Shown: positions 1 through 64,000 of the stretch, piece by piece
How the letters are laid out: each line of letters opens with the position of its first letter
Numbering within the stretch: the stretch's first letter is position 1
Source of the DNA: Paenibacillus aceti
GTDB taxonomy: Bacteria > Bacillota > Bacilli > Paenibacillales > Paenibacillaceae
Reading direction: 5' to 3'
Assembly (NCBI RefSeq): GCF_003614185.1
Contig: NZ_KZ987724.1
Span: 3,345,379-3,409,378, forward strand
DNA: 64,000 nucleotides
Position numbers and translations under genes: made by a program
Notes under the pieces: model-generated
What the model was told of the DNA's origin: nothing
The model's database searches: none
The model's input: the letters and a program-made list of their open reading frames with translations, nothing else

Positions 1-1
1 G

Positions 2-1366
2 TATCGAATTCCTTCGAAGGAGTTCCACGACTTCCAGGCTTTTCAGCGGCGTGAAGTCGCCAAGCTGGCCAAGGAAATCGTCGATATTGTCCATGAATGC
101 GGCAAAGAAGCGATGATGTTCCTCGGCGATCACTGGATCGGGACCGAGCCGTTCATGGATGAATTCACCTCAATCGGTTTGGATGCGGTTGTCGGTAGTG
201 TAGGCAATGGTTCAACCCTACGGCTGATCAGCGATATTCCCGGAGTTAAATATACAGAAGGACGTTTCCTGCCTTACTTCTTCCCGGACACCTTCCATGA
301 AGGCGGAGATCCCGTCCGCGAAGCCAAGGTGAATTGGGTGACCGCCCGCCGGGCCATCCTGCGCAAACCGATCGACCGGATCGGCTATGGCGGGTATTTG
401 AAGCTGGCGCTGGACTTTCCCGAGTTCGTCGATTATGTGGAGAGCGTCTGTGATGAATTCCGAACCCTGTATGACAATGTGCAAGGAACGACACCTTACT
501 GTGTAAAAACGGTAGCTGTACTCAACTGCTGGGGTAAAATGAGAGCCTGGGGCAATCATATGGTTCACCATGCCCTCTATTACAAGCCCAACTATAGCTA
601 TGCCGGGATCATCGAAGCCCTCTCCGGGGCACCGTTCGATGTCAGATTCATCAGCTTCGATGATATTAAACAGGATGCCTCGATTCTCGAGGATATCGAT
701 GTGATCCTTAACATCGGAGATGCCGATACCGCATATACGGGGGGAGACTGGTGGCTGGACCCGGACATCATGACCGCGATCAAGCGCTTCGTCCATGAGG
801 GCGGCGGCTTTATCGGCGTAGGCGAACCCGCGGCTCATCAGGCGAATGGACGCTATTTCCAACTGAGCTCGATCCTCGGGGTGGAGCTGGAACGAGGCTT
901 CACGCTGGGCTACGATAAATACAATTGGACCGAGCATGATCATTTCATTACCGCTGATTGCAAGCTCGATGAACAAGGGCATAAGCGGATAGATTTTGGT
1001 GAGGGTAAGAAGAATGTGTTCGCCCTTGAAGGCACGACTGTCCTGCGCCAGATCGATAAGGAAGTACAGCTCGCCGTCCATGAGTTCGGCCAGGGCCGCG
1101 GGGTCTACATCAGCGGTCTGCCATACAGCTTCGAGAACAGCCGTCTGCTCTATCGCGCAATTGTATGGAGCGCCCATAGCGAGGATGAGCTACAGCGCTG
1201 GTTCAGCGACAACTATAATGTCGAGGTTCATGCTTACGTGAAGAATGGCAAATATTGCGTGGTCAACAATACCTATGAGCCACAGCAGACGACCGTCTAC
1301 CGTGGCGACGGCACAAGCTTCGAGCTGCAGCTAGCAGCGAATGAAATCAGATGGTATGAAATCTGA
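2..1366 (+). CDS. 1,3-beta-galactosyl-N-acetylhexosamine phosphorylase (GH112), 3' part
   Basis: The frame is open from base 2, so this is the C-terminal 454 residues of a gene that begins outside the window. GH112 enzymes are usually about 720 residues. They phosphorolyse lacto-N-biose or galacto-N-biose to galactose 1-phosphate and GlcNAc or GalNAc in the cytoplasm. The segment FLGDHWIGTEPF near the start of the visible part matches my memory of the catalytic-acid strand (Asp313 of the Bifidobacterium enzyme) at the end of the barrel. The beta-rich C-terminal domains follow. The upstream genes that would show whether sugar uptake is linked are not visible. The family is clear; the exact substrate is not. 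Confidence 0.88.
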   Translation, partial: YRIPSKEFHDFQAFQRREVAKLAKEIVDIVHECGKEAMMFLGDHWIGTEPFMDEFTSIGLDAVVGSVGNGSTLRLISDIPGVKYTEGRFLPYFFPDTFHEGGDPVREAKVNWVTARRAILRKPIDRIGYGGYLKLALDFPEFVDYVESVCDEFRTLYDNVQGTTPYCVKTVAVLNCWGKMRAWGNHMVHHALYYKPNYSYAGIIEALSGAPFDVRFISFDDIKQDASILEDIDVILNIGDADTAYTGGDWWLDPDIMTAIKRFVHEGGGFIGVGEPAAHQANGRYFQLSSILGVELERGFTLGYDKYNWTEHDHFITADCKLDEQGHKRIDFGEGKKNVFALEGTTVLRQIDKEVQLAVHEFGQGRGVYISGLPYSFENSRLLYRAIVWSAHSEDELQRWFSDNYNVEVHAYVKNGKYCVVNNTYEPQQTTVYRGDGTSFELQLAANEIRWYEI

Positions 1367-1384
1367 TAGAATCCCGCAATAAAA

Positions 1385-1435
1385 AAGAAACCAATCCCGG
1401 CGGACTTGGAACGTCCGCGTTGGGATTGGTTTCTT
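1385..1435. terminator. Bidirectional intrinsic terminator
   Basis: A 14-bp perfect stem (AAGAAACCAATCCC with its complement) and an inner GCGGAC/GTCCGC pair lie between the converging phosphorylase gene and metQ. On the minus strand the stem runs into a T-rich tail, so it probably ends the metNIQ transcript. The plus-strand tail is weaker. Confidence 0.8.
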
Positions 1436-1491
1436 ATATTTGACACCCTCTCCATAAATGAAGCGGTGGCATGGTATTACTTTATGGTTCC

Positions 1492-2352
1492 TTAGAACGC
1501 AGGTACTAACGCACCTTTGTAAGTATCCTCGATAAATGTCTTCACATCGTCGGAAGTCAGCGCCTTGGCCAGCTTCTGGATAGCATCGGACTCCTTGTTA
1601 TCCGGGCGAGATACGAGAATATTCGTATAAGGGGAATCTTTATCCTCAATGAACAGAGCATCATTCATCGGATTCAAATCCGCTTTGAGCGCATAGTTCG
1701 TATTGATCAGAGCCAGATCCACCTCGTCCAATTGGCGCGGCAGCATAGCGGCATCCACTTCTTTAAATTTCAGGTTCTTTGGATTTTCCGTAATATCCTT
1801 AGCGGTAGCCGTAATACCTGCATCCGGGTTCAGCTTGATCAGGCCTTGCTTCTCCAGCAGGAGCAGCGCACGTCCGCCATTTGTCGCATCATTCGGGATC
1901 GCAATCGTAGCGCCATCGGCGATTTCATCCTTGGATGTATACTTGTTGGAGTAAGCGCCAAATGGTTCAACGTGTACGCCTACGACCGAGACCAGATCGA
2001 AGTTATTCTGCTCATTCTGTGCATCGAGATAAGGCTGATGTTGGAAATAGTTCGCATCCAGTTGCTTCTCATACACTTGAATATTAGGCTGCACATAATC
2101 AGAGAATTCCTTCACTTCCAGCTCAACTCCTTCTTCCTTCAGAGCTGGAGCAATATGCTTAAGAATATCTGCATGAGGCGATGTCGCCCCAACGACCAGC
2201 TTCACCGGCTTATCCGAGCTTGCCGTATTCTCAGTTCCAGCAGCATTGCTGCTTCCCGCCGTATTATTTGCCCCCTTGTCTCCGTTGCTTCCGCAAGCGG
2301 ACACCACCAGCACCAATACAAGAGTTAACAGGGTAAGACTCCACTTTTTCAT
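1492..2352 (-). CDS. metQ: Methionine-binding lipoprotein MetQ
   Basis: A 286-residue NlpA-family substrate-binding lipoprotein. It has an N-terminal lipoprotein signal with lipobox VSAC (Cys20) and then a Ser/Asn/Gly-rich linker. The mature domain opens with KLVVGATSPHADILKHIAP, typical of MetQ. It would be anchored to the outer face of the membrane and pass D- or L-methionine to MetNI. It is the last gene of metN-metI-metQ, 63 bases after metI, behind an S-box that fits methionine-responsive control. Confidence 0.93.
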   Translation of the reverse strand: MKKWSLTLLTLVLVLVVSACGSNGDKGANNTAGSSNAAGTENTASSDKPVKLVVGATSPHADILKHIAPALKEEGVELEVKEFSDYVQPNIQVYEKQLDANYFQHQPYLDAQNEQNNFDLVSVVGVHVEPFGAYSNKYTSKDEIADGATIAIPNDATNGGRALLLLEKQGLIKLNPDAGITATAKDITENPKNLKFKEVDAAMLPRQLDEVDLALINTNYALKADLNPMNDALFIEDKDSPYTNILVSRPDNKESDAIQKLAKALTSDDVKTFIEDTYKGALVPAF

Positions 2353-2415
2353 ACAGTATGACCTCCTATTAATTAAATTTGAATAAGGATAGCAGCTTCT
2401 ATATTTAGTAATTCC

Positions 2416-3084
2416 TTATTTCCGAGTAAAATAAATGACCAGCCGATCGCCCAGCATCTGCAGTACCTGCACCAGAATAACCATGAAAATAACCGAGACG
2501 ATCATAACTTCCTTCTCATAACGGTAATAACCGTAACGGATCGCCAGGTCCCCCAGGCCTCCGCCGCCGATCATCCCCGACATCGCGGTATAGCTGACGA
2601 GAGTGACTACCGTAATCGTAACGCCCGCGATAAGTCCAGGCAGCGACTCCGGCAGCAGCACCTTGCGGATTACCTGGAAGGGCGTTGCCCCCATCGCTTG
2701 CGAAGCTTCGATCACTCCGCGATCCACTTCACGTAGCGCCGTCTCCACGAGACGGGCGAAGAATGGCGCAGCGGCGATGACAAGCGGAGGAATCGTCCCC
2801 TGTACACCGGAGGATACGCCGACGATGGCCCGGGTTAGCGGGATCAAAGCGACGATCAGAATAATGAATGGTACTGAACGAATAATATTAACGATAAATG
2901 ACATTACTCTGTATACCCACTGCAATACCGCGGAATTGGACCGTGAGGAGACATACAACAGTACCCCCAACGGTAAGCCGATAACGAGAGTGAATAGCGT
3001 GGAGTACAGCATCATCTGCAATGTATCCACCGAAGCCGTTCCCATCTCGGTCCAATCAATCTTCGAGAAATCCAGACCTCCCAT
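2416..3084 (-). CDS. metI: Methionine ABC transporter permease MetI
   Basis: A 222-residue inner-membrane permease with about five hydrophobic segments. The cytoplasmic coupling loop carries the EASQAMGATPFQVIRKVLLPE signature of the BPD_transp_1 fold, seen at about residues 129-149. Its length is normal for MetI. Its start overlaps the metN stop by one base, so the two are translationally coupled. It forms the channel of the methionine importer. Confidence 0.93.
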   Translation of the reverse strand: MGGLDFSKIDWTEMGTASVDTLQMMLYSTLFTLVIGLPLGVLLYVSSRSNSAVLQWVYRVMSFIVNIIRSVPFIILIVALIPLTRAIVGVSSGVQGTIPPLVIAAAPFFARLVETALREVDRGVIEASQAMGATPFQVIRKVLLPESLPGLIAGVTITVVTLVSYTAMSGMIGGGGLGDLAIRYGYYRYEKEVMIVSVIFMVILVQVLQMLGDRLVIYFTRK

Positions 3085-4097
3085 TATTTCACTACCTCCA
3101 CATCTAGCTCACGCTGTCGTAACAGTTCAATCGTCCGCTTCACATCTTCATCCTTGCCCTCAAATGCTACTGTCAGCTTCCCGTAAGGCGTATCCTTGAT
3201 TGTAGATATGGTGCCCTGCAGAATAGCAAAATTAACGCCTGTCTCCCGCACGACCTGGGACATGATCGATTCGTAGGTCTTCGTACCGAGGAACGTAATT
3301 CTCGCCAAGCGGGAGCCACTCGCCAGCGAAGCCGCCGCCAGATTGAAGCCTTCCTCCCCGCGCGCATCCCGCTCGATGAACTCCTTCGTCACCGGATGCT
3401 GCGGCTTCAGGAATACCTCCGTCACCGGTCCCTCTTCTACAATGCCGCCGGCATGAATGACAGCGACACGGTCACAGATGCTCTGGATCACATGCATCTC
3501 ATGCGTGATCAGCATGATCGTCAGATTAAACCTGCGATTGATATCGAGTAGCAGCTTGAGAATGGAGTCGGTCGTCTGCGGATCGAGTGCAGAGGTCGCT
3601 TCATCACATAAGAGCACATCTGGATCACTCGCCAGCGCTCTAGCGATGCCAACCCGCTGCTTCTGACCGCCGGACAGCTGGGCCGGATATTTACTGCCAT
3701 GCTCCTGCAGCCCGACCAGTTCGAGCAGATCATTCACCTTTTTCTCTATCTCCTGCTTCGGTGTATGAATCAACGTTAACGGAAAAGCGATATTATCAAA
3801 TACCGTCGCCGAGGACAGCAAATTGAAATGCTGAAAGATCATGCCGATCTTCCGCCGCTTCTCCTGCAATTCCCGCTTGCCAAGCCGGGTCAGCTCTACA
3901 CCACCAACCCACACCTCGCCTTCCGTCGGACGCTCCAGCAGATTAATGCAGCGGATCAAGGTGCTCTTCCCTGCCCCGGAATGACCGATTACACCGAATA
4001 TTTCACCTTTGCCAACGGATAAATTAAGCCCGGATAAGGCGGTTGTTTTTTTCTTTTTGTCGCCGTAAGTCTTCGTCAGCTGTTTGAGTTCAATCAA
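3084..4097 (-). CDS. metN: Methionine ABC transporter ATPase MetN
   Basis: A 337-residue ATP-binding subunit. Walker A GHSGAGKST is at residues 38-46, followed by a Q-loop (GMIFQHFNLL), signature LSGGQKQR and Walker B VLLCDEATSALD. The last ~90 residues form the NIL (ACT-like) domain, which binds methionine and inhibits transport in MetN proteins. It is the first gene of metNIQ, about 130 bases downstream of the S-box. Confidence 0.95.
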   Translation of the reverse strand: MIELKQLTKTYGDKKKKTTALSGLNLSVGKGEIFGVIGHSGAGKSTLIRCINLLERPTEGEVWVGGVELTRLGKRELQEKRRKIGMIFQHFNLLSSATVFDNIAFPLTLIHTPKQEIEKKVNDLLELVGLQEHGSKYPAQLSGGQKQRVGIARALASDPDVLLCDEATSALDPQTTDSILKLLLDINRRFNLTIMLITHEMHVIQSICDRVAVIHAGGIVEEGPVTEVFLKPQHPVTKEFIERDARGEEGFNLAAASLASGSRLARITFLGTKTYESIMSQVVRETGVNFAILQGTISTIKDTPYGKLTVAFEGKDEDVKRTIELLRQRELDVEVVK

Positions 4098-4187
4098 GTC
4101 AATTGCCCCCTAAATGCAGTCATGTAATGCGGTACGCCCGCTCTTCACATCACTGTTATTCCTAGAATATCTACCAATTAATACAAG

Positions 4188-4222
4188 AAAAGAGCCCCTC
4201 ACAGAATCAAAGGGCTCTCTTT
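4188..4222 (-). terminator. S-box expression-platform terminator
   Basis: On the minus strand, a GAGCCC/GGGCTC stem with an 11-12 base loop is followed by a T-rich run (TCTTTTCTTG). It lies between the SAM-binding core and metN. This is the usual layout for premature termination when SAM is bound. Confidence 0.85.
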
Positions 4223-4230
4223 ACGTAAAG

Positions 4231-4391
4231 ACAATGCCTTCTCATCTGCCAAAGTTGTCCGCCGGAAGCTGAACAAACTTTGAAGGAATTAGCACCATGA
4301 CATTTATCTTGATCAAGGTATCATACCAAAGATTCAGATAAATCGGTTGCCGGGCTTCATCGGGCCTTTCCCTCCACCACTCTCGATAAGA
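4231..4391 (-). ncRNA. SAM riboswitch (S-box leader) of metNIQ
   Basis: Read on the minus strand, the leader begins CTTATCGAGAG, continues with GGTGGAGGGA, GGCCC and GAAGCCCGGCAACC, has the GATACCTTGATC and GGTGCTAATTCC blocks, and closes with AGATGAGAAG. These are the conserved blocks of the S-box (SAM-I) class, and the outer CTTATC/GATGAG pairing forms P1. The terminator just downstream and metN after it indicate transcriptional repression of methionine uptake when SAM is plentiful. Confidence 0.95.
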
Positions 4392-4509
4392 AAAGTTATG
4401 AAATTATATACACGGGTTTCTGAAACTATCCTGAGTATAGTAACATTCTCACAGTTTGTCAAAGGAAATTTGACACAGTCGGCAAAAAGAGCGTCGCACG
4501 GGGGATTTA

Positions 4510-5226
4510 TTACCCAGAAGCAATTTGCTTCCATCTTTGATTCGTGTACTCAAATACCGTCTCTAGCGTCTCGCACACCATCTGATAGCCCTGATCGAGA
4601 TCACGGATATGCAGATCCAGATTTTCAAGCTCTATTTTGCCGAATAAAGCCTGATGCCGCTGCCACAGATCATCCCTCATCTCAGAGTTCATATAATGGA
4701 TTTCTGTATTACGGCGGCGTCTTAGCTCCGATAGCGCTTCATGGTATTGACCCTTGATCACGGCCAGTCTCTGACCCAACTCGGCATACTTGGGCGCGGC
4801 TTGAAGCTGACGAAGCACCGTAAAGTAAGAGAAATGCGTCTTGACCTTGCCCATTTTCATATCGAACAGCTCATTAAGCACTGTACCGAGCTTGTCCAGC
4901 ACAGCAAACACTCGAATGAATCCATCTTTATAGAAAAACACATACCTGGCATAGTTCTCGCGTTCCGCCGCATCCATATCTGTGACCGAATCATGGACGA
5001 CCTTCCTGCGGAAGAAGCTTGAGGCGAAATAGCATTCCTCCAGCTCATCAAGCGAAGAGATCAAGCCGAGAATCCAGATTTCCAGCTTGCGGTAATCATG
5101 GGTCGGATCATGGTGAAGCTCAATTTCCTTACGGACATGGCGAACCGTCTCGTTCATCGCCTTTATCGCTTTTTCTAGTCTGTCCTCGGGTTGTCTGGGC
5201 GGCTCTCCAAGTAAGCTACGCAGCAT
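4510..5226 (-). CDS. HEPN-fold protein, Cthe_2314-like
   Basis: A 238-residue, all-helical, charged protein with no signal or membrane segment. The motif RRRNTEIHYMNSEMRDD near residue 170 contains the R-x4-H pattern of HEPN RNases, and the overall sequence resembles the Cthe_2314 HEPN family. I chose the second ATG (5226) because TGAGGA lies at a proper distance from it and touches the upstream ATG. No MNT nucleotidyltransferase or other antitoxin partner is adjacent: an S-box lies downstream and a repeat element upstream. The fold is moderately sure. Whether it cuts RNA, and its role, are unknown. Confidence 0.6.
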   Translation of the reverse strand: MLRSLLGEPPRQPEDRLEKAIKAMNETVRHVRKEIELHHDPTHDYRKLEIWILGLISSLDELEECYFASSFFRRKVVHDSVTDMDAAERENYARYVFFYKDGFIRVFAVLDKLGTVLNELFDMKMGKVKTHFSYFTVLRQLQAAPKYAELGQRLAVIKGQYHEALSELRRRRNTEIHYMNSEMRDDLWQRHQALFGKIELENLDLHIRDLDQGYQMVCETLETVFEYTNQRWKQIASG

Positions 5227-5462
5227 TGTCATTCCTCATTTCCTGCAAGTGACTGGGTGTCTATGCTCTTGCTCTATTCGTGCAACCATTTATATATACA
5301 GAATAAGACTTCCAGCGTTCATTCACCAATTTCACGATATCCTCACGCGGGAATAATTCATCAGACTTCACTCTCCGGCTCGTCCTCATAGGATGCACCA
5401 GATCCGACAAGACATCCATCATGGGAGGCAGAAATTTGACTGATCTTCCCCCCTGAATTTGT

Positions 5463-5640
5463 AATGAACGTGGTATCGCTATTCGCCTCAAAAGGAGCGA
5501 TTTCAAAATCTAACGAATCTGGGTATCGTTATTAGAGTAAATCAGGGCCTAAATAGCCGTTTTTTGCCTGAATAACGATATTTCGTTAGATTTGAGTTGA
5601 TGCTGATTTCGCCGAAATAACGATATGGTGTTTCGTTACT
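5463..5640 (-). repeat. Four-module inverted repeat element, copy A
   Basis: An intergenic element of about 180 bases built from four copies of a module of the form TAACGAA-n-ATCGTTATT. The first two modules are in one orientation (about 5466-5482 and 5511-5532) and the last two in the other (5572-5590 and 5616-5638). The centre is itself palindromic (GGCCTAAATAGCC). Aligned with the reverse complement of 62571-62758 it matches along its whole length, including the spacers, so the two are copies of one element in opposite orientations. The rest of the 5227-5681 gap shows no convincing gene. Confidence 0.85.
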
Positions 5641-5681
5641 GCTTACACATCCAGCTGCTCCCCGCCTGGCTTCTCACTTGG

Positions 5682-6629
5682 CTAGACGGTTAGCTGCAGC
5701 CTGCTGAGCTGCCAGGTTCTTACGCTCAGATAGCATAATACGCCGAACAGCGAGGCCAACACGACAATATGGGCAAGTGAGGTGAATAGGTAGACGTTGT
5801 AATTAGTCAAGGTAAGTGCAATCCCGGCTCCCGTGAACACCTGAATGATAATCAGGACCGTGGCGGCAATCCCCAATTTGCGAATCTCCTTATGATGCGG
5901 GTGCTTCCAATAAGCCAAATGCCCGACCAGCGCAATCAGCGCGAGCAGCAGCAAGGCTGCGATCCGGTGCATAAAGGCAATGCCCGTCCCCCCGCTCAGA
6001 TCCGGGATCAGCTCATTGTTACAGAGCGGCCAGCCGCTACAGCCTCCCGCTGAATCCGTATGGCTGACATAGGCTCCTATGTATACGACGATATAAGTAT
6101 AAATCGTGGCGAACCAAGTCAAATTGCGAAATCTGGCCGATACGGGATAAAGGGGGACCCCTGCCGACTGTGGTGTGGCATTCTTCTCCGCGATTTCTTC
6201 CTGCCGGACCCCTAGCGCGAGCATAATCGAACTGGCAAAAGCGACCAGCGAAAAACCGAAATGGAGCGCCATTACACCGGATGAAGTCGGGTAAATCACC
6301 GCCATCGCCCCCATGAAGGCCTGGACCATTACGAAAATAAGCGCCAGCAAAGCATAGAACTGCAAATCCTTGCGCTTCTTGCGGAACATCCAGAAGGCTA
6401 CGAAGGCACCGACCGCCAGCAAGCCCGCAGCTCCGCTGATAGCCCGATGGGAATATTCAATCATCGAAGCCAGCGTATGAGCAGGGACGAACTTCCCGTG
6501 ACATAGCGGCCATTCATTGCCGCAGCCCAGGCCCGACTCCGTCTTCGTCACCACACTCCCGCCCAAGGTTGCGAGAAACATAACAAAACAGGACAAGTAA
6601 CTAAGCCATTTCAAATGCTTGGTCTTCAA
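5682..6629 (-). CDS. ctaA: Haem A synthase CtaA
   Basis: A 315-residue membrane protein with eight predicted transmembrane segments. It converts haem O to haem A for cytochrome aa3 oxidase. The first extracellular loop has the paired cysteines and Glu of the Bacillus-type enzyme (TESGLGCGNEWPLCHG). The second half has a matching CSGWPLC loop. Conserved haem-ligand histidines appear in EYSHRA, ALHFG, FMHRI and LAHIV. It starts with TTG behind AGGTGAG. The partner enzyme CtaB is encoded about 19 kb away with a Sco protein. Confidence 0.95.
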   Translation of the reverse strand: MKTKHLKWLSYLSCFVMFLATLGGSVVTKTESGLGCGNEWPLCHGKFVPAHTLASMIEYSHRAISGAAGLLAVGAFVAFWMFRKKRKDLQFYALLALIFVMVQAFMGAMAVIYPTSSGVMALHFGFSLVAFASSIMLALGVRQEEIAEKNATPQSAGVPLYPVSARFRNLTWFATIYTYIVVYIGAYVSHTDSAGGCSGWPLCNNELIPDLSGGTGIAFMHRIAALLLLALIALVGHLAYWKHPHHKEIRKLGIAATVLIIIQVFTGAGIALTLTNYNVYLFTSLAHIVVLASLFGVLCYLSVRTWQLSRLQLTV

Positions 6630-6736
6630 CGATTCTCACCTGCTATAACAAAGTGTTAAGAAATATTCACAATTCATACCACTTCATTATACCCGATATC
6701 CCCCATGCAATCATAGGGGAACATGACAAATTATTC

Positions 6737-6784
6737 AAAAAAACAAAAGCACGCCGGACTCCATCATTCTGGAGGCGGCGTGCT
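6737..6784 (-). terminator. Intrinsic terminator after the thioredoxin-like gene
   Basis: A 9-bp perfect stem AGCACGCCG/CGGCGTGCT at 6748-6756 and 6776-6784 is followed on the minus strand by TTTTGTTTTTTT. Confidence 0.85.
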
Positions 6785-6806
6785 GTTCATCCAAGCTTTA
6801 ATTGTC

Positions 6807-7163
6807 TTAGCCCTTCGCGGTATCCTGCAGAGCGGAATAAACATCTAACGCCTTATCCAGGAAAGCCTCGATCTCCTCACGGGATTTGCGGAGCTTATTA
6901 ACAAAGCGAACCAGCTCCCTGCCTTTGGTATAAGCGATGAAGCTCGGGATTCCGAGAATATTCTGCTCCTGGCTGACATCTCCAACCTGATCCACGTCAA
7001 CCTCCATCAAGGTCAGACGACCCTCATATTTCTGCTCCACCTCAGGCATGAACGGGTCGATGAATTTGCAATCTACACACCAGTCCGCTTTAAAGACGGC
7101 CACAACCAGATCGCCGGCTTGAATGCTAGTCTGGAATTCCTCTGCCGATGTAATTTTTCTCAT
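6807..7163 (-). CDS. Thioredoxin-family protein
   Basis: A 118-residue single thioredoxin domain with no signal peptide, so cytoplasmic. The active site is WCVDC (residues 28-32) rather than the classic WCGPC, and the cis-proline loop is GIPS. It resembles the small YtpP-like thioredoxins of Bacillales. It is likely a disulfide reductase, but its partner proteins are not shown by context. It has its own terminator, and a divergent DUF2515 gene lies upstream. Confidence 0.82.
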   Translation of the reverse strand: MRKITSAEEFQTSIQAGDLVVAVFKADWCVDCKFIDPFMPEVEQKYEGRLTLMEVDVDQVGDVSQEQNILGIPSFIAYTKGRELVRFVNKLRKSREEIEAFLDKALDVYSALQDTAKG

Positions 7164-7332
7164 AGCTTTTCATTCCTCTCTCATATCGTGTATTTCCCAA
7201 ATCGATGTATCTCTAGTCAACCAAATTGAAGTGTGGAAGTCAAATGTTTCGAGCATACTTATAACATCAGAAATTATCGACATGATTTACTACTCCAGAC
7301 CATTATTACGGTGACGAAAGTGAGGTTTACCA

Positions 7333-8670
7333 ATGACGCAGCAGATTCCCCCTGATCCCGAGAGCACGAACAAAGACGGTCTGAAAAAATTGATCCTTCG
7401 TCTTCCAATAGTAATTGGCGAAGCTGTTAAAGACAAAGCTGCACAATGGTCGGATTCCAGCAAATTAAGGGAAGAGCGGGTCGCACTCGAGTGGAACGAA
7501 GCCACAGTTAATGCCGTTAAAACGGAAATTGAGGATTTGCTGCGCCGTAAATTCGCACATGGAGGCCTCGCGGAGACATGGACGGAGGACGAACTGCAGC
7601 TTGCCGAAGAGATTGCTAATGCTACCCGCAAGTCGGAAATCAGCAATATCACCCGCACCGAAGCCTACTGGACGATATATGAGCAATACCCTGAGCTACA
7701 TTGGGCTTTCCTAGCTCATATGGTATCGCGCAATGCTGGCTGGTGGATGACCGACCTCAAGGGGAGCAGGTTGCAAAATGTACTCGATGAAGAAGAGAAA
7801 AAATCCATCTATCGTTTTTTTGAGCGCAGTAATGCGCTTATTTTCCAAGATGCCTACCCGCAGCTCCTACTATACTCCAAGAGCCGCGAAATTGGCCGAA
7901 GCTTGTTCCACCTGCTTCCTTACTTCCATGTTTCCCGCTTCATGGAGCCATTTTGGCAGAGGTTCTGGATCGACCGCAGCAGTCCGCTGCTGACCGTCGG
8001 GCTTATTATAAATGAGCAGAACTATATAGATAAACAGGTATTTCGTCATCCGCATTATCAAATATCCTTGGATGAGATCCATGAATCATTTCTGATTCAA
8101 TTGCTTAGTATGAATCATATAATATTCCCGCTGCTCGAGAACAGCGGGAATATATACGGACTCAAGCAACAGGAGTCTGCAGCCAGCGGGCGAGACTGCC
8201 CTGAATCTTACGCTGCGCACCGTTTGGCCGGTCGCAGCGTCATCAACCCGGTCAGTCTGCCCGCCCGCATCGCGCTAGGCAAGAGCCTATACGCGATGCT
8301 GTTCGGGCTGCGCGCCGTGCACAGCGGCGCGCAGCGCTTCGCCGCGTGCGTGCCGCACACCGGCTCGCGCGCGGACTATTGGCCGGACCTGTTCACGGCC
8401 AATAAAGCAGAAGCTCTGACCCCTGTACGTGAGGGGTCAGAGCTTCCACAGGGCGAGACGCTGCCCGCAGGCCAGCGTCTCTATAGCCCCAAGCTGCTGG
8501 ACGCTTGGGGCGATGCCCCCTATGAACCAATCCTACGCGAGGATTGGTTCAAGGACCACAGCGCGCTGGATGGCATCAGCGCGCCGCAGCCGCCATACCT
8601 GTGCGACGTCAGTCGCGAGCACAGGTATGGCGTCATGCGGTCGGCGTTCCCGGAGGGCGCCGCCGACTAA
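7333..8670 (+). CDS. DUF2515 (YppC-like) protein with a hairpin-rich 3' end
   Basis: A 445-residue protein of unknown function, similar to Bacillus YppC as I recall it. The N-terminal ~265 residues carry aromatic-rich conserved blocks (SNITRTEAYW, PELHWAFLAHMVSRNAGWWM, SPLLTVGLIINEQNYI). Later blocks ARIALGKSLY and VPHTGSRADYWPDLF look like conserved C-terminal family motifs. Between and after them are Gly/Ala/Ser/Pro-rich stretches encoded by many perfect inverted repeats (see 8122-8667), and GC content rises sharply there. The gene ends 12 bases from the end of the converging flippase gene, with no normal terminator between them. Confidence 0.75.
   Translation: MTQQIPPDPESTNKDGLKKLILRLPIVIGEAVKDKAAQWSDSSKLREERVALEWNEATVNAVKTEIEDLLRRKFAHGGLAETWTEDELQLAEEIANATRKSEISNITRTEAYWTIYEQYPELHWAFLAHMVSRNAGWWMTDLKGSRLQNVLDEEEKKSIYRFFERSNALIFQDAYPQLLLYSKSREIGRSLFHLLPYFHVSRFMEPFWQRFWIDRSSPLLTVGLIINEQNYIDKQVFRHPHYQISLDEIHESFLIQLLSMNHIIFPLLENSGNIYGLKQQESAASGRDCPESYAAHRLAGRSVINPVSLPARIALGKSLYAMLFGLRAVHSGAQRFAACVPHTGSRADYWPDLFTANKAEALTPVREGSELPQGETLPAGQRLYSPKLLDAWGDAPYEPILREDWFKDHSALDGISAPQPPYLCDVSREHRYGVMRSAFPEGAAD
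8122..8667. repeat. String of perfect inverted repeats inside the DUF2515 coding sequence
   Basis: Perfect stems, given as arm coordinates: 8122-8133/8142-8153 (12 bp), 8307-8317/8325-8335 (11), 8410-8424/8432-8446 (15), 8455-8463/8473-8481 (9), 8486-8494/8503-8511 (9), 8524-8534/8540-8550 (11), 8561-8568/8577-8584 (8), 8591-8604/8619-8632 (14), 8640-8646/8661-8667 (7). Loops are 5-14 bases, and from 8410 on the hairpins follow one another almost without gaps. All lie in frame within one open reading frame. Arm sequences differ from hairpin to hairpin, so this is not a sequence repeat. Confidence 0.9.
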
Positions 8671-8682
8671 AGCCGCTCGCAT

Positions 8683-10326
8683 TTACATCGTTCCGCCAGT
8701 GCCAGTACGCGCCGAACCGCGCTGCAAACGCATGAGCGGGCGGAACACTTTTTGCAGCGCTCGCGGATAATTCCCTAGCTCGTCCTTCCGGACCACTCGC
8801 AGCACGACCAGCAGCACCGGATAGAGCGCTACGACAGCTGTGCCGACGATACAGCAGGTCAGGAAGAAGGCGATCCGGCCAGGCATGAAGGCTTCCATGC
8901 CGATGCCGAGCTGATTCAGTCCATAACCAACTCCCGCTAACAACACGACGGTAAGCAGAAATCCGCCCCAGCGTCCTTCCATGATCGAGAACGGAACAAT
9001 CAGTTTCATCGAACGCAGATTAAGCAAAGTGATCACGAGGAAGCACAACGCTGTAGCGATTATAATTCCGTAGATGCCCAGCAGCGGAGCCAGCGCATAG
9101 CTGGCCACCAGCTTGACGATGATCCCGATAATTACATGCACCATCGAGAGCGTGGCCTTGTTGATGCCCAGCAGGATCGAATTACTGGTCATCATCGTAA
9201 TTTGAAAGATCGTCGCAAAAGTAAGCATAGCCACAATACCGCTGCCATCACGAGTACTGAACAGCAAGCCGTTCACGGAGTAAGCCGCTGTTCCGAGCGC
9301 GAGGATGATCGGCATGCCCGTAAGCACAGCAACCTGCATCGCCAGCGTAACTTGGCGCTTCAAATGCGCCTGATCCCCGCGAGCGAAGGCCGCGGAAATG
9401 ATCGGCACCAACGACTGGCTTAGCGCAATCGCCAGGATCGGCGGTATCCCGGCGATCATTTGCGCCCGGTTGCCGAGAATCCCCAGTACATAAGTCGCCT
9501 CAACCGGACCGATCTGTCCTGACAAAAGCGGCTTCAGAATCGAATTATCGATGAAATTCACCGCCGACACCGTCATCGAGGAGACGACGATCGGGATCGA
9601 TAGCTTGAAGATCTCCGCATAGATGTGGCCATAGGATATCTTGGCCTGTCCCTCCTGAACTTGCAGCTGCAGCTCCATCCGGTCCTTGCGGCGCACCTTC
9701 ATATTGTAATAGAGCATGACCAGCAAGGCAGCCACCCCGCCGATAACCGCGCCGAAGGTAGCCCCGGCGGCGATTTTCTCGCCAGAATATCCCCAATGAT
9801 AGAACAGGAAAGCCAGAACCAGTCCCGTCCCGACGCGGACGATTTGTTCAATCACCTGCGAGATCCCGCCGGCGATCATAATGTTGCGCCCCTGCAAGTA
9901 ACCGCGGATAATCGCAATCAACGGGAACAGCAGCAAGGCAGGCGCCAGCGCCCGGATCGTCACCGCTGTCTCAGGAATCCCTGAAGCACGGGCATACGCC
10001 GGTGCAAACATATACAGCAGCACAAACATCACGATGCCGGACACAGCTGCGAACATCAGCCCGGCATGATAGATTCGTCTCGCTTCCATAGGACGGTTCA
10101 GCGCATGCCGCTCGGATACCATTTTACTTAATGTACTAGGAATCCCTGCCGTCGCAATGGTCAGCAGCATGAAATAAGCGGCATTTGCCTGGGAGTAGGA
10201 GGCGTTCCCGATATCCCCCAGAATATGCTCCAGAGGGACGCGCTGGAACAAGCCCAACACTCTGGCGATCAATGCCGCTCCGGCAAGAATTAACGTGCCT
10301 TTAATGAAAGATTCTTTCTTAGACAA
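8683..10326 (-). CDS. MurJ/SpoVB-family flippase (MATE-like)
   Basis: A 547-residue polytopic membrane protein with about 14 hydrophobic segments, in the MOP superfamily. The opening segment (GTLILAGAALIARVLGLFQRVP) and the PSTLSKMVSE block match the YtgP/SpoVB/MurJ group, which flips lipid-linked cell-wall precursors. It starts with TTG behind AAGGAA. It could be lipid II flippase MurJ (YtgP type) or a sporulation paralogue; sequence reading alone does not decide. It is followed by a basic tail and converges on the DUF2515 gene. Confidence 0.8.
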   Translation of the reverse strand: MSKKESFIKGTLILAGAALIARVLGLFQRVPLEHILGDIGNASYSQANAAYFMLLTIATAGIPSTLSKMVSERHALNRPMEARRIYHAGLMFAAVSGIVMFVLLYMFAPAYARASGIPETAVTIRALAPALLLFPLIAIIRGYLQGRNIMIAGGISQVIEQIVRVGTGLVLAFLFYHWGYSGEKIAAGATFGAVIGGVAALLVMLYYNMKVRRKDRMELQLQVQEGQAKISYGHIYAEIFKLSIPIVVSSMTVSAVNFIDNSILKPLLSGQIGPVEATYVLGILGNRAQMIAGIPPILAIALSQSLVPIISAAFARGDQAHLKRQVTLAMQVAVLTGMPIILALGTAAYSVNGLLFSTRDGSGIVAMLTFATIFQITMMTSNSILLGINKATLSMVHVIIGIIVKLVASYALAPLLGIYGIIIATALCFLVITLLNLRSMKLIVPFSIMEGRWGGFLLTVVLLAGVGYGLNQLGIGMEAFMPGRIAFFLTCCIVGTAVVALYPVLLVVLRVVRKDELGNYPRALQKVFRPLMRLQRGSARTGTGGTM

Positions 10327-10389
10327 AAATGATTCCTTCTTTCCAGGATTACTGCAAGAGTAATGCGCGTTAAGATAAATAGTGCGAAA

Positions 10390-10409
10390 TAGAGCGCGGA
10401 TGCGCTCTA
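10390..10409 (-). terminator. Possible terminator between DUF456 gene and flippase gene
   Basis: A perfect 8-bp stem TAGAGCGC/GCGCTCTA with a 4-base loop lies 17 bases after the DUF456 stop. The T tract is short (TATTTC), so termination is only possible. Confidence 0.45.
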
Positions 10410-10425
10410 CGCTATAATCTGTGAC

Positions 10426-10905
10426 TTATATAATCCAGATAATGAATAGAATGATCATGACGAGCTGGAGGATAATTTTCACGACAAAACTGCTGAATAA
10501 GCCTACTACAGAGCCAATTCCTACCTTAAAGGCTCTCTCGATGCTCTCCCCGCGGATCAGTTCCCCGATCATTGCGCCGAGCAGAGGACCGAGCACCAGA
10601 CCAAAGGCAGGGATCACGAACGGGCCGACAATAATACCGATGGTACTAAGCCAAATCGACAGCTTGCTGCCGCCGAACTTCTTGACACCCCAGGCTCCAA
10701 CCGCATAATCGGCCACCATCAGCACGACGACAATCAGCGTCTGGATGGTCCAGAACACCCAGCCAAAGGCTTCGAATGAGAAGAACCAACCATATACGAA
10801 GAAGGCAAAATAAACGGCAAGTACCCCCGGCAGCACGGGATAAACTGCCCCTGCCATCCCTACAGCAAATAAAAGGATGACCAATATCCAGCCCAGCACC
10901 GTCAT
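10426..10905 (-). CDS. DUF456 membrane protein (YqgC-like)
   Basis: A 159-residue, very hydrophobic protein with about four or five membrane segments. Glycine-rich repeats such as PAFGLVLGPLLGAMIGEL and the central ADYAVGAWGVKKFGGS block are typical of DUF456. Function is unknown. Its start lies 7 bases after the HAD phosphatase stop, and its ribosome-binding site sits in the end of that gene, so the two form an operon. Confidence 0.85.
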   Translation of the reverse strand: MTVLGWILVILLFAVGMAGAVYPVLPGVLAVYFAFFVYGWFFSFEAFGWVFWTIQTLIVVVLMVADYAVGAWGVKKFGGSKLSIWLSTIGIIVGPFVIPAFGLVLGPLLGAMIGELIRGESIERAFKVGIGSVVGLFSSFVVKIILQLVMIILFIIWII

Positions 10906-10912
10906 TAGACGC

Positions 10913-11656
10913 TCACTCCTCCGTCAAAATATAATCGCGGATAATCAGCGCAATCCCATCATCATTATTGGAAGCGGTGACGACATCCGCATTTTCCTGT
11001 ACTGCCATTTGCGCATTACCCATCGCAACGCCCAAACCAGCAGCCTGAATGACAGCGAGGTCATTTAAGCTGTCGCCAATCGCCACAACCTCTGACATCT
11101 GTATGCCGAGAAGCTCGCAGACATGTTGAATTCCACTCGCTTTATTAATACCAGGAGGATTGATCTCCAAATTATAAGGGGATGAGTTCGTAATCTCAAG
11201 TCCGCCGATATTTTGCAGGCTCAGCATTATCTCATGCCGGATATCATGATCTTCCGTATGATAGCCGAACTTCAGCCATTGATTCCGCTCCGGCAGCCCT
11301 GGCTCCCAATTCTTCTCATTATATTTTCCTTCCACCGCATCGGCCCAGAACCAGACATTCTTATCCCGGGACAGCCGATACATTTGTGAGACGACAGCCG
11401 GATCAAGTAATTCACGCCGATACAGCTGATAAGGAGAACGCCAGACTTCACTTCCGTTCACCGTTACCATAGGCGTCTCCAGTCCAAGCTGCTCGCCAAA
11501 GGGTACGGCCTCCGTGTACATGCGTCCTGTTGACAGGCACACATGGATTCCGGCATCCATCGCTTTGCGAATCCATTTTTCCGTCTCCGGGGAGATCTGG
11601 TGTTGGTCCGTAAGTAACGTCCCATCCATATCTAACGCTAGTAATTTATACCTCAA
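10913..11656 (-). CDS. Cof-type HAD phosphatase
   Basis: A 247-residue cytoplasmic HAD hydrolase of the Cof (class IIB) type. Motif I is LLALDMDGTLLTD at the very N-terminus, motif II is CLSTGR, and motif IV is AIGDSLNDLAVIQAAGLGVAMGNA. A C2-type cap lies between. I chose the TTG at 11656 because GGGGGA lies at proper spacing; a GTG 39 bases upstream would add 13 residues with no ribosome-binding site. It probably dephosphorylates a small sugar phosphate or nucleotide. Confidence 0.88.
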   Translation of the reverse strand: MRYKLLALDMDGTLLTDQHQISPETEKWIRKAMDAGIHVCLSTGRMYTEAVPFGEQLGLETPMVTVNGSEVWRSPYQLYRRELLDPAVVSQMYRLSRDKNVWFWADAVEGKYNEKNWEPGLPERNQWLKFGYHTEDHDIRHEIMLSLQNIGGLEITNSSPYNLEINPPGINKASGIQHVCELLGIQMSEVVAIGDSLNDLAVIQAAGLGVAMGNAQMAVQENADVVTASNNDDGIALIIRDYILTEE

Positions 11657-11770
11657 CAGTAGTCCCCCATTCTGTAGATAATATTCTAGGCACACATATC
11701 GTCATTTTATCATAATCCTACCCGATCACCTAGCTACCACTCACAGCCGCAAAATTTACGGAGCGCAGCC

Positions 11771-11804
11771 AAAAAAGAGGATCTCCCCCCAAAGGGAAAT
11801 CCTC
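11771..11804 (-). terminator. Intrinsic terminator, probably of the mnt operon
   Basis: An 11-bp stem with one mismatch (GAGGATCTCCC against GGGAAATCCTC) is followed on the minus strand by TTTTTT. It lies 212 bases after the mntD stop, so the repeat element at 11842-12011 would be part of the mnt messenger's 3' untranslated region. Confidence 0.75.
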
Positions 11805-11841
11805 CTGATCATTTTATATATCGAATACCAATTCAAATAAA

Positions 11842-12011
11842 AGTTCAAAAAGTCCGGTTTTCAGCACCGAGAAGGTTGGATGAAGCCGGGACTGAGGAGC
11901 GCAGCGTACGTAGTGGGTACGTGAGCACCGGAAGGCCCGGGTGAATTCAAGATTCGATGCCGAGTTAGCCTCCTGAGTTAACTACGTGATCAAAAGCGGA
12001 CTCTTTGAACT
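11842..12011. repeat. MITE-like element with terminal inverted repeats
   Basis: A 170-base non-coding element bounded by AGTTCAAAAAGTCCG (11842-11856) and its near-complement CGGACTCTTTGAACT (11997-12011), with one mismatch in 15. Inside are further self-complementary parts, including CCGGG with a later CCCGG and two GTACG stretches. It carries no open frame. Shortened relatives lie at 22045-22102 and perhaps 37056-37080. A structured RNA or a non-autonomous mobile element are both possible. Confidence 0.75.
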
Positions 12012-12015
12012 ACCT

Positions 12016-12909
12016 CTATATGACTTGGTTTAGATTGCCGCCGCGCATCTGCTGCCGCTTCGTCCAGCGGGAGATCAGCCCATGGGAAGGCGAGAACAGG
12101 AATGTCAGTACGAACAGAATTCCACATACCGTGATCATCGAGCCGGCGATCGAAGCGTCGAACAGTTTCGCCATATAGTAGCCGCCGGTAGAACTGATAG
12201 CTCCGATAATGACGCTGTATAGCAGCATCAGACCGAGACGGTCTGTCAGCAAGTACGCTGTCGCTGCGGGAACAATCAGCATCCCGACTACGAGAATAGC
12301 TCCTACGCTCTCGAATGAAGCGACCGTTGACAAGGAGACTAATCCCATCAATAGATAGTGGAACAAGGCTACCGGTATGCCCAAGGCTGCGGCAAGCGCA
12401 GGGTCGAAGGCACAAATCTTGAATTGCTTATAAAATAACGCGATCGTAATCAGCACAATGAGGAAGGTTCCTCCTAACATCCAGATAGCGACAGGACCCA
12501 GATTGTAGCCATTCCAGATCAAAGAATCCCATGGCACATAGGCTATTTCACCGAACAACACACAATCCAGATCCAGGTCAATATGCTGGGCATTTCGGCT
12601 GATCAGAATGACTCCGATCGCGAATAATGCCGTAAATACGATGCCGATCGAGGCATCCGATTGCAATCCGCTACGTTGCAGCAGCTGGATTAGCACCACT
12701 GTAATCAGCCCTAGCACCGCCGCTCCGAACAGCATCAGAACGGAGTCCCGAGAACCGCCGAGCAGAAAGGCTATGGCAATGCCGGGAAGCACCGAGTGAC
12801 TGATCGCATCGCCGACCATCGCCATTTTCCGTAGAACGAGGAAGCAGCCCAATATTCCACAAGTCGCCGCTACCAAGGTTCCGGTAAGAATAATCCAGAA
12901 ATCCATCAT
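12016..12909 (-). CDS. mntD: Manganese-type ABC transporter permease MntD
   Basis: A 297-residue ABC-3 family permease with about eight membrane segments. The early block LRKMAMVGDAISHSVLPGIA and the QHIDLDLDCVLFGEIAY segment match the second permease of Mn/Zn importers of the MntABCD type. It overlaps the mntC stop by one base. It is the last gene of mntA-B-C-D. Two distinct permeases per operon is the Bacillus mnt arrangement, which favours Mn over Zn. Confidence 0.88.
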   Translation of the reverse strand: MMDFWIILTGTLVAATCGILGCFLVLRKMAMVGDAISHSVLPGIAIAFLLGGSRDSVLMLFGAAVLGLITVVLIQLLQRSGLQSDASIGIVFTALFAIGVILISRNAQHIDLDLDCVLFGEIAYVPWDSLIWNGYNLGPVAIWMLGGTFLIVLITIALFYKQFKICAFDPALAAALGIPVALFHYLLMGLVSLSTVASFESVGAILVVGMLIVPAATAYLLTDRLGLMLLYSVIIGAISSTGGYYMAKLFDASIAGSMITVCGILFVLTFLFSPSHGLISRWTKRQQMRGGNLNQVI

Positions 12910-13862
12910 CAGTCGAGCCCTCCTTCTACAGTTCGTGAACGCTGCTGGGCCATTTCAAGCGATTGGCTCTGCTGAATCTGTTGTCTGGTGCGGGCTCTGC
13001 GCCATACCTTGGCCACCAGGCCGCGATTAGGGGCGAAGATCGCCGAGACCAAGAATAAAGAGGTCGCCGCCAATACCGTAACTGGCCCTGTAGGCAGGTT
13101 GGATAACGTACCGCTGATCAGCGTTCCGGTCACACCGGAGAAAGCGCCGATGAAGCCAGCCAGCACCACCATTACCCCAAGCGAATCTGTCCAATATCTG
13201 GCCGATACAGCCGGAGTGATCAGCAACGCCGCTACCAGTACGACACCCACTGCCTGAATGCCTACAACAACAGCTACCACCGTCATGAATAACAGAAGCT
13301 GCTCCAATAGCCCAACCTTCATTCCCATCCCTCTGGCGAAGCCGGGATCGAAGCTGACGAGCTTGAACTCTTTGAATAAAATAAAGCAAACTATAATCAA
13401 AAGCAGCGAGACAACTCCCATCATATATACGTCCGATTTCATCATGGAAGCCGCTTGCCCGAACATATATTTGTCGAGACCGCTCTGATTGCCGTTCCCG
13501 CTGTGCTGTATCTTCGTCATCAGCACAACCCCGATTCCAAAGAAAACAGATAAAATGATCCCGAGTGCCGCATCCTGTTTAATACGGGAATAGCGGGTAA
13601 TCGCATGTATACCGAAGGTAGCGATCATCCCCGAGATGATCGAACCGAGCATGAATAATCCGATCGACTTCACGCCCATGAGCATAAAGGCGATACAAAT
13701 TCCGGGCAATGCGGCATGGGCGAGCGCGTCCCCCATCAGGCTCTGCTTACGTAAATAAGTGAACGAGCCGATAACTCCACTGCCGATGCCGAGCAATAAA
13801 GACCCCATCAAGATCCATTGCATGTTAGGATCGGCAAACCAGCCTAGCAAAGATGACATCAT
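12909..13862 (-). CDS. mntC: Manganese-type ABC transporter permease MntC
   Basis: A 317-residue ABC-3 permease with about eight membrane segments. The LRKQSLMGDALAHAALPGICIAF motif is the counterpart of that in MntD. The C-terminal ~40 residues are a charged, Gln-rich cytoplasmic tail. Its start overlaps the end of mntB by four bases, and its stop overlaps the start of mntD. The pair would form a heterodimeric channel. Confidence 0.88.
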   Translation of the reverse strand: MMSSLLGWFADPNMQWILMGSLLLGIGSGVIGSFTYLRKQSLMGDALAHAALPGICIAFMLMGVKSIGLFMLGSIISGMIATFGIHAITRYSRIKQDAALGIILSVFFGIGVVLMTKIQHSGNGNQSGLDKYMFGQAASMMKSDVYMMGVVSLLLIIVCFILFKEFKLVSFDPGFARGMGMKVGLLEQLLLFMTVVAVVVGIQAVGVVLVAALLITPAVSARYWTDSLGVMVVLAGFIGAFSGVTGTLISGTLSNLPTGPVTVLAATSLFLVSAIFAPNRGLVAKVWRRARTRQQIQQSQSLEMAQQRSRTVEGGLD

Positions 13863-14776
13863 GTGCGGCTCACCGCCCCAAGCGGTACATCCGCCCCTTC
13901 CGCTTCATCCGGGATATCCACCCCATCCGCTGCGTTCGTCATGCTGGACTTTCCAGCCTTTCCAGCTCTCCTGGCTGTCTTCGATCGTCTCGGCGACGAT
14001 TCACCGCTTACTTCTGCCTCATCTGACCGATCGGATGCATTAGTCACATCCTGCAGCATAGCGATCCGTCCTCCGTAAGTCTTCTGCAGATTAGCAGTCG
14101 TGAACGTCTCCTCGGTCGAGCCAGCGGCGACCAGCTTGCCGTTAAGCAGCACTACTTCATCGAAATACTCTTTGACCGTCGAGAGGTCATGGTGAACGAC
14201 CAGCACTGTCTTGCCTTGCTCTCTCAGCTCATGCAGCAGGCTGATGATCGCTTTCTCAGTGGTCGCATCGACCCCGGCAAACGGTTCGTCCATGAAATAT
14301 AAGGTAGCATTCTGCGCCAAGGCCCGAGCCAGGAACACCCGCTGCTGCTGGCCTCCCGATAATTGGCTGATCTGCCTGCCGGCGAAATCCGCCATGCCAA
14401 CCTTAGCCAAGCATTCCATTGCGATCCGGCGTTCCTTGGCCCCCGGGCGACGAAACCAGCCCAAATGTCCATATCTGCCCATCATCACCACATCCAGCGC
14501 ATTGGTCGGGAAATCCCAATCGACCGATTCACGTTGCGGCACATAGCCGACTTTTTTACGACTTTCCTTATAGCTTTGACCGAAAATTTTGACCGATCCG
14601 CCCACCGTCGGAATCAGACCGAGAACGGCTTTGAGCATCGTCGATTTACCAGCACCGTTCGGGCCTAGCACACCGATCAGCTTCCCTGAAGGAATCCGAA
14701 AGGATACCGAACTTAGCACCGGCTTCTTCTGGTAGGCTACCGTTAAATTATCTACTTCAAGCGGGTATATCCCCAT
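13859..14776 (-). CDS. mntB: Manganese-type ABC transporter ATPase MntB
   Basis: A 305-residue ATPase subunit. Walker A is GPNGAGKST, signature LSGGQQQR, Walker B ATLYFMDEPFAGVD, and the switch His lies in VVHHDL. The family is usually about 250 residues. Here some 55 extra residues of low complexity follow TYGGRIAML (Asp/Glu/Ser-rich, with a basic RRSKTARRAGKAGK patch). This tail is odd and probably disordered. It is the second gene of mntABCD. Confidence 0.9.
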   Translation of the reverse strand: MGIYPLEVDNLTVAYQKKPVLSSVSFRIPSGKLIGVLGPNGAGKSTMLKAVLGLIPTVGGSVKIFGQSYKESRKKVGYVPQRESVDWDFPTNALDVVMMGRYGHLGWFRRPGAKERRIAMECLAKVGMADFAGRQISQLSGGQQQRVFLARALAQNATLYFMDEPFAGVDATTEKAIISLLHELREQGKTVLVVHHDLSTVKEYFDEVVLLNGKLVAAGSTEETFTTANLQKTYGGRIAMLQDVTNASDRSDEAEVSGESSPRRSKTARRAGKAGKSSMTNAADGVDIPDEAEGADVPLGAVSRT

Positions 14777-14822
14777 GATTATCGCGCTCCTTATCTCCCT
14801 GGCGTCCCTTATCGCCTACATT

Positions 14823-15797
14823 TTATTTCAAGGCATTTACAATCGTGCTTACGTTATGCCGCACCATTTTGATATAAGTATCCGCATCAGATCCCGGTTC
14901 CCCCAAAGAATCAGAATACAACTCCCCTCCGATTTCAACAGCATGCCCCTTCTCTTTCGCTCCGGCGATGACAGCTTCCATCGATTTCGTCGGAATACTC
15001 GATTCCACGAAGACCGCCTTGATCTTATTCTCGACCAAGTAATCACGCAGCTCGCTGACATCCTTGGAGCCATACTCGGCAGCGGTACTGATTCCTTGTA
15101 GCCCCATAACTTTGATCCCATAGGCTTCGCCAAAATATCCAAAAGCATCATGCGCCGTTACAAGCACACGACCGGCTTCGGGAATCTCGGTAATGGCCGT
15201 CCGTACTTCTTCATCCAGCTCCTCAAGCTGTTTAATATATTTATCCGCATTCGCCTTGTAGAGATCCGCATTCGCCTGATCATAGCTGACCAGCGCATCA
15301 CGAATCGTCTCCGTCGCCGAGATCCAATGCTTCACATTGAACCAAATATGGGGATCGTATTGCGTTCCCCCAGCATCTTCCCCAGAGCGGAGCGCCGAGG
15401 TATCGATATCCCTGGATACGGCAACCGTCGGTTTCTTACGCTCCAGCTTCTCAAAGATCTCCGTCATTTTACCTTCCAGATGCAGACCGCCGTAGAAGAT
15501 CATATCGGCTTGATCCATTCTGGTCATATCCCCTTGTGAAGCCTTGTATAAATGCGGGTCTACCCCCGGTCCCATCAGACCGATGGCCTCTACCTCATCC
15601 CCGCCAACCTCCTGAACGACATCGGTAATCATCCCGATCGTGGAGACAACTTGAATTTTGCTACCATCCTGAGCTCTGGTAAGCTGAGATGGTTCCCCTT
15701 CCACCTTCGAGCAGGCTGCAACGATGATCAATACCAGCACGCTCAGTGTAATTTTCGCCCTTTGCAAGGGGCTTTTCTTAACCCGAATTTGTTCCAT
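14823..15797 (-). CDS. mntA: Manganese-type ABC transporter binding lipoprotein MntA
   Basis: A 324-residue cluster A-I (ZnuA/MntA) metal-binding lipoprotein. It has a signal with lipobox VAAC, metal-ligand histidines in GVDPHLYKAS, DPHIWFN and VTAHDAFGYFG, and a C-terminal acidic ligand region near GGELYSDSLG. It lacks the His-rich loop typical of zinc ZnuA proteins, which fits manganese. It is the first gene of mntABCD, and an MntR-like box lies about 100 bases upstream. Confidence 0.9.
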   Translation of the reverse strand: MEQIRVKKSPLQRAKITLSVLVLIIVAACSKVEGEPSQLTRAQDGSKIQVVSTIGMITDVVQEVGGDEVEAIGLMGPGVDPHLYKASQGDMTRMDQADMIFYGGLHLEGKMTEIFEKLERKKPTVAVSRDIDTSALRSGEDAGGTQYDPHIWFNVKHWISATETIRDALVSYDQANADLYKANADKYIKQLEELDEEVRTAITEIPEAGRVLVTAHDAFGYFGEAYGIKVMGLQGISTAAEYGSKDVSELRDYLVENKIKAVFVESSIPTKSMEAVIAGAKEKGHAVEIGGELYSDSLGEPGSDADTYIKMVRHNVSTIVNALK

Positions 15798-15895
15798 AGA
15801 TTATTCCTCCCCAATATACCGAGCAGCTTGCCCTAGTTTTTGCATATAAGAATAAATGTTTCTCCCTTATATATATTTTGAACTACATTAAAAAT

Positions 15896-15911
15896 GTTTC
15901 CCTAATGCAAA
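15896..15911 (-). promoter_or_regulatory. MntR-like operator upstream of mntABCD
   Basis: On the minus strand TTTGCATTAGGGAAAC closely follows the MntR box consensus as I recall it (TTTGCCTTAAGGAAAC). It lies 99 bases before the mntA start. The DtxR-family regulator MntR would repress the operon when manganese is sufficient. A weaker half-similar stretch, ATAAGGGAGAAACATT, follows at about 15855-15870. Confidence 0.65.
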
Positions 15912-15930
15912 TTTTAAACGATAACAGGGC

Positions 15931-15970
15931 AAAAAGGCAAGTGGAATTTTCAATCTAGCTTCCACTTGCC
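15931..15970 (-). terminator. Intrinsic terminator after the downstream PBP gene
   Basis: A 10-bp perfect stem GGCAAGTGGA/TCCACTTGCC at 15936-15945 and 15961-15970 is followed on the minus strand by a short T run. It lies just after the stop of the PBP gene at 15977. Confidence 0.8.
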
Positions 15971-15976
15971 TCCCTA

Positions 15977-17986
15977 TTATTGATTTGTCCCTTTCGGTAC
16001 GCCGTCCAAGCCATACTCCTGGTCATAGGCATCGAAGATTTTCCGCGCCACGGGAGCAGCGCTCCAGGCCCCGAAGCCACCCTCCGGAATCACCACAGCG
16101 ACGGCCAGCTTCGGGTTCTCGCGCGGGGCAAAAGCAATAAATACACCGTTCTCCAGCCTCTGGCCTCTATAGTCCTGCTCAGAGGTGCCTGTCTTACGGG
16201 CATAATCATAGGGAAATCCCTCAAATGAACTCACATTTGTCTTCATCCCGCTGATCACTTTGTCCCAATAAGCGTCATTTAGCTTGACTTCATTCAGTAC
16301 GGTCGGCTCGAATTGCTTGACCATATTCCCGGATGAATCCGTAATCTTACTTACGAGGTGTGGCTCCATACGCTTGCCTCGATTGGCAAGCGTAGCCGTA
16401 TACTGTGCCAGCTGCATAACTGTATATCTACCTTGCTGTCCAAACGATGCATACGCCAGTCGCGAAAGAACACTTTCTGATTCCGAAGTGTATTCCAGCT
16501 TGCCCAAAAATTCATCCGGCAGATCAATACCTGTCGAGGTTCCAAGCCCGAATTCCTTCATATATCGATCCCAGACCTCAATCCCTTTGGCATTATATTT
16601 GTAATACAGCTTCTTCCCAACCATATCCACCATAAAAGCGTTGGAGGAATTTTTGATCGCCATAGCAGGATCGATTCGCCCATAGACACTATTCCCTGAA
16701 TTTCTGACTCTCGAAGAATTATTCTTGCCGAAATAGGCCGCTCCCCGGTCAACATAATAATCGGTGGTCTTAAACAGGCCTTCATTTAATCCGATCAGCA
16801 CCGACAGCGGTTTGATAGTCGAGCCGAGCAACACCGTTGAATCGAGGTCATGTCCAGAACGACCGGAGCTAAACGGGTTGATCGTTCCATTTCTATAATT
16901 ATCCTCAACCTTGCGAAATTGCTCGGAATCCATCCTGCCCGTCGGCCAGAGGTTCGTATCATAATCCGGCATACTCGCCATTGCGACGATATAGCCGGTG
17001 TCTACCTCGATCGCCACTGCATAACCAGTCTTGGCATGGGGATGTAATTTGCCGGCTACCGGGTGAGTATGCAGCCAATCGATTTGATCCAGAATGGCAC
17101 GCTGGGCGGTCAATTGCACTCTTTTGTCGATCGTGGTATGCAGGTCATAGCCTTTCTCCGGTGGGGTAATTTCCGTTATCCCATCAGCCATATTCCTCGG
17201 GTCGATCGATACGCTTTTGAACCCGTTCTTACCACGCAGCTCATTCTGATAGTACAATTCCAGACCATCAAAGCCGACGAATTCCTCCTCCGTATATTGC
17301 AGAGCAGGATCATTGCCTTGCGATTCCCGAATCGGCTTGTACCTTGGCAAATCATAAGTGGATCTGTATTTTTTCAGATAGCCGACCGTCTGCACCGCGA
17401 CTCTATCCTTGTCGTAATGCCGAACACCCTCCTCCACAATATCGATACCTGAAAATTCGCTCCTCCGTTCCAGGAAATAAGCCACCTCTTCAGAGGTCAG
17501 ACCTGTCTTGATCCGCCGCGGGGTGAACCCTCCATTAATCCGGAAGCCAAGATCCATACTATCTATAATTTCCTGTTCAGACATCGTCTTGTCGGAGCTT
17601 CCATACTTATCAAAGGCTTGCTTCAACTCCCGGGCCAGTCTGACGGCTTCCTCATAATTCTGTCTGCCAGAATCGGATGACGGATCATAATTACTTTTTT
17701 GTAAAGTCAAATACAAGGATTGAACCGGGATCGAATACGCCAATTTCTCTCCTTTGGCGGCAAGGATCGCTCCTCGCATCGGAGGCATCGGCACATCCCT
17801 CACTCTTAACTTGGTCTCGACCAAGGACAAACTCGGCCCCTCCACGAATTGCACGATGGCCAAACGAATAATAATCACTGTAAAAATGGCAAAGGCACTG
17901 AAGAAAAACAAATTCAGCCTTACATTGGAATGCCTTGGTTCTAGCTTGTCCCGCTCGTTCAAGCCCGTGATATAGAGCTTCTTCAC
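15977..17986 (-). CDS. Class B penicillin-binding protein (PBP2/PbpA-like), copy 2
   Basis: A 669-residue bifunctional-fold transpeptidase. It has one N-terminal membrane anchor (about residues 25-50), then a PBP dimer domain with VRDVPMPPMRGAILA. The transpeptidase domain has SxxK in GSTIKPLS, SxN in KNSSNAF and KTG in ARKTGTSE. It crosslinks peptidoglycan at the outer face of the membrane. It starts with GTG behind AAGGAGGGTG. It is very similar throughout to the gene directly upstream, a tandem duplication, but each gene has its own terminator. Confidence 0.93.
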   Translation of the reverse strand: MKKLYITGLNERDKLEPRHSNVRLNLFFFSAFAIFTVIIIRLAIVQFVEGPSLSLVETKLRVRDVPMPPMRGAILAAKGEKLAYSIPVQSLYLTLQKSNYDPSSDSGRQNYEEAVRLARELKQAFDKYGSSDKTMSEQEIIDSMDLGFRINGGFTPRRIKTGLTSEEVAYFLERRSEFSGIDIVEEGVRHYDKDRVAVQTVGYLKKYRSTYDLPRYKPIRESQGNDPALQYTEEEFVGFDGLELYYQNELRGKNGFKSVSIDPRNMADGITEITPPEKGYDLHTTIDKRVQLTAQRAILDQIDWLHTHPVAGKLHPHAKTGYAVAIEVDTGYIVAMASMPDYDTNLWPTGRMDSEQFRKVEDNYRNGTINPFSSGRSGHDLDSTVLLGSTIKPLSVLIGLNEGLFKTTDYYVDRGAAYFGKNNSSRVRNSGNSVYGRIDPAMAIKNSSNAFMVDMVGKKLYYKYNAKGIEVWDRYMKEFGLGTSTGIDLPDEFLGKLEYTSESESVLSRLAYASFGQQGRYTVMQLAQYTATLANRGKRMEPHLVSKITDSSGNMVKQFEPTVLNEVKLNDAYWDKVISGMKTNVSSFEGFPYDYARKTGTSEQDYRGQRLENGVFIAFAPRENPKLAVAVVIPEGGFGAWSAAPVARKIFDAYDQEYGLDGVPKGTNQ

Positions 17987-18017
17987 ATCACACCCTCCTT
18001 TCTAATAATCCACCCTA

Positions 18018-18060
18018 CAAAAAAAGCGATCTTCCGCAGGCTCTGCTGTGAAAGATCGCT
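18018..18060 (-). terminator. Intrinsic terminator between the two PBP genes
   Basis: A 9-bp perfect stem AGCGATCTT/AAGATCGCT at 18025-18033 and 18052-18060 is followed on the minus strand by TTTTTTTG. It separates transcription of the tandem PBP genes at least in part. Confidence 0.85.
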
Positions 18061-18090
18061 GATGTGAATCCATTATGATTTTTAACTTAC

Positions 18091-20157
18091 TTATTCCGTT
18101 GTATTATCCTGATTAGCTGACTGTCCATCCGTTTGCTGATTTTTGGCTTTCTTCGGGATTCCGTCCAGTCCATATTCCTGATCATAGGCATCGAAGATCT
18201 TACGAGCTACAGGCGCTGCACTCCAGGCCCCGAAGCCGCCTTCTGGAACAATAACCGCTACCGCAAGCTTCGGATTTTTGCGTGGAGCAAAGGCGATGAA
18301 CACCCCGTTATCCCGGTTGGCCCCAGCCCCCCATTGCTCCGAAGTCCCTGTCTTCCGGGCGAAATCATAAGGGAATCCGGAAAATGCTGCTTGCACGCTC
18401 GTCTCCATACCACTGATGACTTCATCCCAATAGGCATCCTTGAATTCAACCTTATTGAGAACCTTCGGTTTGAATTCCTTAACTATATTGCCATTCTCGT
18501 CGGTAATCTTGTTGACGACATGAGGCTCCATTCGCGAACCGCGGTTCGCCAGCGTCGCCGTATATTGAGCCAATTGCATCGCCGTATAACCAGCCTGCTG
18601 ACCAAAAGAAGCGTACACCAGCCGTGATAAGGACGTTTCACGTTCCGCATTGATATAGTTAAGATTACCTAAAAATTCCTTAGGGAGATCGACTCCAGTC
18701 GATACGCCCAAGCCAAATTCCTTCATGTACTTATCCCAGACGTCGATCCCCTTATCCCCGTATTTTTTCCACAACTTCTCACCAACCATATCGACCATAA
18801 ACGCATTGGAGGAATGGCGGATCGCTCCGGAAGGTCTCAGAGGACCATAAGCATGCCTGCCTGAGTTACGCACACTGGAAGAATTATTTTTACCGAAATA
18901 AGCAATACCCGAATCAGAGTAATAATCCGTAGTCTTGAACAAGCCTTCATTAAGCCCAATCAATACGGACAGAGGCTTGATCGTAGACCCCAATAGTACC
19001 GTCGAGTCAAAATTATGCCCGGAACGGCCCGAGCTGATCGGAGTTATAGTCCCGTTCTGATAGTTGGTCATGATCTTATTCCAATCGTCCGAGTTAATCC
19101 CCCCGGATTGCCATACATTCGTGTCATAATCCGGCATGCTAGCCATCGCTACCACATTGCCCGTGTCCACTTCCATCGCTACAGCATATCCTGTCTTCGC
19201 ATTGGGATGAACCTTGCCGGATACCGGATTCTTATGCACCCAATCGAGCTGATCCATAATGGCCTGCTCCGCAATGAGTTGAATATTCTTGTTAATATTC
19301 GTGTGCAGATCATAGCCCTTCTCCGGCGGTATGATCTCCGAAACTCCGGTAGCCATATTCCGCGGATCAATCGGAACCTTCTTGTAACCATTCTTGCCCC
19401 GTAAATACTCCTGATAGTACATCTCGAGCCCGTCAGCACCGACAAGCTCCGAAGCTGTATAATCCAGAGCAGGGTCCTTATCCGCAGAGTTATTCGCCTC
19501 CCGGATGGGATCATACCACTTCACATCATCCATCGACTGGAATTTCTTGAGATATCCAACTGTCTGCACAGCTACCGTATCCGTATCATAGTGCCGGACG
19601 CTATCCTCAACGATATCAATTCCCGGGAACTCCGATTTGCGCTCCAGGAAATAAGCGATTTCCTTCTCATTTAACCCTGACTTGATCAATCTTGGCGAAT
19701 AACCGTTGCCCTTGTTATAATCCAGGTCCATCGCCTTAATAATGTCTTCCTCCGTCATCGGCTCACTGACCTTATCCCCATACTTATCGAATACCTCTTT
19801 CAGCTTCTTGGCGATTTCCAGCGCTTCAGGCCGATTCTTCTTGCCCCGTTCCGACTTGCTATAGTCCTTCTGCAGAGTAATATAGAGAGACTGCACCGAG
19901 GTCGAGTAAGCGAGCTTCTCGCCGCCTGCTGCTAATATAGAGCCGCGCACCGGCGCCAGTGGAACATCCTTCACCCGCATGCTCGTTTCCTGCTGGGATA
20001 GGCTCGGTCCCTCTACGAATTGCAATATAGCCAGACGGACAATAATCACCGTAAAAATTATAAATGTGCTGAAAAAGAACAAATTCAAGCGAATATTAAA
20101 ATGACGCTTCAGCTGGGCTTCCTGTTCACGAGGATCGTCATTGTATGAATTTTTCAT
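18091..20157 (-). CDS. Class B penicillin-binding protein (PBP2/PbpA-like), copy 1
   Basis: A 688-residue paralogue of the next gene, with the same plan: N-terminal anchor after a short cytoplasmic stretch, dimer domain (VRGSILAAGG), and transpeptidase motifs GSTIKPLS, RHSSNAF and ARKTGTSE. All catalytic residues are present, so both copies should be active. It ends in a Gln/Asn-rich tail that copy 2 lacks. It follows the transglutaminase-like gene by 96 bases and may share its transcript. Elongation or sporulation PBPs of the PbpA/PbpH type are the nearest relatives I can name. Confidence 0.93.
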   Translation of the reverse strand: MKNSYNDDPREQEAQLKRHFNIRLNLFFFSTFIIFTVIIVRLAILQFVEGPSLSQQETSMRVKDVPLAPVRGSILAAGGEKLAYSTSVQSLYITLQKDYSKSERGKKNRPEALEIAKKLKEVFDKYGDKVSEPMTEEDIIKAMDLDYNKGNGYSPRLIKSGLNEKEIAYFLERKSEFPGIDIVEDSVRHYDTDTVAVQTVGYLKKFQSMDDVKWYDPIREANNSADKDPALDYTASELVGADGLEMYYQEYLRGKNGYKKVPIDPRNMATGVSEIIPPEKGYDLHTNINKNIQLIAEQAIMDQLDWVHKNPVSGKVHPNAKTGYAVAMEVDTGNVVAMASMPDYDTNVWQSGGINSDDWNKIMTNYQNGTITPISSGRSGHNFDSTVLLGSTIKPLSVLIGLNEGLFKTTDYYSDSGIAYFGKNNSSSVRNSGRHAYGPLRPSGAIRHSSNAFMVDMVGEKLWKKYGDKGIDVWDKYMKEFGLGVSTGVDLPKEFLGNLNYINAERETSLSRLVYASFGQQAGYTAMQLAQYTATLANRGSRMEPHVVNKITDENGNIVKEFKPKVLNKVEFKDAYWDEVISGMETSVQAAFSGFPYDFARKTGTSEQWGAGANRDNGVFIAFAPRKNPKLAVAVIVPEGGFGAWSAAPVARKIFDAYDQEYGLDGIPKKAKNQQTDGQSANQDNTTE

Positions 20158-20253
20158 GGGCGTTTCTCCTCTTTTAACCTTCCATATTTCATAATTATAT
20201 TAACATAACGATGCGATGAGATGCGAGGTTACACCCCCGTGCCAACTTGCCAC

Positions 20254-21405
20254 TCAAGTCATTTTATCGGGAATATGAGTGTCATCGAAGGCTGGCGGAT
20301 TGAACCAGTTGCCGCTGCGCGCCCATGTTGAATCAAGTGGAATCCACTTGTCCTTCTCCGTTAAATACACTTCATTCCAGGCATGAGGCCCATATCCGCC
20401 CCGCCCGTCATAGCCCAGTCCGGTAACTACCTTGACCTTCAGCCCCTGAGATCGGGCCATGACCGCATACAGACGTGAATAATCAATACATACCCCAAGC
20501 TTCGTATCAAAGGTCATCTGCGGCGTCTGTTCATGCCAAATCCCCCGCTCTTCATAATCCTTGACTTTGTCATAGTCATAGCTAACCCGGGACCCGATCC
20601 AGTCATACAGACGCTTTGCCTTCTCCTCATCGCTACTCGCTCCTTCGGTCACCTTGGCAGCCGCTTGTTCAATATCCCGAGGAATATTAGCATCGATTAC
20701 CTCATATTTCCGCTGCAGGATCCCATTGAGCTCCGCCTCGACGCTGCGCGTAAATACCGGCAGCTTCTCCTTGATCAGATCACCAGTCAACGGCTCGATC
20801 ACCGTCCGCGCCCCCTGCTGGTATACTGTGGAAGCCTGCACGTACTGGCTGAAGCTGCTGCTTGGAAACAGCGTCACCACAATGAACAGAATGACGATGA
20901 CCATCAAGCATCTGACGCTCCCAATCACGGAACCGATGCAAGCACCCGCAATTCTGCTCAGGAAGGATGCCCTGCGGCCTCCGCCGAACGGAACCCGCTC
21001 AGACGTTGATCCTCCACCCAGCACAAATGCCGAGGCAAGCCCTAAAACAGTACGAACCAGCCAATAGCTGACAATAAAGAGCACAGCAAAACGCATCAGC
21101 GGAAAATCGCGGATGGCAGTAACCAACGTATAATAGACCTGCTCCCATTTCGCCATATCATGCTCCGGATAAGCAATTCCAGACAGCCAATCCTGCACCT
21201 TCGGCGATAACCAGACCGTCAGGGGGATCGCACCGATGATACTTACCACGGATAAGATCCCCCCACTGAGGAGCGTGAACAATCTTCCTGCTGAGCGCGA
21301 AGCCCCACGCGCCCATCCCTGCAGCACAGAAATAACGAGAATACATATCAGCAATGCGTTTATCCAATTGATTTGTTGTATATTTTGAATCCAGACCGTC
21401 GTCAT
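20254..21405 (-). CDS. Membrane transglutaminase-like protein with CvpA-like N-terminus
   Basis: 383 residues. The N-terminal ~190 carry about five hydrophobic segments in a pattern resembling CvpA/colicin V production proteins (NALLICILVISVLQGWARG, then LFIVVTLFPSSSF). The C-terminal half is a transglutaminase/protease-like domain with the Cys-His-Asp triad in LGVCIDYSRLYAVMARSQG, HAWNEVY and WIPLDSTWA. The catalytic domain probably lies outside the membrane. The position just upstream of two PBP genes suggests a cell-wall role, but the substrate is unknown. Confidence 0.78.
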   Translation of the reverse strand: MTTVWIQNIQQINWINALLICILVISVLQGWARGASRSAGRLFTLLSGGILSVVSIIGAIPLTVWLSPKVQDWLSGIAYPEHDMAKWEQVYYTLVTAIRDFPLMRFAVLFIVSYWLVRTVLGLASAFVLGGGSTSERVPFGGGRRASFLSRIAGACIGSVIGSVRCLMVIVILFIVVTLFPSSSFSQYVQASTVYQQGARTVIEPLTGDLIKEKLPVFTRSVEAELNGILQRKYEVIDANIPRDIEQAAAKVTEGASSDEEKAKRLYDWIGSRVSYDYDKVKDYEERGIWHEQTPQMTFDTKLGVCIDYSRLYAVMARSQGLKVKVVTGLGYDGRGGYGPHAWNEVYLTEKDKWIPLDSTWARSGNWFNPPAFDDTHIPDKMT

Positions 21406-21460
21406 GCTTGCCCCCTATCTCGATGACTTATGGCCATATTCGTTCGACAGACCTATCATG

Positions 21461-21904
21461 CTATTTATTGCGCTTCGCTTCTTGAATAAATGCCTCTATC
21501 GTATCATTTATCTTCCATTCCCCTAGAGCAACGCCGTGGAACTTGACCTTCACCTTACCATCCCCATCATTGCCTGTGACTTCAAGATTAGGGGTCTTAA
21601 TGGTAAATGTCCCGTCGCCATTCTGGGTAATTTCAGCTTCTGTCGCTTCCTTCTTCATCATTTCCAGGGCTTCCGATTTGGTAATATCGACAGCCTGATC
21701 CGTCACCGTTGTAACCGCATCTCCAATATCCTTAAGTGATATCCCGCTGTATATGATAATAAATGCTGCGATCACGGCTACTAATGCCCATTTAATCACC
21801 GTCTTCACAAAATTAAGCACCAGAAGCAAGACAACCAGGGCCACGACAATCACAAGCCAGTTCTGTTTCAGAAATTCAAACCACACATCTACATTCAAAT
21901 CCAT
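21461..21904 (-). CDS. Small membrane protein of unknown function
   Basis: 147 residues. Two close hydrophobic segments (about residues 14-34 and 38-54) are followed by a soluble ~90-residue part with alternating Asp/Gly turns (NGDGTFTIKTPN, GNDGDGKVKVKFHG) that looks like a small beta domain. No family is recognised. It lies 55 bases upstream of the transglutaminase-like gene on the same strand, so it is probably the first gene of that operon. The start has a clear AGGTAGGTG site. Confidence 0.7.
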   Translation of the reverse strand: MDLNVDVWFEFLKQNWLVIVVALVVLLLVLNFVKTVIKWALVAVIAAFIIIYSGISLKDIGDAVTTVTDQAVDITKSEALEMMKKEATEAEITQNGDGTFTIKTPNLEVTGNDGDGKVKVKFHGVALGEWKINDTIEAFIQEAKRNK

Positions 21905-22044
21905 AAATTAACACCTACCTCTGATAGTTCAGATTATATTAGAGCTGCCCGATGAAAACGGACGCCTCCTTATTATACATGATGGCCCTGTTCAATGACA
22001 GCTTAACCCCAATTTAACAAGAAATCTCAGAAACATACTGCCCT

Positions 22045-22102
22045 GTTCAAAAAAGCAAGACTTTCAACACCGAGAAGTTTGGGGGAAGCGAACTTTTTGA
22101 AC
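22045..22102. repeat. Shortened copy of the MITE-like element
   Basis: GTTCAAAAA at the left and CTTTTTGAAC at the right match the ends of the 11842-12011 element, and CACCGAGAAG with following TGG and GAAGC matches its left interior. Most of the interior is missing, leaving 58 bases. It sits in the 276-base gap between two divergent genes. Nothing else is recognised in that gap. Confidence 0.65.
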
Positions 22103-22180
22103 TTCCGCTAAAAGGGGTATAAGTTCGTCCATAACAACGTACAAGTATAGCAATAATGAATTTTAGAGGAGGGCAAGGCA

Positions 22181-23332
22181 GTGAAAATCGCTTTCTGGCT
22201 TTATTTCTTTATGTTCCTCGCTTTCTTCGACCTGCATGCGCAATACCCGATTCTGACCCCCTTTGCACTGTCGCTCGGGGCAGCCCCCGCCTTCATCGGC
22301 TGGATGATGGGGATTTATGCGCTGACACATCTGCCAGGCAATCTTATCGCCGGACAGGGTGTAGACCGCCATGGAAGCCGCGGCTATATGATATTCAGCC
22401 TGCTCTCAGCCGGGGTAATTCTGCTGCTGCAGGCCCATGTTACCGAGCCATGGCAGCTGTTAGTGCTGCGCTCGATCAGCGGATTCGTGCTCGCCTTCCT
22501 GTCGCCAGCCTGTCTAGCCCTGCTGGCATCTCTGGCGACCGACGCCGTGAAGCAAGGGAAACTAATGGCTGGACACGGCGTAATGCACACTCTGGCTTCC
22601 GTGGTCTCCCCGGCTGCCGGTGCCTTTCTCGTGGCGCGAACGGGCTTTACCCTCACCTTCCAGGCGCTCGGCTGGCTGATGATCGCTACGGGCGTTATCG
22701 CGATGTTCACGATCAAAGAGCCGCCAAAATTAAAAACAGCCCTGCAGCAGCAACCCACGCAGAAGGTGCCTGTAAAGCTCAATGTCATTCCCGTTTATTT
22801 CTATCTGCTACCTTTTGCCGTCTCCTGTGCTCAAGGGATTCTATACTTTGAACTTCCGCTCCAAGCCGGAGGGGTATCCGGAATAATGCATACCGGGCTC
22901 TATTTCTCGATCATCAGCCTCGGCGCCCTGGCGACGCTATCGCTATTGTTCCTGAATCATTTCTCCCCTTATATCAGAACCTATCTGGGGATACTCGGCA
23001 TCGCCCTGTCATTCTTCTCGCTGGCTGCGCTCGATTCCGTCCCTATTATCGTCTCGCTGTTCGCGCTGGGGATGGCTAAAGGCGTGATCTTCCCGGCCAT
23101 GGCCTCCGTCTTCATCGATCTTTGCGGTGGTCAACGGCTCGGCACGGTGTTCTCCCTGCAATCTATCGCGATGTCGATCGGCTCTTTTCTCGGCCCGATT
23201 ATCGCCGGAACGATGCATAACACCTACTCGCCATACTTTTTCGCCTTCGTGATCCTGATGCTGGTGATCATCATCGTCCCTGCATGGAAACGGAATATTC
23301 CGACCGCATATACGATCCCGACGGAGAGATAA
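22181..23332 (+). CDS. MFS transporter
   Basis: A 383-residue protein with 12 predicted membrane segments and a major facilitator pattern. Motif A-like GQGVDRHGSRGYM lies in the loop between helices 2 and 3, and SPACLALLASL follows in helix 4-5. It starts with GTG behind GAGGAGGG. It is short and has no extended central loop, so a drug or small-metabolite exporter is likely. The substrate cannot be told. It stands alone, without a regulator. Confidence 0.85.
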   Translation: MKIAFWLYFFMFLAFFDLHAQYPILTPFALSLGAAPAFIGWMMGIYALTHLPGNLIAGQGVDRHGSRGYMIFSLLSAGVILLLQAHVTEPWQLLVLRSISGFVLAFLSPACLALLASLATDAVKQGKLMAGHGVMHTLASVVSPAAGAFLVARTGFTLTFQALGWLMIATGVIAMFTIKEPPKLKTALQQQPTQKVPVKLNVIPVYFYLLPFAVSCAQGILYFELPLQAGGVSGIMHTGLYFSIISLGALATLSLLFLNHFSPYIRTYLGILGIALSFFSLAALDSVPIIVSLFALGMAKGVIFPAMASVFIDLCGGQRLGTVFSLQSIAMSIGSFLGPIIAGTMHNTYSPYFFAFVILMLVIIIVPAWKRNIPTAYTIPTER

Positions 23333-23409
23333 AGAGCTAAGACATAGCATAGCGCTCACTTATTTTTCAGACAGTTAGGCCATTGCACAGGGCAATGGCG
23401 TAGATTGAA

Positions 23410-23418
23410 CATAGTATA
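23410..23418 (+). promoter_or_regulatory. Possible mother-cell sigma -10 element before yjcZ-like gene
   Basis: CATAGTATA fits the CATANNNTA -10 consensus of sigma K, 44 bases before the start of the YjcZ-like sporulation peptide. A correctly spaced -35 AC is not evident, so this is tentative. Confidence 0.35.
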
Positions 23419-23461
23419 TTTTGTAGTTACCGACCCAACCGATAAAGGGAGGTGAGCAATC

Positions 23462-23599
23462 ATGGGTCATATCGATCCTTGTGGACCATGTGGACCGGGC
23501 CCTATCGGCCCAGGAGTAGGCGGTTTCTGGACGACAACAGGGACCATCCTTGTACTTTATATCTTGCTGGTGATCATTCTTCGTGCCCCTCTCTGTTAG
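23462..23599 (+). CDS. YjcZ-like small sporulation peptide
   Basis: A 45-residue peptide. A soluble start with two CGP units and Gly/Pro turns (HIDPCGPCGPGPIGPG) leads into GFWTTTGTILVLYILLVIIL, a single membrane segment in the style of the YjcZ/SscA family of spore-associated peptides. It begins at ATG behind a strong GGGAGGTGA site. Members of the family are made late in sporulation, and some are needed for spore assembly. The CGPCGPGP head differs from the Gly/Tyr-rich heads I remember. Confidence 0.75.
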   Translation: MGHIDPCGPCGPGPIGPGVGGFWTTTGTILVLYILLVIILRAPLC

Positions 23600-23729
23600 G
23601 TTTGAATTCATGGCTGCGGTCTGCCACCCTCCCGGCAGGCCGTTTTGCTGTGACTTTGCATGGTAGACCCGTCCGATATACACTATAAGATATGCGATAT
23701 TGCAAGCATTGTAATCGAGGTGAATTCCC

Positions 23730-24077
23730 ATGTCTGTCAGTATGATCGTCGAAGGCAAGAATGACCGCAGTAAGCTGCGCAGGCTGCTTCATGAGGACAT
23801 ACATATCCTCTGTACCTTCGGAACCTTGAACAACACCAAGCTGGAATCGCTCCGCAAGCAGGCCGGAGATGATGATGTCTACCTGTTCATGGACAATGAC
23901 GCTTCAGGCAAAAAAATTCGTGGCATCTTACGAGATACCTTCCCGGACGCCATCCATATCTATACGAGAAGAGGCTATGCCGGTGTGGAGGGGACGCCTG
24001 ATGAATATTTAATCGCCCAATTAGAAAAAGCCGGGCTAGAAGAATATATAATATATCCTCCCCCCGGCTTTGCCTGA
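23730..24077 (+). CDS. Toprim-domain protein (YusF-like)
   Basis: A 115-residue protein that is little more than a Toprim domain: the Glu motif in SMIVEGKNDRSKL and the DxD motif in YLFMDNDASGKKI. The small stand-alone Toprim family in Bacillales is of unknown biochemical role. RNase M5-like or nucleic-acid phosphotransfer activity is possible. It is cytoplasmic and transcribed alone after the YjcZ-like peptide. Confidence 0.82.
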   Translation: MSVSMIVEGKNDRSKLRRLLHEDIHILCTFGTLNNTKLESLRKQAGDDDVYLFMDNDASGKKIRGILRDTFPDAIHIYTRRGYAGVEGTPDEYLIAQLEKAGLEEYIIYPPPGFA

Positions 24078-24122
24078 TCCTAAGACAAGCCCTGACTCTT
24101 CAGCAGAAGAGCAGAAAAGCAG

Positions 24123-24722
24123 TTATTCCTTCGCCAGATCCATAACCCCTTGAGCGATTTCCTGGGCAGTGACTTCGGGGCGGTATATTTCCCGCAGATT
24201 GCCATCCCGGTCAACCAGGCCAATGAGATCCATATGGACGAAATTGTTATTCTGATCTTTGTTAATTAATATTTTGAAAGAGTTCATCGCCAGATCAATC
24301 GTCTTCTGCTGATCCCCTCTCAGGAAATACCAGCCTGAATAATCCGCCTTGAATTTATCTCCAAATGCCTTGATCGCTTCCCGAGAGTCCCGTTCCGGAT
24401 CGAAGGAAATCGAGATAATCTCTGCATCACTGGTGAACAGTCCCTTATCCTTCAACAGATCCTGCACCTGACTCAGGCGAAAAGTCGTTACTGGACATAC
24501 ATCCGGACAATTGGAGAAGAAAAAGTAAAATAGCCTAACCTTACCATTAGTATCCTCTAAAGTAATATTACGTCCATCCACATTCTCCATGCTGAAGCTC
24601 GCCACTGGCCGGATCACCGGCAGCTTAGGCTTGGCGTAGGTAGTCCATAGCAGATAACCTGCTAAGATGATGCACACTGCAAGCAAAATCCAGGTCCACT
24701 TATATTTCTTAAGCAGAGTCAT
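24123..24722 (-). CDS. Sco1/SenC copper chaperone
   Basis: A 199-residue protein with one N-terminal membrane anchor (about residues 10-28) and an extracytoplasmic thioredoxin-like domain. The copper ligands are CPDVCP (CxxxC) and the distal His in FVHMDLI. It delivers copper to the CuA centre of cytochrome c oxidase. It begins 13 bases after ctaB on the same strand, so haem O synthesis and copper insertion are co-expressed. Confidence 0.92.
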   Translation of the reverse strand: MTLLKKYKWTWILLAVCIILAGYLLWTTYAKPKLPVIRPVASFSMENVDGRNITLEDTNGKVRLFYFFFSNCPDVCPVTTFRLSQVQDLLKDKGLFTSDAEIISISFDPERDSREAIKAFGDKFKADYSGWYFLRGDQQKTIDLAMNSFKILINKDQNNNFVHMDLIGLVDRDGNLREIYRPEVTAQEIAQGVMDLAKE

Positions 24723-24735
24723 TCTCCGACCTCCA

Positions 24736-25671
24736 TTACAACCATACTGTATCGAGTATCATGACGATCATGCTGACAGTTAAATAATTGATTGAGAACA
24801 GGAATACCTTCTTCGCCCAAGCCTCATTCTCCTGAGATTTGAAGCCCATGAGCGCCATCAGCAGCCAGGATAAAGACAGAAGCTCGCCGATGACAAGAAA
24901 CCATAGTCCGGTATAGCCATATACATACATTAAAACAGGAATGGGTAGCAGCAGCACCAAATAAGGAATCATCTGCACCTTGGTTCTCGGAATGCCCTTC
25001 ACCACAGGCAACAACGGGAATCCCGCTGCCCGGTACTCCTCCACGCGACGGATACCCAGCGCCCAGAAATGAGGCGGCTGCCACAGGAACAACATCGCGA
25101 ATAAGAGAATCGCCCCGAGATCAACCTTGCCTGCAGCGGCTACATACCCAATCACCGGAGGCATCGCTCCCGAAATCGCTCCGATGGACGTGCTCCATGT
25201 TGAACTGCGTTTCAGCCAGAGCGTATAGACTACTACATACACAAGCATCCCTAAAGCACCGAAGGCTCCAGCCAGCCAGCCATTGCCGATAAATAGTACA
25301 GATAGGCCCAATATGCCTAAAATAATGGCGTACCAAAGCACGGTTTTCGGTGACATTTTCCCGGTTGGAAGCACGCGGTTCTGCGTCCGGGACATCTTCA
25401 TGTCCATATCACGGTCAAAGTAGTTGTTGAACACGCAGGAGGATGCCATAACCAGCACGGTTCCTAATAACATTAAAATCAGTTTGCCGTATTGTAGATG
25501 CCACTGAGAAGCCACCCAAAAGCCAGCAAAAGCCGCGATGAGATTTGAACGCAAAATCCCTGGTTTGGTTAGAGCGATAAAATCCTTCCAAGTCGCTGTT
25601 TTTCCTGGAGGAGTAGGTCTCACGGACAATGCTGCCGATTCTGTAGGTGCAGAGTAAGAAATTCTGTCCAT
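24736..25671 (-). CDS. ctaB: Protoheme IX farnesyltransferase (haem O synthase) CtaB
   Basis: A 311-residue UbiA-family prenyltransferase with about nine membrane segments. The prenyl-diphosphate-binding motif is NNYFDRDMDMKMSRTQNR and the second motif TLWLKRSSTWSTSIGAISGAMP. It makes haem O from haem B for CtaA. A candidate promoter (TTGAAT, 16 bases, TATATA on the minus strand) lies about 50 bases upstream. It forms an operon with the sco gene. Confidence 0.95.
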   Translation of the reverse strand: MDRISYSAPTESAALSVRPTPPGKTATWKDFIALTKPGILRSNLIAAFAGFWVASQWHLQYGKLILMLLGTVLVMASSCVFNNYFDRDMDMKMSRTQNRVLPTGKMSPKTVLWYAIILGILGLSVLFIGNGWLAGAFGALGMLVYVVVYTLWLKRSSTWSTSIGAISGAMPPVIGYVAAAGKVDLGAILLFAMLFLWQPPHFWALGIRRVEEYRAAGFPLLPVVKGIPRTKVQMIPYLVLLLPIPVLMYVYGYTGLWFLVIGELLSLSWLLMALMGFKSQENEAWAKKVFLFSINYLTVSMIVMILDTVWL

Positions 25672-25865
25672 GTTGAATAATTCCCCCTATCTTTGTCATT
25701 GTTTTCCTATATAAAGAAATTCACAGATAATTCAATGATTTCATATTACACTATAAACTTTATCATACCAAGAAGCAGAAATGTTTGACAATCGTCCGAT
25801 AAAAAGGGGATTATGTGACAAAATGATGACAAAGCACTCTGCGGTTTCGTTCGGAATACAAACAG

Positions 25866-25898
25866 CAAAAAGGCCCGAGCATGAGTCATGCCCGGGCC
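25866..25898 (-). terminator. Intrinsic terminator of trpS
   Basis: A 13-base stem with one mismatch (GGCCCGAGCATGA against TCATGCCCGGGCC) at 25872-25884 and 25886-25898, followed on the minus strand by TTTTT. It lies 17 bases after the trpS stop. Confidence 0.85.
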
Positions 25899-25915
25899 AT
25901 ACTTTGGCTTATATC

Positions 25916-26896
25916 TTAAATAACAAATCCCATCATCCGCTGTACATCCTGTAGAACCTTCTCCGCTTCTTCGGAAGCGTTCAAGGCACCTTGACGCAAA
26001 ATATCATGAATTTCTCCAGAATTGCGGATTTCATGATAGCGATTTTGGAGCGGTTCAAGCACGCTGACGACAACTTCAGCCAGCTCCTTCTTGAACGGCC
26101 CATACATTTGGCCTTCATATTTCTGCTCCACCTCGGCCACAGACAACCCGGATAGCTGACTATAAATCGTAATAAGGTTGCTGACCTCCGGCTTCGTCTC
26201 AGCATCAAATCTGACCTCACGTCCCGAGTCTGTCGTCGCCCGGCTGATCTTCTTGCGAATTTCATCCGGCGAATCCAATAGCGAGATATAGCTTCCTGGA
26301 TTCGGATTACTCTTACTCATCTTCTTCGAGGCATCATCCAAGGACATAATTCTGGCGCCAGACTTCGGAATATAAGGCTCTGGAAGCGTGAAATATTCGC
26401 CGAAGCGGCTGTTGAAGCGCCCTGCCAAATCCCGGGTTAACTCAAGATGCTGCTTCTGATCCTCGCCCACCGGGACAAGATCAGCATTATAAATCAGAAT
26501 GTCTGCAGCCATCAAGGACGGATAGACGAATAATCCTGCGCCAACAGATTCTTTACCTGCCGCTTTATCCTTGAACTGGGTCATCCGTTCTAGTTCACCC
26601 ATCGATGTCAAGGTCGTCATCAGCCATCCCAATTGTGCATGCTGACGGACATGGGACTGCATATACACGTTCGCTTTGCTCGGATCGATGCCTGCGGCCA
26701 CAAACAGAGCAGCTACGGACTCGGATTGCTCACGCAGATTAGCAGGATCCTGAGGAACTGTAATTGCGTGAAGGTCAGCCACCATAAAATTACATGAATA
26801 CTCGTCTTGCAGCGAGACGAAATTTTTCAAAGCTCCAATATAGTTACCTAGCGTCAGCTTTCCGCTTGACTGGATACCTGAAAGAACTTTTTTCAT
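25916..26896 (-). CDS. trpS: Tryptophanyl-tRNA synthetase
   Basis: A 326-residue class Ic aminoacyl-tRNA synthetase of the bacterial TrpRS length. The HIGH-type signature is SSGKLTLGNYIGA near the N-terminus and the KMSKS loop is KKMSKSNPN. It charges tRNA-Trp. It is a single gene controlled by a T-box leader with a UGG specifier. Confidence 0.96.
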   Translation of the reverse strand: MKKVLSGIQSSGKLTLGNYIGALKNFVSLQDEYSCNFMVADLHAITVPQDPANLREQSESVAALFVAAGIDPSKANVYMQSHVRQHAQLGWLMTTLTSMGELERMTQFKDKAAGKESVGAGLFVYPSLMAADILIYNADLVPVGEDQKQHLELTRDLAGRFNSRFGEYFTLPEPYIPKSGARIMSLDDASKKMSKSNPNPGSYISLLDSPDEIRKKISRATTDSGREVRFDAETKPEVSNLITIYSQLSGLSVAEVEQKYEGQMYGPFKKELAEVVVSVLEPLQNRYHEIRNSGEIHDILRQGALNASEEAEKVLQDVQRMMGFVI

Positions 26897-26989
26897 AAAA
26901 AACTGCCTCCTCCATATATTTAGATTTAAGTTTAAAGCAGGGTTTCGAAGGCCGATTCACAGCACTTGTTCACTTCACGCGAATAACGC

Positions 26990-27245
26990 AAAAAAGCCCC
27001 ACATCCCCAAAGGGACGTGAGACCGTGGTGCCACCCTTATTCGTATAGAACCCTACTGCTATGAACTATACCTTTACTCCCCGTAACGTGGAAACTGCCG
27101 TCCGGTAATACTTACATAAGGCTTCATTTCCTTACGGGTTCATCCGGAACTCCGGGGTCCATTCGTCAAGGCTGTTTCCACCGGTTCGCATCAACCACCG
27201 GCTTTCTGGAGGAATCAGAAGCATTGATTACTTGTCCCCATCATC
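26990..27245 (-). ncRNA. T-box riboswitch of trpS (Trp specifier)
   Basis: Read on the minus strand, the leader has a long stem I region, a specifier stretch GACGAATGGACC with the Trp codon TGG at 27159-27161, and the T-box sequence AGGGTGGCACCACGG (27023-27037). A terminator follows (stem CACGTCCC/GGGATGTG at 27000-27019, then TTTTTT to 26990). Binding of uncharged tRNA-Trp would favour the antiterminator and let trpS be transcribed. Confidence 0.95.
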
Positions 27246-27401
27246 GTGTTCATTTATGATATTCTAAGTTATACTCATCATAATTGGCTTATTCTACAAT
27301 GTCAAATCTATTTTTCGTCCCCGAAAAAAAGTGTTATGATAGTGCTAAGCTTTTTGAAAACCGATTATTTCAGATGAATATGTGGGAAAAGGAGCAACGA
27401 T

Positions 27402-28370
27402 ATGAAAAAAGTGACCAAAGGACAATGGAACGGTTATGATACGTATATCCTAAATAGCCGTGAACTTGAAGTCACACTGCTACCCCGCCTTGGTAATAAT
27501 GTAATCAGCATTTGGGATCATATTGAGCAGCGCCATGTGCTTCGCCGTCCCGAGGAGAGCGAGCTTGATTTCTACTTGCAGAAGCCGTACCATTTTGGCA
27601 TTCCCATGCTCATTCCGCCGGGCCGGATCCGCAAGGGACATTTCACTTATGCCGGACAGGAGTATCAATTTGACCGCAATACGGCCAATGACAATCATAT
27701 TCACGGACTTCACCGTACTCAGAGCTGGTGCGTTAGCGATATCGAGGAGGACGATGAAGGCTGTGCCGTAACAACTGAATTTATAACCTCAGACGATCCG
27801 AACTGGATGCGCCAGTTCCCGGTTCCGCTTAAATTAGAGATGACTTTACGTCTCCAAGGCAGTTCTTTGAAGCAGACGTTCAAAGTAACCCATCTGGGTG
27901 ACAAGCCTGCCCCGTTCGGTCTTGGCTTGCACACCTGGTTCTTGCTGGATGGCAAGCCTGAAGATTGGACGCTTAAACTGCCGGTATCCGCCATCTATTC
28001 CTCGAATGAGGAACTGATCACTACCGGAGACATCGTGCCACTAGGCGAGCTTGATCAGCTGAATACAGGGATGAATCTACAGGGAACCAACTTCGATACG
28101 ATGCTGCAAATTGGAGATAAACCTGTATCGGCCGAGCTGCTCCGCAAGGATGGTTACGGACTGCACTATTCCGCTGATCCCGCCTATTTCAAGCATTGGG
28201 TTCTGTATACGAAAGGTGATGCGGATCAATTTCTATGTATCGAGCCGTATACCTGGCTGCCGGATGCCCCGAATTCCAAGCACCCTGCGTCAGTCACCGG
28301 ACTGATCGATCTTCAGCCTGAACAGACCGTCGAATTCTATGTGAACCTGGATATGATTTATCCTTCCTGA
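27402..28370 (+). CDS. Aldose 1-epimerase family protein
   Basis: A 322-residue cytoplasmic protein of the GalM/aldose-epimerase superfamily (beta-sandwich). The conserved RNTANDNHIHGLHRTQSW block carries one catalytic His and GLGLHTWFLL the other. The catalytic Glu is probably in FLCIEPYTWLPDAPN. It interconverts sugar anomers, but the preferred sugar cannot be told. It is transcribed alone and ends in two hairpins. Confidence 0.88.
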   Translation: MKKVTKGQWNGYDTYILNSRELEVTLLPRLGNNVISIWDHIEQRHVLRRPEESELDFYLQKPYHFGIPMLIPPGRIRKGHFTYAGQEYQFDRNTANDNHIHGLHRTQSWCVSDIEEDDEGCAVTTEFITSDDPNWMRQFPVPLKLEMTLRLQGSSLKQTFKVTHLGDKPAPFGLGLHTWFLLDGKPEDWTLKLPVSAIYSSNEELITTGDIVPLGELDQLNTGMNLQGTNFDTMLQIGDKPVSAELLRKDGYGLHYSADPAYFKHWVLYTKGDADQFLCIEPYTWLPDAPNSKHPASVTGLIDLQPEQTVEFYVNLDMIYPS

Positions 28371-28391
28371 TGAAGACTGTCTGATATTTTC

Positions 28392-28417
28392 AAGAGCCCT
28401 TCCCGTGTAGGGCTCTT
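28392..28417 (+). terminator. Hairpin after aldose epimerase gene
   Basis: A 9-bp perfect stem AAGAGCCCT/AGGGCTCTT is followed by CGTATTATT, a weak T tract. It is probably the first of two tandem terminators. Confidence 0.65.
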
Positions 28418-28428
28418 CGTATTATTAG

Positions 28429-28458
28429 GCCAACCAGACATTTCTGGCTGGCTTTTTT
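28429..28458 (+). terminator. Second intrinsic terminator after aldose epimerase gene
   Basis: GCCAACCAGA pairs with TCTGGCTGGC (one mismatch) around a 4-base loop, followed by TTTTTT. Confidence 0.85.
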
Positions 28459-28516
28459 CTGCTTGATCACGCTAGACTTTTCAAATAATTACCACTTTGC
28501 AAATTAGCAGCTATAC

Positions 28517-28546
28517 TGAATATTTTATTCTGCAAAAACCATACTA
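28517..28546 (+). promoter_or_regulatory. Sigma G promoter of the SASP gene
   Basis: TGAATA (28517-28522), a 17-base spacer and CATACTA (28540-28546) match the forespore sigma G consensus as I know it, 31 bases before the SASP start. This predicts late forespore expression. Confidence 0.75.
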
Positions 28547-28576
28547 ACATCACAAAGGCCAAAGGAGGTGACAAAC

Positions 28577-28813
28577 ATGGCAGGTCAAAACCAAAGCCGC
28601 GGAAGCCGTTCCAACAACCTTGTTGTTCCTCAAGCAAATGCTGCATTGCAACAATTGAAGATGGAAGCTGCACAAGAGTTGGGCGTAACGATCCCACAAG
28701 ACGGTTACATGGGGAACCATACTTCTCGTGAAACTGGCTCCTTAGGAGGATACATTACAAAACGTCTGGTTCAAATGGCAGAGCAGCAATTGTCGGGTCG
28801 TTCTAACCTGTAA
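28577..28813 (+). CDS. Alpha/beta-type small acid-soluble spore protein
   Basis: A 78-residue DNA-binding spore protein. It has NNLVVPQANAALQQLKMEAAQELG and ...SRETGSLGGYITKRLVQMAEQQL, the two helical blocks of alpha/beta SASP, and the GPR protease cleavage region near ELGV. It coats and protects spore DNA. I chose ATG 28577; a GTG nine bases earlier lies inside the ribosome-binding site AAAGGAGGTGA and cannot be the start. A sigma G promoter precedes it. Confidence 0.95.
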   Translation: MAGQNQSRGSRSNNLVVPQANAALQQLKMEAAQELGVTIPQDGYMGNHTSRETGSLGGYITKRLVQMAEQQLSGRSNL

Positions 28814-28842
28814 TTCACTCTCTCCTGTTTCAAACCTATAAA

Positions 28843-28879
28843 AAGACAGGTGATCTGCATTCGCAGGTCGCCTGTCTTT
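28843..28879. terminator. Bidirectional terminator after SASP gene
   Basis: A long stem (AAAGACAGG with CCTGTCTTT, extended with mismatches through CTGC/GCAG) lies between the SASP gene and the converging 139-residue gene. The T run on the minus strand is the stronger one. Confidence 0.8.
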
Positions 28880-28896
28880 CACTATGATCTATAAAT

Positions 28897-29316
28897 TTAT
28901 GACGATAAATCTGATTCATTGTATGTATTTGCTGCATTCATTCTTGGGTATCTCTGTATCATTAAATTCGCCATATTATAATTGGACTCTAATATAGCGT
29001 CCACCATAATAGTGCTCTGCTTCAATGCAAACTCATAGCTGATTTCCCCATGAGTCCAGTAACGCTTATGCTTCAATGCTTCAAGTGCCATTGAACGAAA
29101 AGTATGAATCTGTTCGGAGGATAAGCCTCGTCCTTCTTCCTCTAACCGGCCATTTCGACCCGCAATCGGGTTATGACGTATGCCAAATTTACCAATCGTA
29201 TTATTGCGTATTTGGATGAATACGGTGCCCGATGTCATACCGCCAAGTTCTACAGCCAGTTCCTTAAATACGATATCGACTTGTCTTGCCAGAGAGAGCT
29301 GATCGGCAGTCAGCAT
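28897..29316 (-). CDS. Conserved-looking protein of unknown function
   Basis: A 139-residue soluble protein with no family I recognise. It has TVFIQIRNNTIGKFGIRHNPIAGRNG, a helical middle (SSEQIHTFRSMALEALKHKRYW) and a C-terminal helical stretch rich in Asn and Met. The ATG at 29316 is chosen because GGGAGGGTGA lies just before it and overlaps an in-frame GTG. It is transcribed alone towards the SASP terminator. Confidence 0.65.
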   Translation of the reverse strand: MLTADQLSLARQVDIVFKELAVELGGMTSGTVFIQIRNNTIGKFGIRHNPIAGRNGRLEEEGRGLSSEQIHTFRSMALEALKHKRYWTHGEISYEFALKQSTIMVDAILESNYNMANLMIQRYPRMNAANTYNESDLSS

Positions 29317-29504
29317 ATTCACCCTCCCTTCCTCTATAATTTCCCTAGAACTAGGGCTTATGTCTCATTATATGACAACTGACGACGGGGTACAACATTT
29401 TAAAACAAAAATGGTTATATATGACTATACAAATAACGACTTTATACCCTGTTTTACCACTTACAATACATAATTTGTAGATTAATTACAATGTTTAGGC
29501 GGAG

Positions 29505-29545
29505 AAAAAAGCCCTCCTTCGGTAGCAAACTACCTCAGGAAGGCT
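29505..29545 (-). terminator. Intrinsic terminator of pepF
   Basis: AGCCCTCCTTCGGTAG pairs with CTACCTCAGGAAGGCT with a few mismatches, followed on the minus strand by TTTTTT. It lies 10 bases after the stop of the oligoendopeptidase gene. Confidence 0.85.
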
Positions 29546-29555
29546 ATGAACTGTT

Positions 29556-31364
29556 CTATTTCGTCAGATCGAGGAACATTTGTGCGTCCGCAACAGCCAG
29601 TGCCATCGCCTCACGCCAGAAATCAGGCTTCGTCAAATCTGCATTCAGATGCTTGGCCGCCAATTCTTCTACCGTCATACGTCCGGTATCGCGAAGCAGC
29701 GCATCATATTTCGCTGCAAAGCCTTCCCCTTCCTTCAGCGCCCGCGCATAGATGCCGGTGCTGAACATATAGCCGAAGGTATACGGGAAGTTATAGAATG
29801 GCACATCTGTAATGTAGAAGTGCAGCTTGGAGGTCCAGAAGAGCGGATGATAACTTCCCAACGCTCCATGATAGGCCTCGCGCTGCGCTTCCTCCATTAG
29901 AGTCGATAGCTCGGAGACATCCAGCATCCCGGATTTCCGCTTCTCGTAGAAGCGGGTCTCGAACAAGAATCTGGCATGAATATTCATGAAGAAGGAGACG
30001 CTGTTCTGCACCTTCTCTGCCAGCAGGGCCAGCTTCTCTTCCTCGCTTCCCGCATTCTTCAGCAGAGCATCCGCCAGAATCATCTCGGCAAAGGTCGAAG
30101 CCGTCTCGGCCACATTCATCGCGTAATCCTGATTGAACTGCGGCAGTCCATCCATCAAATGCTGATGATACGCATGCCCCAGCTCATGAGCCAGCGTAGA
30201 AACATTGGAGTAGTTGCCGCCGAAGGTCATGAAAATCCGCGTCTGCTTGCTGACCGGAAGAGGGGTACAGAAGCCGCCAGGACGCTTCCCTGGACGGTCC
30301 TCGGCTTCAATCCAGCTACGATTGAATGCCTCAGTTGCGAAGTCGGCCATCTTCGGGCTGAATTTGCTGAATTGCTGTACGATATCCTCCGCCGCAGCTT
30401 GATAGCTTATCTTCGTCTCTGACTTGGCCAGCGGCGCATCTACGTCGCTCCAGCTAAGCTGGTCCACGCCGAGCAGCTTAGCTTTACGCTCCAAATAGGA
30501 GACGAAGATCGGCTTATTCTCTTCAATGACCTGCCACATCATATTCAATGTCTCGCTAGACATACGGTTAATCTGCAGCGGCTCCTTCAACGCATCTTCC
30601 CAACCGCGCTTCTCGTACAGCTTCAGGCGGAAGCCGGCCAGTCTGTTGAGTGTATCCGCGCTATAATCAGCCACTTGGGCCCAGGCCTTCTCCCACTCTA
30701 TGAAGGTTCTCTCCCGCACCTCACGATCCGAGTCGCTCAGCTTATTAGCCGCCTGACCGACGGATAGCGTAGATTTCTTCCCATCCTCATCGGTAAATGC
30801 CACACCAACCTTGGAGACGATCGTATCATAATGCTGTCCCCAGCCATGATATCCGTCCACCGCCAAATCTGCAGCCAGACTCTCCAATTCCGGAGACAGC
30901 TTCTCCCGCGCAGAATCACGCTTCTCATTCATGATGAAGGCGATTGGAGCGATCTCATCACGAGCGATCCATTCCTGCCACACCTGATCATCTGTATCCC
31001 GCAGCAAACTGTCGAACAAGGTCATCACATTATCCATCGCTGCACGCAGCGTAGTAACCCGGCCCGTCAGCTGAACCGCCTTCTTATCATGTTGATCCTG
31101 GGCGGTCAGGCATTCGACGAAGGCACTGGCTTCAAGCGCTCTCGCCCGCGCACTTTGTAGACCCTGGATCGTCTGGTCCAGAGCTATCGTTTCCTTCAAA
31201 TTTTGGGGTGCTGACGTTTGCTCTAATACTGAATGTAGCTCGGCAATATTAGCTTTCAATTCATCCAGGAACTTGGCAAATTGCTCCGAGGAAGAACCTC
31301 CGGGAAAGATAGAATCCAGATCCCAAGTCTCTACAAGCTGGTCATTTACTGATACCTGTTTCAT
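29556..31364 (-). CDS. M3 family oligoendopeptidase (PepF-like)
   Basis: A 602-residue cytoplasmic zinc peptidase. The HExxH site is in STLAHELGHAYHQH and the third ligand Glu lies some 25 residues on, near NVAETASTFAEM. The N-terminal helical region closes over the active site in this family. It degrades short peptides. Length and motif order are normal. It is transcribed alone. Confidence 0.93.
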   Translation of the reverse strand: MKQVSVNDQLVETWDLDSIFPGGSSSEQFAKFLDELKANIAELHSVLEQTSAPQNLKETIALDQTIQGLQSARARALEASAFVECLTAQDQHDKKAVQLTGRVTTLRAAMDNVMTLFDSLLRDTDDQVWQEWIARDEIAPIAFIMNEKRDSAREKLSPELESLAADLAVDGYHGWGQHYDTIVSKVGVAFTDEDGKKSTLSVGQAANKLSDSDREVRERTFIEWEKAWAQVADYSADTLNRLAGFRLKLYEKRGWEDALKEPLQINRMSSETLNMMWQVIEENKPIFVSYLERKAKLLGVDQLSWSDVDAPLAKSETKISYQAAAEDIVQQFSKFSPKMADFATEAFNRSWIEAEDRPGKRPGGFCTPLPVSKQTRIFMTFGGNYSNVSTLAHELGHAYHQHLMDGLPQFNQDYAMNVAETASTFAEMILADALLKNAGSEEEKLALLAEKVQNSVSFFMNIHARFLFETRFYEKRKSGMLDVSELSTLMEEAQREAYHGALGSYHPLFWTSKLHFYITDVPFYNFPYTFGYMFSTGIYARALKEGEGFAAKYDALLRDTGRMTVEELAAKHLNADLTKPDFWREAMALAVADAQMFLDLTK

Positions 31365-31473
31365 CGAAATATCATCCTTTCTTTATTTTAAACTGTCCCG
31401 CAGGAACTGTGGAACTGATCCGATTTAAAGTGTATAACTATAAGTATACTCTTGATAGGAGGCATGTTCCATT

Positions 31474-31647
31474 ATGAAACCATTGCAAATCTCGCCGGAG
31501 ACGGCCGTGAAGCTAGCCGCAGAGCTAAAAGTACCGATCGAGCACCTGATGCATATGCCGCAGCATATTCTGCTGCAGAAGCTCGCCGAATTGGCCAGGA
31601 AAGACAACGGGAACAGCCCTTCCGAAGGTAAGGATGAACCGAAATGA
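31474..31647 (+). CDS. yycC: YycC-family small protein
   Basis: A 57-residue protein beginning MKPLQISPETAVKLAAEL, then KVPIEHLMHMPQHILLQKL. This is close to my memory of Bacillus YycC. The function is unknown. It has AGGAGG at proper spacing from the ATG. Its stop codon overlaps the start of the next gene (ATGA), so the two are coupled. Confidence 0.82.
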   Translation: MKPLQISPETAVKLAAELKVPIEHLMHMPQHILLQKLAELARKDNGNSPSEGKDEPK

Positions 31648-31883
31648 TCCCTTTTAATAAAGCACTGCCTTATGACATCATCATGGGTGATGTTTATGTC
31701 CCGCTATGTCCTTTCTGCCAAAGCGACAATGTGCTGATTGCGAAGTTAAAGCCGACCGATATTATTCGGGCGCGGGAGGGCAAGAAGAAGATGCTGGTCT
31801 TCCCTTGCTGCGGTAATAAAATTACTGTGCTGGATAGCGACAATGATTATTTATTAACCGACACGATCGTTCGCAAAAATTAA
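31644..31883 (+). CDS. Small cysteine-pair protein of unknown function
   Basis: A 79-residue protein with CPFC at residues 22-25 and a CC pair in VFPCCGNKITVLD, the layout of a small zinc-binding fold. It overlaps the yycC stop by four bases. No family name comes to mind. Metal binding is inferred from the cysteines only. Confidence 0.7.
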   Translation: MIPFNKALPYDIIMGDVYVPLCPFCQSDNVLIAKLKPTDIIRAREGKKKMLVFPCCGNKITVLDSDNDYLLTDTIVRKN

Positions 31884-31913
31884 ATAAACCAACGGTTAAT
31901 TCATATGCAAAAA

Positions 31914-31972
31914 AATAGGGGCTATTCAATTCCTGTTCAATGAACGATCCAAGGATCGATATGCCCCTATTT
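31914..31972 (-). terminator. Intrinsic terminator of the DUF2225 gene
   Basis: AAATAGGGGC and GCCCCTATTT form the base of a long hairpin with an inner GATCC/GGATC pair. On the minus strand TTTTTTT follows. It may also act on the plus strand for the yycC pair. Confidence 0.8.
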
Positions 31973-31975
31973 CAG

Positions 31976-32674
31976 TTAATCTTGCATTTCCTCTGGCAGC
32001 TCATGCCCGCCGTTCAGCATCTCTTCGCGTAATAAAGCCCATTGTTCCCGCGAAGCCCGGATCATGGCAGCATCCATAATCCTCTTGTCATTGATCACTC
32101 TGGAGAACCATTTCACCGCTTCATTCAAATTCCCCGTACGGCGATTCAATTCTCCGATCAGATACATCAATCTGGCGTCATTGCCTAAATCGCTCTCCGT
32201 CTCGAATACTCGTATGTACGATTCCAAAGAATACTGCAAGAACCGCTTTTCCTGCTCGCGATCCTCTTTGTATCTATACAACCATGCGATATGATGCAGA
32301 AGACTGGCAATAATCCGTTCTTTCTCATTGATCGTCTGGGCGCATAACAACCCTAGCTTATAAGTCTCAAGAGCCGCTTCCCAGTCCCGTTCGCCTCCGT
32401 AATCCCGCTTGATCAGGCGTGCTTCAATTTCTTCGTGGAAACGGGCTTTCTGACGATCATTCAGCCGTTCGGTCGAATTCTCCGTAGAGGCAAATCCACA
32501 GGAAGGGCAGACCCGCACGACGTAATAATCAGGGTTCTCATTTCGGTAATATCCACAAAAATCGGTATCCGTCTTTATCGCTCTTTTGAAGCTGGGACGA
32601 ACTCGCGAAGTCGTGAATTCTTGATCACAATAATGACAGTTCACTTTAATCGTAAAGAGAGGTTCTAGTTCCAA
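31976..32674 (-). CDS. DUF2225 protein
   Basis: A 232-residue soluble protein. The N-terminus has two CxxC pairs (CHYCDQEF and VRVCPSCGF), likely binding zinc. The rest is helical, with repeat-like segments (LYRYKEDREQEKRFLQYSLESYIRVFE, GELNRRTGNLNEAVKWFSRV) that resemble tetratricopeptide repeats. This is the DUF2225 family, of unknown function. The globin gene lies just upstream on the same strand, 26 bases away. Confidence 0.85.
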   Translation of the reverse strand: MELEPLFTIKVNCHYCDQEFTTSRVRPSFKRAIKTDTDFCGYYRNENPDYYVVRVCPSCGFASTENSTERLNDRQKARFHEEIEARLIKRDYGGERDWEAALETYKLGLLCAQTINEKERIIASLLHHIAWLYRYKEDREQEKRFLQYSLESYIRVFETESDLGNDARLMYLIGELNRRTGNLNEAVKWFSRVINDKRIMDAAMIRASREQWALLREEMLNGGHELPEEMQD

Positions 32675-32700
32675 GCTGCATACTTCCTTTCCATCTCTCG

Positions 32701-33099
32701 TTAAAGATCATTGTTATCGCTGCTTGCCGTGTTCACAAAGTGATGGGCAGGACCTGACAGCCGCTTAATAACAACGCTGCGTAACGGCTCATCCACTCCG
32801 ATCTCCTCAAGCGCCGCCTGCATACAAGCTAACCAAGCTTCCGCCCTCTCCGGGGTCACTTGAAAACCCATATGACGCGCCCGCATCATCGGATGTCCAT
32901 ACGCATCGGAATACAGGGAGGGCCCTCCGAAGAATTGCGACAGGAACATGTACTGCTTCTCCATCACCGGATTAATATCCGCAGGGAAAAGAGGACCGAT
33001 TAGCGGATCGACGACAACACGCGGATAGAAAGCCTCTACCAGGCGTCTAAGCGTCTTGGCCCCGCCAAGATTATCGTAAATGCTCAGATTAGGGTTCAC
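32701..33099 (-). CDS. Truncated haemoglobin (group II, YjbI-like)
   Basis: A 132-residue 2-on-2 globin. IYDNLGGAKTLRRLVEAFY is the N-terminal block. The proximal haem ligand is His in RARHMGFQV, and YMFLSQFFGGPSLYSDAYG is the group II signature. It binds oxygen or NO. It starts with GTG about 11 bases after AGGAG. In many Bacillales it lies near thiol-stress genes; here its neighbour is DUF2225. Confidence 0.92.
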   Translation of the reverse strand: MNPNLSIYDNLGGAKTLRRLVEAFYPRVVVDPLIGPLFPADINPVMEKQYMFLSQFFGGPSLYSDAYGHPMMRARHMGFQVTPERAEAWLACMQAALEEIGVDEPLRSVVIKRLSGPAHHFVNTASSDNNDL

Positions 33100-33149
33100 C
33101 CTGCATTCATCTCCTAACTTGTTGGCACTAAGATAAATTATACCAAAAA

Positions 33150-33173
33150 AAAATAAAAGCTCCTATCGGAGCT
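33150..33173 (-). terminator. Intrinsic terminator after the 31-residue ORF
   Basis: AAGCTCC/GGAGCTT (33156-33162 and 33167-33173) around a 4-base loop, followed on the minus strand by TTTATTTTTTTTT. It lies 25 bases after the stop of the small ORF at 33199, which supports that ORF being a gene. Confidence 0.8.
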
Positions 33174-33198
33174 TATTGCAAGATGGAAATTTAGTTCA

Positions 33199-33294
33199 TT
33201 AGTAGCTACGCCAGTCCTCTTCACCCGGATGGACGAGAGAGGCGCGAATAACGTATACAAAGGCGCATACGAGAAGCCCGGCAACAAAACTCAT
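33199..33294 (-). CDS. 31-residue single-pass membrane peptide
   Basis: MSFVAGLLVCAFVYVIRAS followed by LVHPGEEDWRSY. One membrane segment and an acidic short tail. A GGGGTGG stretch precedes the ATG, and a strong terminator follows the stop. It lies between the globin gene and ylbJ. No family is recognised. The terminator placement is the best evidence that it is real. Confidence 0.5.
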   Translation of the reverse strand: MSFVAGLLVCAFVYVIRASLVHPGEEDWRSY

Positions 33295-33392
33295 ATTCAA
33301 CCACCCCATCCAAAAATGAATTTTATAGTGCTATTTTACCATACGCATATAAAAAAAACAGCACCTTATGTAATCGTTTTCTTATTTTTTTG

Positions 33393-33422
33393 GTGATGTT
33401 TGTCCTGCCGATTTCATACACT
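33393..33422 (+). promoter_or_regulatory. Sigma E promoter of ylbJ
   Basis: GTGATGTTT (33393-33401), a 13-base spacer and CATACACT (33415-33422) fit the mother-cell sigma E consensus. ylbJ is a sigma E gene in Bacillus, which agrees. Confidence 0.7.
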
Positions 33423-33452
33423 TCATTATGACCCAAGTGGAGGCGTTGATTC

Positions 33453-34697
33453 ATGAACAAGATCTGGACCACCGCTATGGTTCCTCTAATCGCTCTAATC
33501 CTCGCCGTCATGATGCTGATTTATCCGTTGGCCTCATGGGAAGCCGGTGTCCGAGGCTTGGCGATTTGGTGGGACGTACTGTTTCCGTCTTTGTTTCCCT
33601 TCTTTGTAATATCCGAGCTGATGCTCGGTTTTGGTATTGTTCATTTTATAGGCAAGCTGCTGGACCCGTTAATGCAGCCTTTATTTCGCATTCCCGGGAC
33701 AGGCGGCTTTGTCGCGGCCATGAGCTTCGCTTCCGGTTATCCCGTCAGTGCCAAGCTGACAACCCAGCTGCGCAGACAATTATTGATAGGACGGGAGGAA
33801 GGAGAACGGCTGGTTGCCTTCACTACGACTTCAGATCCGATCTTCTTGATCGGAGCCGTATCGGTCGGCTTCTTCGGGAACCAGAGACTCGCGGGTGCTC
33901 TTGCCCTCGTTCACTATGGCAGCGCAATTATCGTCGGCTTAATCATGAGATTTTACGGCAGAAAGCAGGAAATCCATGCTCCTCGAACGACCTCTTCTTC
34001 CCCGACTGAAGCGCGATTCAGCCTTAAGCAGGCCGTTAAAGCGATGCATCAGGCCCGGATGATGGATGGCCGGAGTTTAGGAGAACTGATGCGCCAGTCT
34101 ATCCTCTCTTCATTACAGCTTATGATGGTTGTCGGAGGACTGGTCGTATTTTTTTCCGTTATATTAGAGGTCCTGACATCCGCAAATGTCATGAGCTTTT
34201 TCTATAGCGCTGTAGAAGCACTGTTGACCTTCTTCCATCTGCCGTCTGACCTGGCCCAAGCCTTCGTCGGAGGGACTTTCGAAGTGACGCTTGGGGCAAA
34301 AGCCTCAGCGGCCCCGACCGATGTTCCGTTTATGTTCAGAGCGGCGGCAGCAGCCTTTATTCTCTCCTGGGGTGGTCTGTCCGTACATGCCCAGGTGGCG
34401 AGCATTTTGAATGACGCGGATCTGCGTTACCTTCCCTTCTTATTCGCCCGACTATTGCACGCATTTCTGGCCACAGCACTCATGCTGCTTGTCTGGAAGC
34501 CGCTCATGCATACGAGTCCATCATTCAAGGGTCTGGAGCAGCCGGAAAATCTGCTGCAGAGATGGAATGAGGTACCGGGACTTTTCATCCTGTTTGTGAA
34601 GATCGTGCTGACACTGCTTATTTTATCTCTTTTAGCGCGAATCATTCAGCAGCTTCTCAGTTCCCTCCCCTGGCAAAAAGATAAAACGAAAAAATGA
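33453..34697 (+). CDS. ylbJ: Sporulation integral membrane protein YlbJ
   Basis: A 414-residue protein with about eight to ten membrane segments. It carries nucleoside-gate-like motifs (LFPSLFPFFVISELMLGFG, SFASGYPVSAKL, FTTTSDPIFLIGAVSVGFFG) typical of YlbJ. It is needed for spore cortex formation in Bacillus. A sigma E promoter lies upstream. nadK begins 75 bases after the stop. Confidence 0.92.
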   Translation: MNKIWTTAMVPLIALILAVMMLIYPLASWEAGVRGLAIWWDVLFPSLFPFFVISELMLGFGIVHFIGKLLDPLMQPLFRIPGTGGFVAAMSFASGYPVSAKLTTQLRRQLLIGREEGERLVAFTTTSDPIFLIGAVSVGFFGNQRLAGALALVHYGSAIIVGLIMRFYGRKQEIHAPRTTSSSPTEARFSLKQAVKAMHQARMMDGRSLGELMRQSILSSLQLMMVVGGLVVFFSVILEVLTSANVMSFFYSAVEALLTFFHLPSDLAQAFVGGTFEVTLGAKASAAPTDVPFMFRAAAAAFILSWGGLSVHAQVASILNDADLRYLPFLFARLLHAFLATALMLLVWKPLMHTSPSFKGLEQPENLLQRWNEVPGLFILFVKIVLTLLILSLLARIIQQLLSSLPWQKDKTKK

Positions 34698-34772
34698 GAC
34701 ATTGTGTTATTTTTCATAATTGATTATGATCTTTACAGGTATTATATAAAGTTTGCAAAGGAGCCCATCAAC

Positions 34773-35579
34773 TTGAGATATTACGTTCTGGACCGCGGAG
34801 ATCAGCTATCCCAGGATCTCAGCAGGTCCTTTCACGAATTGGCGGGGGCGCAAGGATTGAAGCTTGATGCCGAGTCCCCCGATATTGTTGTGTCTATTGG
34901 CGGGGATGGTACGATGCTCCACGCATTTCATACATTCATTGACCGTGCCTCTTCCATCGCCTTCGTCGGAGTACATACCGGTCATCTCGGCTTCTATGCC
35001 GACTGGAAGGCGGATGAAATTCCTGAGCTTGTCCAGCTGATGAGCGGACAAAAAGACAGACGGCAATTAAACCCAAGGATTGTCCATTATCCCCTGCTGG
35101 AAGTAGAGGTGATCAAGAAATCCGGTACTTCCTCCTTCATCTGCCTCAATGAATTTACTCTAAAAAGTGTGGATGGCGGCACGATCGTGGCCCAGGTAGA
35201 CATTAACGACCAAATGTTCGAGATGTTCAGAGGTGACGGGATCTGCGTATCTACTCCTTCAGGAAGTACAGCTTACAACAAGAGCCTTGGCGGTGCTATG
35301 GTCCATCCGTCCATAGAAGCCATGCAGATTTCCGAGATCGCTTCGATTAATAATCGGGTCTTCCGTACAATGGGTTCAGCCCTTGTGCTGCCCAAGCATC
35401 ACCATTGCGATATCTACTCGCGTAAAGAGCAGAATCTGATGCTCACGATCGATCATATCAATACACCTGTAAATGATCTTATCTCGGTCCGATGCCAGGT
35501 AGCCGAGCAGAAGATCAGCTTTGTGCGCTACCGTCCTTTTCCTTTCTGGAATCGGGTTCGCAATGCATTTCTAGGTTAA
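34773..35579 (+). CDS. nadK: NAD kinase
   Basis: A 268-residue cytoplasmic kinase making NADP from NAD. The GGDGT motif is in VVSIGGDGTMLHAFH, and the substrate-binding NE/D loop and SGSTAYNKSLGGA are present. The TTG start at 34773 follows AAAGGAG by nine bases and gives the normal length for the Bacillus enzyme. The S41 protease gene follows after 26 bases. Confidence 0.94.
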   Translation: MRYYVLDRGDQLSQDLSRSFHELAGAQGLKLDAESPDIVVSIGGDGTMLHAFHTFIDRASSIAFVGVHTGHLGFYADWKADEIPELVQLMSGQKDRRQLNPRIVHYPLLEVEVIKKSGTSSFICLNEFTLKSVDGGTIVAQVDINDQMFEMFRGDGICVSTPSGSTAYNKSLGGAMVHPSIEAMQISEIASINNRVFRTMGSALVLPKHHHCDIYSRKEQNLMLTIDHINTPVNDLISVRCQVAEQKISFVRYRPFPFWNRVRNAFLG

Positions 35580-35605
35580 TTCTACTTTGCAAAGGATGGA
35601 CGAAG

Positions 35606-37048
35606 ATGAAGTATAATAAGTTAGGCAAGAAATTTCTGATCCCGCTGCTGGCCCTGCTGCTCACCTTCCCGCAAGCCGCAGGCGCGGCCGCGGAAAGCAC
35701 GGAACAGACGGCGGATTCAGAGCTGAAGGTATTGCAGGAGGTTCTTGATTATCTGGATGCCTATAATATCGAAGGGACACAGCGACAGGAGTTCATCAAC
35801 AACGCGATTCGCGGCATGGTCTACACCCTCGATGATCCCTATAGCGATTACTTGACTCCTGAGGAGATGGAAGAATTCGCAGGCAGCATCAATCAGGAAT
35901 ATGTAGGCATCGGCGTTACTCTCAGATATGCCAAGGATAAGCTGTATATCACTGGTATAGCCGAGGGATCTCCGGCCAAGAGTACGGGGTTGAAGCAAGG
36001 CGATATCATCACCAAAATTAACGGCGTCTCCGTTAGTGAATTGGAAGAGCTCGACCTTGGAGGACAAGCTGGTACGATCGTCCGCATCACCGTCAAACGT
36101 GGGACCAACAGCTTAACCTTCCCTGTCAAGCGTACTGAATTCTCACTCAGAACAGTGACAGGCAAGCTCATCCCATCCAGTAAGATCGGATATATCTCTA
36201 TCTCCTCCTTCTCCGACACGGCCGACGAGGAATTCAGTAAAGTATTGAATACACTGGAGAGTCAGGGGATGAAATCGCTGGTGCTGGACCTACGCGACAA
36301 TCTGGGCGGATATGTGGAGGCAGCACAGAATATTGCCAGTCAATTCATGAAGAGCGGCACCTTGATGTATACGGCAAATCAGAGCAATAAGCTGGAAAAG
36401 GTCAGCATCACAGGGGGCAAGGACATCGGAATGCCGGTCATAATTCTGACTAACGAATGGACAGCCAGCGCTTCTGAGATTCTTACCGGCGCACTTCGCG
36501 ATAACGGAATTGCCAAGGTCGTCGGTGCTCAGACTTATGGCAAAGCGCGGATTCAGAATGTGTTCCAGCTCTCTGACGGCGGCTATCTCAAAATGACGAT
36601 TGAACGATACTTAACTCCAAGCAAGGAAGACTTCAATTACGTCGGCCTTGCACCTGATATCGAAATCGATAGTAGCCCGGCAGCCCAGCTGATTACAGGA
36701 CTCTATCAAGCAGGCTTACGGCATATGGAACTGAGCGGCAGCGCCTACTCGCTGAAGGTCAATGGTGCCGAGATAAACAGCTATATCGACACGATCCAGA
36801 GTGGAGATAAAGTCTATGCTCCGGCCCGGGTACTCGCCGCACTCACCCATGGCAGCACCACATGGAACCAGGCCGCTAAGAAACTGGTTGTTACCGATCA
36901 GAACGGCAAGAAGACAGGCTTTACCCTCGCATCCAAGAGCATCAAGATGTTTAATGATGAAGCGTATATCGAACTGCATGATTTCCAGAAGAAATTTCCT
37001 GAACTGAAATGGAGCTATCAACAAGGAATCATTCATCTTTCTTATTAA
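35606..37048 (+). CDS. S41 family C-terminal processing peptidase (CtpA/CtpB-like)
   Basis: 480 residues with a cleavable-looking signal (LIPLLALLLTFPQAAGAAA). A helical N-terminal part leads into a PDZ domain (about residues 75-160, YVGIGVTLRY...GLKQGDIITKINGV). The S41 protease core has the nucleophile Ser in TASASEILTGAL and the Lys in TYGKARIQ. The C-terminal ~100 residues resemble a copper-amine-oxidase-type stalk domain (KVYAPARVLAALTHGS). CtpB in Bacillus cuts SpoIVFA during sporulation, and a similar role is possible here. I chose ATG 35606 behind AAAGGATGG. Confidence 0.9.
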   Translation: MKYNKLGKKFLIPLLALLLTFPQAAGAAAESTEQTADSELKVLQEVLDYLDAYNIEGTQRQEFINNAIRGMVYTLDDPYSDYLTPEEMEEFAGSINQEYVGIGVTLRYAKDKLYITGIAEGSPAKSTGLKQGDIITKINGVSVSELEELDLGGQAGTIVRITVKRGTNSLTFPVKRTEFSLRTVTGKLIPSSKIGYISISSFSDTADEEFSKVLNTLESQGMKSLVLDLRDNLGGYVEAAQNIASQFMKSGTLMYTANQSNKLEKVSITGGKDIGMPVIILTNEWTASASEILTGALRDNGIAKVVGAQTYGKARIQNVFQLSDGGYLKMTIERYLTPSKEDFNYVGLAPDIEIDSSPAAQLITGLYQAGLRHMELSGSAYSLKVNGAEINSYIDTIQSGDKVYAPARVLAALTHGSTTWNQAAKKLVVTDQNGKKTGFTLASKSIKMFNDEAYIELHDFQKKFPELKWSYQQGIIHLSY

Positions 37049-37087
37049 GGATTATGAGATCAAAAGCGGGCTTTGTGGACAACCACT

Positions 37088-37122
37088 AAAAAACGGCTGC
37101 CGAGTTACTCGGCAGCCGTTTT
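37088..37122. terminator. Bidirectional terminator overlapping the yutD 3' end
   Basis: AAAACGGCTGCCGAGT pairs perfectly with ACTCGGCAGCCGTTTT. On the minus strand the 5' arm encodes the last residues and stop of YutD, and T6 follows. On the plus strand it also serves the S41 peptidase gene. Confidence 0.88.
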
Positions 37123-37434
37123 CTCTTCATGGACTGTTTTATTAGAAGATTCTTTCGGGACATCCTTCAGCTTCTGCAGAACAAAGTAAGCACATCCAAA
37201 ATTGCAATACTCGTTAATGTATTCAGTGATGCCGGAATATGCCGTATCACGAGTCACCTTCGGGTGGTTATCACGTAGAAAGCCCTTTAGCCGAAGCTTC
37301 TCATAGCCCCAATCCCCGATAATGTAATCGTATCGATCAAGCACTTCACTATACCTTTGCTTGAATGCTTCCTGATTCCAAGCATTCTTATGATTGTATA
37401 TCAGTTCATATGCTCTGCTGCCAATCTGAATCAT
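37105..37434 (-). CDS. yutD: YutD family protein
   Basis: A 109-residue cytoplasmic protein with the YutD/DUF1027 pattern: IGSRAYELIYNHKNAWNQEAFKQRY, DYIIGDWGYEKLRLKGF and CNFGCAYFVLQK. Function is unknown. It follows lipA on the same strand with a 28-base gap. ATG 37434 is preferred over the TTG three bases upstream because GGAGGGAG is better spaced. Confidence 0.88.
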   Translation of the reverse strand: MIQIGSRAYELIYNHKNAWNQEAFKQRYSEVLDRYDYIIGDWGYEKLRLKGFLRDNHPKVTRDTAYSGITEYINEYCNFGCAYFVLQKLKDVPKESSNKTVHEEKTAAE

Positions 37435-37462
37435 CAATGGCTCTCCCTCCTCTTACACAGCC

Positions 37463-38362
37463 TTAGGACAACGCTGCTGCACCGTCCTTATGATCTTTAG
37501 CCGATTTAACCTGTTCATGCGCATGATAAGAGCTGCGAACGAGCGGGCCTGATTCCACATGACTGAAGCCGCGCTTCATTCCCTCTTCCTTCAGTGCTGC
37601 GAATTGCTCAGGCGTATAATACTTCTCAACACGCAGATGCTTCGGAGACGGCTGCAAATATTGACCGATCGTCAGAATATCGCAGTCTACCGCACGCAGA
37701 TCATCCATCGCCTGCAGAATCTCATCCCACTCCTCACCTACACCGAGCATGATGCTTGATTTGGTAGGAATATCAGGCTGCATCTGTTTCGCTCTTTGCA
37801 GCAATTCCAGAGAACGATGGTATTTCGCCTTGGCACGAACACGGTCAGACATACGCTCTACGGTCTCAATATTATGATTAAGAATGTCAGGCTTCGCATC
37901 CATGACGATACGAAGTGAATCTTCATCCCCCATGAAATCAGGAATCAGCACTTCAACCGAACAGAATGGCAGACGCTTGCGGATAGCCTTGATGCTTCCA
38001 GCGAAGATGGAGGCTCCCCCATCCTTCAGATCATCCCGCGCTACACTTGTAATTACGCAATGACGAAGATTCATATTCTCAGCGGCTTCGGCAACACGTT
38101 CCGGCTCCTGCAGATCGAGCTCCGTCGGCATTCCCGTATTAACCGCACAGAAACGACAGGCGCGTGTACAGATATCGCCTAAAATCATAAAAGTTGCTGT
38201 GCGATTCGCCCAGCACTCATATATATTCGGACAGCGTGCCTCTTCACATACGGTATGTAAAGTTTTGGAACGCATCATTTTTTTTATGTCCTGGTAATTA
38301 TCGCCGGTCGTCATTTTGATTCTTATCCAGTCCGGTTTCGGTTCATTTGCGAGTTTCGACAA
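37463..38362 (-). CDS. lipA: Lipoyl synthase
   Basis: A 299-residue radical SAM enzyme that inserts sulfur into octanoyl groups to make lipoate. The radical SAM cluster motif is CTRACRFC, and the auxiliary cluster cysteines are in [13 protein letters not shown]. The C-terminal RSSYHA block is present. It starts with TTG behind AAGGAAGG. It is grouped with yutD, as in other Bacillales. Confidence 0.96.
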
Positions 38363-38559
38363 GATAGAAACCTTCCTTCTTTAATTGGTTTAGGTTTGTA
38401 TTGAAGAGAATTGTAATCTCACAATGACATTTATTATACCATGAATCCACTGGGAATACCTACTTAATATATTGGAATAAAAACACAAGATTTGTTCCAA
38501 CCTAAAGGTGGATCTGCGTCTATGGACTGCAACCTCTAACCAAAGGAGGAGACGATACC

Positions 38560-39630
38560 TTGAGAATATCTTTTTCATCGATATGCAGCAAAACGGTCAG
38601 CTGTTTGATCGCCATTTCCTTAACGACAGCTGCTTGTCCTGACGGGGTGGCAATGATACCTATAGCCTCAGCCGCCGCATCTTCGGATAAACCGGACGCA
38701 GCGAGCAGCAGCCTGAGCATATATGAGCAAAGGCGGGATCTATACGAGAAGATCGGCATTCAGACGCAAATTCCGTGGTATTGGCTTGCCGCCATCGACC
38801 AATATGAACGTACAATAACTCCACGCTCACGCAAAAAGGCGAAAAAAGAAATCAAAACGGATCGCTTAACGAGTATCCGCTTCAAAGAAGGCATCTGGTC
38901 CGGCCCGATCAATCCTGATCCTGCCGATACGAACCTGACCACGATCGCCTTGTTCGGCGGCATTGGCAAGGATGCTTCGGCCGACGGGGCTGCCGATCCG
39001 ACGAATGATGATGATTCTTTGTACACCATGGCCTCCTATCTGATCAGTCTCGGTTATGAAGAAGAGGACTTCCAGATTGCCCTATGGCGTTATTATCAGA
39101 ATGATTCCGCCGTTAGACGCATTCGACAATTTGCGAAAATCTATAAAACCTTTGGCCCTATCGATCCTAGCGCCAGCGCATTTCCGCTACCGCTCCACAG
39201 CATATACACCTATCGCGACACATGGGGAGACAGACGCGGATGGGGAGGTCTTCGCACCCATGAAGGAACGGATCTGTTCGCCCCTTACGGCGTAACAGTA
39301 CGTAGTGTGTGCTATGGAATTATAGAGACCAAAGGCTGGAACCCTTATGGCGGCTGGCGTATCGGTATCCGTGATTTGCATAATCGCTACCACTACTATG
39401 CTCATTTGCAGGGGTTCGAGAAGAAGATTGAAGTCGGAGATATGGTAACACCTGGGCAGACGATAGGCTGGGTCGGCAGCAGTGGATACGGCCCGCCAGG
39501 TACGCAAGGCAGATTCCCGCCCCATCTTCACTACGGTATCTACCGGGATACAGGGACGACCGAATGGGCCTTCAATCCCTATCCTTTGCTCAAGCAATGG
39601 GAAAAGGCTGAGCGCGCCCGCAGCAGATGA
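38560..39630 (+). CDS. M23 family metallopeptidase
   Basis: A 356-residue secreted protein with an N-terminal signal-like segment. A ~190-residue helical region (KIGIQTQIPWYWLAAIDQYER) precedes a LytM/M23 domain. Zinc ligands are His and Asp in THEGTDLFA and His in PHLHYGIY, with YHYYAHL between. It starts with TTG behind AAAGGAGG. It is probably a cell-wall or cortex endopeptidase. Convergent yunB suggests, without proof, a sporulation setting. Confidence 0.88.
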   Translation: MRISFSSICSKTVSCLIAISLTTAACPDGVAMIPIASAAASSDKPDAASSSLSIYEQRRDLYEKIGIQTQIPWYWLAAIDQYERTITPRSRKKAKKEIKTDRLTSIRFKEGIWSGPINPDPADTNLTTIALFGGIGKDASADGAADPTNDDDSLYTMASYLISLGYEEEDFQIALWRYYQNDSAVRRIRQFAKIYKTFGPIDPSASAFPLPLHSIYTYRDTWGDRRGWGGLRTHEGTDLFAPYGVTVRSVCYGIIETKGWNPYGGWRIGIRDLHNRYHYYAHLQGFEKKIEVGDMVTPGQTIGWVGSSGYGPPGTQGRFPPHLHYGIYRDTGTTEWAFNPYPLLKQWEKAERARSR

Positions 39631-39679
39631 GAACCGGCTTACGGATCACTCATCTGTCGCAGACTAGCCTCAGCCCTTG

Positions 39680-40534
39680 CTATTCATGCTCTGGCGGCGG
39701 TGGTATCACCTCCTGCCCGATCTCCTGCTCCCCCCCATTCTGCGGGGCCTCTTCAGGCGAGTTGCTGCCCTCATGGGGCGGTGGCTCGCCTGCTTTATTG
39801 CGTTCGCTAGGCTGTGCGGGCAGCGCTATGCTCGGCGCGCCAGCCTGATTGCCTACCGGATTGCCTTTACTGTCATAGTAATACATCGGCACATCTCCCA
39901 CGACCAGCAAATAAGAGACAGGGATCTCCGTTTCTACAGATTGCGGCTCCATATCGAACGGAACGACGACCGCCAGCTCCGCTTTGACCCGCAAATATAC
40001 CTCCACCAGAATCATATTGATTCCGGCGTCCTGCTTACGAGTGCTCAGATCGACCTTCACATCCCCCTGCGGCTCGATCTTAATCGGAATTCTCGGGCCG
40101 AAGGAAGCCAGAATCGGACTGCCTAACGCTTGCCCGAGCGGGATCGTCTCCGATAAATGAGATACCTCTTCTAATGTATTACGCACCGTCGCAATCGTAT
40201 CCGAAGTAATCTTCATATGGGAAGAGTAGTTCAGCATGAAGCCTGATACTTTTCCATTGCTATCGGTCTTCCAATCGATCAGTCGATCGACCTGATCCGT
40301 ATTCGCCACCTGCGAAGTAATCGCCTCATTGATCGACTCTGTTGCGATTTGCTTGACACGTATGCTGGCCAGGTGCATAATTGGCCCCTTCATATGCCTT
40401 TCAACATAGCTATAGAATTGGAAGAATCCAAATATAACGAGCACCGTCATAATCAGCCATAACCAACGTCTGCTCCCAGACCGTCTCCTCGGCCTTCTCC
40501 TCCGGCTATGCCATCCTCGTCTGAACCGCAGCAT
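39680..40534 (-). CDS. yunB: Sporulation protein YunB
   Basis: 284 residues: a basic N-terminus, one membrane anchor (WLWLIMTVLVIFGFFQF), then an extracytoplasmic domain with the YunB pattern (INEAITSQV, NYSSHMKITSDTIATVRNTLEEV, GQALGSPILASFGPRIPIKI). The last ~60 residues are Pro/Glu/Gly-rich and look disordered, longer than in Bacillus. In Bacillus it is a sigma E-controlled sporulation gene. Confidence 0.88.
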   Translation of the reverse strand: MLRFRRGWHSRRRRPRRRSGSRRWLWLIMTVLVIFGFFQFYSYVERHMKGPIMHLASIRVKQIATESINEAITSQVANTDQVDRLIDWKTDSNGKVSGFMLNYSSHMKITSDTIATVRNTLEEVSHLSETIPLGQALGSPILASFGPRIPIKIEPQGDVKVDLSTRKQDAGINMILVEVYLRVKAELAVVVPFDMEPQSVETEIPVSYLLVVGDVPMYYYDSKGNPVGNQAGAPSIALPAQPSERNKAGEPPPHEGSNSPEEAPQNGGEQEIGQEVIPPPPEHE

Positions 40535-40685
40535 CTCTCCCCCTCCCCGCCAGCAGACAAACCTCTATAGACTCTTCAACAACACTTCTATACAAGTTAT
40601 GCTGAACCTGGCCAAAAAAGAAGGACTGCCCAGATAGCTTGCTTAGGGATTTAGAGAGAACGATTCATGCAACCCATCGATAGTA

Positions 40686-42023
40686 TTATTCCCCTTCCAT
40701 CTTCAATGTTTTTAATGCAATCTCACTTTCTTCTTGTATCGCCGCCAGCGCATTGTCTAATGTTTTCAGACCTGAGATTACCTCATATAGTTCCCTATTA
40801 GCAATTTCTGATATAGAACTATATAAGCCTCCCGGCATCTCTTGTGAGTTCTGATACATATAATCACCAGGTTTTAATTCATAAAAGGCTTCTATGTTTT
40901 TATTATTTATGTTCTCAATATATCTCGTTCTAGAAACTAGTTCATTTGATGATTTCCCTAATCTTTTCGCAAAATTATTTCCATTCACGAACTCTACAAG
41001 CTTCTTTGATAACTCAAGATTGCTTGTTTTTCGATTAATAGAGAATATCTGAGAAACATAGAAACCATTAGTTGTATTAGGATTCTTCTCATCAATAGGT
41101 AACGTTACAACATCCCAATTGACTGGCTTTGATGCTTTATCGATCATAGCAATCAGATAATAATTATCCACAGTTATTGCAGATTCACCTAATAAAAAAA
41201 TATTCTGTTGTCTTAAAATTTCTTCCTGTGTAATCTCTCGTTTCTCTGTTTCATGTTTTGGATCATATATCACCCCATTTTTGTATGCGTTAACAACTAA
41301 TTCGAATATCTGTTTCCACTCCGTACTATTCAAAAGAATTAAATCTCTTTTGGAGTCGTATAGACTCACCCCTTTGTAATAAGCAAGATTTTTTGCAAAA
41401 TTAAAGGGATCGTTTTGAAAAGACTGCGAAATTCCATGAATATTTATTCCGGCGTCAACAAATCTCTGTGCTAGATTCATCACTTCATCCCATGTCATTT
41501 TATTAGTAGGATATGGAACTCCAAGCGAGTCGAAAAGATCTTTATTATAGAACAATGCAGTACTGTAAAATGTAGGGGCAACACCGTATAGTTTTCCATT
41601 TCCTTTGATTTTTAAATATTCCAAGACCGAAGGAAGTATTCCATCACTATCGAACCCTTGTCCATACACAAAATCAGTTAAATCATATAAGCAATTGTCT
41701 TCATTGAGCCACACATATTCAGTTGTATTTAATACAAGGACATCTGGATTTTCTTCATCAATATATTTCTTTAAGGCTTCTTTAGAGTACGTTCCAGAGG
41801 CTTGTAAAGACTTAGTTGATACAACCTCGATATCCACTTTGGGATACTTTGTTGTAAACAACATTCCATATCTCTGTTGAAACCATTCTTCTCCCCCACT
41901 ATACAATACTGTAAGGGTACCCTTTTCAATGTCTTCAGGTTTTTCCGTGCAACCCATCAAAGTAGACAAAAAAACGATTATTACCAAGATAGAGATGGAT
42001 AAAAATTTTATTTTTTTGCGCAT
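40686..42023 (-). CDS. Orphan extracellular solute-binding lipoprotein (family 1)
   Basis: A 445-residue lipoprotein with lipobox LMGC, then a periplasmic-binding fold with KLYGVAPTFYSTALFYNKDLFDSLGVPYPTNKM and WDEVMNLAQRF, typical of sugar-binding family 1 proteins. I chose the ATG (42023) preceded by GGAGTGG at proper spacing. No permease or ATPase genes are near. Codon use and base composition are much more AT-rich than neighbouring genes, and the AT-rich state continues upstream to about 42.6 kb. A recent arrival or a remnant is likely. Confidence 0.82.
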   Translation of the reverse strand: MRKKIKFLSISILVIIVFLSTLMGCTEKPEDIEKGTLTVLYSGGEEWFQQRYGMLFTTKYPKVDIEVVSTKSLQASGTYSKEALKKYIDEENPDVLVLNTTEYVWLNEDNCLYDLTDFVYGQGFDSDGILPSVLEYLKIKGNGKLYGVAPTFYSTALFYNKDLFDSLGVPYPTNKMTWDEVMNLAQRFVDAGINIHGISQSFQNDPFNFAKNLAYYKGVSLYDSKRDLILLNSTEWKQIFELVVNAYKNGVIYDPKHETEKREITQEEILRQQNIFLLGESAITVDNYYLIAMIDKASKPVNWDVVTLPIDEKNPNTTNGFYVSQIFSINRKTSNLELSKKLVEFVNGNNFAKRLGKSSNELVSRTRYIENINNKNIEAFYELKPGDYMYQNSQEMPGGLYSSISEIANRELYEVISGLKTLDNALAAIQEESEIALKTLKMEGE

Positions 42024-42635
42024 AAGCCACTCCATTCAAATTTTATATATTTGGAAGCAAGCCTGTTGTAATTTTTATGAAATCGAGTATGTATATTCAA
42101 CTTCCATTTTATCCAATTTATAAGATTAACTGATTTTATTATGCATTTAGGTACTATATTTGTAAATAGAAAAGCAGTTTTTGTTGAAATATATCAAATT
42201 TCTTCTAAATATTCCCTGTTTTATGTCTTCATATCAAGTTATTAGTCGGAAACTCAAAGATAGCAATAAATAGGTGGAGAATTATACCAATATCAAATAG
42301 CATCTTTATGTTATTTATTTCATAGTCCCAGCCAGACTAAGTCATCTCGTTCAGGGTGTATTTAAGTTAATATTTTATACATGGATTGGGGAAATTATCC
42401 TGCAAATAATTGAATATTTTCTTATGACTCATATCTTGACCCAATACTCAACATGATTATTCAATGTCGGATAGACTTGTATATTGAACAGAAAACAAGC
42501 TTCAGAAAGGTTATTGAAATCATTCATCTCTGTAGGGTTTTAGGAGTAAAAACTGATTCAATCATGGAATGAGATAAAACCACTGGCCGGAAGGATAATT
42601 AAATGATAACGAAAAGTTGAGGTCATTTGTAAAAG
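42024..42635. other. AT-rich intergenic region without recognised genes
   Basis: About 610 bases of AT-rich sequence with stop codons in all frames. It must hold the promoter of the solute-binding protein gene. I see no tRNA, riboswitch core, long palindrome or gene remnant. Confidence 0.6.
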
Positions 42636-42691
42636 GATGAAAAAAGACTGGAAAAATGCTTGGGGAATTGCCCGTGCATTTCCAGTCTTTA
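42636..42691 (-). terminator. Intrinsic terminator of the ktr-trmH operon
   Basis: AAAGACTGGA...ATGC pairs with GCAT...CCAGTCTTT around a GC-rich loop, followed on the minus strand by TTTTTT. It lies 64 bases after the methyltransferase stop. Confidence 0.8.
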
Positions 42692-42754
42692 GTCTTTCTT
42701 GGACACTAATTTTTATTCAGACACTTATTTAGAGTCGTGGACAGGAATTATTGT

Positions 42755-43561
42755 TTAGTTAAAATACCGCTGCCGCAGCCCTTCATACAGCAGGACAGAC
42801 GCAGCCATCGCCACATTCAGCGATTCCGCCTGGCCGCGCATCGGGATGATTAATCCATCATCCATCAGCGCCCGGACTTCTTCGCTCAGCCCGCCGCCTT
42901 CACTGCCGAATAGCAGCCAGACCGGGCCGGTGAAGTCATATTCATAGCAGTTCGCTGCCGCCTGCAGACTGGTGCCGGCCAGCCTGATGCCGCGCTGCTT
43001 GGCCTGCTGGAGAATTTCCGGCAGCCGCTGATGCACGACAGGCAAATGGAATATAGAGCCCATCGTCGAGCGGATCACCTTAGGGCTATAAATATCAGCA
43101 GAGCCCGGCCCGACAATGATCCCGTCAGCCCCCACCGCATCCGCGCTGCGGATGATCGTACCGACATTGCCTGGGTCCTGAACTCCATCGAGCACGACGA
43201 CGAAGCTATTCGGCTTGTTCAGCAGCGTATCGACCTGCACCTGTTCATTCGCCTTGCGCAGAATAGCAAATACCGGCTGCGGCGTCTTCGTATCGCTGCA
43301 CTTAGCGATAACAGCGGCGGATACCGCGACCCAGCTCACGTCGAGACGAGCTGCAGCCGCAGCGGATAACTCCGCAGGAATGCCCCTATCTATCTCGTAG
43401 CAGACGCATTCGATATCCGCATCCGAGCGCAGCGCTTCCTGTACTAAGTGAATGCCTTCAATCATAAATTTATGCTGCTTGTCCCGATGCTTCTTCTCAA
43501 GCAGCAATGCCCATTCCTTCACCCGAGGATTCTGTGGTGATAAAATTTCAAGATTCCGCAT
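42755..43561 (-). CDS. TrmH family RNA methyltransferase (SpoU, YsgA-like)
   Basis: A 268-residue protein with an N-terminal substrate-binding domain and a SPOUT knot domain: VVVLDGVQDPGNVGTIIRSA (motif 1), LLFGSEGGGLSEEV (motif 2) and IPMRGQAESLNVAMAASVLLYE (motif 3). It uses SAM to methylate the ribose 2'-OH of rRNA or tRNA. Its start overlaps the end of the upstream Ktr gene by 14 bases, so they are co-transcribed. Confidence 0.92.
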   Translation of the reverse strand: MRNLEILSPQNPRVKEWALLLEKKHRDKQHKFMIEGIHLVQEALRSDADIECVCYEIDRGIPAELSAAAAARLDVSWVAVSAAVIAKCSDTKTPQPVFAILRKANEQVQVDTLLNKPNSFVVVLDGVQDPGNVGTIIRSADAVGADGIIVGPGSADIYSPKVIRSTMGSIFHLPVVHQRLPEILQQAKQRGIRLAGTSLQAAANCYEYDFTGPVWLLFGSEGGGLSEEVRALMDDGLIIPMRGQAESLNVAMAASVLLYEGLRQRYFN

Positions 43562-44222
43562 ATGCCAGCTCCAGCTTAGTCAAGTCATTCCGCTGACCTA
43601 CGATGATCAAAATATCGCCTTCCTCCAGACGATCATCCGCCGTCGGCGAAATATTCATCCTCGTCCCACGCTTGATAGCCATAACGTTACAGCCGAATTT
43701 GGCGCGAACGTCAAGCTCCTTCAGGTTCTTGCCAAGCATGGCAGAGGTCGCTCGCATCTCGGCAATGCTGTATTCATCCGACAATTCGATATAATCGAGA
43801 ATATTGGGCGAGGTCAAATGATGCGCCACTCTCAAGCCCATATCTCTTTCCGGGTAAATAACTTTATCGGCCCCTATTTTGTTCAACACTTTACCATGCA
43901 GCTCATTCTGAGCCTTAACAACGATAAGAGGCCCTCCGAGATCTTTCAGTATGAGGGTTGTTAGAATGCTAGCCTGAATATCCTGGCCGATCGCCACAAC
44001 GACAACATCGAAATTTCGGATGCCCAGCGCCCGCAGCGCTTCCTCATCGGTCGAGTCAGCCGACACCGCATGGGTCACTATATTGGATACAGCCTGGGTC
44101 CTCTGCTCATTGGCATCGATCGCCAATACGTCGAAGCCCATGCCGCTAAGCGCACTCGCAACACTAAGGCCAAACCTTCCCATTCCTATTACAGCAAATT
44201 GTTTCTTCTCTGTGCGTGCCAT
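43548..44222 (-). CDS. Ktr potassium uptake regulatory subunit (RCK domain)
   Basis: A 224-residue cytoplasmic protein with an RCK_N Rossmann domain (FAVIGMGRFGLSVASAL, VLAIDANEQRTQAV) and a C-terminal TrkA_C domain. It would gate a KtrB/KtrD-type potassium channel in response to ATP, ADP and c-di-AMP. The channel gene is not in the window. I chose the ATG at 44222; GGGGTGAT precedes it. Confidence 0.9.
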   Translation of the reverse strand: MARTEKKQFAVIGMGRFGLSVASALSGMGFDVLAIDANEQRTQAVSNIVTHAVSADSTDEEALRALGIRNFDVVVVAIGQDIQASILTTLILKDLGGPLIVVKAQNELHGKVLNKIGADKVIYPERDMGLRVAHHLTSPNILDYIELSDEYSIAEMRATSAMLGKNLKELDVRAKFGCNVMAIKRGTRMNISPTADDRLEEGDILIIVGQRNDLTKLELAYAES

Positions 44223-44352
44223 AAACCTAATCACCCCATACAAAATGGATTCGACCTAGTATACCATATTCGACTGAAAACTTGAATTTATGCAGGCCAG
44301 ATCGGGAACATTAACGACTGGGCCTATACACTATTTCAAGGAGGGTTTCTCC

Positions 44353-44586
44353 ATGTCAATTTTGCTTGATTTGCGCCAAGCTGTTATCCACAAGGTACAT
44401 GGCAAGGACAAGGACGGGCTGCGGGAAATGATCGAGGGCTCTATCGACGCGCAGGAAGCTGCGCTTCCGGGTCTGGGCGTCATCTTCGAGATCCTGTGGA
44501 AGAACATCGACCATACCAAGCAGGATGAACTGCTGACTATCCTCGATCAACAGCTGGCCCAGATCGAAATGAAGCCATTGAAATAA
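44353..44586 (+). CDS. sspI: Small acid-soluble spore protein SspI
   Basis: A 77-residue protein with the SspI pattern: LDLRQAVIHKVHG, EEAALPGLGVIFEILWKNID-like core (here AQEAALPGLGVIFEILWKNI) and a helical end. It starts at ATG 44353 behind AAGGAGGG. In Bacillus it is a minor forespore protein made under sigma G. I could not find a convincing sigma G promoter in the 130 bases upstream. Confidence 0.92.
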   Translation: MSILLDLRQAVIHKVHGKDKDGLREMIEGSIDAQEAALPGLGVIFEILWKNIDHTKQDELLTILDQQLAQIEMKPLK

Positions 44587-44608
44587 GTGGCTGTCCCATG
44601 TATAAAAT

Positions 44609-44645
44609 AAGCCTTTACTCACCGATCTCGGCTAAGTAAAGGCTT
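44609..44645. terminator. Bidirectional terminator between sspI and prfC
   Basis: An 11-bp perfect stem AAGCCTTTACT/AGTAAAGGCTT with a 15-base loop lies between converging genes, with short T runs on both sides. Confidence 0.8.
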
Positions 44646-44657
44646 GTTTTATATAGC

Positions 44658-46238
44658 TTAAGGCGCTGTTTCCAGGAACTTGGCATCCGGATTTTTATCC
44701 ATCGCCGTCCGCATCGCGTATTCATTCTCGAACAAGACTACATAATTGTCCTTCTTGTCTTTCACGAGCGTTGAATTGATACGGAACTTGGATGGATCGA
44801 TATTGTCGCCGACAATCCAGCGCGCGAATTGATATGGCATACGCTGCAATTGCACGTCTACGCCATATTCAAACTTCATTCTGTATTCGAACACCTCAAA
44901 TTGGAGCTGACCGACAACGCCTAACAGCGTATCCTCAAAGCCGACCGTTGTGAAGACCTGGATCGTGCCTTCCTCAGTCAATTGGTCAATCCCTTTCTGA
45001 TATTGCTTATGCTTAAGCGCATTCTTCACCGTTACCTTAGCGAATATTTCCGGAGAAAAGGTAGGCAGTTCATCAAAGGTCACATTGCCGCCCTGACTCA
45101 GGGAATCTCCGATACGGAAAATACCCGGATCGAATAAACCGATAATGTCCCCTGGATAAGCCACGCTGACGATATCCCGATCCTGAGCTAGAAATTGCTG
45201 AGGCTGAGCCAGCTTAATATCCTTGCCGGTTCTCATTTGCTTCACTGACATACCGCGTTCAAATTTCCCAGATACAATTCGCAGGAACGCGATCCGATCA
45301 CGATGGGCCGGGTTCATATTCGCCTGAATCTTGAACACATAGCCTGAGAATTTCTCATTCGTAGGCGCAATCGCTCCATCGGTGCTATGCCGCGGTTCCG
45401 GCTTCGGAGCGAGCTTCAGGAAGTTCTCCAGGAAGGTCTGAACTCCGAAATTATTCACTGCACTGCCGAAAAATACCGGAGTAAGCTGACCATTCTTCAC
45501 TTTCTCCAGATCGAAGGGGTCTCCAGCCACATCAAGCAGCTCCAAATCCTGACATAGCTGATCATGCAAATATTCGCCAGCCATCTCACGGATCAGCGGA
45601 TCCGTATAGCCTTCAACCTTCTTCACTTCAATTTCGTCCTCATCGTCTCCCTGGAACAGCTCTACCTGATTATTCATTCGGTCATAGATACCGCATAGCT
45701 CACGGCCAGAGCCAATCGGCCAATTCATCGGCACGGAACGGATGCCCAGCACCTGTTCAAGCTCCTCCATCAGATCGAATGGGCTACGCCCTTCGCGATC
45801 CAGCTTGTTAATGAACGTGAAGATCGGTATCCCACGCTTCGCACAAACCTGGAACAGCTTGATGGTCTGTGCTTCGACCCCTTTGGCTACGTCAATCAGC
45901 ATCACCGCGCTATCCGCTGCCGTCAATGTACGATAGGTGTCCTCACTGAAATCCTGGTGACCCGGCGTATCCAGAATATTGATCCGATGTCCTTTATAAT
46001 CAAATTGCATTACGGAAGAGGTTACGGAAATCCCCCGTTGCTTCTCAATTTCCATCCAGTCGCTGGTTGCATGCTTGCTAGCCTTACGGGCTTTAACCGA
46101 GCCTGCAAGACGGATGGCTCCGCCGAACAGCAGCAATTTCTCAGTTAAGGTCGTCTTCCCGGCATCCGGGTGAGAAATGATTGCAAACGTACGGCGTTTC
46201 TCCACTTCCTGCTGCAGCTCTTGTTCCAATTTGCTCAT
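44658..46238 (-). CDS. prfC: Peptide chain release factor 3
   Basis: A 526-residue translational GTPase. G1 is SHPDAGKTTLTEK, G3 DTPGHQDFSEDT and G4 NKLDREGRSP. It recycles RF1 and RF2 from the ribosome after termination. ATG 46238 is chosen because GAGAGG is correctly spaced; a GTG two codons upstream is also open. It is transcribed alone. Confidence 0.95.
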   Translation of the reverse strand: MSKLEQELQQEVEKRRTFAIISHPDAGKTTLTEKLLLFGGAIRLAGSVKARKASKHATSDWMEIEKQRGISVTSSVMQFDYKGHRINILDTPGHQDFSEDTYRTLTAADSAVMLIDVAKGVEAQTIKLFQVCAKRGIPIFTFINKLDREGRSPFDLMEELEQVLGIRSVPMNWPIGSGRELCGIYDRMNNQVELFQGDDEDEIEVKKVEGYTDPLIREMAGEYLHDQLCQDLELLDVAGDPFDLEKVKNGQLTPVFFGSAVNNFGVQTFLENFLKLAPKPEPRHSTDGAIAPTNEKFSGYVFKIQANMNPAHRDRIAFLRIVSGKFERGMSVKQMRTGKDIKLAQPQQFLAQDRDIVSVAYPGDIIGLFDPGIFRIGDSLSQGGNVTFDELPTFSPEIFAKVTVKNALKHKQYQKGIDQLTEEGTIQVFTTVGFEDTLLGVVGQLQFEVFEYRMKFEYGVDVQLQRMPYQFARWIVGDNIDPSKFRINSTLVKDKKDNYVVLFENEYAMRTAMDKNPDAKFLETAP

Positions 46239-46327
46239 GCTCACTTTCCTCTCGATTCACGAATTCATGCCTTTTATTGTAACATATTTTTTCTTCAAGT
46301 ACGCATAATAGCTTGAGGACTTTCCGC

Positions 46328-46362
46328 AAAAAAAGACGCACCAAACGATTCAGTTTGGCGCG
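46328..46362 (-). terminator. Intrinsic terminator of zwf
   Basis: CGCACCAAAC pairs with GTTTGGCGCG with one mismatch, followed on the minus strand by TTTTTTT. It lies between the zwf stop and prfC. Confidence 0.8.
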
Positions 46363-46397
46363 ACCTTCAACATATACATTTATAGTATCAACTATTC

Positions 46398-47951
46398 TTA
46401 TTTTTTAATCCAGATTACATTATCTTCTTTCTGCCCATTAACAGGCCACCAGTGGAATCCATCCTCGGCAAGCAGCTCATCCGCTTGCTCTGGTCCCCAA
46501 GAACCGGCAGGATACATTTGAATATCAGATGAGTCCTTGGCCCAAGCAGAAGCAATCCGGTCAACAAAGGCCCAAGCTGCCGCAACTTCATCCCAACGGG
46601 TGAAATAAGTCGAGTCGCCATTCGCAGCATCGTAGATCAGACGTTCATAAGCTTCCGGCGAGTTGATCCCCACTTGACTGCTTTGGCAGAATTCCATTGC
46701 GAACGGTTCAATCTTCGATTCAGATCCTGGCTTCTTCGCGTTGATCTTAATATAGATCCCTTCCACCGGATTGACGCGAATAACTAGCAGATTCGGCTCG
46801 AGATTATGCTTCTGACCGAGATATACATTCGTCGGCATTTGCTTGAACTCTACCACAACCTCCGTCGTCTTCACCGGCAGACGCTTACCTGTCCGGATGT
46901 AGAATGGAACTCCGGCCCAACGGAAGTTATCTACGAACACCTTAGCTGCAAAATAAGTCTCCGTGTTGGAGTTCGGATCTACCTTGTCCTCCTGACGATA
47001 GCCTGGCATCGCTTTGCCTTGGCTCTCACCAGCTGTATATTGGCCACGGACCACATTTGCCTTCACTTCGTCTTCAGACTCATATGGACGCAGTGAACGG
47101 AGTACCTTCACCTTCTCATCCCGGATATCCTCAGGATGCAAGCGGCTAGGCGCCTCCATGGCGATCATCGTCAGCATCTGCAGCATATGGTTCTGCCCCA
47201 TATCCCGCAATGCCCCGGCATGATCATAGTAGCCGCCGCGCTCTTCAACGCCGACCGTCTCGCTCAGCGTAATTTGCACGTTAGCGATATGTTTATTATT
47301 CCACAACGGCTCGAAGAATGAGTTGCCGAAGCGGATCACTTCAATATTCTGCACCATCTCTTTGCCAAGATAATGGTCGATACGGAATATCTCTTCTTCC
47401 TTGAACACCTGGCTTAATTCTTCATTCAGCTTCCGAGCTGAGCTCAGATCATAGCCAAACGGCTTCTCGATAACAAGGCGATACCAGCCTCGCGTATCAA
47501 GCATACCGCCCTTCTTGAGGTTGAAGGATACACTACCGAACAGTTCTGGGGCGAGCGCCAGATAGAACAGACGATTCCCTGGAATGTCAAAACGGGCTTC
47601 CACCGATTCCGTCAAATCGCGAAGCTCGTGATACCCGTCGATATTGTGGATATCCAACGATTTATATGAGAAATGCTCCGCAAACTTCGCCCAATGCTCA
47701 AGATCAGCCTCGTCTACCTTGTAACGGCAGAACTCTTGAATGGAATGGTACAAGTCATCCCGAAATTCTTCGTGAGTGCGCGGTCTCCGGGCAACGCCGA
47801 TAACTGCAAAATCCTCAGCCAGCTTCCCTTCGCGATATAGCGAATAGATAGCAGGAAAGAGCTTACGACGCGCCAAGTCCCCAGTTGCACCAAAAATAAA
47901 GAATACGGCCCCTGGTGTCTGAAGTGATTCTAGATTTTGATTTTCAGTCAT
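46398..47951 (-). CDS. zwf: Glucose-6-phosphate 1-dehydrogenase
   Basis: 517 residues. The nucleotide-binding motif is FGATGDLARRKLFPAIYSL, and the catalytic/substrate site is FRIDHYLGKEMVQN. It oxidises glucose 6-phosphate to 6-phosphogluconolactone with NADP, the entry to the oxidative pentose phosphate pathway. Length and motifs are normal. It is transcribed alone, with no gnd or pgl beside it. Confidence 0.96.
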   Translation of the reverse strand: MTENQNLESLQTPGAVFFIFGATGDLARRKLFPAIYSLYREGKLAEDFAVIGVARRPRTHEEFRDDLYHSIQEFCRYKVDEADLEHWAKFAEHFSYKSLDIHNIDGYHELRDLTESVEARFDIPGNRLFYLALAPELFGSVSFNLKKGGMLDTRGWYRLVIEKPFGYDLSSARKLNEELSQVFKEEEIFRIDHYLGKEMVQNIEVIRFGNSFFEPLWNNKHIANVQITLSETVGVEERGGYYDHAGALRDMGQNHMLQMLTMIAMEAPSRLHPEDIRDEKVKVLRSLRPYESEDEVKANVVRGQYTAGESQGKAMPGYRQEDKVDPNSNTETYFAAKVFVDNFRWAGVPFYIRTGKRLPVKTTEVVVEFKQMPTNVYLGQKHNLEPNLLVIRVNPVEGIYIKINAKKPGSESKIEPFAMEFCQSSQVGINSPEAYERLIYDAANGDSTYFTRWDEVAAAWAFVDRIASAWAKDSSDIQMYPAGSWGPEQADELLAEDGFHWWPVNGQKEDNVIWIKK

Positions 47952-48162
47952 GGCTCCTCATTTCTTTCTATATATTATAGTGTATTTTCATTTAATCCCC
48001 ATCAATACCATCACCTTACAAAGGTATCACTAGGCAGTGAAGTAATTTTAGCACATTAACGCGAAGGTTGCCATCATATTCATATCAAAACTTGTAGGCT
48101 TTTAGGAAATTTCATCTAATATTAATCTAACATTAATTGAATGTTCATTTCACATCGAATTT

Positions 48163-48981
48163 CTAATATTCTACCGTGAGAAGCGGGGAACCCATGGAGA
48201 TTTCCCGCTCGCCGCTATCTTCATTATAATGAACTGCCATTTGCAGGGCGATTTGATGCTCGCCGCTGTTCACATATATTGGCATTTCATGAGCTTCATA
48301 AGAACGGCTAACCGTCTGCGATTCCTCATCCACATATTCATCCGCGCTATATAACTGCAACTGCAGTGTCGATGCCGCTTGCTGTTCAAGCTTATTCAAT
48401 AGCTCCTGAAGCGACGCGCCCTCGACCTCTAATCCGCCAGACAGACCGGATGCCACAGAACCTTGCAGAGCCGTATTCCAGTTCACATCAACGCCCTCAT
48501 CCTGAAGCGAGTATCCATAAGTGGTTTGCAGTTCACTGAAATGAGCTGCATTCACACGGGCATCTCCTTCCATGAGCAGGATGACGTAATAGGAGGTCCC
48601 CCCCTCTTCAGGCATAACAGATAGTTTGGCGTTAATCCCCCCGTTAGAGCCTTGAGCAATATAGACACTATGCCCCTGAACTGCATTCTCCGTCGGGCTG
48701 GACAGGCCAAGCCTTGTAGAGAGGACATCAGCCGCCTCCCCCGGGTCCAGCAATGATTCCCAAGATCCCTGCCATTTCACGGTAGCATGAAGCCTTCCTT
48801 CCGATGCACGCTCCGCCAAGGCTAGAACACTCTGCCACTGTTTATCTGCCGCAGCTACCTTATCCAATTTACTTCCATGTAACTTTGAAAATCCAATCAT
48901 CACCATAATAAGTGCAATTCCCATAATAACAAAGCTACAGCGTTTCAATATACGAAGCCATCCTAATTCTCTGCCCGGCAT
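48163..48981 (-). CDS. YwmB-like protein
   Basis: A 272-residue protein with an N-terminal membrane anchor or signal (VIMGIALIMVMIGFSKL), then a two-part alpha/beta domain. The C-terminal stretch IYVNSGEHQIALQMAVHYNEDS and GSPLLTVEY match the YwmB/TATA-box-like family as I recall it. YwmB neighbours spoIID in Bacillus, but no sporulation gene is next to it here. The function is unknown. Confidence 0.75.
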   Translation of the reverse strand: MPGRELGWLRILKRCSFVIMGIALIMVMIGFSKLHGSKLDKVAAADKQWQSVLALAERASEGRLHATVKWQGSWESLLDPGEAADVLSTRLGLSSPTENAVQGHSVYIAQGSNGGINAKLSVMPEEGGTSYYVILLMEGDARVNAAHFSELQTTYGYSLQDEGVDVNWNTALQGSVASGLSGGLEVEGASLQELLNKLEQQAASTLQLQLYSADEYVDEESQTVSRSYEAHEMPIYVNSGEHQIALQMAVHYNEDSGEREISMGSPLLTVEY

Positions 48982-49117
48982 GCGAATTCCCCCGCTTCTT
49001 GGAATCTAGTAATCTATGAATCTAGGATTCCCTGACGGACAGCACTTTATACTTATCTCCTGCACTCAAAACGGCAAATACACAAGCTTTCCAGAATACG
49101 TCCATTCAAAATCACCA

Positions 49118-49143
49118 CAAAAAAACTTGGCTATCCGCCAAGT
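49118..49143 (-). terminator. Intrinsic terminator of the lia/psp operon
   Basis: ACTTGGC/GCCAAGT around a short loop, followed on the minus strand by TTTTTTG. It lies 48 bases after the liaR stop. Confidence 0.82.
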
Positions 49144-49190
49144 CCTAAATCCGCATTATTCATTCCAGGCCTATTCCTTCCAGTGTCCTC

Positions 49191-49862
49191 TTATTCCGCC
49201 AACCCATTCTTATAAGCATAGATCGCTGCTTGAGTCCGATCATCTACGCCCAGCTTGGCCAGTATATTCGTCACATGGAATTTGACCGTCTTCACACCGA
49301 TGATCAGATCATCCGCGATCTCTTGATTGGACTTGCCTTGGGCAAGCAGACGGAGCACGTCCATTTCCCGATCCGTAAGCTCCTCGTGGGCAGGCGTCTC
49401 CGGCTTCGGCTGTCTCAACCGGTTCATCATCTTCGAGGCGACCTGTGATTCTAGTACAGACTGTCCTCTGGCCGCCGCCCGAATCGCTTCGGCGATTTCT
49501 GAAGCGCGGGATGTCTTAAGCAGGTAGCTGAACGCGCCCGCCTCAATCACGGGATACATCTTCTCATCGTCCAGATAGCTCGTCAGCACGATAACCTTGC
49601 AGTCTGGATACAATTTCAGCAGCTGCCTCGTCGCTTCAATGCCGTCCATCCCCTCCATCACCAGGTCCATCAGGACTACATCGGGTTTATATTCCTGGGC
49701 AAGTCGTATCCCTTCTTCACCGCTGCTCGCTTCCCCAACGACCTCTATTCCTTCCTCAGTTCCGAGTACAGCGGCTAGACCAATCCGCACCATCTCGTGA
49801 TCATCGACTAGCAGCACCTTGATCTCCATTTCATTCTCTATCTCATTCTCCATGATGATCAT
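49191..49862 (-). CDS. liaR: Response regulator LiaR-like (NarL/FixJ family)
   Basis: A 223-residue protein. The receiver domain has VLLVDDHEMVR, the phospho-acceptor Asp in DVVLMDLVMEG, Thr in VIVLTS and Lys in YLLKTS. The C-terminal LuxR helix-turn-helix is LTDREMDVLRLLAQGKSNQEIA. It overlaps liaS by 20 bases and is the last gene of the envelope-stress operon. It most likely activates the operon's own promoter. Confidence 0.9.
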   Translation of the reverse strand: MIIMENEIENEMEIKVLLVDDHEMVRIGLAAVLGTEEGIEVVGEASSGEEGIRLAQEYKPDVVLMDLVMEGMDGIEATRQLLKLYPDCKVIVLTSYLDDEKMYPVIEAGAFSYLLKTSRASEIAEAIRAAARGQSVLESQVASKMMNRLRQPKPETPAHEELTDREMDVLRLLAQGKSNQEIADDLIIGVKTVKFHVTNILAKLGVDDRTQAAIYAYKNGLAE

Positions 49863-50910
49863 CCTCCCCGTTCTCTTCGTTCATTAACGGTATAGTAATT
49901 TCTATCCTCGTCCCTTTGCCGGGAGCGGTAATAATCTGGATGGAGCCGCCGACCTCAAGCACACGCTCCTGCATCGTCGACATTCCATAAGAGGCCTGCT
50001 TCTTCTCATCAAGCTCGAACCCAATCCCATTATCACGTAAGGTCACCTTGACGACATCTCCGCGTTTATGAATGCGAATTTCCATTTTATCCGCCTTAGC
50101 ATGGCGCATCGTATTCGACATCGCCTCCTGGATGATGCGGAATAGATGGTTCTCGATGCCTTTGCCGAGATTCAGCCCCTCGTCCATCTCTAGCACCAAT
50201 TCGATCGGAACCTTCACTCTAAGCTCGCCCACTAACTCCAACAGGCCTTGAGATAATTCCTTGCCCTCCAGATATACCGGACGAAGATGCAGCAGCAACG
50301 CCCTCATCTCTGACTGAGCTACCGAGGCCATCTCCTCAATCAATTCGACCTGTCGCCGCGCCTTCTCGAAATCCCGATCCATCGTTCTTCCGACCGCCGT
50401 CGCCGTCATCGAAATAGCGAAGAGCTGCTGGGATACGGCATCATGCAGCTCACGGGCCAGACGCTGCCGTTCCTCGACAATCGCCGATACCCGCGCCTGT
50501 TCAGCAAGCTGAGCATTATGCGTCGAGAGGCGCTGCAGAGAGCTGACCTGCTCTTCCCAGCGCTTGCCGATCCGCTCAAGCTGCTCGCCCAGCTGTCCGA
50601 TCTCATCCTCGCCAAGCTCTGGAACCGAGCCGGTCTGATTGCCCTTCTCCCACTGCAGCAGCGCGCCGCGCATCAAGTCTACTTTCTTCTTATATTTATA
50701 ACCCTGCCAGAAGCCATACACCGAACCCAAACTGATCAGGAGCGTCAGCAGCGTCAGACCTGCCATAACTCCCTTCTTCCAGGACGTCGTCGGCTGAAAA
50801 TAACCATATGTATATAGGACGTACGAAATAACCGCCAGTAAAATAAAGCAAAAGAGGATCCCCCCGCGCATACTGCGTGAGACCATACTTACAGGTTTCT
50901 TTCTCTTCAT
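49843..50910 (-). CDS. liaS: Sensor histidine kinase LiaS-like
   Basis: 355 residues. Two membrane segments at the N-terminus enclose only a short extracytoplasmic loop (intramembrane-sensing type). A HAMP-like linker leads to a HisKA_3 domain with the phospho-accepting His in RQRLARELHDAVSQQLF. The ATPase domain has EAMSNTMRHAKA (N box) and VTLRDNGIGF (G1). It is preceded by liaF, which in Bacillus inhibits LiaS. Confidence 0.9.
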   Translation of the reverse strand: MKRKKPVSMVSRSMRGGILFCFILLAVISYVLYTYGYFQPTTSWKKGVMAGLTLLTLLISLGSVYGFWQGYKYKKKVDLMRGALLQWEKGNQTGSVPELGEDEIGQLGEQLERIGKRWEEQVSSLQRLSTHNAQLAEQARVSAIVEERQRLARELHDAVSQQLFAISMTATAVGRTMDRDFEKARRQVELIEEMASVAQSEMRALLLHLRPVYLEGKELSQGLLELVGELRVKVPIELVLEMDEGLNLGKGIENHLFRIIQEAMSNTMRHAKADKMEIRIHKRGDVVKVTLRDNGIGFELDEKKQASYGMSTMQERVLEVGGSIQIITAPGKGTRIEITIPLMNEENGEDDHHGE

Positions 50911-50930
50911 GCGGCGCAGATCCTCCTCTT

Positions 50931-51581
50931 TTAAGATAGATGTATATCAATGTCTCCAACAATGTAGGAGATGATTATTTTCACTTTTTGCTCACAAGTA
51001 TCATAATTCGGCGATTTCCAGTTCACCTTGTTCAATATGCCCGTTCTACGCTCTTGTCCCAATTCGATTTGACCGAATAAGACAAAAGCTTCAATCTCAA
51101 TTCCATAGCCTTCAAATAAAGACATATCGATATCCCCGACAATGCCCTGGAACATCATAACATTATGGGAACCTTCCACAATAGCCAGTGATAAATCAAT
51201 ATCCAATTCACCTAAAATATGCCACATGCTCGTATTCTGCAGCACCCAGGGATCACGATCCCAATGTACGGAGGAAGTAATATTCTGCCTTTGCGTATAA
51301 TTGCCTTGGGGCTGGATCTTACGTACCTTCGCAAAATATAAACCAAGAGAAATCATCAGGATAGCGACGACCAGCATGAAATGACTCACCAATATCAAGC
51401 CGCCACCCACAGCGAGCAGGGTATATCCTGTCTTTGTCTCCTCTCCTTGGCGAACCTTGTAAACTCCATAGGCCAACAAGAGAAGCGCAACAATGGTAAA
51501 GAAGCTTAGCCCTTTCCCGAATATCATCATTACACCGAGCGCAATCAACCCTGCGGCTAAGAGCCTTTTTCGCTTATCCAT
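50931..51581 (-). CDS. liaF: LiaF-like envelope-stress inhibitor
   Basis: 216 residues. The N-terminal ~90 have four hydrophobic segments, and the C-terminal ~110 form a beta-solenoid-like domain with alternating hydrophobics (ILGELDIDLSLAIVEGS, GIVGDIDMSLFEGYGIEI), the DUF2154/LiaF C-terminal pattern. It keeps LiaS inactive until the envelope is stressed. It is transcribed with liaS 20 bases downstream. Confidence 0.9.
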   Translation of the reverse strand: MDKRKRLLAAGLIALGVMMIFGKGLSFFTIVALLLLAYGVYKVRQGEETKTGYTLLAVGGGLILVSHFMLVVAILMISLGLYFAKVRKIQPQGNYTQRQNITSSVHWDRDPWVLQNTSMWHILGELDIDLSLAIVEGSHNVMMFQGIVGDIDMSLFEGYGIEIEAFVLFGQIELGQERRTGILNKVNWKSPNYDTCEQKVKIIISYIVGDIDIHLS

Positions 51582-51687
51582 GTCGCACCTCCAGCCGTTC
51601 TAAGAGTTGGAAAAGCCATAACGGTATATTCTACCGTATGGCTTCACCACGTCTAGCATAACATATTGTCCATGAGACTTGTAGCCA

Positions 51688-52389
51688 TTATTCTACGCTG
51701 TCATCAGGTGTTTCGGAAGAATTAAGCTTCGCTTTCAGAGCTTCCAGTTGAGCATCCACCTTCAATTGCTTCTCAGCTTCAGCCGGGTTGGTATAGGTCG
51801 AGGAAGGATCTCTGCGATATACTACACCTGCCACCTCTGCTTCAGCTTCCAGCTGCATAATCTTCTCTTCCATGCGTTGGAAGCCTAACGATGCGTTGCT
51901 GCTATCGATCGAATGCATGCTGCTCACTTGAGACATTTGCTTTCTCGCCTTGGCCATTTGAGCACGGCTAACGAGTTCATTACGTTTATTGCGCAGCTTG
52001 TAGAACTCATCCTTCATTTCATGGAGCTGATCCTTCAACTCAGCGGCATGAGCTTCTGAGCTGGCATGTAATTGTCTGAATTCCTCCTGCTTCTGATCGT
52101 AGTGGAGCTTCTCTTCCAGCAATCGGCGAGCAACTTCCTCCTGACCGTTCTTCAGAGCAGCTTCAGCTTGTGCTTCTCTTTGTACGGAAATGCGTACAGC
52201 TTCGTCCAGGCGCTGCTTCATTCTGCGCTCATCGGCCATTTGCTTAGCTACTGTTACCTCTGCATCACGAATTTCCTTCTCCATGTCACGCAAGTATTGA
52301 TTGAGCATAACAATTGGATCTTCCACCTTATCGAGCATATCATTAACCGACGCCTTAGTAATATCCTTTATTCTTTTAAAAACTCCCAT
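51688..52389 (-). CDS. PspA/IM30 family protein (LiaH-like), copy 1
   Basis: A 233-residue, nearly all coiled-coil protein starting [20 protein letters not shown], with AEEP-like [19 protein letters not shown] next. This is the ESCRT-III-like PspA/Vipp1/LiaH family, which coats and protects damaged membranes from inside. The start is chosen by GGGAG nine bases before it. It begins one base after the PspC-type gene's stop. Confidence 0.92.
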
Positions 52390-52390
52390 T

Positions 52391-52906
52391 TTACACTTCT
52401 CCCTTCTCATATTTGGAGACCTTCTTGCGAAGCTCCTCGATTTCTTTTTTCATTGCTTTCTTCTCGATATCTTGCATCATTGAATCCAGATCTGAACTTC
52501 CTTGGTTAGCGGAGTTTACTCCATTATTGCCAAATTGTCCTGACGGACCGTTATTGAACGTGCCGCCGTAAGAGCGTCCATTCCCGCCAAAGTTACCTGC
52601 GCCAAATCCTCCTGGAGCCCCAGGAGCTCCGCCACCAGCACCACCGAACCCACCGTTTCCACCATTGTAACCACCGCGGTTCTGGTTCTGCCATCCATTG
52701 AAATACGGATCATATGGAATATGCGGCTCCTTGGAAATGACGAGAGATGCAATCAAGTAAATCATGATCGTCGTTCCGCCCGTGAAGAATACACTGAAGA
52801 TCATTAGTACCCTGAGTAATGAAGGGCTAATTCCGAATTTTTCACCTAATCCACCAAGTAGACCGGTGAACCATCTGTCGCGTCTTGAGCGGTACAATCT
52901 GTCCAT
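52391..52906 (-). CDS. PspC-domain membrane protein with Gly/Asn-rich linker and coiled coil
   Basis: 171 residues. The N-terminal PspC domain has [22 protein letters not shown] and one or two membrane segments ([26 protein letters not shown]). A low-complexity linker of Gly, Asn and Phe runs over about residues 75-130. The end is a coiled coil ([21 protein letters not shown]). The coiled coil could dock on the flanking PspA proteins. It lies between two pspA paralogues. Confidence 0.9.
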
Positions 52907-52910
52907 ATCC

Positions 52911-53573
52911 TCACTCCTCTCCCTTATCTTGCAGCTTCTGCTTCAGACGGGAGAGCTCATCATCCAATGTTGAGTTCGCTTGGCTTACGAAATCCTGTCC
53001 AGTCTTACGGAGTTCGCGAAGGCTGCGGGCTTCCCATTCCATATCGGATACCCGATCCTCCAGACGATTGAACATCTTAGGTACATCCTGTGTTCCGAAG
53101 CCATTCATCCGCTGATTCATACGTTGCTGCAAGCGAAGTGTTTCCATTCTTGCGTAATAATATTGTCTCTTGCTATATACAACTTGATATTCAGTCTTCA
53201 ATTCACTTAACTGGCTTTCAAGATCCTGCAGCGACTGCCGACTTTGCTCGTAAAGATCACTGTACTGGGCAACCTTCTCCTCATACAACATCTTCTCCTG
53301 CAGCGCAAGCTTAGCCAGATGTTCCTCTTCCGCCTTGAGAGCTAGAAGCGCTTGCTCTTCGCGCTTATCGCGCATCAATCTTGCTTGATCAACCTGCTGC
53401 TTCAACTGTTTAGTGTGGCCTGCATATTGGTAATGCAATTTCTCGGCCTCAGCAATTTCTTGACGAGTCTCAATCAGGAACTGATCGATCAATCTTACCG
53501 GGTCCTGCGACTCCTCCAACCATTCATTTAAATTTGCTAATGTAATATCTCGCACTCTACGAAACACGCTCAT
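52911..53573 (-). CDS. PspA/IM30 family protein, copy 2
   Basis: A 220-residue coiled-coil protein. It starts MSVFRRVRDITLANLNEWLE and continues SQDPVRLIDQFLIETRQEIA, the same plan as copy 1 but clearly diverged. It contains a YYYARMETLRLQQRMNQRMN segment in the middle. It is the first of the two pspA genes in transcription order, 4 bases before the PspC-type gene. The two may form mixed assemblies. Confidence 0.9.
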   Translation of the reverse strand: MSVFRRVRDITLANLNEWLEESQDPVRLIDQFLIETRQEIAEAEKLHYQYAGHTKQLKQQVDQARLMRDKREEQALLALKAEEEHLAKLALQEKMLYEEKVAQYSDLYEQSRQSLQDLESQLSELKTEYQVVYSKRQYYYARMETLRLQQRMNQRMNGFGTQDVPKMFNRLEDRVSDMEWEARSLRELRKTGQDFVSQANSTLDDELSRLKQKLQDKGEE

Positions 53574-53632
53574 GGCTTTCCATCCCTCCTAAACGATCGG
53601 TAGTTCGTTCCCTAAGTAATTCATGATTCATA

Positions 53633-53941
53633 TCAATATCCATGGTTCCCTCTAAGTAAGGAGACTCCGTAGACGATAATACCAATACCGATTGCTGGTA
53701 CGATCAACCAGGCTAATTTAGAGATCAAAGACAAGACCCCGAAGATCAGAACGAGCCATCCGAAAAAAGCATTTCCCCGGCGGATTCCGTAATACCCTAG
53801 TGCAACCATCAAAACTGCGAACAATATTCCAAACAAGCCGCCGAGCACACTTCCCAGAAGCGGAGACAACTTGCCGAGCAGGATCAGCGCACCCAGGGCA
53901 ATAAGTATAACCGCAAAGCCATTTGACCGGTTGGTTCTCAT
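53633..53941 (-). CDS. LiaI-like small membrane protein
   Basis: 102 residues with three or four hydrophobic segments (FAVILIALGALILLGKL, GLFGILFAVLMVALGYYG, AWLIVPAIGIGIIVYGVSLL). These resemble LiaI and the N-terminal half of LiaF. In Bacillus LiaI anchors LiaH at the membrane. I chose ATG 53941 behind GGCGGTGA; further upstream codons are open but lack a site. It is the first gene of the operon. Confidence 0.75.
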   Translation of the reverse strand: MRTNRSNGFAVILIALGALILLGKLSPLLGSVLGGLFGILFAVLMVALGYYGIRRGNAFFGWLVLIFGVLSLISKLAWLIVPAIGIGIIVYGVSLLRGNHGY

Positions 53942-53981
53942 TTCATATTCACCGCCTTTCAAAGTGATTAACCTTATGTCT

Positions 53982-54010
53982 ATATTGTAGGTCGAATCAA
54001 GCTTCTTCAA
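53982..54010 (-). promoter_or_regulatory. Candidate promoter of the lia/psp operon
   Basis: On the minus strand TTGAAG (54005-54010), a 17-base spacer and CAATAT (53982-53987) precede the first gene by about 40 bases. A palindrome lies just upstream of the -35. Confidence 0.45.
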
Positions 54011-54015
54011 AACGG

Positions 54016-54027
54016 ACCGTGGACGGT
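54016..54027 (-). promoter_or_regulatory. Candidate LiaR-type operator
   Basis: A perfect inverted repeat ACCGT-CC-ACGGT, five bases upstream of the candidate -35. Position and symmetry suit an activator of the NarL family such as the operon's own LiaR. I do not remember the exact LiaR consensus well enough to score it. Confidence 0.4.
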
Positions 54028-54192
54028 TCTTTATACTAGACCTAAGTCGGGGAAACGCTCAGACCTCCGAAATACACCGCTTCAGCAGCTACCAGAAACT
54101 CCAGGTTTACATTTTTTTTCATTTATAATAAAATGATAAACGGTTATTAGTGTTGCAATAGCTATACAAACTTTTAACGTCAGTTAACGGAG

Positions 54193-54217
54193 GAGCCGGC
54201 CATTTGCGGGCTCTTTT
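54193..54217 (+). terminator. Terminator-like hairpin in the leader of the ArsB/NhaD gene
   Basis: GAGCC...GGGCTC followed by TTTTTG, about 94 bases before the next start codon. No plus-strand gene lies upstream, so it may be an attenuator. I recognise no riboswitch class. Nothing else is evident in the 54028-54310 gap apart from a TATAAT at about 54125. Confidence 0.45.
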
Positions 54218-54310
54218 TGTCCATAGATAACCTTTCTCTGGATAAAGTGGCCCCCACGTGGAAAACTAACTTTACTCCCTTATCTGCCATCATTCTAGGA
54301 GGAGAACATC

Positions 54311-55588
54311 ATGGAGCATCAAGCGATATGGGCTATTGGCATTTTCCTGCTGACCTATGCGCTCATCATCTCGGAGAAGATTCACCGTACTATCATTGCA
54401 ATGATTGGCGCCGTACTTATGATTATACTAGGTATCGTCAATCAAGAGACAGCCATTCATCACATCGACTTCAACACACTAGGCTTGCTAATCGGAATGA
54501 TGATCATCGTAAACACAATGGCCGAGACCGGTCTCTTCAATTATATCGGTATCTGGACAGCCAAGAAGGCCAAGGGCAAGCCCATCACCATCCTATGCTT
54601 CCTAATGATTATTACCGCCGCCGGATCTGCATTCCTCGATAATGTAACGACCATTATCCTGATGGTTCCGATCGCCTTTAGTGTGACCCGCAAGCTCGAG
54701 ATCAAGGCATTCCCCTACGTCTTCTCAATGATTATCGCTTCGAATATCGGGGGGACGGCGACCTTAATCGGTGACCCGCCTAATATTATGATTGGCAGCG
54801 CTGCCAAGGACCTGACGTTCTTATCATTTATTGCGAATCTAACGCCGGTCGTGATCCTCATTATGGCCGCGATTATCCCTTTAATAGTAATTATTTTCAA
54901 AAAAGGCATGACCACATCCCGGAAGAACCAGGAAGCTATCATGAATATGAAGCTGGACGGATTAATTACCGATCCCAGACTTATGACTAAATCCTTAATC
55001 GTGCTCGCCCTCACCTTGCTTGGCTTCTTCCTGCATCAAGCATTTCACCTGGAATCGGCAACGGTAGCCTTGAGTGGGGCGTTCGTGCTGCTTCTATTAA
55101 GTGGGGAGCAGGTAATGGAGAGAGCGTTCCGCTCTGTGGAATGGCCGACCATCTTCTTCTTCATCGGCCTGTTCGTCCTGGTCGGAGGACTGGTCGAGAC
55201 TGGAACGATTAAGCAATTGGCAGAGCGTGCTGTCGATTTGACCGGCGGAGATCCGCTGCTTAGCTCGATGCTTATCCTGTGGCTTAGTGCTCTCGCTTCC
55301 GCATTCCTTGACAACATCCCATTTGTCGCCACCATGATTCCAATGATTCAGGATATGGGCAATATGGGGATTACCCATCTTGAGCCGCTATGGTGGAGCC
55401 TGTCGCTAGGAGCTTGTCTCGGCGGGAATGGTTCCTTGATCGGGGCCAGTGCTAACCTGATCGCAGCCGGTATGTCAGCGAAGGAGAACGAACCGATTAC
55501 CTTCGTTAAATTTCTAAAATATGGATTCCCATTCATGCTGTTATCTATCGTGATATCCAGCGTATACATTCTGCTGAGATACTTCTAA
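54311..55588 (+). CDS. ArsB/NhaD-type ion transporter
   Basis: A 425-residue membrane protein with about 11-12 segments and two related halves, each with a re-entrant-like motif: FLDNVTTIILMVPIAF / NIGGTATLIGDPPNIMIG in the first and FLDNIPFVATMIP / GGNGSLIGASANLIAAG in the second. This is the ion-transporter superfamily with arsenite, Na+/H+ and dicarboxylate carriers. No ars genes are nearby, so an Na+ or organic-anion role is as likely as arsenite. RBS AGGAGGAG. Confidence 0.85.
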   Translation: MEHQAIWAIGIFLLTYALIISEKIHRTIIAMIGAVLMIILGIVNQETAIHHIDFNTLGLLIGMMIIVNTMAETGLFNYIGIWTAKKAKGKPITILCFLMIITAAGSAFLDNVTTIILMVPIAFSVTRKLEIKAFPYVFSMIIASNIGGTATLIGDPPNIMIGSAAKDLTFLSFIANLTPVVILIMAAIIPLIVIIFKKGMTTSRKNQEAIMNMKLDGLITDPRLMTKSLIVLALTLLGFFLHQAFHLESATVALSGAFVLLLLSGEQVMERAFRSVEWPTIFFFIGLFVLVGGLVETGTIKQLAERAVDLTGGDPLLSSMLILWLSALASAFLDNIPFVATMIPMIQDMGNMGITHLEPLWWSLSLGACLGGNGSLIGASANLIAAGMSAKENEPITFVKFLKYGFPFMLLSIVISSVYILLRYF

Positions 55589-55666
55589 TAAAGGCGCTTT
55601 TCTTTTGTGATATCAGGCGTTTTATGCTATCTTTAAGGTATGTAGCATTCTAAAGGAGGGGCAGCC

Positions 55667-56020
55667 GTGACGACGAGAAATAAAAGATATGTCGCAATCA
55701 TTCTTTTTATTTGTCTCGCCTTGATCACGTCTGTCTCTTTGGTCAATTTTACCGAAGACCCGGCCTCTACCAGAACTGCACATCAGAAGGTTCATAAGAA
55801 CATTTTTAAGCAGGACCACCATAATCGTCATTTTGCAAGGTCCTTATTCCTGAATAAACTGCCTCTCGAGAAAGCATTCGTCCTACTTCTCTTGGTGCTG
55901 CCAATTGCGGCATTTATTTTGCTGGCTAGACCTAGAGTTTCCTTTCGCCCGCTTTTCTCATTGCGTCTTAAACGCATCCTTCTATCACCCATTAAATTTA
56001 CTAGCATGTTTGTAGCTTAA
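55667..56020 (+). CDS. Small two-pass membrane protein of unknown function
   Basis: 117 residues with an N-terminal membrane segment (YVAIILFICLALITSVSLV), a His-rich, basic extracytoplasmic loop (HQKVHKNIFKQDHHNRHF), a second segment (AFVLLLLVLPIAAFILLA) and a basic tail. GTG start behind AAAGGAGG. It lies between the ArsB/NhaD-type permease and the KhtT-like gene. No family is recognised. The His-rich loop might bind metal. Confidence 0.6.
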   Translation: MTTRNKRYVAIILFICLALITSVSLVNFTEDPASTRTAHQKVHKNIFKQDHHNRHFARSLFLNKLPLEKAFVLLLLVLPIAAFILLARPRVSFRPLFSLRLKRILLSPIKFTSMFVA

Positions 56021-56130
56021 GCACAGCAATCCTTGTCGATTTGTTTGCCTGGTCTAACAATCTCGGAGGGATTTATTGCTATATGCTTTTTGTTAATTAG
56101 TTATTTTTAAATACTGGAGGCTTGAAGCAA

Positions 56131-56625
56131 ATGAATCTCAAAGAAACGGATTTGCCGGGAATCGGTAAAAAATTCGTAGTTGAAACCCGCAGTAGCGATA
56201 AACTCGCCATTACTATTCATGATGACGGTAGACGCGAGGTAATTCATTTCGATAGTGATGATCATGATCAGATCAAATCAAAGATTACGCTTGATGATGA
56301 TGAAGCAAGATATGTATCAGCTATTATCGGTGGTGTAACCTATAAACCGACAGCCCTCGACAACATTGAAGTGGCTCTTGGAGATCTTATTATTGAATGG
56401 TACAGACTTGAACCTCAATACAAGGCGATCGGCAAGACCATTGGCGACTTACGCATACGTCAACGTTCAGGAGCTACGATTATCGCAGTCATCGAGAAGA
56501 ATCATTCCAAGCATATTAATCCTGGTCCTGACTTGCTCCTTACCGCTGATGCCCTTATCGTCGTTCTCGGAGAACGTCTCCATCAACAGCAGATTAGACA
56601 AATTCTACTGAGTGGAAGTAGTTGA
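56131..56625 (+). CDS. KhtT-like cation/proton antiporter regulatory subunit
   Basis: 164 residues: an N-terminal domain beginning LKETDLPGIGKKFVVET and a C-terminal RCK_C (TrkA_C) domain (GKTIGDLRIRQRSGATIIAVIEK, LTADALIVVLGE). In Bacillus khtT regulates the K+/H+ antiporter KhtU encoded next to it. Here no KhtU-type gene follows; the next gene is yitT-like. ATG 56131 is preferred to the TTG three codons earlier because CTGGAGG is better placed. Confidence 0.85.
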   Translation: MNLKETDLPGIGKKFVVETRSSDKLAITIHDDGRREVIHFDSDDHDQIKSKITLDDDEARYVSAIIGGVTYKPTALDNIEVALGDLIIEWYRLEPQYKAIGKTIGDLRIRQRSGATIIAVIEKNHSKHINPGPDLLLTADALIVVLGERLHQQQIRQILLSGSS

Positions 56626-56759
56626 CTTAGACTCAAACTCGTACGCCTGGCCAACCAAAATGCTTCAGGAAGAGAACGGTCCTTCCTAAACCGCCGTACG
56701 CTGCACCTTGATAGTTATTCATAGCTATCACGCCAGGCAATACGGTTTGGAGAGGGGAA

Positions 56760-57608
56760 ATGAACATGGACGACAAATTCACGACATTCTCTCCATGGAC
56801 CCGGAAGCGCTGGCATGCTAAAGTTCCTGATTCCCGGCCGACCAGAATACTAGGCGTCGTCGCCGGGGCATTGCTCGCTTCCATCGGTCTTGAACTGTTC
56901 CTTATGCCGCACGGTATCATTGTAGGCGGAATGACCGGAGTATCGGCTTTGCTCGCCTTCTACACAGAGATGAGACTTGGCTTGTTCTTATTCCTGCTGA
57001 ATATGCCGATATTCATGCTGCAACGCTGGAAGCTGAACAGTAGCTTCTCATCTCTGTCCATCTTGGGCCTGCTTGTGCTCTCGCTCGGGTCCTTTCTGCT
57101 TCATCCGCTCCCGGCGCTTACCAGTAATCCTATACCAGCCGCACTGGTTGGGGGATTATCATTAGGGTTCGGGGTCGGTCTTGCCGTCCGTTTCGGGGGC
57201 GCTCTCGACGCTTCGGGGAGGCTGTTCGACTGGCTACGCTCCAGAAGCCCGCTGCCGACGGAGGCGATGATCTGGTTGTTCAACTGCCTTATTTTTATAA
57301 CCGCCATATGGCTGATAGGCTTTGAACAAGCAACTCATTCCGTTATCGCTTATATTTTTGTATTTGAGTCGATAAAATTAACGCTCTCCGGCATCCGTCT
57401 CCACGTTACAGTGCAGATTCGCAGCCGCAGAAGCGATGATATTCAACAAGCGATCGCCTTATATTTGAACCGCGATTCCAGCAATGTCAATCAGACCGCC
57501 GATGAACCTGCAACGCTCCATTACCGATGTCATCGCTGGGAAATGCCGCGTCTCAAATCTATCGTTAAAGATTGCGACCCAGATAGTGAAATATCTATCA
57601 AGAGCTAA
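56760..57608 (+). CDS. YitT family membrane protein
   Basis: A 282-residue protein with five or six membrane segments in the first ~210 residues (LGVVAGALLASIGLELFLMPHGIIVGGMTGVSAL is the family's opening block, split here over two segments). A C-terminal soluble DUF2179-like part follows. Function is unknown in this family. An ATG two codons downstream (56766) is an alternative start. Confidence 0.85.
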   Translation: MNMDDKFTTFSPWTRKRWHAKVPDSRPTRILGVVAGALLASIGLELFLMPHGIIVGGMTGVSALLAFYTEMRLGLFLFLLNMPIFMLQRWKLNSSFSSLSILGLLVLSLGSFLLHPLPALTSNPIPAALVGGLSLGFGVGLAVRFGGALDASGRLFDWLRSRSPLPTEAMIWLFNCLIFITAIWLIGFEQATHSVIAYIFVFESIKLTLSGIRLHVTVQIRSRRSDDIQQAIALYLNRDSSNVNQTADEPATLHYRCHRWEMPRLKSIVKDCDPDSEISIKS

Positions 57609-57611
57609 AGA

Positions 57612-57650
57612 AGAAGCCGCCCGCTCCGTAAATACGGAAAGGACGGCTTT
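57612..57650. terminator. Terminator between yitT-like gene and nrdG
   Basis: AGCCG...TCCGT pairs with ACGGA...CGGCT with internal mismatches, followed on the plus strand by TTTTATATT. It lies between converging genes and probably serves both. Confidence 0.7.
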
Positions 57651-57654
57651 TATA

Positions 57655-58155
57655 TTAACTAAGCAGAACGGCCTTCTCTTCTCTCAGACTCTTCTTAACG
57701 TCAAGCACTCGCTGGTTCTCCGAGCCTCGCCACTTCAGCTTCAGATTACGCTGTTCAAGGACGAACTTCCCATCGATAAGAACATCACAGCGGGACAATA
57801 GTTCCAGCTTGGCCGGCTCCGAGACAATCTCTTCAAAAGTATAGCCAGACCATATCCAAATATCCTTCCCGGGACATTCGCTGCGCACCCTCGACGTTAG
57901 GCTTAACAGCCCCTCAACATTCTGAAAAGGCTCGCCACCCAGAATCGATAACCCCGCGATTCTTACATCAGGCATATTCAAATCGGCAATAATCCGATCC
58001 TCCAATTCCTGAGTATAGAGTGTTCCATATTCAAAATTCCAGGTAGCCGCGTTAAAACATCCCTTGCAGTGATGCGTGCAGCCTGAAGTGAATAGCGAAT
58101 GCCGTAACCCTTTTCCATTGATAACATCAAACTTCTTGTAATCGACTATATACAT
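57655..58155 (-). CDS. nrdG: Anaerobic ribonucleotide reductase activating protein
   Basis: A 166-residue radical SAM enzyme. The cluster motif is CTHHCKGC near residues 26-33, and GGEPF follows. It generates the glycyl radical on NrdD. It starts 12 bases after nrdD on the same strand, the usual nrdDG pair. Confidence 0.95.
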   Translation of the reverse strand: MYIVDYKKFDVINGKGLRHSLFTSGCTHHCKGCFNAATWNFEYGTLYTQELEDRIIADLNMPDVRIAGLSILGGEPFQNVEGLLSLTSRVRSECPGKDIWIWSGYTFEEIVSEPAKLELLSRCDVLIDGKFVLEQRNLKLKWRGSENQRVLDVKKSLREEKAVLLS

Positions 58156-58167
58156 ATTTCACAGGCC

Positions 58168-60348
58168 TCACATATGTTTAACCCGGGACAGGACTTCCTT
58201 CTGCTTCCCTACGTTAAATGGACGTTGGCTCGGTTCGGACAAATAGCCGCAGCAGCGCCGGATCACCGACGAGGTCTTCGGATTTCTATTCCCGCAATTC
58301 GGACATTGGAAACCGTTATTGGTCGCCGCGAATTCCCCTTCATAGCCGCATTCCAGACATTTATCGGTCGGCGTGTTCGTCCCAAAGTAAGGTACTCTCT
58401 CATAGGCATAATCCCATACGGCCTCTAGAGCCTCAGGATTATTCACCAACGAGTCGAATTCGCAGTAAGTGATAAATCCGCCATTTGCGTATTTCGGGTA
58501 AGGCTGTTCAAACTCGATCTTCTCAAACGGAGTAACCTTCTTATTCACATCCAGGTGGAAGGAGTTTGTATAATATCCCTTATCTGTCACACCCGGAATG
58601 ACGCCGAACTTCTCTTCATCCAGCTTGCAGAAGCGGTAGCACAATGATTCCGCAGGAGTAGAGTAAAGGCTGAAGCCATATCCGGTCTCTTCTTTCCATT
58701 GAGCGGTCTTGGCACTTAAATACTGCACGATCTGCAGGCCTTTGCGGCGCAGCTCTTCATCTTCAAACAGTGATTTCCCATATAAGGCCATCATCGTCTC
58801 ATGAATACCGATATAGCCCAGCGAAATACTGGCCCGACCGTTCTCCAACAGATGATCAATCGTATCCTCCGCTTGCAGACGACTTCCAGCAGCACCTTCC
58901 ATATACAGAATTGGGGCTACCTTCGCCTTGACCCCTTTTAACCGCTCAATCCGGTATAACAAGCCTTCCTTGCACACCTCCAGCAGTTCATCCAACAGAC
59001 GATAGAATTGCTCCTCAGAGCCCTTCGCCCGAATAGCGATGCGTGGCAAATTCGCGGTGACGACGCCCATATTGAAGCGCCCGTCATGCAGCTCCTTCCC
59101 GTTCTCTACATATACCCCAAGGAAAGAGCGGCAGCCCATCGGGAATTTGAAGGAACCGGTAATCTCCTCCACCTTAGGTACAGAGATAACGTCAGGATAC
59201 ATCCGCAGGGTACTGCATTTTAAGGCCAGCTGCTTAATATCGTAATTGGGATCGCCAGGCCGCAAATTCACGCCATCCTCCATAGCAAAGATCAGCTTCG
59301 GGAAAATTGCCGTCTTCCCATCTCTGCCGAGACCGCGGATTCTGTTCTGCAGAATCGAAATCTGAATTTGTCGCTCCGCCCAGGATTGCCCCCGACCAAA
59401 GCCGAAGGTGCTGAAAGGCGTCTGTCCATTCGCGCTGACGAGCGTATTAATCTCATACTCAAGGGATTGGAAGGCATCGAAGGTTTCTTTTTCCGTCAGT
59501 TTCTTCGCGTACTCCAGGCAGCGTGGGTACTTCTCATGCAATTCAGCATTTTCCCAAGATATATCTAGCTCCTCGATTTCAGAAACATCCAGCATGTACA
59601 ACCATTCAAGTCCTCGGCGATAATGCTTCTTGAACGATTCAAGGACATAAGGCGCTAGGATGATATCAATCTCATTAATCGTATTGCCACCATAGATATG
59701 GCTTGCGACTTGCGCAATGATCTGCGCCGTAATCGCCGTCGCCGTAGTGATCGATTTAGGGGTTTCGATCTGGGCATTTCCTAGCTTGAAGCCGTTCTCC
59801 AGCATCCCCTTCAGATCAATTAGCATGCAGTTGTATATTGGAAAATAAGGACTGTAGTCCTGATCATGAAAATGCAGATCCCCCTTATTATGAGCTTCAA
59901 CCACCCGTTTAGGAATCATATAGGTTTGAGCGAAATCCTTGGCCATAATCCCGGCCAGCAAATCACGCTGCGTCGGGATCGTCGCCCCGTCTTTGTTGGA
60001 ATTCTCCTTCAATACCTCTTCATTCGTCAGCTCCAGTAGTCCAAGTACCTTCTTGTCCAGACTGCTACGCTCACGACGCTTCAGGTTTCTTACCTCACGA
60101 TAGCCGATATAAGCCTCGGCGACGTCCTTTCTTCTGCTATTCATAAGTGCAGACTGAACCTCATCCTGAATATGTTCAATGTCCACTTTTTCTAATTTGG
60201 TAATCTTGCGTGTAACCTTGTCCGCTAATTTGTGGGCAAGCTCCATGTCTTCTTTTTTCTCTGTACTGTTCATGGCTGCACAGATCGCATCAATTATTTT
60301 CTGCTGATTAAATGCTACCTCGGAGCCATCTCGCTTAATCACTAACAT
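58168..60348 (-). CDS. nrdD: Anaerobic ribonucleoside-triphosphate reductase
   Basis: 726 residues. The N-terminal ATP-cone begins MLVIKRDGSEVAFNQQKI. The catalytic barrel follows, with active-site Cys in KCSTLRMYPD and the C-terminal zinc site CLECGYEGEF/CPNCGNRN. The glycyl radical lies in RRCCGYLS. It reduces NTPs to dNTPs without oxygen, so the organism can make DNA anaerobically. ATG 60348 is chosen because AAGGAT is correctly spaced. Confidence 0.96.
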   Translation of the reverse strand: MLVIKRDGSEVAFNQQKIIDAICAAMNSTEKKEDMELAHKLADKVTRKITKLEKVDIEHIQDEVQSALMNSRRKDVAEAYIGYREVRNLKRRERSSLDKKVLGLLELTNEEVLKENSNKDGATIPTQRDLLAGIMAKDFAQTYMIPKRVVEAHNKGDLHFHDQDYSPYFPIYNCMLIDLKGMLENGFKLGNAQIETPKSITTATAITAQIIAQVASHIYGGNTINEIDIILAPYVLESFKKHYRRGLEWLYMLDVSEIEELDISWENAELHEKYPRCLEYAKKLTEKETFDAFQSLEYEINTLVSANGQTPFSTFGFGRGQSWAERQIQISILQNRIRGLGRDGKTAIFPKLIFAMEDGVNLRPGDPNYDIKQLALKCSTLRMYPDVISVPKVEEITGSFKFPMGCRSFLGVYVENGKELHDGRFNMGVVTANLPRIAIRAKGSEEQFYRLLDELLEVCKEGLLYRIERLKGVKAKVAPILYMEGAAGSRLQAEDTIDHLLENGRASISLGYIGIHETMMALYGKSLFEDEELRRKGLQIVQYLSAKTAQWKEETGYGFSLYSTPAESLCYRFCKLDEEKFGVIPGVTDKGYYTNSFHLDVNKKVTPFEKIEFEQPYPKYANGGFITYCEFDSLVNNPEALEAVWDYAYERVPYFGTNTPTDKCLECGYEGEFAATNNGFQCPNCGNRNPKTSSVIRRCCGYLSEPSQRPFNVGKQKEVLSRVKHM

Positions 60349-60510
60349 TAAGTTCATCCTTCATAATCATATTCTGATGTCCTCATATAAAGACAAAATC
60401 ACCTGCTATCAAACATGCCAAAAGAGTATAACATAATGAAAAAATTTATACGGTGATCATGAACACTTGACAAACACTCCGAGCGGGAAGTTCATCATCC
60501 CGTCAATAAA

Positions 60511-61455
60511 TCAGGATCTCCGGATGTCGATTTCATGATCATAGCGGTAAATTAACGACGGACTGTCCGGATCATGCTGTAAAAGCGTCTTCTCCACCGC
60601 CTGCTCGCTCTGCACAGCATAGCAATACATGCAATTGAATCTGCAGGTATTATAAACCCCAACATCCACCGACTCTACACAGAGACAGGCTCCACGTTGA
60701 TTCTTATCCTTGTGGGCGCCAATTTCTCTGCCGAGCAGGTTGGAAATCAACCGTCCATCTATGCAGCTTCCATGGCGGATACCGCAATGCGCAAGCTCAA
60801 CTGCCTCAGCGCAGGTCTCTACCTCCATTCCATTGGCATGGCCTATACGACTTAGCTGCCGGGCCATCTCTTCAAGCTGAGTCTCGTACTCCGGCTTTGT
60901 AATGTCCATGAAGGTGATCTCGCTCAGATCAGGCTGCTTTTTGATTTTATTCTCCGTCTTCCCGTAGAAATCCATAAAACTAATGACTAAGCGATGGGTA
61001 TATGAATTCAAGCGCTGCGCCAAGGTCTCGATTCGCTGCAAATGATACTCTACTGGCGTCAAGCTGCTAATAATGATCGGATCATATCGCCAGATCACTC
61101 GATCTGCACCGATTTGCCGACTTAGCTTCTGGAATACCTCCACCCTGCTGTCCAGCGTGGGAAGATTCGGTTCAAATTCGGACGGATAATCATTCAACGT
61201 GAATTGAAAATAATAATTATATCCCTTCGCATCCAATGTAGCTAAATGCCTCATAAACGGACGCGGATTCTTCGTCCAGAACACGATCATATCTACATCC
61301 TCAGGCTTCAGGCTAAACCCGCTGACCTGCTTCGTATTAAACGGATTAACCCGGTGGAAATACCCTGCCTCGATTCTTTTCATGAACCAATCTCCAAAGA
61401 AGGCCGGGATATCTGTTCTTCGGCTAGCGCTAATGATCAACTTGTCTACCTCCAC
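60511..61455 (-). CDS. DUF1848 radical-SAM-like protein
   Basis: A 314-residue protein with the DUF1848 opening IISASRRTDIPAFFGDWF and the FWTKNPRPFM and WRYDPI blocks. A CRFNCMYC (CxxxCxxC) cluster motif lies near the C-terminus, about residues 280-287, rather than near the N-terminus as in most radical SAM enzymes. Additional cysteines occur in CAEAVELAHCGIRHGSCIDG. The substrate is unknown. It lies upstream of nrdDG on the same strand with a 160-base gap. Confidence 0.8.
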   Translation of the reverse strand: MEVDKLIISASRRTDIPAFFGDWFMKRIEAGYFHRVNPFNTKQVSGFSLKPEDVDMIVFWTKNPRPFMRHLATLDAKGYNYYFQFTLNDYPSEFEPNLPTLDSRVEVFQKLSRQIGADRVIWRYDPIIISSLTPVEYHLQRIETLAQRLNSYTHRLVISFMDFYGKTENKIKKQPDLSEITFMDITKPEYETQLEEMARQLSRIGHANGMEVETCAEAVELAHCGIRHGSCIDGRLISNLLGREIGAHKDKNQRGACLCVESVDVGVYNTCRFNCMYCYAVQSEQAVEKTLLQHDPDSPSLIYRYDHEIDIRRS

Positions 61456-61572
61456 TCCTAATTCTTAAATTTTTCATAAATGCTTTTATGACGCCTATTG
61501 ATAATATATACTAAAAAAGAGAACGTTCGTTCCAGTTTTCTGGCATATTATTTATTATTGGAGGTTCATCAA

Positions 61573-61887
61573 TTGGATATTACTGAATTTCAGCGATGGG
61601 TAAAGCAGCATTACCAAGACAGAGGCTGGTCGGATCTCGATATATTCGTACGCATCGGCTTCCTGGCGGAAGAGACCGGCGAGGTGGCACGAGCTATACG
61701 GGCGCTGGAAATCGGCAGAGATCGGCCCGATGAGGTAGACGGCACCTTTGAGGAGAACAGACAGCATTTGACGGAAGAGCTGGGCGATGTGCTAGGGAAC
61801 CTGATCGTCATAGCGAATAAATACGATATCTCGCTCGAGGAGATATTTCAATCCCATCAAGCTAAATTATTAGACAGATATTCATAA
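61573..61887 (+). CDS. MazG-like nucleotide pyrophosphohydrolase
   Basis: A 104-residue, all-helical protein of the MazG superfamily. The metal-binding EExxE is in LAEETGEVARAIRALE, and the second acidic motif is LTEELGDVLGNLIVIAN. It hydrolyses NTPs or dNTPs to monophosphates. I chose TTG 61573 behind TTGGAGG. The LOG-family gene follows after 24 bases. Confidence 0.85.
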   Translation: MDITEFQRWVKQHYQDRGWSDLDIFVRIGFLAEETGEVARAIRALEIGRDRPDEVDGTFEENRQHLTEELGDVLGNLIVIANKYDISLEEIFQSHQAKLLDRYS

Positions 61888-61911
61888 GGAAAAAGGAGAG
61901 AGATCCTAAGT

Positions 61912-62493
61912 ATGAAAAGTATAGCGGTATATTGCGGCTCCAGTATCGGAGCATCCCCTGTGTATAAAGAGGGCGCGCGCGCATTAGGTTACGAATTAGC
62001 TAAACGCGGTATTACATTGATCTATGGAGGAGCCAGCGTCGGGCTCATGGGGGAAGTGGCCAGCGCAGTCCTCGAGAATAACGGACACGCCATAGGTGTG
62101 CTGCCGAATTTCCTGCAGAATCGTGAGATTGCCCATACGGCCCTGTCCGAGCTAATCATCGTCGATTCGATGCATGAGAGGAAGGCCAAGATGGCGGAGC
62201 TTGCTGACGGATTTATCGCCCTGCCAGGCGGTCCTGGAACGATGGAGGAATATTTCGAAATCTTCACCTGGGGACAATTAGCATTGCATAATAAACCCTG
62301 CGGCCTGCTGAATATCAATCACTATTATGATTCTCTCATCGCTCTATTCGACCATATGACTCAGGAGAGATTTATGCATAACAACTACCGTTCCATGGTC
62401 ATAACGGACACCAATCCAGCTGGGATTCTGGAACAATTCACTAGTTATACGCCACCTGCAGTTAAGACGTACAGGACGGATCAGCAGGGTTAA
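61912..62493 (+). CDS. LOG family (TIGR00730) nucleotide phosphoribohydrolase
   Basis: A 193-residue Rossmann-type protein. SIAVYCGSSIGASPVYKEGA opens it; the catalytic PGGPGTMEE motif is at about residue 103 and ERKAKMAELADGF before it. The family cleaves nucleoside 5'-monophosphates to base and ribose phosphate; in plants it activates cytokinins. The MazG-like gene upstream suggests a nucleotide clean-up pair. Confidence 0.9.
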   Translation: MKSIAVYCGSSIGASPVYKEGARALGYELAKRGITLIYGGASVGLMGEVASAVLENNGHAIGVLPNFLQNREIAHTALSELIIVDSMHERKAKMAELADGFIALPGGPGTMEEYFEIFTWGQLALHNKPCGLLNINHYYDSLIALFDHMTQERFMHNNYRSMVITDTNPAGILEQFTSYTPPAVKTYRTDQQG

Positions 62494-62570
62494 TGAAGTT
62501 CATACGAACTATTCACCTACCCACCTATCCACGACAAGTGTGAAAACTGCATATTTGCAGGCTTTTGGAG

Positions 62571-62758
62571 CTCTAACGAAACGCCATATCGTTATTACCG
62601 TGAAAACAGCACCCACTCAAATCTAACGAAACGTCATATCGCTATTGGGGTAAAAATCAGCCATTTAGCCTCCGTTTTGCCCTAATAGCGATACCCTGTT
62701 TCGTTAGACTTTTTAATTGCTTCTTTTGAAGCGAATAGCGATACCACGTTTCGTTAAC
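62571..62758 (+). repeat. Four-module inverted repeat element, copy B
   Basis: Four modules of the type TAACGAAAC-n-ATATCGTTATT: two forward (about 62574-62596, 62623-62646) and two reversed (62684-62707, 62733-62756). The whole is the reverse complement of the element at 5463-5640 with many scattered substitutions, including spacers such as TTCAAAAGAAGC. Modules are better preserved here than in copy A. No ORF is present. Confidence 0.88.
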
Positions 62759-62812
62759 CTACGAATACGTGGGGTTATGCGGATAGATGTACAAGCTTTA
62801 CAACACAAATTG

Positions 62813-62856
62813 AGAATAATAAAACACTCGCTTAAAAGCGAGTGTTTTATTATTCT
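62813..62856 (-). terminator. Terminator of the tRNA operon
   Basis: A 21-bp perfect inverted repeat (AGAATAATAAAACACTCGCTT and its complement) with a 2-base loop. The T-rich lower stem and position 16 bases after the last tRNA mark the end of the minus-strand tRNA transcript. Confidence 0.9.
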
Positions 62857-62871
62857 GACTATTTAAAATGA

Positions 62872-62951
62872 TGCCGGTGAGAGGACTCGAACCTCCACGG
62901 TTTCCCTCACGATTTTGAGTCGCGCGCGTCTGCCAATTCCGCCACACCGGC
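62872..62951 (-). tRNA. tRNA-Leu (CAA)
   Basis: Long variable arm, acceptor GCCGGTG/CACCGGC, anticodon loop CTCAAAA giving CAA, TTCGAGT arm. The 3' CCA is not encoded. Last gene of the cluster. Confidence 0.93.
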
Positions 62952-62972
62952 ATAATAAAATATTCAGTTAAA

Positions 62973-63049
62973 TGGCGCGCCCTAAGAGATTCGAACTCCT
63001 GACCTTTTGATTCGTAGTCAAACGCTCTATCCAGCTGAGCTAAGGGCGC
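62973..63049 (-). tRNA. tRNA-Arg (ACG)
   Basis: Acceptor GCGCCCT/AGGGCGC with G discriminator and encoded CCA. Loop CTACGAA gives anticodon ACG (A34 expected to become inosine). It lies between the two Leu genes, where I recall no gene in the Bacillus subtilis trnD order. Confidence 0.95.
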
Positions 63050-63063
63050 ATGAGTTCAAACAG

Positions 63064-63149
63064 TGCGGAAGACCAGACTTGAACTGGTACGATAGTCACC
63101 TACCGCAGGATTTTAAGTCCTGTGCGTCTGCCGATTCCGCCACTCCCGC
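63064..63149 (-). tRNA. tRNA-Leu (UAA)
   Basis: 86 bases with a long variable arm, acceptor GCGGGAG/CTTCCGC, loop CTTAAAA giving UAA. CCA is not encoded. Confidence 0.93.
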
Positions 63150-63158
63150 AAAGATCGA

Positions 63159-63232
63159 TGGAGGCGCCACCCAGATTCGAACTGGGGATAAAGCTTTTGC
63201 AGAGCTGTGCCTTACCACTTGGCTATGGCGCC
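63159..63232 (-). tRNA. tRNA-Cys (GCA)
   Basis: Acceptor GGCGCCA/TGGCGCC, loop CTGCAAA giving GCA, encoded CCA. Confidence 0.95.
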
Positions 63233-63242
63233 ATAAACAAAA

Positions 63243-63317
63243 TGGAGCGGACGACGGGAATCGAACCCGCGACCCTCGCCTTGGCAAGGCGATGCTCTAC
63301 CGCTGAGCCACGTCCGC
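63243..63317 (-). tRNA. tRNA-Gly (GCC)
   Basis: Acceptor GCGGACG/CGTCCGC, anticodon GCC, encoded CCA. Confidence 0.95.
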
Positions 63318-63327
63318 ATAATAAGAA

Positions 63328-63399
63328 CTGGGGATATAGGATTCGAACCTATGGATGACGGAGTCAAAGTCCGTTGCCTTACCGCTTGGCTAATCCCCA
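63328..63399 (-). tRNA. tRNA-Gln (UUG)
   Basis: Acceptor TGGGGAT/ATCCCCA with G discriminator, loop CTTTGAC giving UUG. CCA is not encoded. Confidence 0.94.
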
Positions 63400-63423
63400 A
63401 TAATTTAGTTTTTTTAGAAACAA

Positions 63424-63500
63424 TGGGGCGATCGATGGGACTTGAACCCACGAGTGCCGGAGCCACAATCCGGTGCGTTAACCCCTTCGCCACGACCGCC
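63424..63500 (-). tRNA. tRNA-His (GUG)
   Basis: Anticodon GUG, acceptor GCGGTCG with an extra G at -1 opposite the C discriminator, as tRNA-His requires, and encoded CCA. Confidence 0.94.
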
Positions 63501-63539
63501 ATAAATTAAATATTCACTTCTGTAAAGCTGGTTTGATAC

Positions 63540-63613
63540 TGGCAGGGGCAGCAGGAATTGAACCCACACCAAAGGTTTTGGAGACCTTTGTTCTACCTTT
63601 AAACTATGCCCCT
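63540..63613 (-). tRNA. tRNA-Trp (CCA)
   Basis: Acceptor AGGGGCA/TGCCCCT with G discriminator, loop CTCCAAA giving CCA, encoded 3' CCA. This is the ligand of the T-box upstream of trpS in the same window. Confidence 0.95.
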
Positions 63614-63618
63614 ATAAC

Positions 63619-63704
63619 TGGTGGAGGCTGATGGATTCGAACCACCGAACTCGTACGAGAACAGATTTACAGTCTGCTGCGTTTGGCCACTTCGCTAAGC
63701 CTCC
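63619..63704 (-). tRNA. tRNA-Tyr (GUA)
   Basis: Long variable arm, acceptor GGAGGCT/AGCCTCC, anticodon GUA, encoded CCA. Confidence 0.95.
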
Positions 63705-63707
63705 ATA

Positions 63708-63783
<76 letters not shown>

Positions 63784-63804
63784 TTTCTGTCATTTTAGGA
63801 ATTA

Positions 63805-63880
<76 letters not shown>

Positions 63881-63945
63881 ATATAATAACGACAGTATTT
63901 ATGATTATAACAGGTATTTCTGATAAGTCAATACTTCAAAGATAA

Positions 63946-64000
63946 TGGCGGAGCCGACGGGATTCGAACCCGCGGTCTCCTGCGTGACAGGCAGGCATGT
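63946..64000 (-). tRNA. tRNA-Asp (GUC), 5' part outside the window
   Basis: The 3' 55 bases are visible: anticodon GUC, T arm GGTTCGAAT, G discriminator and encoded CCA. The cluster continues beyond the window. Confidence 0.93.

Follow-up and report, generated by a model that had tools for sequence, protein, structure and literature searches.

A chain of perfect hairpins inside a DUF2515 gene of Paenibacillus aceti, and GC-rich islands in other genes: correction between arms or a selected fold?

A string of stems at the end of a gene

Why should the last part of a protein-coding gene consist of perfect inverted repeats, one after another, with the reading frame kept open throughout, and what might keep their arms exactly complementary? 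The question is raised by a locus in the window (the whole stretch of DNA that was analysed: 64,000 nt of Paenibacillus aceti, assembly GCF_003614185.1, contig NZ_KZ987724.1, positions 3,345,379–3,409,378, forward strand). The gene (7333–8670, plus strand) is an open reading frame of 445 aa with a strong match to DUF2515 (PF10720, E 6.3e-69), and it converges on a polysaccharide biosynthesis gene (8683–10326, minus strand; an ORF with a match to PF01943), the two stops (8670 and 8683) having 12 bases between them. When stems were counted as perfectly paired arms of at least 7 bp enclosing loops of 3–20 bases, there were 12 in the final 550 bases of the gene (8122–8667), nine of them within 8307–8667; the initial annotation had claimed at least nine and eight, respectively. 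Its arm lengths (7–15) and its statement that the stems differ in sequence also held, but the loops range from 5 to 17 rather than from 5 to 14. The jump in GC content that it reported is real: values of 0.42–0.51 give way to 0.65–0.67 on entering the chain.

The number of stems is far beyond chance. Codons 264–445 contain 12 stems, eight of them with arms of at least 9 bp, whereas 300 synonymous-codon shuffles of the same codons gave a mean of 1.24 stems and never more than six (for arms of at least 9 bp, a mean of 0.22 and a maximum of 2), and 300 shuffles of codon order gave a mean of 0.89 and a maximum of 5. The codon-shuffled control that had been proposed for this locus thus never reached the observed count. 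Across the window, the densest 550-base stretch is the chain itself (11 stems with arms of at least 8 bp); no other site in the window comes close, and the best 15 stretches by stem density all overlap the chain. GC at third codon positions is 0.77 in the arms and 0.83 in the remainder of the chain. Elsewhere in the window, a lone strong 20-bp hairpin (62813–62856) is perhaps an ordinary terminator.

The chain opens with a 12-bp stem (8122–8153, loop 8) found in its exact form only here, with shorter stems nearby in a few relatives, followed by an 8-bp stem (8210–8240, loop 15) common to few species. For the helices beyond these, the fractions given here are Watson–Crick pair cells among all pair cells over 25 species of the same genus: H2 (8267–8299, 8 bp, loop 17; 211/225), H3 (8307–8335, 11 bp, loop 7; 188/200), H5 (8377–8404, 9 bp, loop 10; 220/250), H6 (8410–8446, 15 bp, loop 7; 329/350), H7 (8455–8481, 9 bp, loop 9; 205/225), H8 (8486–8511, 9 bp, loop 8; 222/225), H9 (8523–8551, 12 bp, loop 5; 236/250) and H10 (8561–8584, 8 bp, loop 8; 198/200). 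The last two are H11 (8591–8632, 14 bp, loop 14; 257/325), which varies among relatives, and H12 (8640–8667, 7 bp, loop 14; 136/200), which is weak in them. H6 includes compensatory changes that alter residues, the one facing a GCT, GCA or GCG alanine codon being E, V or A, and in H9 GAA or GAG is accompanied by F or L, respectively, on the paired side (GAA/TTC in the window, GAG/CTC in most relatives). Judging from these codons, in both helices it is the residues that follow the pairing.

The chain across relatives and the constraint on its pairing

DUF2515 was matched in 83 of the 99 genomes searched (the own genome included), and 39 of the 41 genomes from within the genus had a match. Most of the stems lie at identical codons in 25 species of the genus whose frame is intact, and the arms fall inside conserved blocks of the protein, not between them as had been supposed. 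These 25 were drawn from 29 chain-bearing genomes, broken or split copies (L003/L010, L006/L047, L034 and L039) being excluded; in the four further same-genus genomes (G003, G012, G031 and G032) the chain is partial or lies in a broken copy, and it is absent from the remaining ten that have the gene. On a tree of the rest of the DUF2515 protein (39 rows), the presence of the chain requires two changes, and its history is most simply read from these sequences as one probable gain and one loss (in L027, on a long branch). Stem-poor or stem-free relatives (L020, L024, L026 and L057) align through the region with no gaps at the stems, and one of them (L026) retains H6. L064 and L069, two copies from families elsewhere in the order, have different stems in the equivalent part of the gene. 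No arm in the relatives' chains exceeds 16 bp. In three relatives (L036, L037 and L038), DUF2515 has long in-frame Ala/Gly-rich expansions, of up to 596 aa, right before the chain.

Pairing is strongly maintained across the 25 species: of 2800 pair cells, 2432 are Watson–Crick, 63 G–T, 65 A–C and 240 other, and sliding one arm by one to three columns reduces the Watson–Crick cells to 644–840. The pairs that vary most as matched pairs are those between two third codon positions (seven of 14 with at least two Watson–Crick types, two fixed); of the remaining 98, 49 are fixed and 11 have at least two types. In all of 12 independent sister pairs, divergence was lower at paired than at unpaired sites. 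Fourfold sites changed between sisters in 28 of 466 cases in the arms (0.06), compared with 89 of 500 in the rest of the chain and 474 of 1426 (0.33) upstream, and when the arm sites were split by the codon position that they face, the figures were 8/111, 9/209 and 11/146; such approximately equal slowness, whatever position is faced, fits restoration by the partner arm. Two-sided changes between sisters numbered 18 (nine from one Watson–Crick pair to another), where about 2.7 would be expected if the sides were independent. The same comparisons contained 68 one-sided mismatches against the nine clean two-sided swaps, so any correction is not fast. The protein is also unusually alike in the region: when the N-parts are 0.60–0.70 identical, the C-parts are 0.75 identical between species that have the chain and 0.49 between those that lack it, in pairs that are not independent of each other.

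Which molecule might fold? Folding z-scores are strong for both strands in all 25 species (sense, −6.8 to −13.3; antisense, −5.5 to −15.5), and the raw folding energy is lower for the sense strand in ten of the 25. The difference between sense and antisense is 4.6, against 8.7 in synonymous shuffles, which slightly favours the sense strand. Deviant pairs between sisters comprise 22 G–T, 11 A–C and 35 others. RNase P RNA, counted in the same way in 30 same-genus genomes (fetched from among 40 of 41 with matches, these being below the family cut-off, and with a predicted structure), gave 34, 10 and 15, with 26 two-sided swaps. Among distinct types of core pairs, the G–T share is alike in the two (12 of 36 in the chain, 20 of 55 in RNase P). 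The overall G–T share (63 of 2800 cells in the chain, 289 of 2930 in RNase P) was left out of the evidence, because the chain helices had been chosen for perfect pairing and their low value is biased by that choice. A search of 7200–8900 against Rfam gave a single chance match (E 4.8) and no credible RNA family. Taken together, the strand and G–T results give a mixed picture as to RNA. The earlier suggestion that the stems protect the mRNA fares unevenly, being weakened by the near-equal folding of the two strands and somewhat helped by the lean of the mismatches towards G–T.

GC-rich islands in other genes

The scan for other ORFs with such strings, recommended in the initial annotation, was rewarding. 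In 800 kb sampled from the P. aceti genome there are three more dense chains, in hisH, in a two-half dynamin gene and in what we take to be a hook-length control gene. All sit in GC-rich islands, in a genome with 48.6% GC; in 864 kb, 15 islands reach 63% GC or more; four of them have five or more stems (arms of at least 8 bp) and six none. A genome-wide excess of stems was considered and rejected, since 719 ORFs have 579 stems against 626 expected (minus the top 12, a selected remainder, 499 against 604), in a set from which hisH is missing, having been displaced by a longer overlapping frame, and in which the N-interrupted hook-length-like gene is present only as an opposite-strand frame.

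In 200-kb samples from six other genomes, GC-rich coding chains were found in sua5 (G019), in sbcC (G018) and in a gene that we presume, from a TsaD-family match, to be tsaB (G036). A glycosyltransferase gene of G019 has a further one, with four stems, and the sample from G060 contains two weaker ones. The samples from G006 and G088 had no GC-rich coding chain, yet G006 has a chain in its DUF2515 gene (L038), so small samples miss islands. Chains in unrelated genes are present in the samples from four of the seven genomes (the own genome and six relatives), with weaker ones in those from a fifth and none in those from two. Some low-GC clusters (L192, L196:11051 and L198:951) were rejected as coding chains, as they resemble terminators or short repeats.

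Three of these genes were followed across relatives. In the 30 of 41 hisH copies that were counted, there are nine stems in P. aceti, five or six in its three nearest relatives and one to seven in the other 26, with shuffle means of 0.8–2.1; some protein motifs, for example in hisH, yield short stems in almost every copy examined. For the dynamin gene, 30 of 40 matching genomes were fetched and the 24 longest copies analysed: 22 have a GC peak of 0.69–0.85, mostly near the junction of the halves (in L259 and L264 the peak is just 0.63), and the stem count of the GC-richest 600 bases is above the mean of 60 shuffles in 23 copies and above their maximum in 15. Among tsaB copies, sampled from 30 of 40 matching genomes (in 11 copies a stop close to the start of the match cuts the frame short, and L237 is partial), 15 full copies at GC 0.63–0.70 have one to ten stems, and three near 0.50 have none. 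The host genes of the chains have no evident common function.

Draft assemblies also seem prone to break at the islands. By our reading, in seven of 41 genomes (G005, G007, G013, G020, G022, G025 and G039) the junction of the two halves of the dynamin gene coincides with a break in the assembly, the gene being either divided over contigs or truncated where a contig ends. In two species DUF2515 is broken by an insertion inside the chain (L034, 2434–2549; L039, 1907–2097). The insertion in G032 holds 73 bp that match, at 84% identity, part of a gene like that at 5682–6629 of the window, about 1.9 kb upstream, and the one in G012 holds 171 bp that match, at 98% identity, a stretch lying about 3.4 kb downstream; the imperfect identity of these apparent copies argues against simple misassembly. 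Runs of N occur inside the DUF2515 chain of Paenibacillus sp. GM2 (L003) and inside the chain of the hook-length-like gene of P. aceti (L101).

What might keep the arms complementary?

We favour the view that the chain is a GC-rich hairpin island in whose arms exact complementarity is maintained chiefly at the level of DNA, by hairpin-templated correction, and put its probability at a little under one half (about 0.47). When the DNA became single-stranded during replication or repair, each segment of the chain would fold back on itself, and a mutation in one arm could be rewritten from its partner, by template switching or by mismatch repair within the stem. Both arms being protein-coding, the surviving changes would be those tolerated in both, so that the arms and the residues that they encode would become locked. 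Self-templated correction is preferred to selection for a folded molecule as the maintainer, at slightly less than even odds, because the two strands fold nearly equally, the freezing of silent sites is independent of codon phase, the hosts are unrelated, the chains lie in GC-rich islands, and the DUF2515 chain of two species contains insertions copied from nearby DNA; the pattern is suggestive of a process at work on the DNA by which the sequences of DNA and protein alike are locked. A more tentative extension would make the islands a class in unrelated genes, in which arms serve as repair templates for each other and mutational drive, not protein selection, freezes silent sites and protein over the lifetime of a genus.

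Several observations stand against correction. Inversion of the loop is a known trace of template switching, and there were no inversions in 5467 comparisons for DUF2515 or in 559 for tsaB, and two in 2690 for the dynamin gene. One-sided mismatches are many, the arms lack a GC bias, and deviants lean to G–T. Unpaired sites in the chain are also slow, beyond what correction of the arms alone explains, and the positions fixed across the 25 species look functional. The sense-strand gain over shuffles and the RNase P-like G–T share of core types count against correction too.

Nearly as likely, and ranking close behind, is that the stems are selected for a folded molecule, either an mRNA structure (in ribosome pausing or nuclease protection) or a DNA structure. 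Compensatory change and constraint on silent sites would then be the ordinary marks of a functional fold, as in structured RNAs of coding regions, and the occurrence of the same helices in 25 species, the slow fourfold sites of the arms (0.06 against 0.33 upstream), the higher C-part identity of chain species (0.75 against 0.49, with the non-independence already mentioned), the excess of G–T over A–C deviants, the slight gain of the sense strand and the RNase P-like core types are all in its favour, as is the position of the dynamin island near the junction of the halves, where pausing could aid folding. Unlike such RNAs, however, the chain folds about as well in antisense; its sister deviants have a lower G–T share than RNase P RNA, its hosts have no evident common function, it has no credible Rfam match, and it has been lost in L027.

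The other explanations have far less to commend them. It is very unlikely that the chain stops transcription from both sides between the convergent genes, as had been proposed. The 12-base gap is as described, but the accompanying remark that there is no ordinary terminator needs qualifying, as one stem (8407–8449) is followed on the minus strand by a T-rich tail; a stem followed by a T run, the form of an intrinsic terminator, is no commoner in the chain than chance allows (two found, 1.8 expected), and other genes carry their chains mid-gene. Moreover, the distance to the neighbour is independent of the chain in the sequences compared: measured to its aligned part, spacing is −12 and 17 bases in the chain-free L020 and L024, and from 3 (L042) to 1691 (L005) in chain species. 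The location of coding chains in GC-rich islands, and motifs such as those in hisH, might suggest that the stems come about incidentally, through the choice of GC-rich codons or through the residues to be encoded; shuffles that preserve both protein and codons give about one-tenth of the stems, though, in six of the 15 GC-rich islands stems with arms of at least 8 bp are absent, and most of the pairing is missing from relatives whose residues are similar, which makes this origin exceedingly improbable. The idea with practically no credit left is that of mobile palindromic elements inserted in frame. Rickettsial palindromic elements are insertions of a repeat family, and the many differing palindromes within one frame do recall them. 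Here, however, stem-poor and stem-free relatives can be aligned ungapped, codon for codon, through the segments that encode the hairpins, so the homologue alignment that had been called for indicates that these segments are not insertions; the stems are unlike each other, and the only matches of the gene's DNA in its genome, at E ≤ 0.001, are to itself and, on the opposite strand, to one of its stems. According to the Discussion of PMC6649704, rickettsial elements lose repeat identity over time.

In published work, the nearest case appears to be the coding palindromes of hairworm (Nematomorpha) mitochondria, perfect inverted repeats inside protein-coding genes (Mikhailov 2019, PMC6649704). The likeness extends to arms that both encode conserved residues, to some positions common among species, to drops in read coverage and assembly trouble, and to template switching, which its authors also consider. 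The 110 hairworm repeats, from four species, are longer (at least 15 bp, mean 43 bp, where DUF2515 arms are 7–15 bp in the window and at most 16 bp in relatives) and lie in AT-rich mtDNA, not in tight chains within GC-rich islands of bacterial chromosomes; and unshared positions account for at least 48 of them, whereas most DUF2515 stems are common to 25 species. As to transcription and translation into a working protein, which belong to the hairworm type, DUF2515 shows an open frame and conserved residues. Correction of quasipalindromes by template switching is described in two papers (PMC8604942, PMC8794818) as making imperfect arms perfect with alteration of coding sequence, and as able to create and maintain hairpins. 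The excess of two-sided complementary changes is like this (a selected fold would give it too), as is copying from nearby templates, seen in the two insertions (in assemblies, not reads); the absence of spacer inversions is not, and those cases, so far as described there, are separate mutation events rather than a dense conserved array. Paenibacillus goes unmentioned in the main text of PMC10434271, no paper on DUF2515 was found, and the open-access literature yielded no report of such hairpin chains in bacteria.

Should arms indeed be corrected from one another, conserved silent sites and compensatory substitutions, which are usually taken as proof that an RNA structure is functional, could arise without function, and the DNA could raise the conservation of the protein that it encodes. 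Selection for the folds, on the other hand, would mean that a common bacterial genus possesses structured coding segments of a class for which the open-access search found no description. On either reading, the islands are open to test in cultured strains.

Finally, we draw attention to two points about particular hosts. The products of tsaB (L159, 18120–19046) and sua5 (L198, 15716–17026) belong to one tRNA modification pathway; the two chains are in different species, and this is perhaps chance. The product of sbcC is a subunit of a nuclease that cuts DNA hairpins, and the gene itself has 13 stems against six in shuffles in one species and a dense GC-rich chain in another (L107, 12635–16093; L174, 6970–10380).
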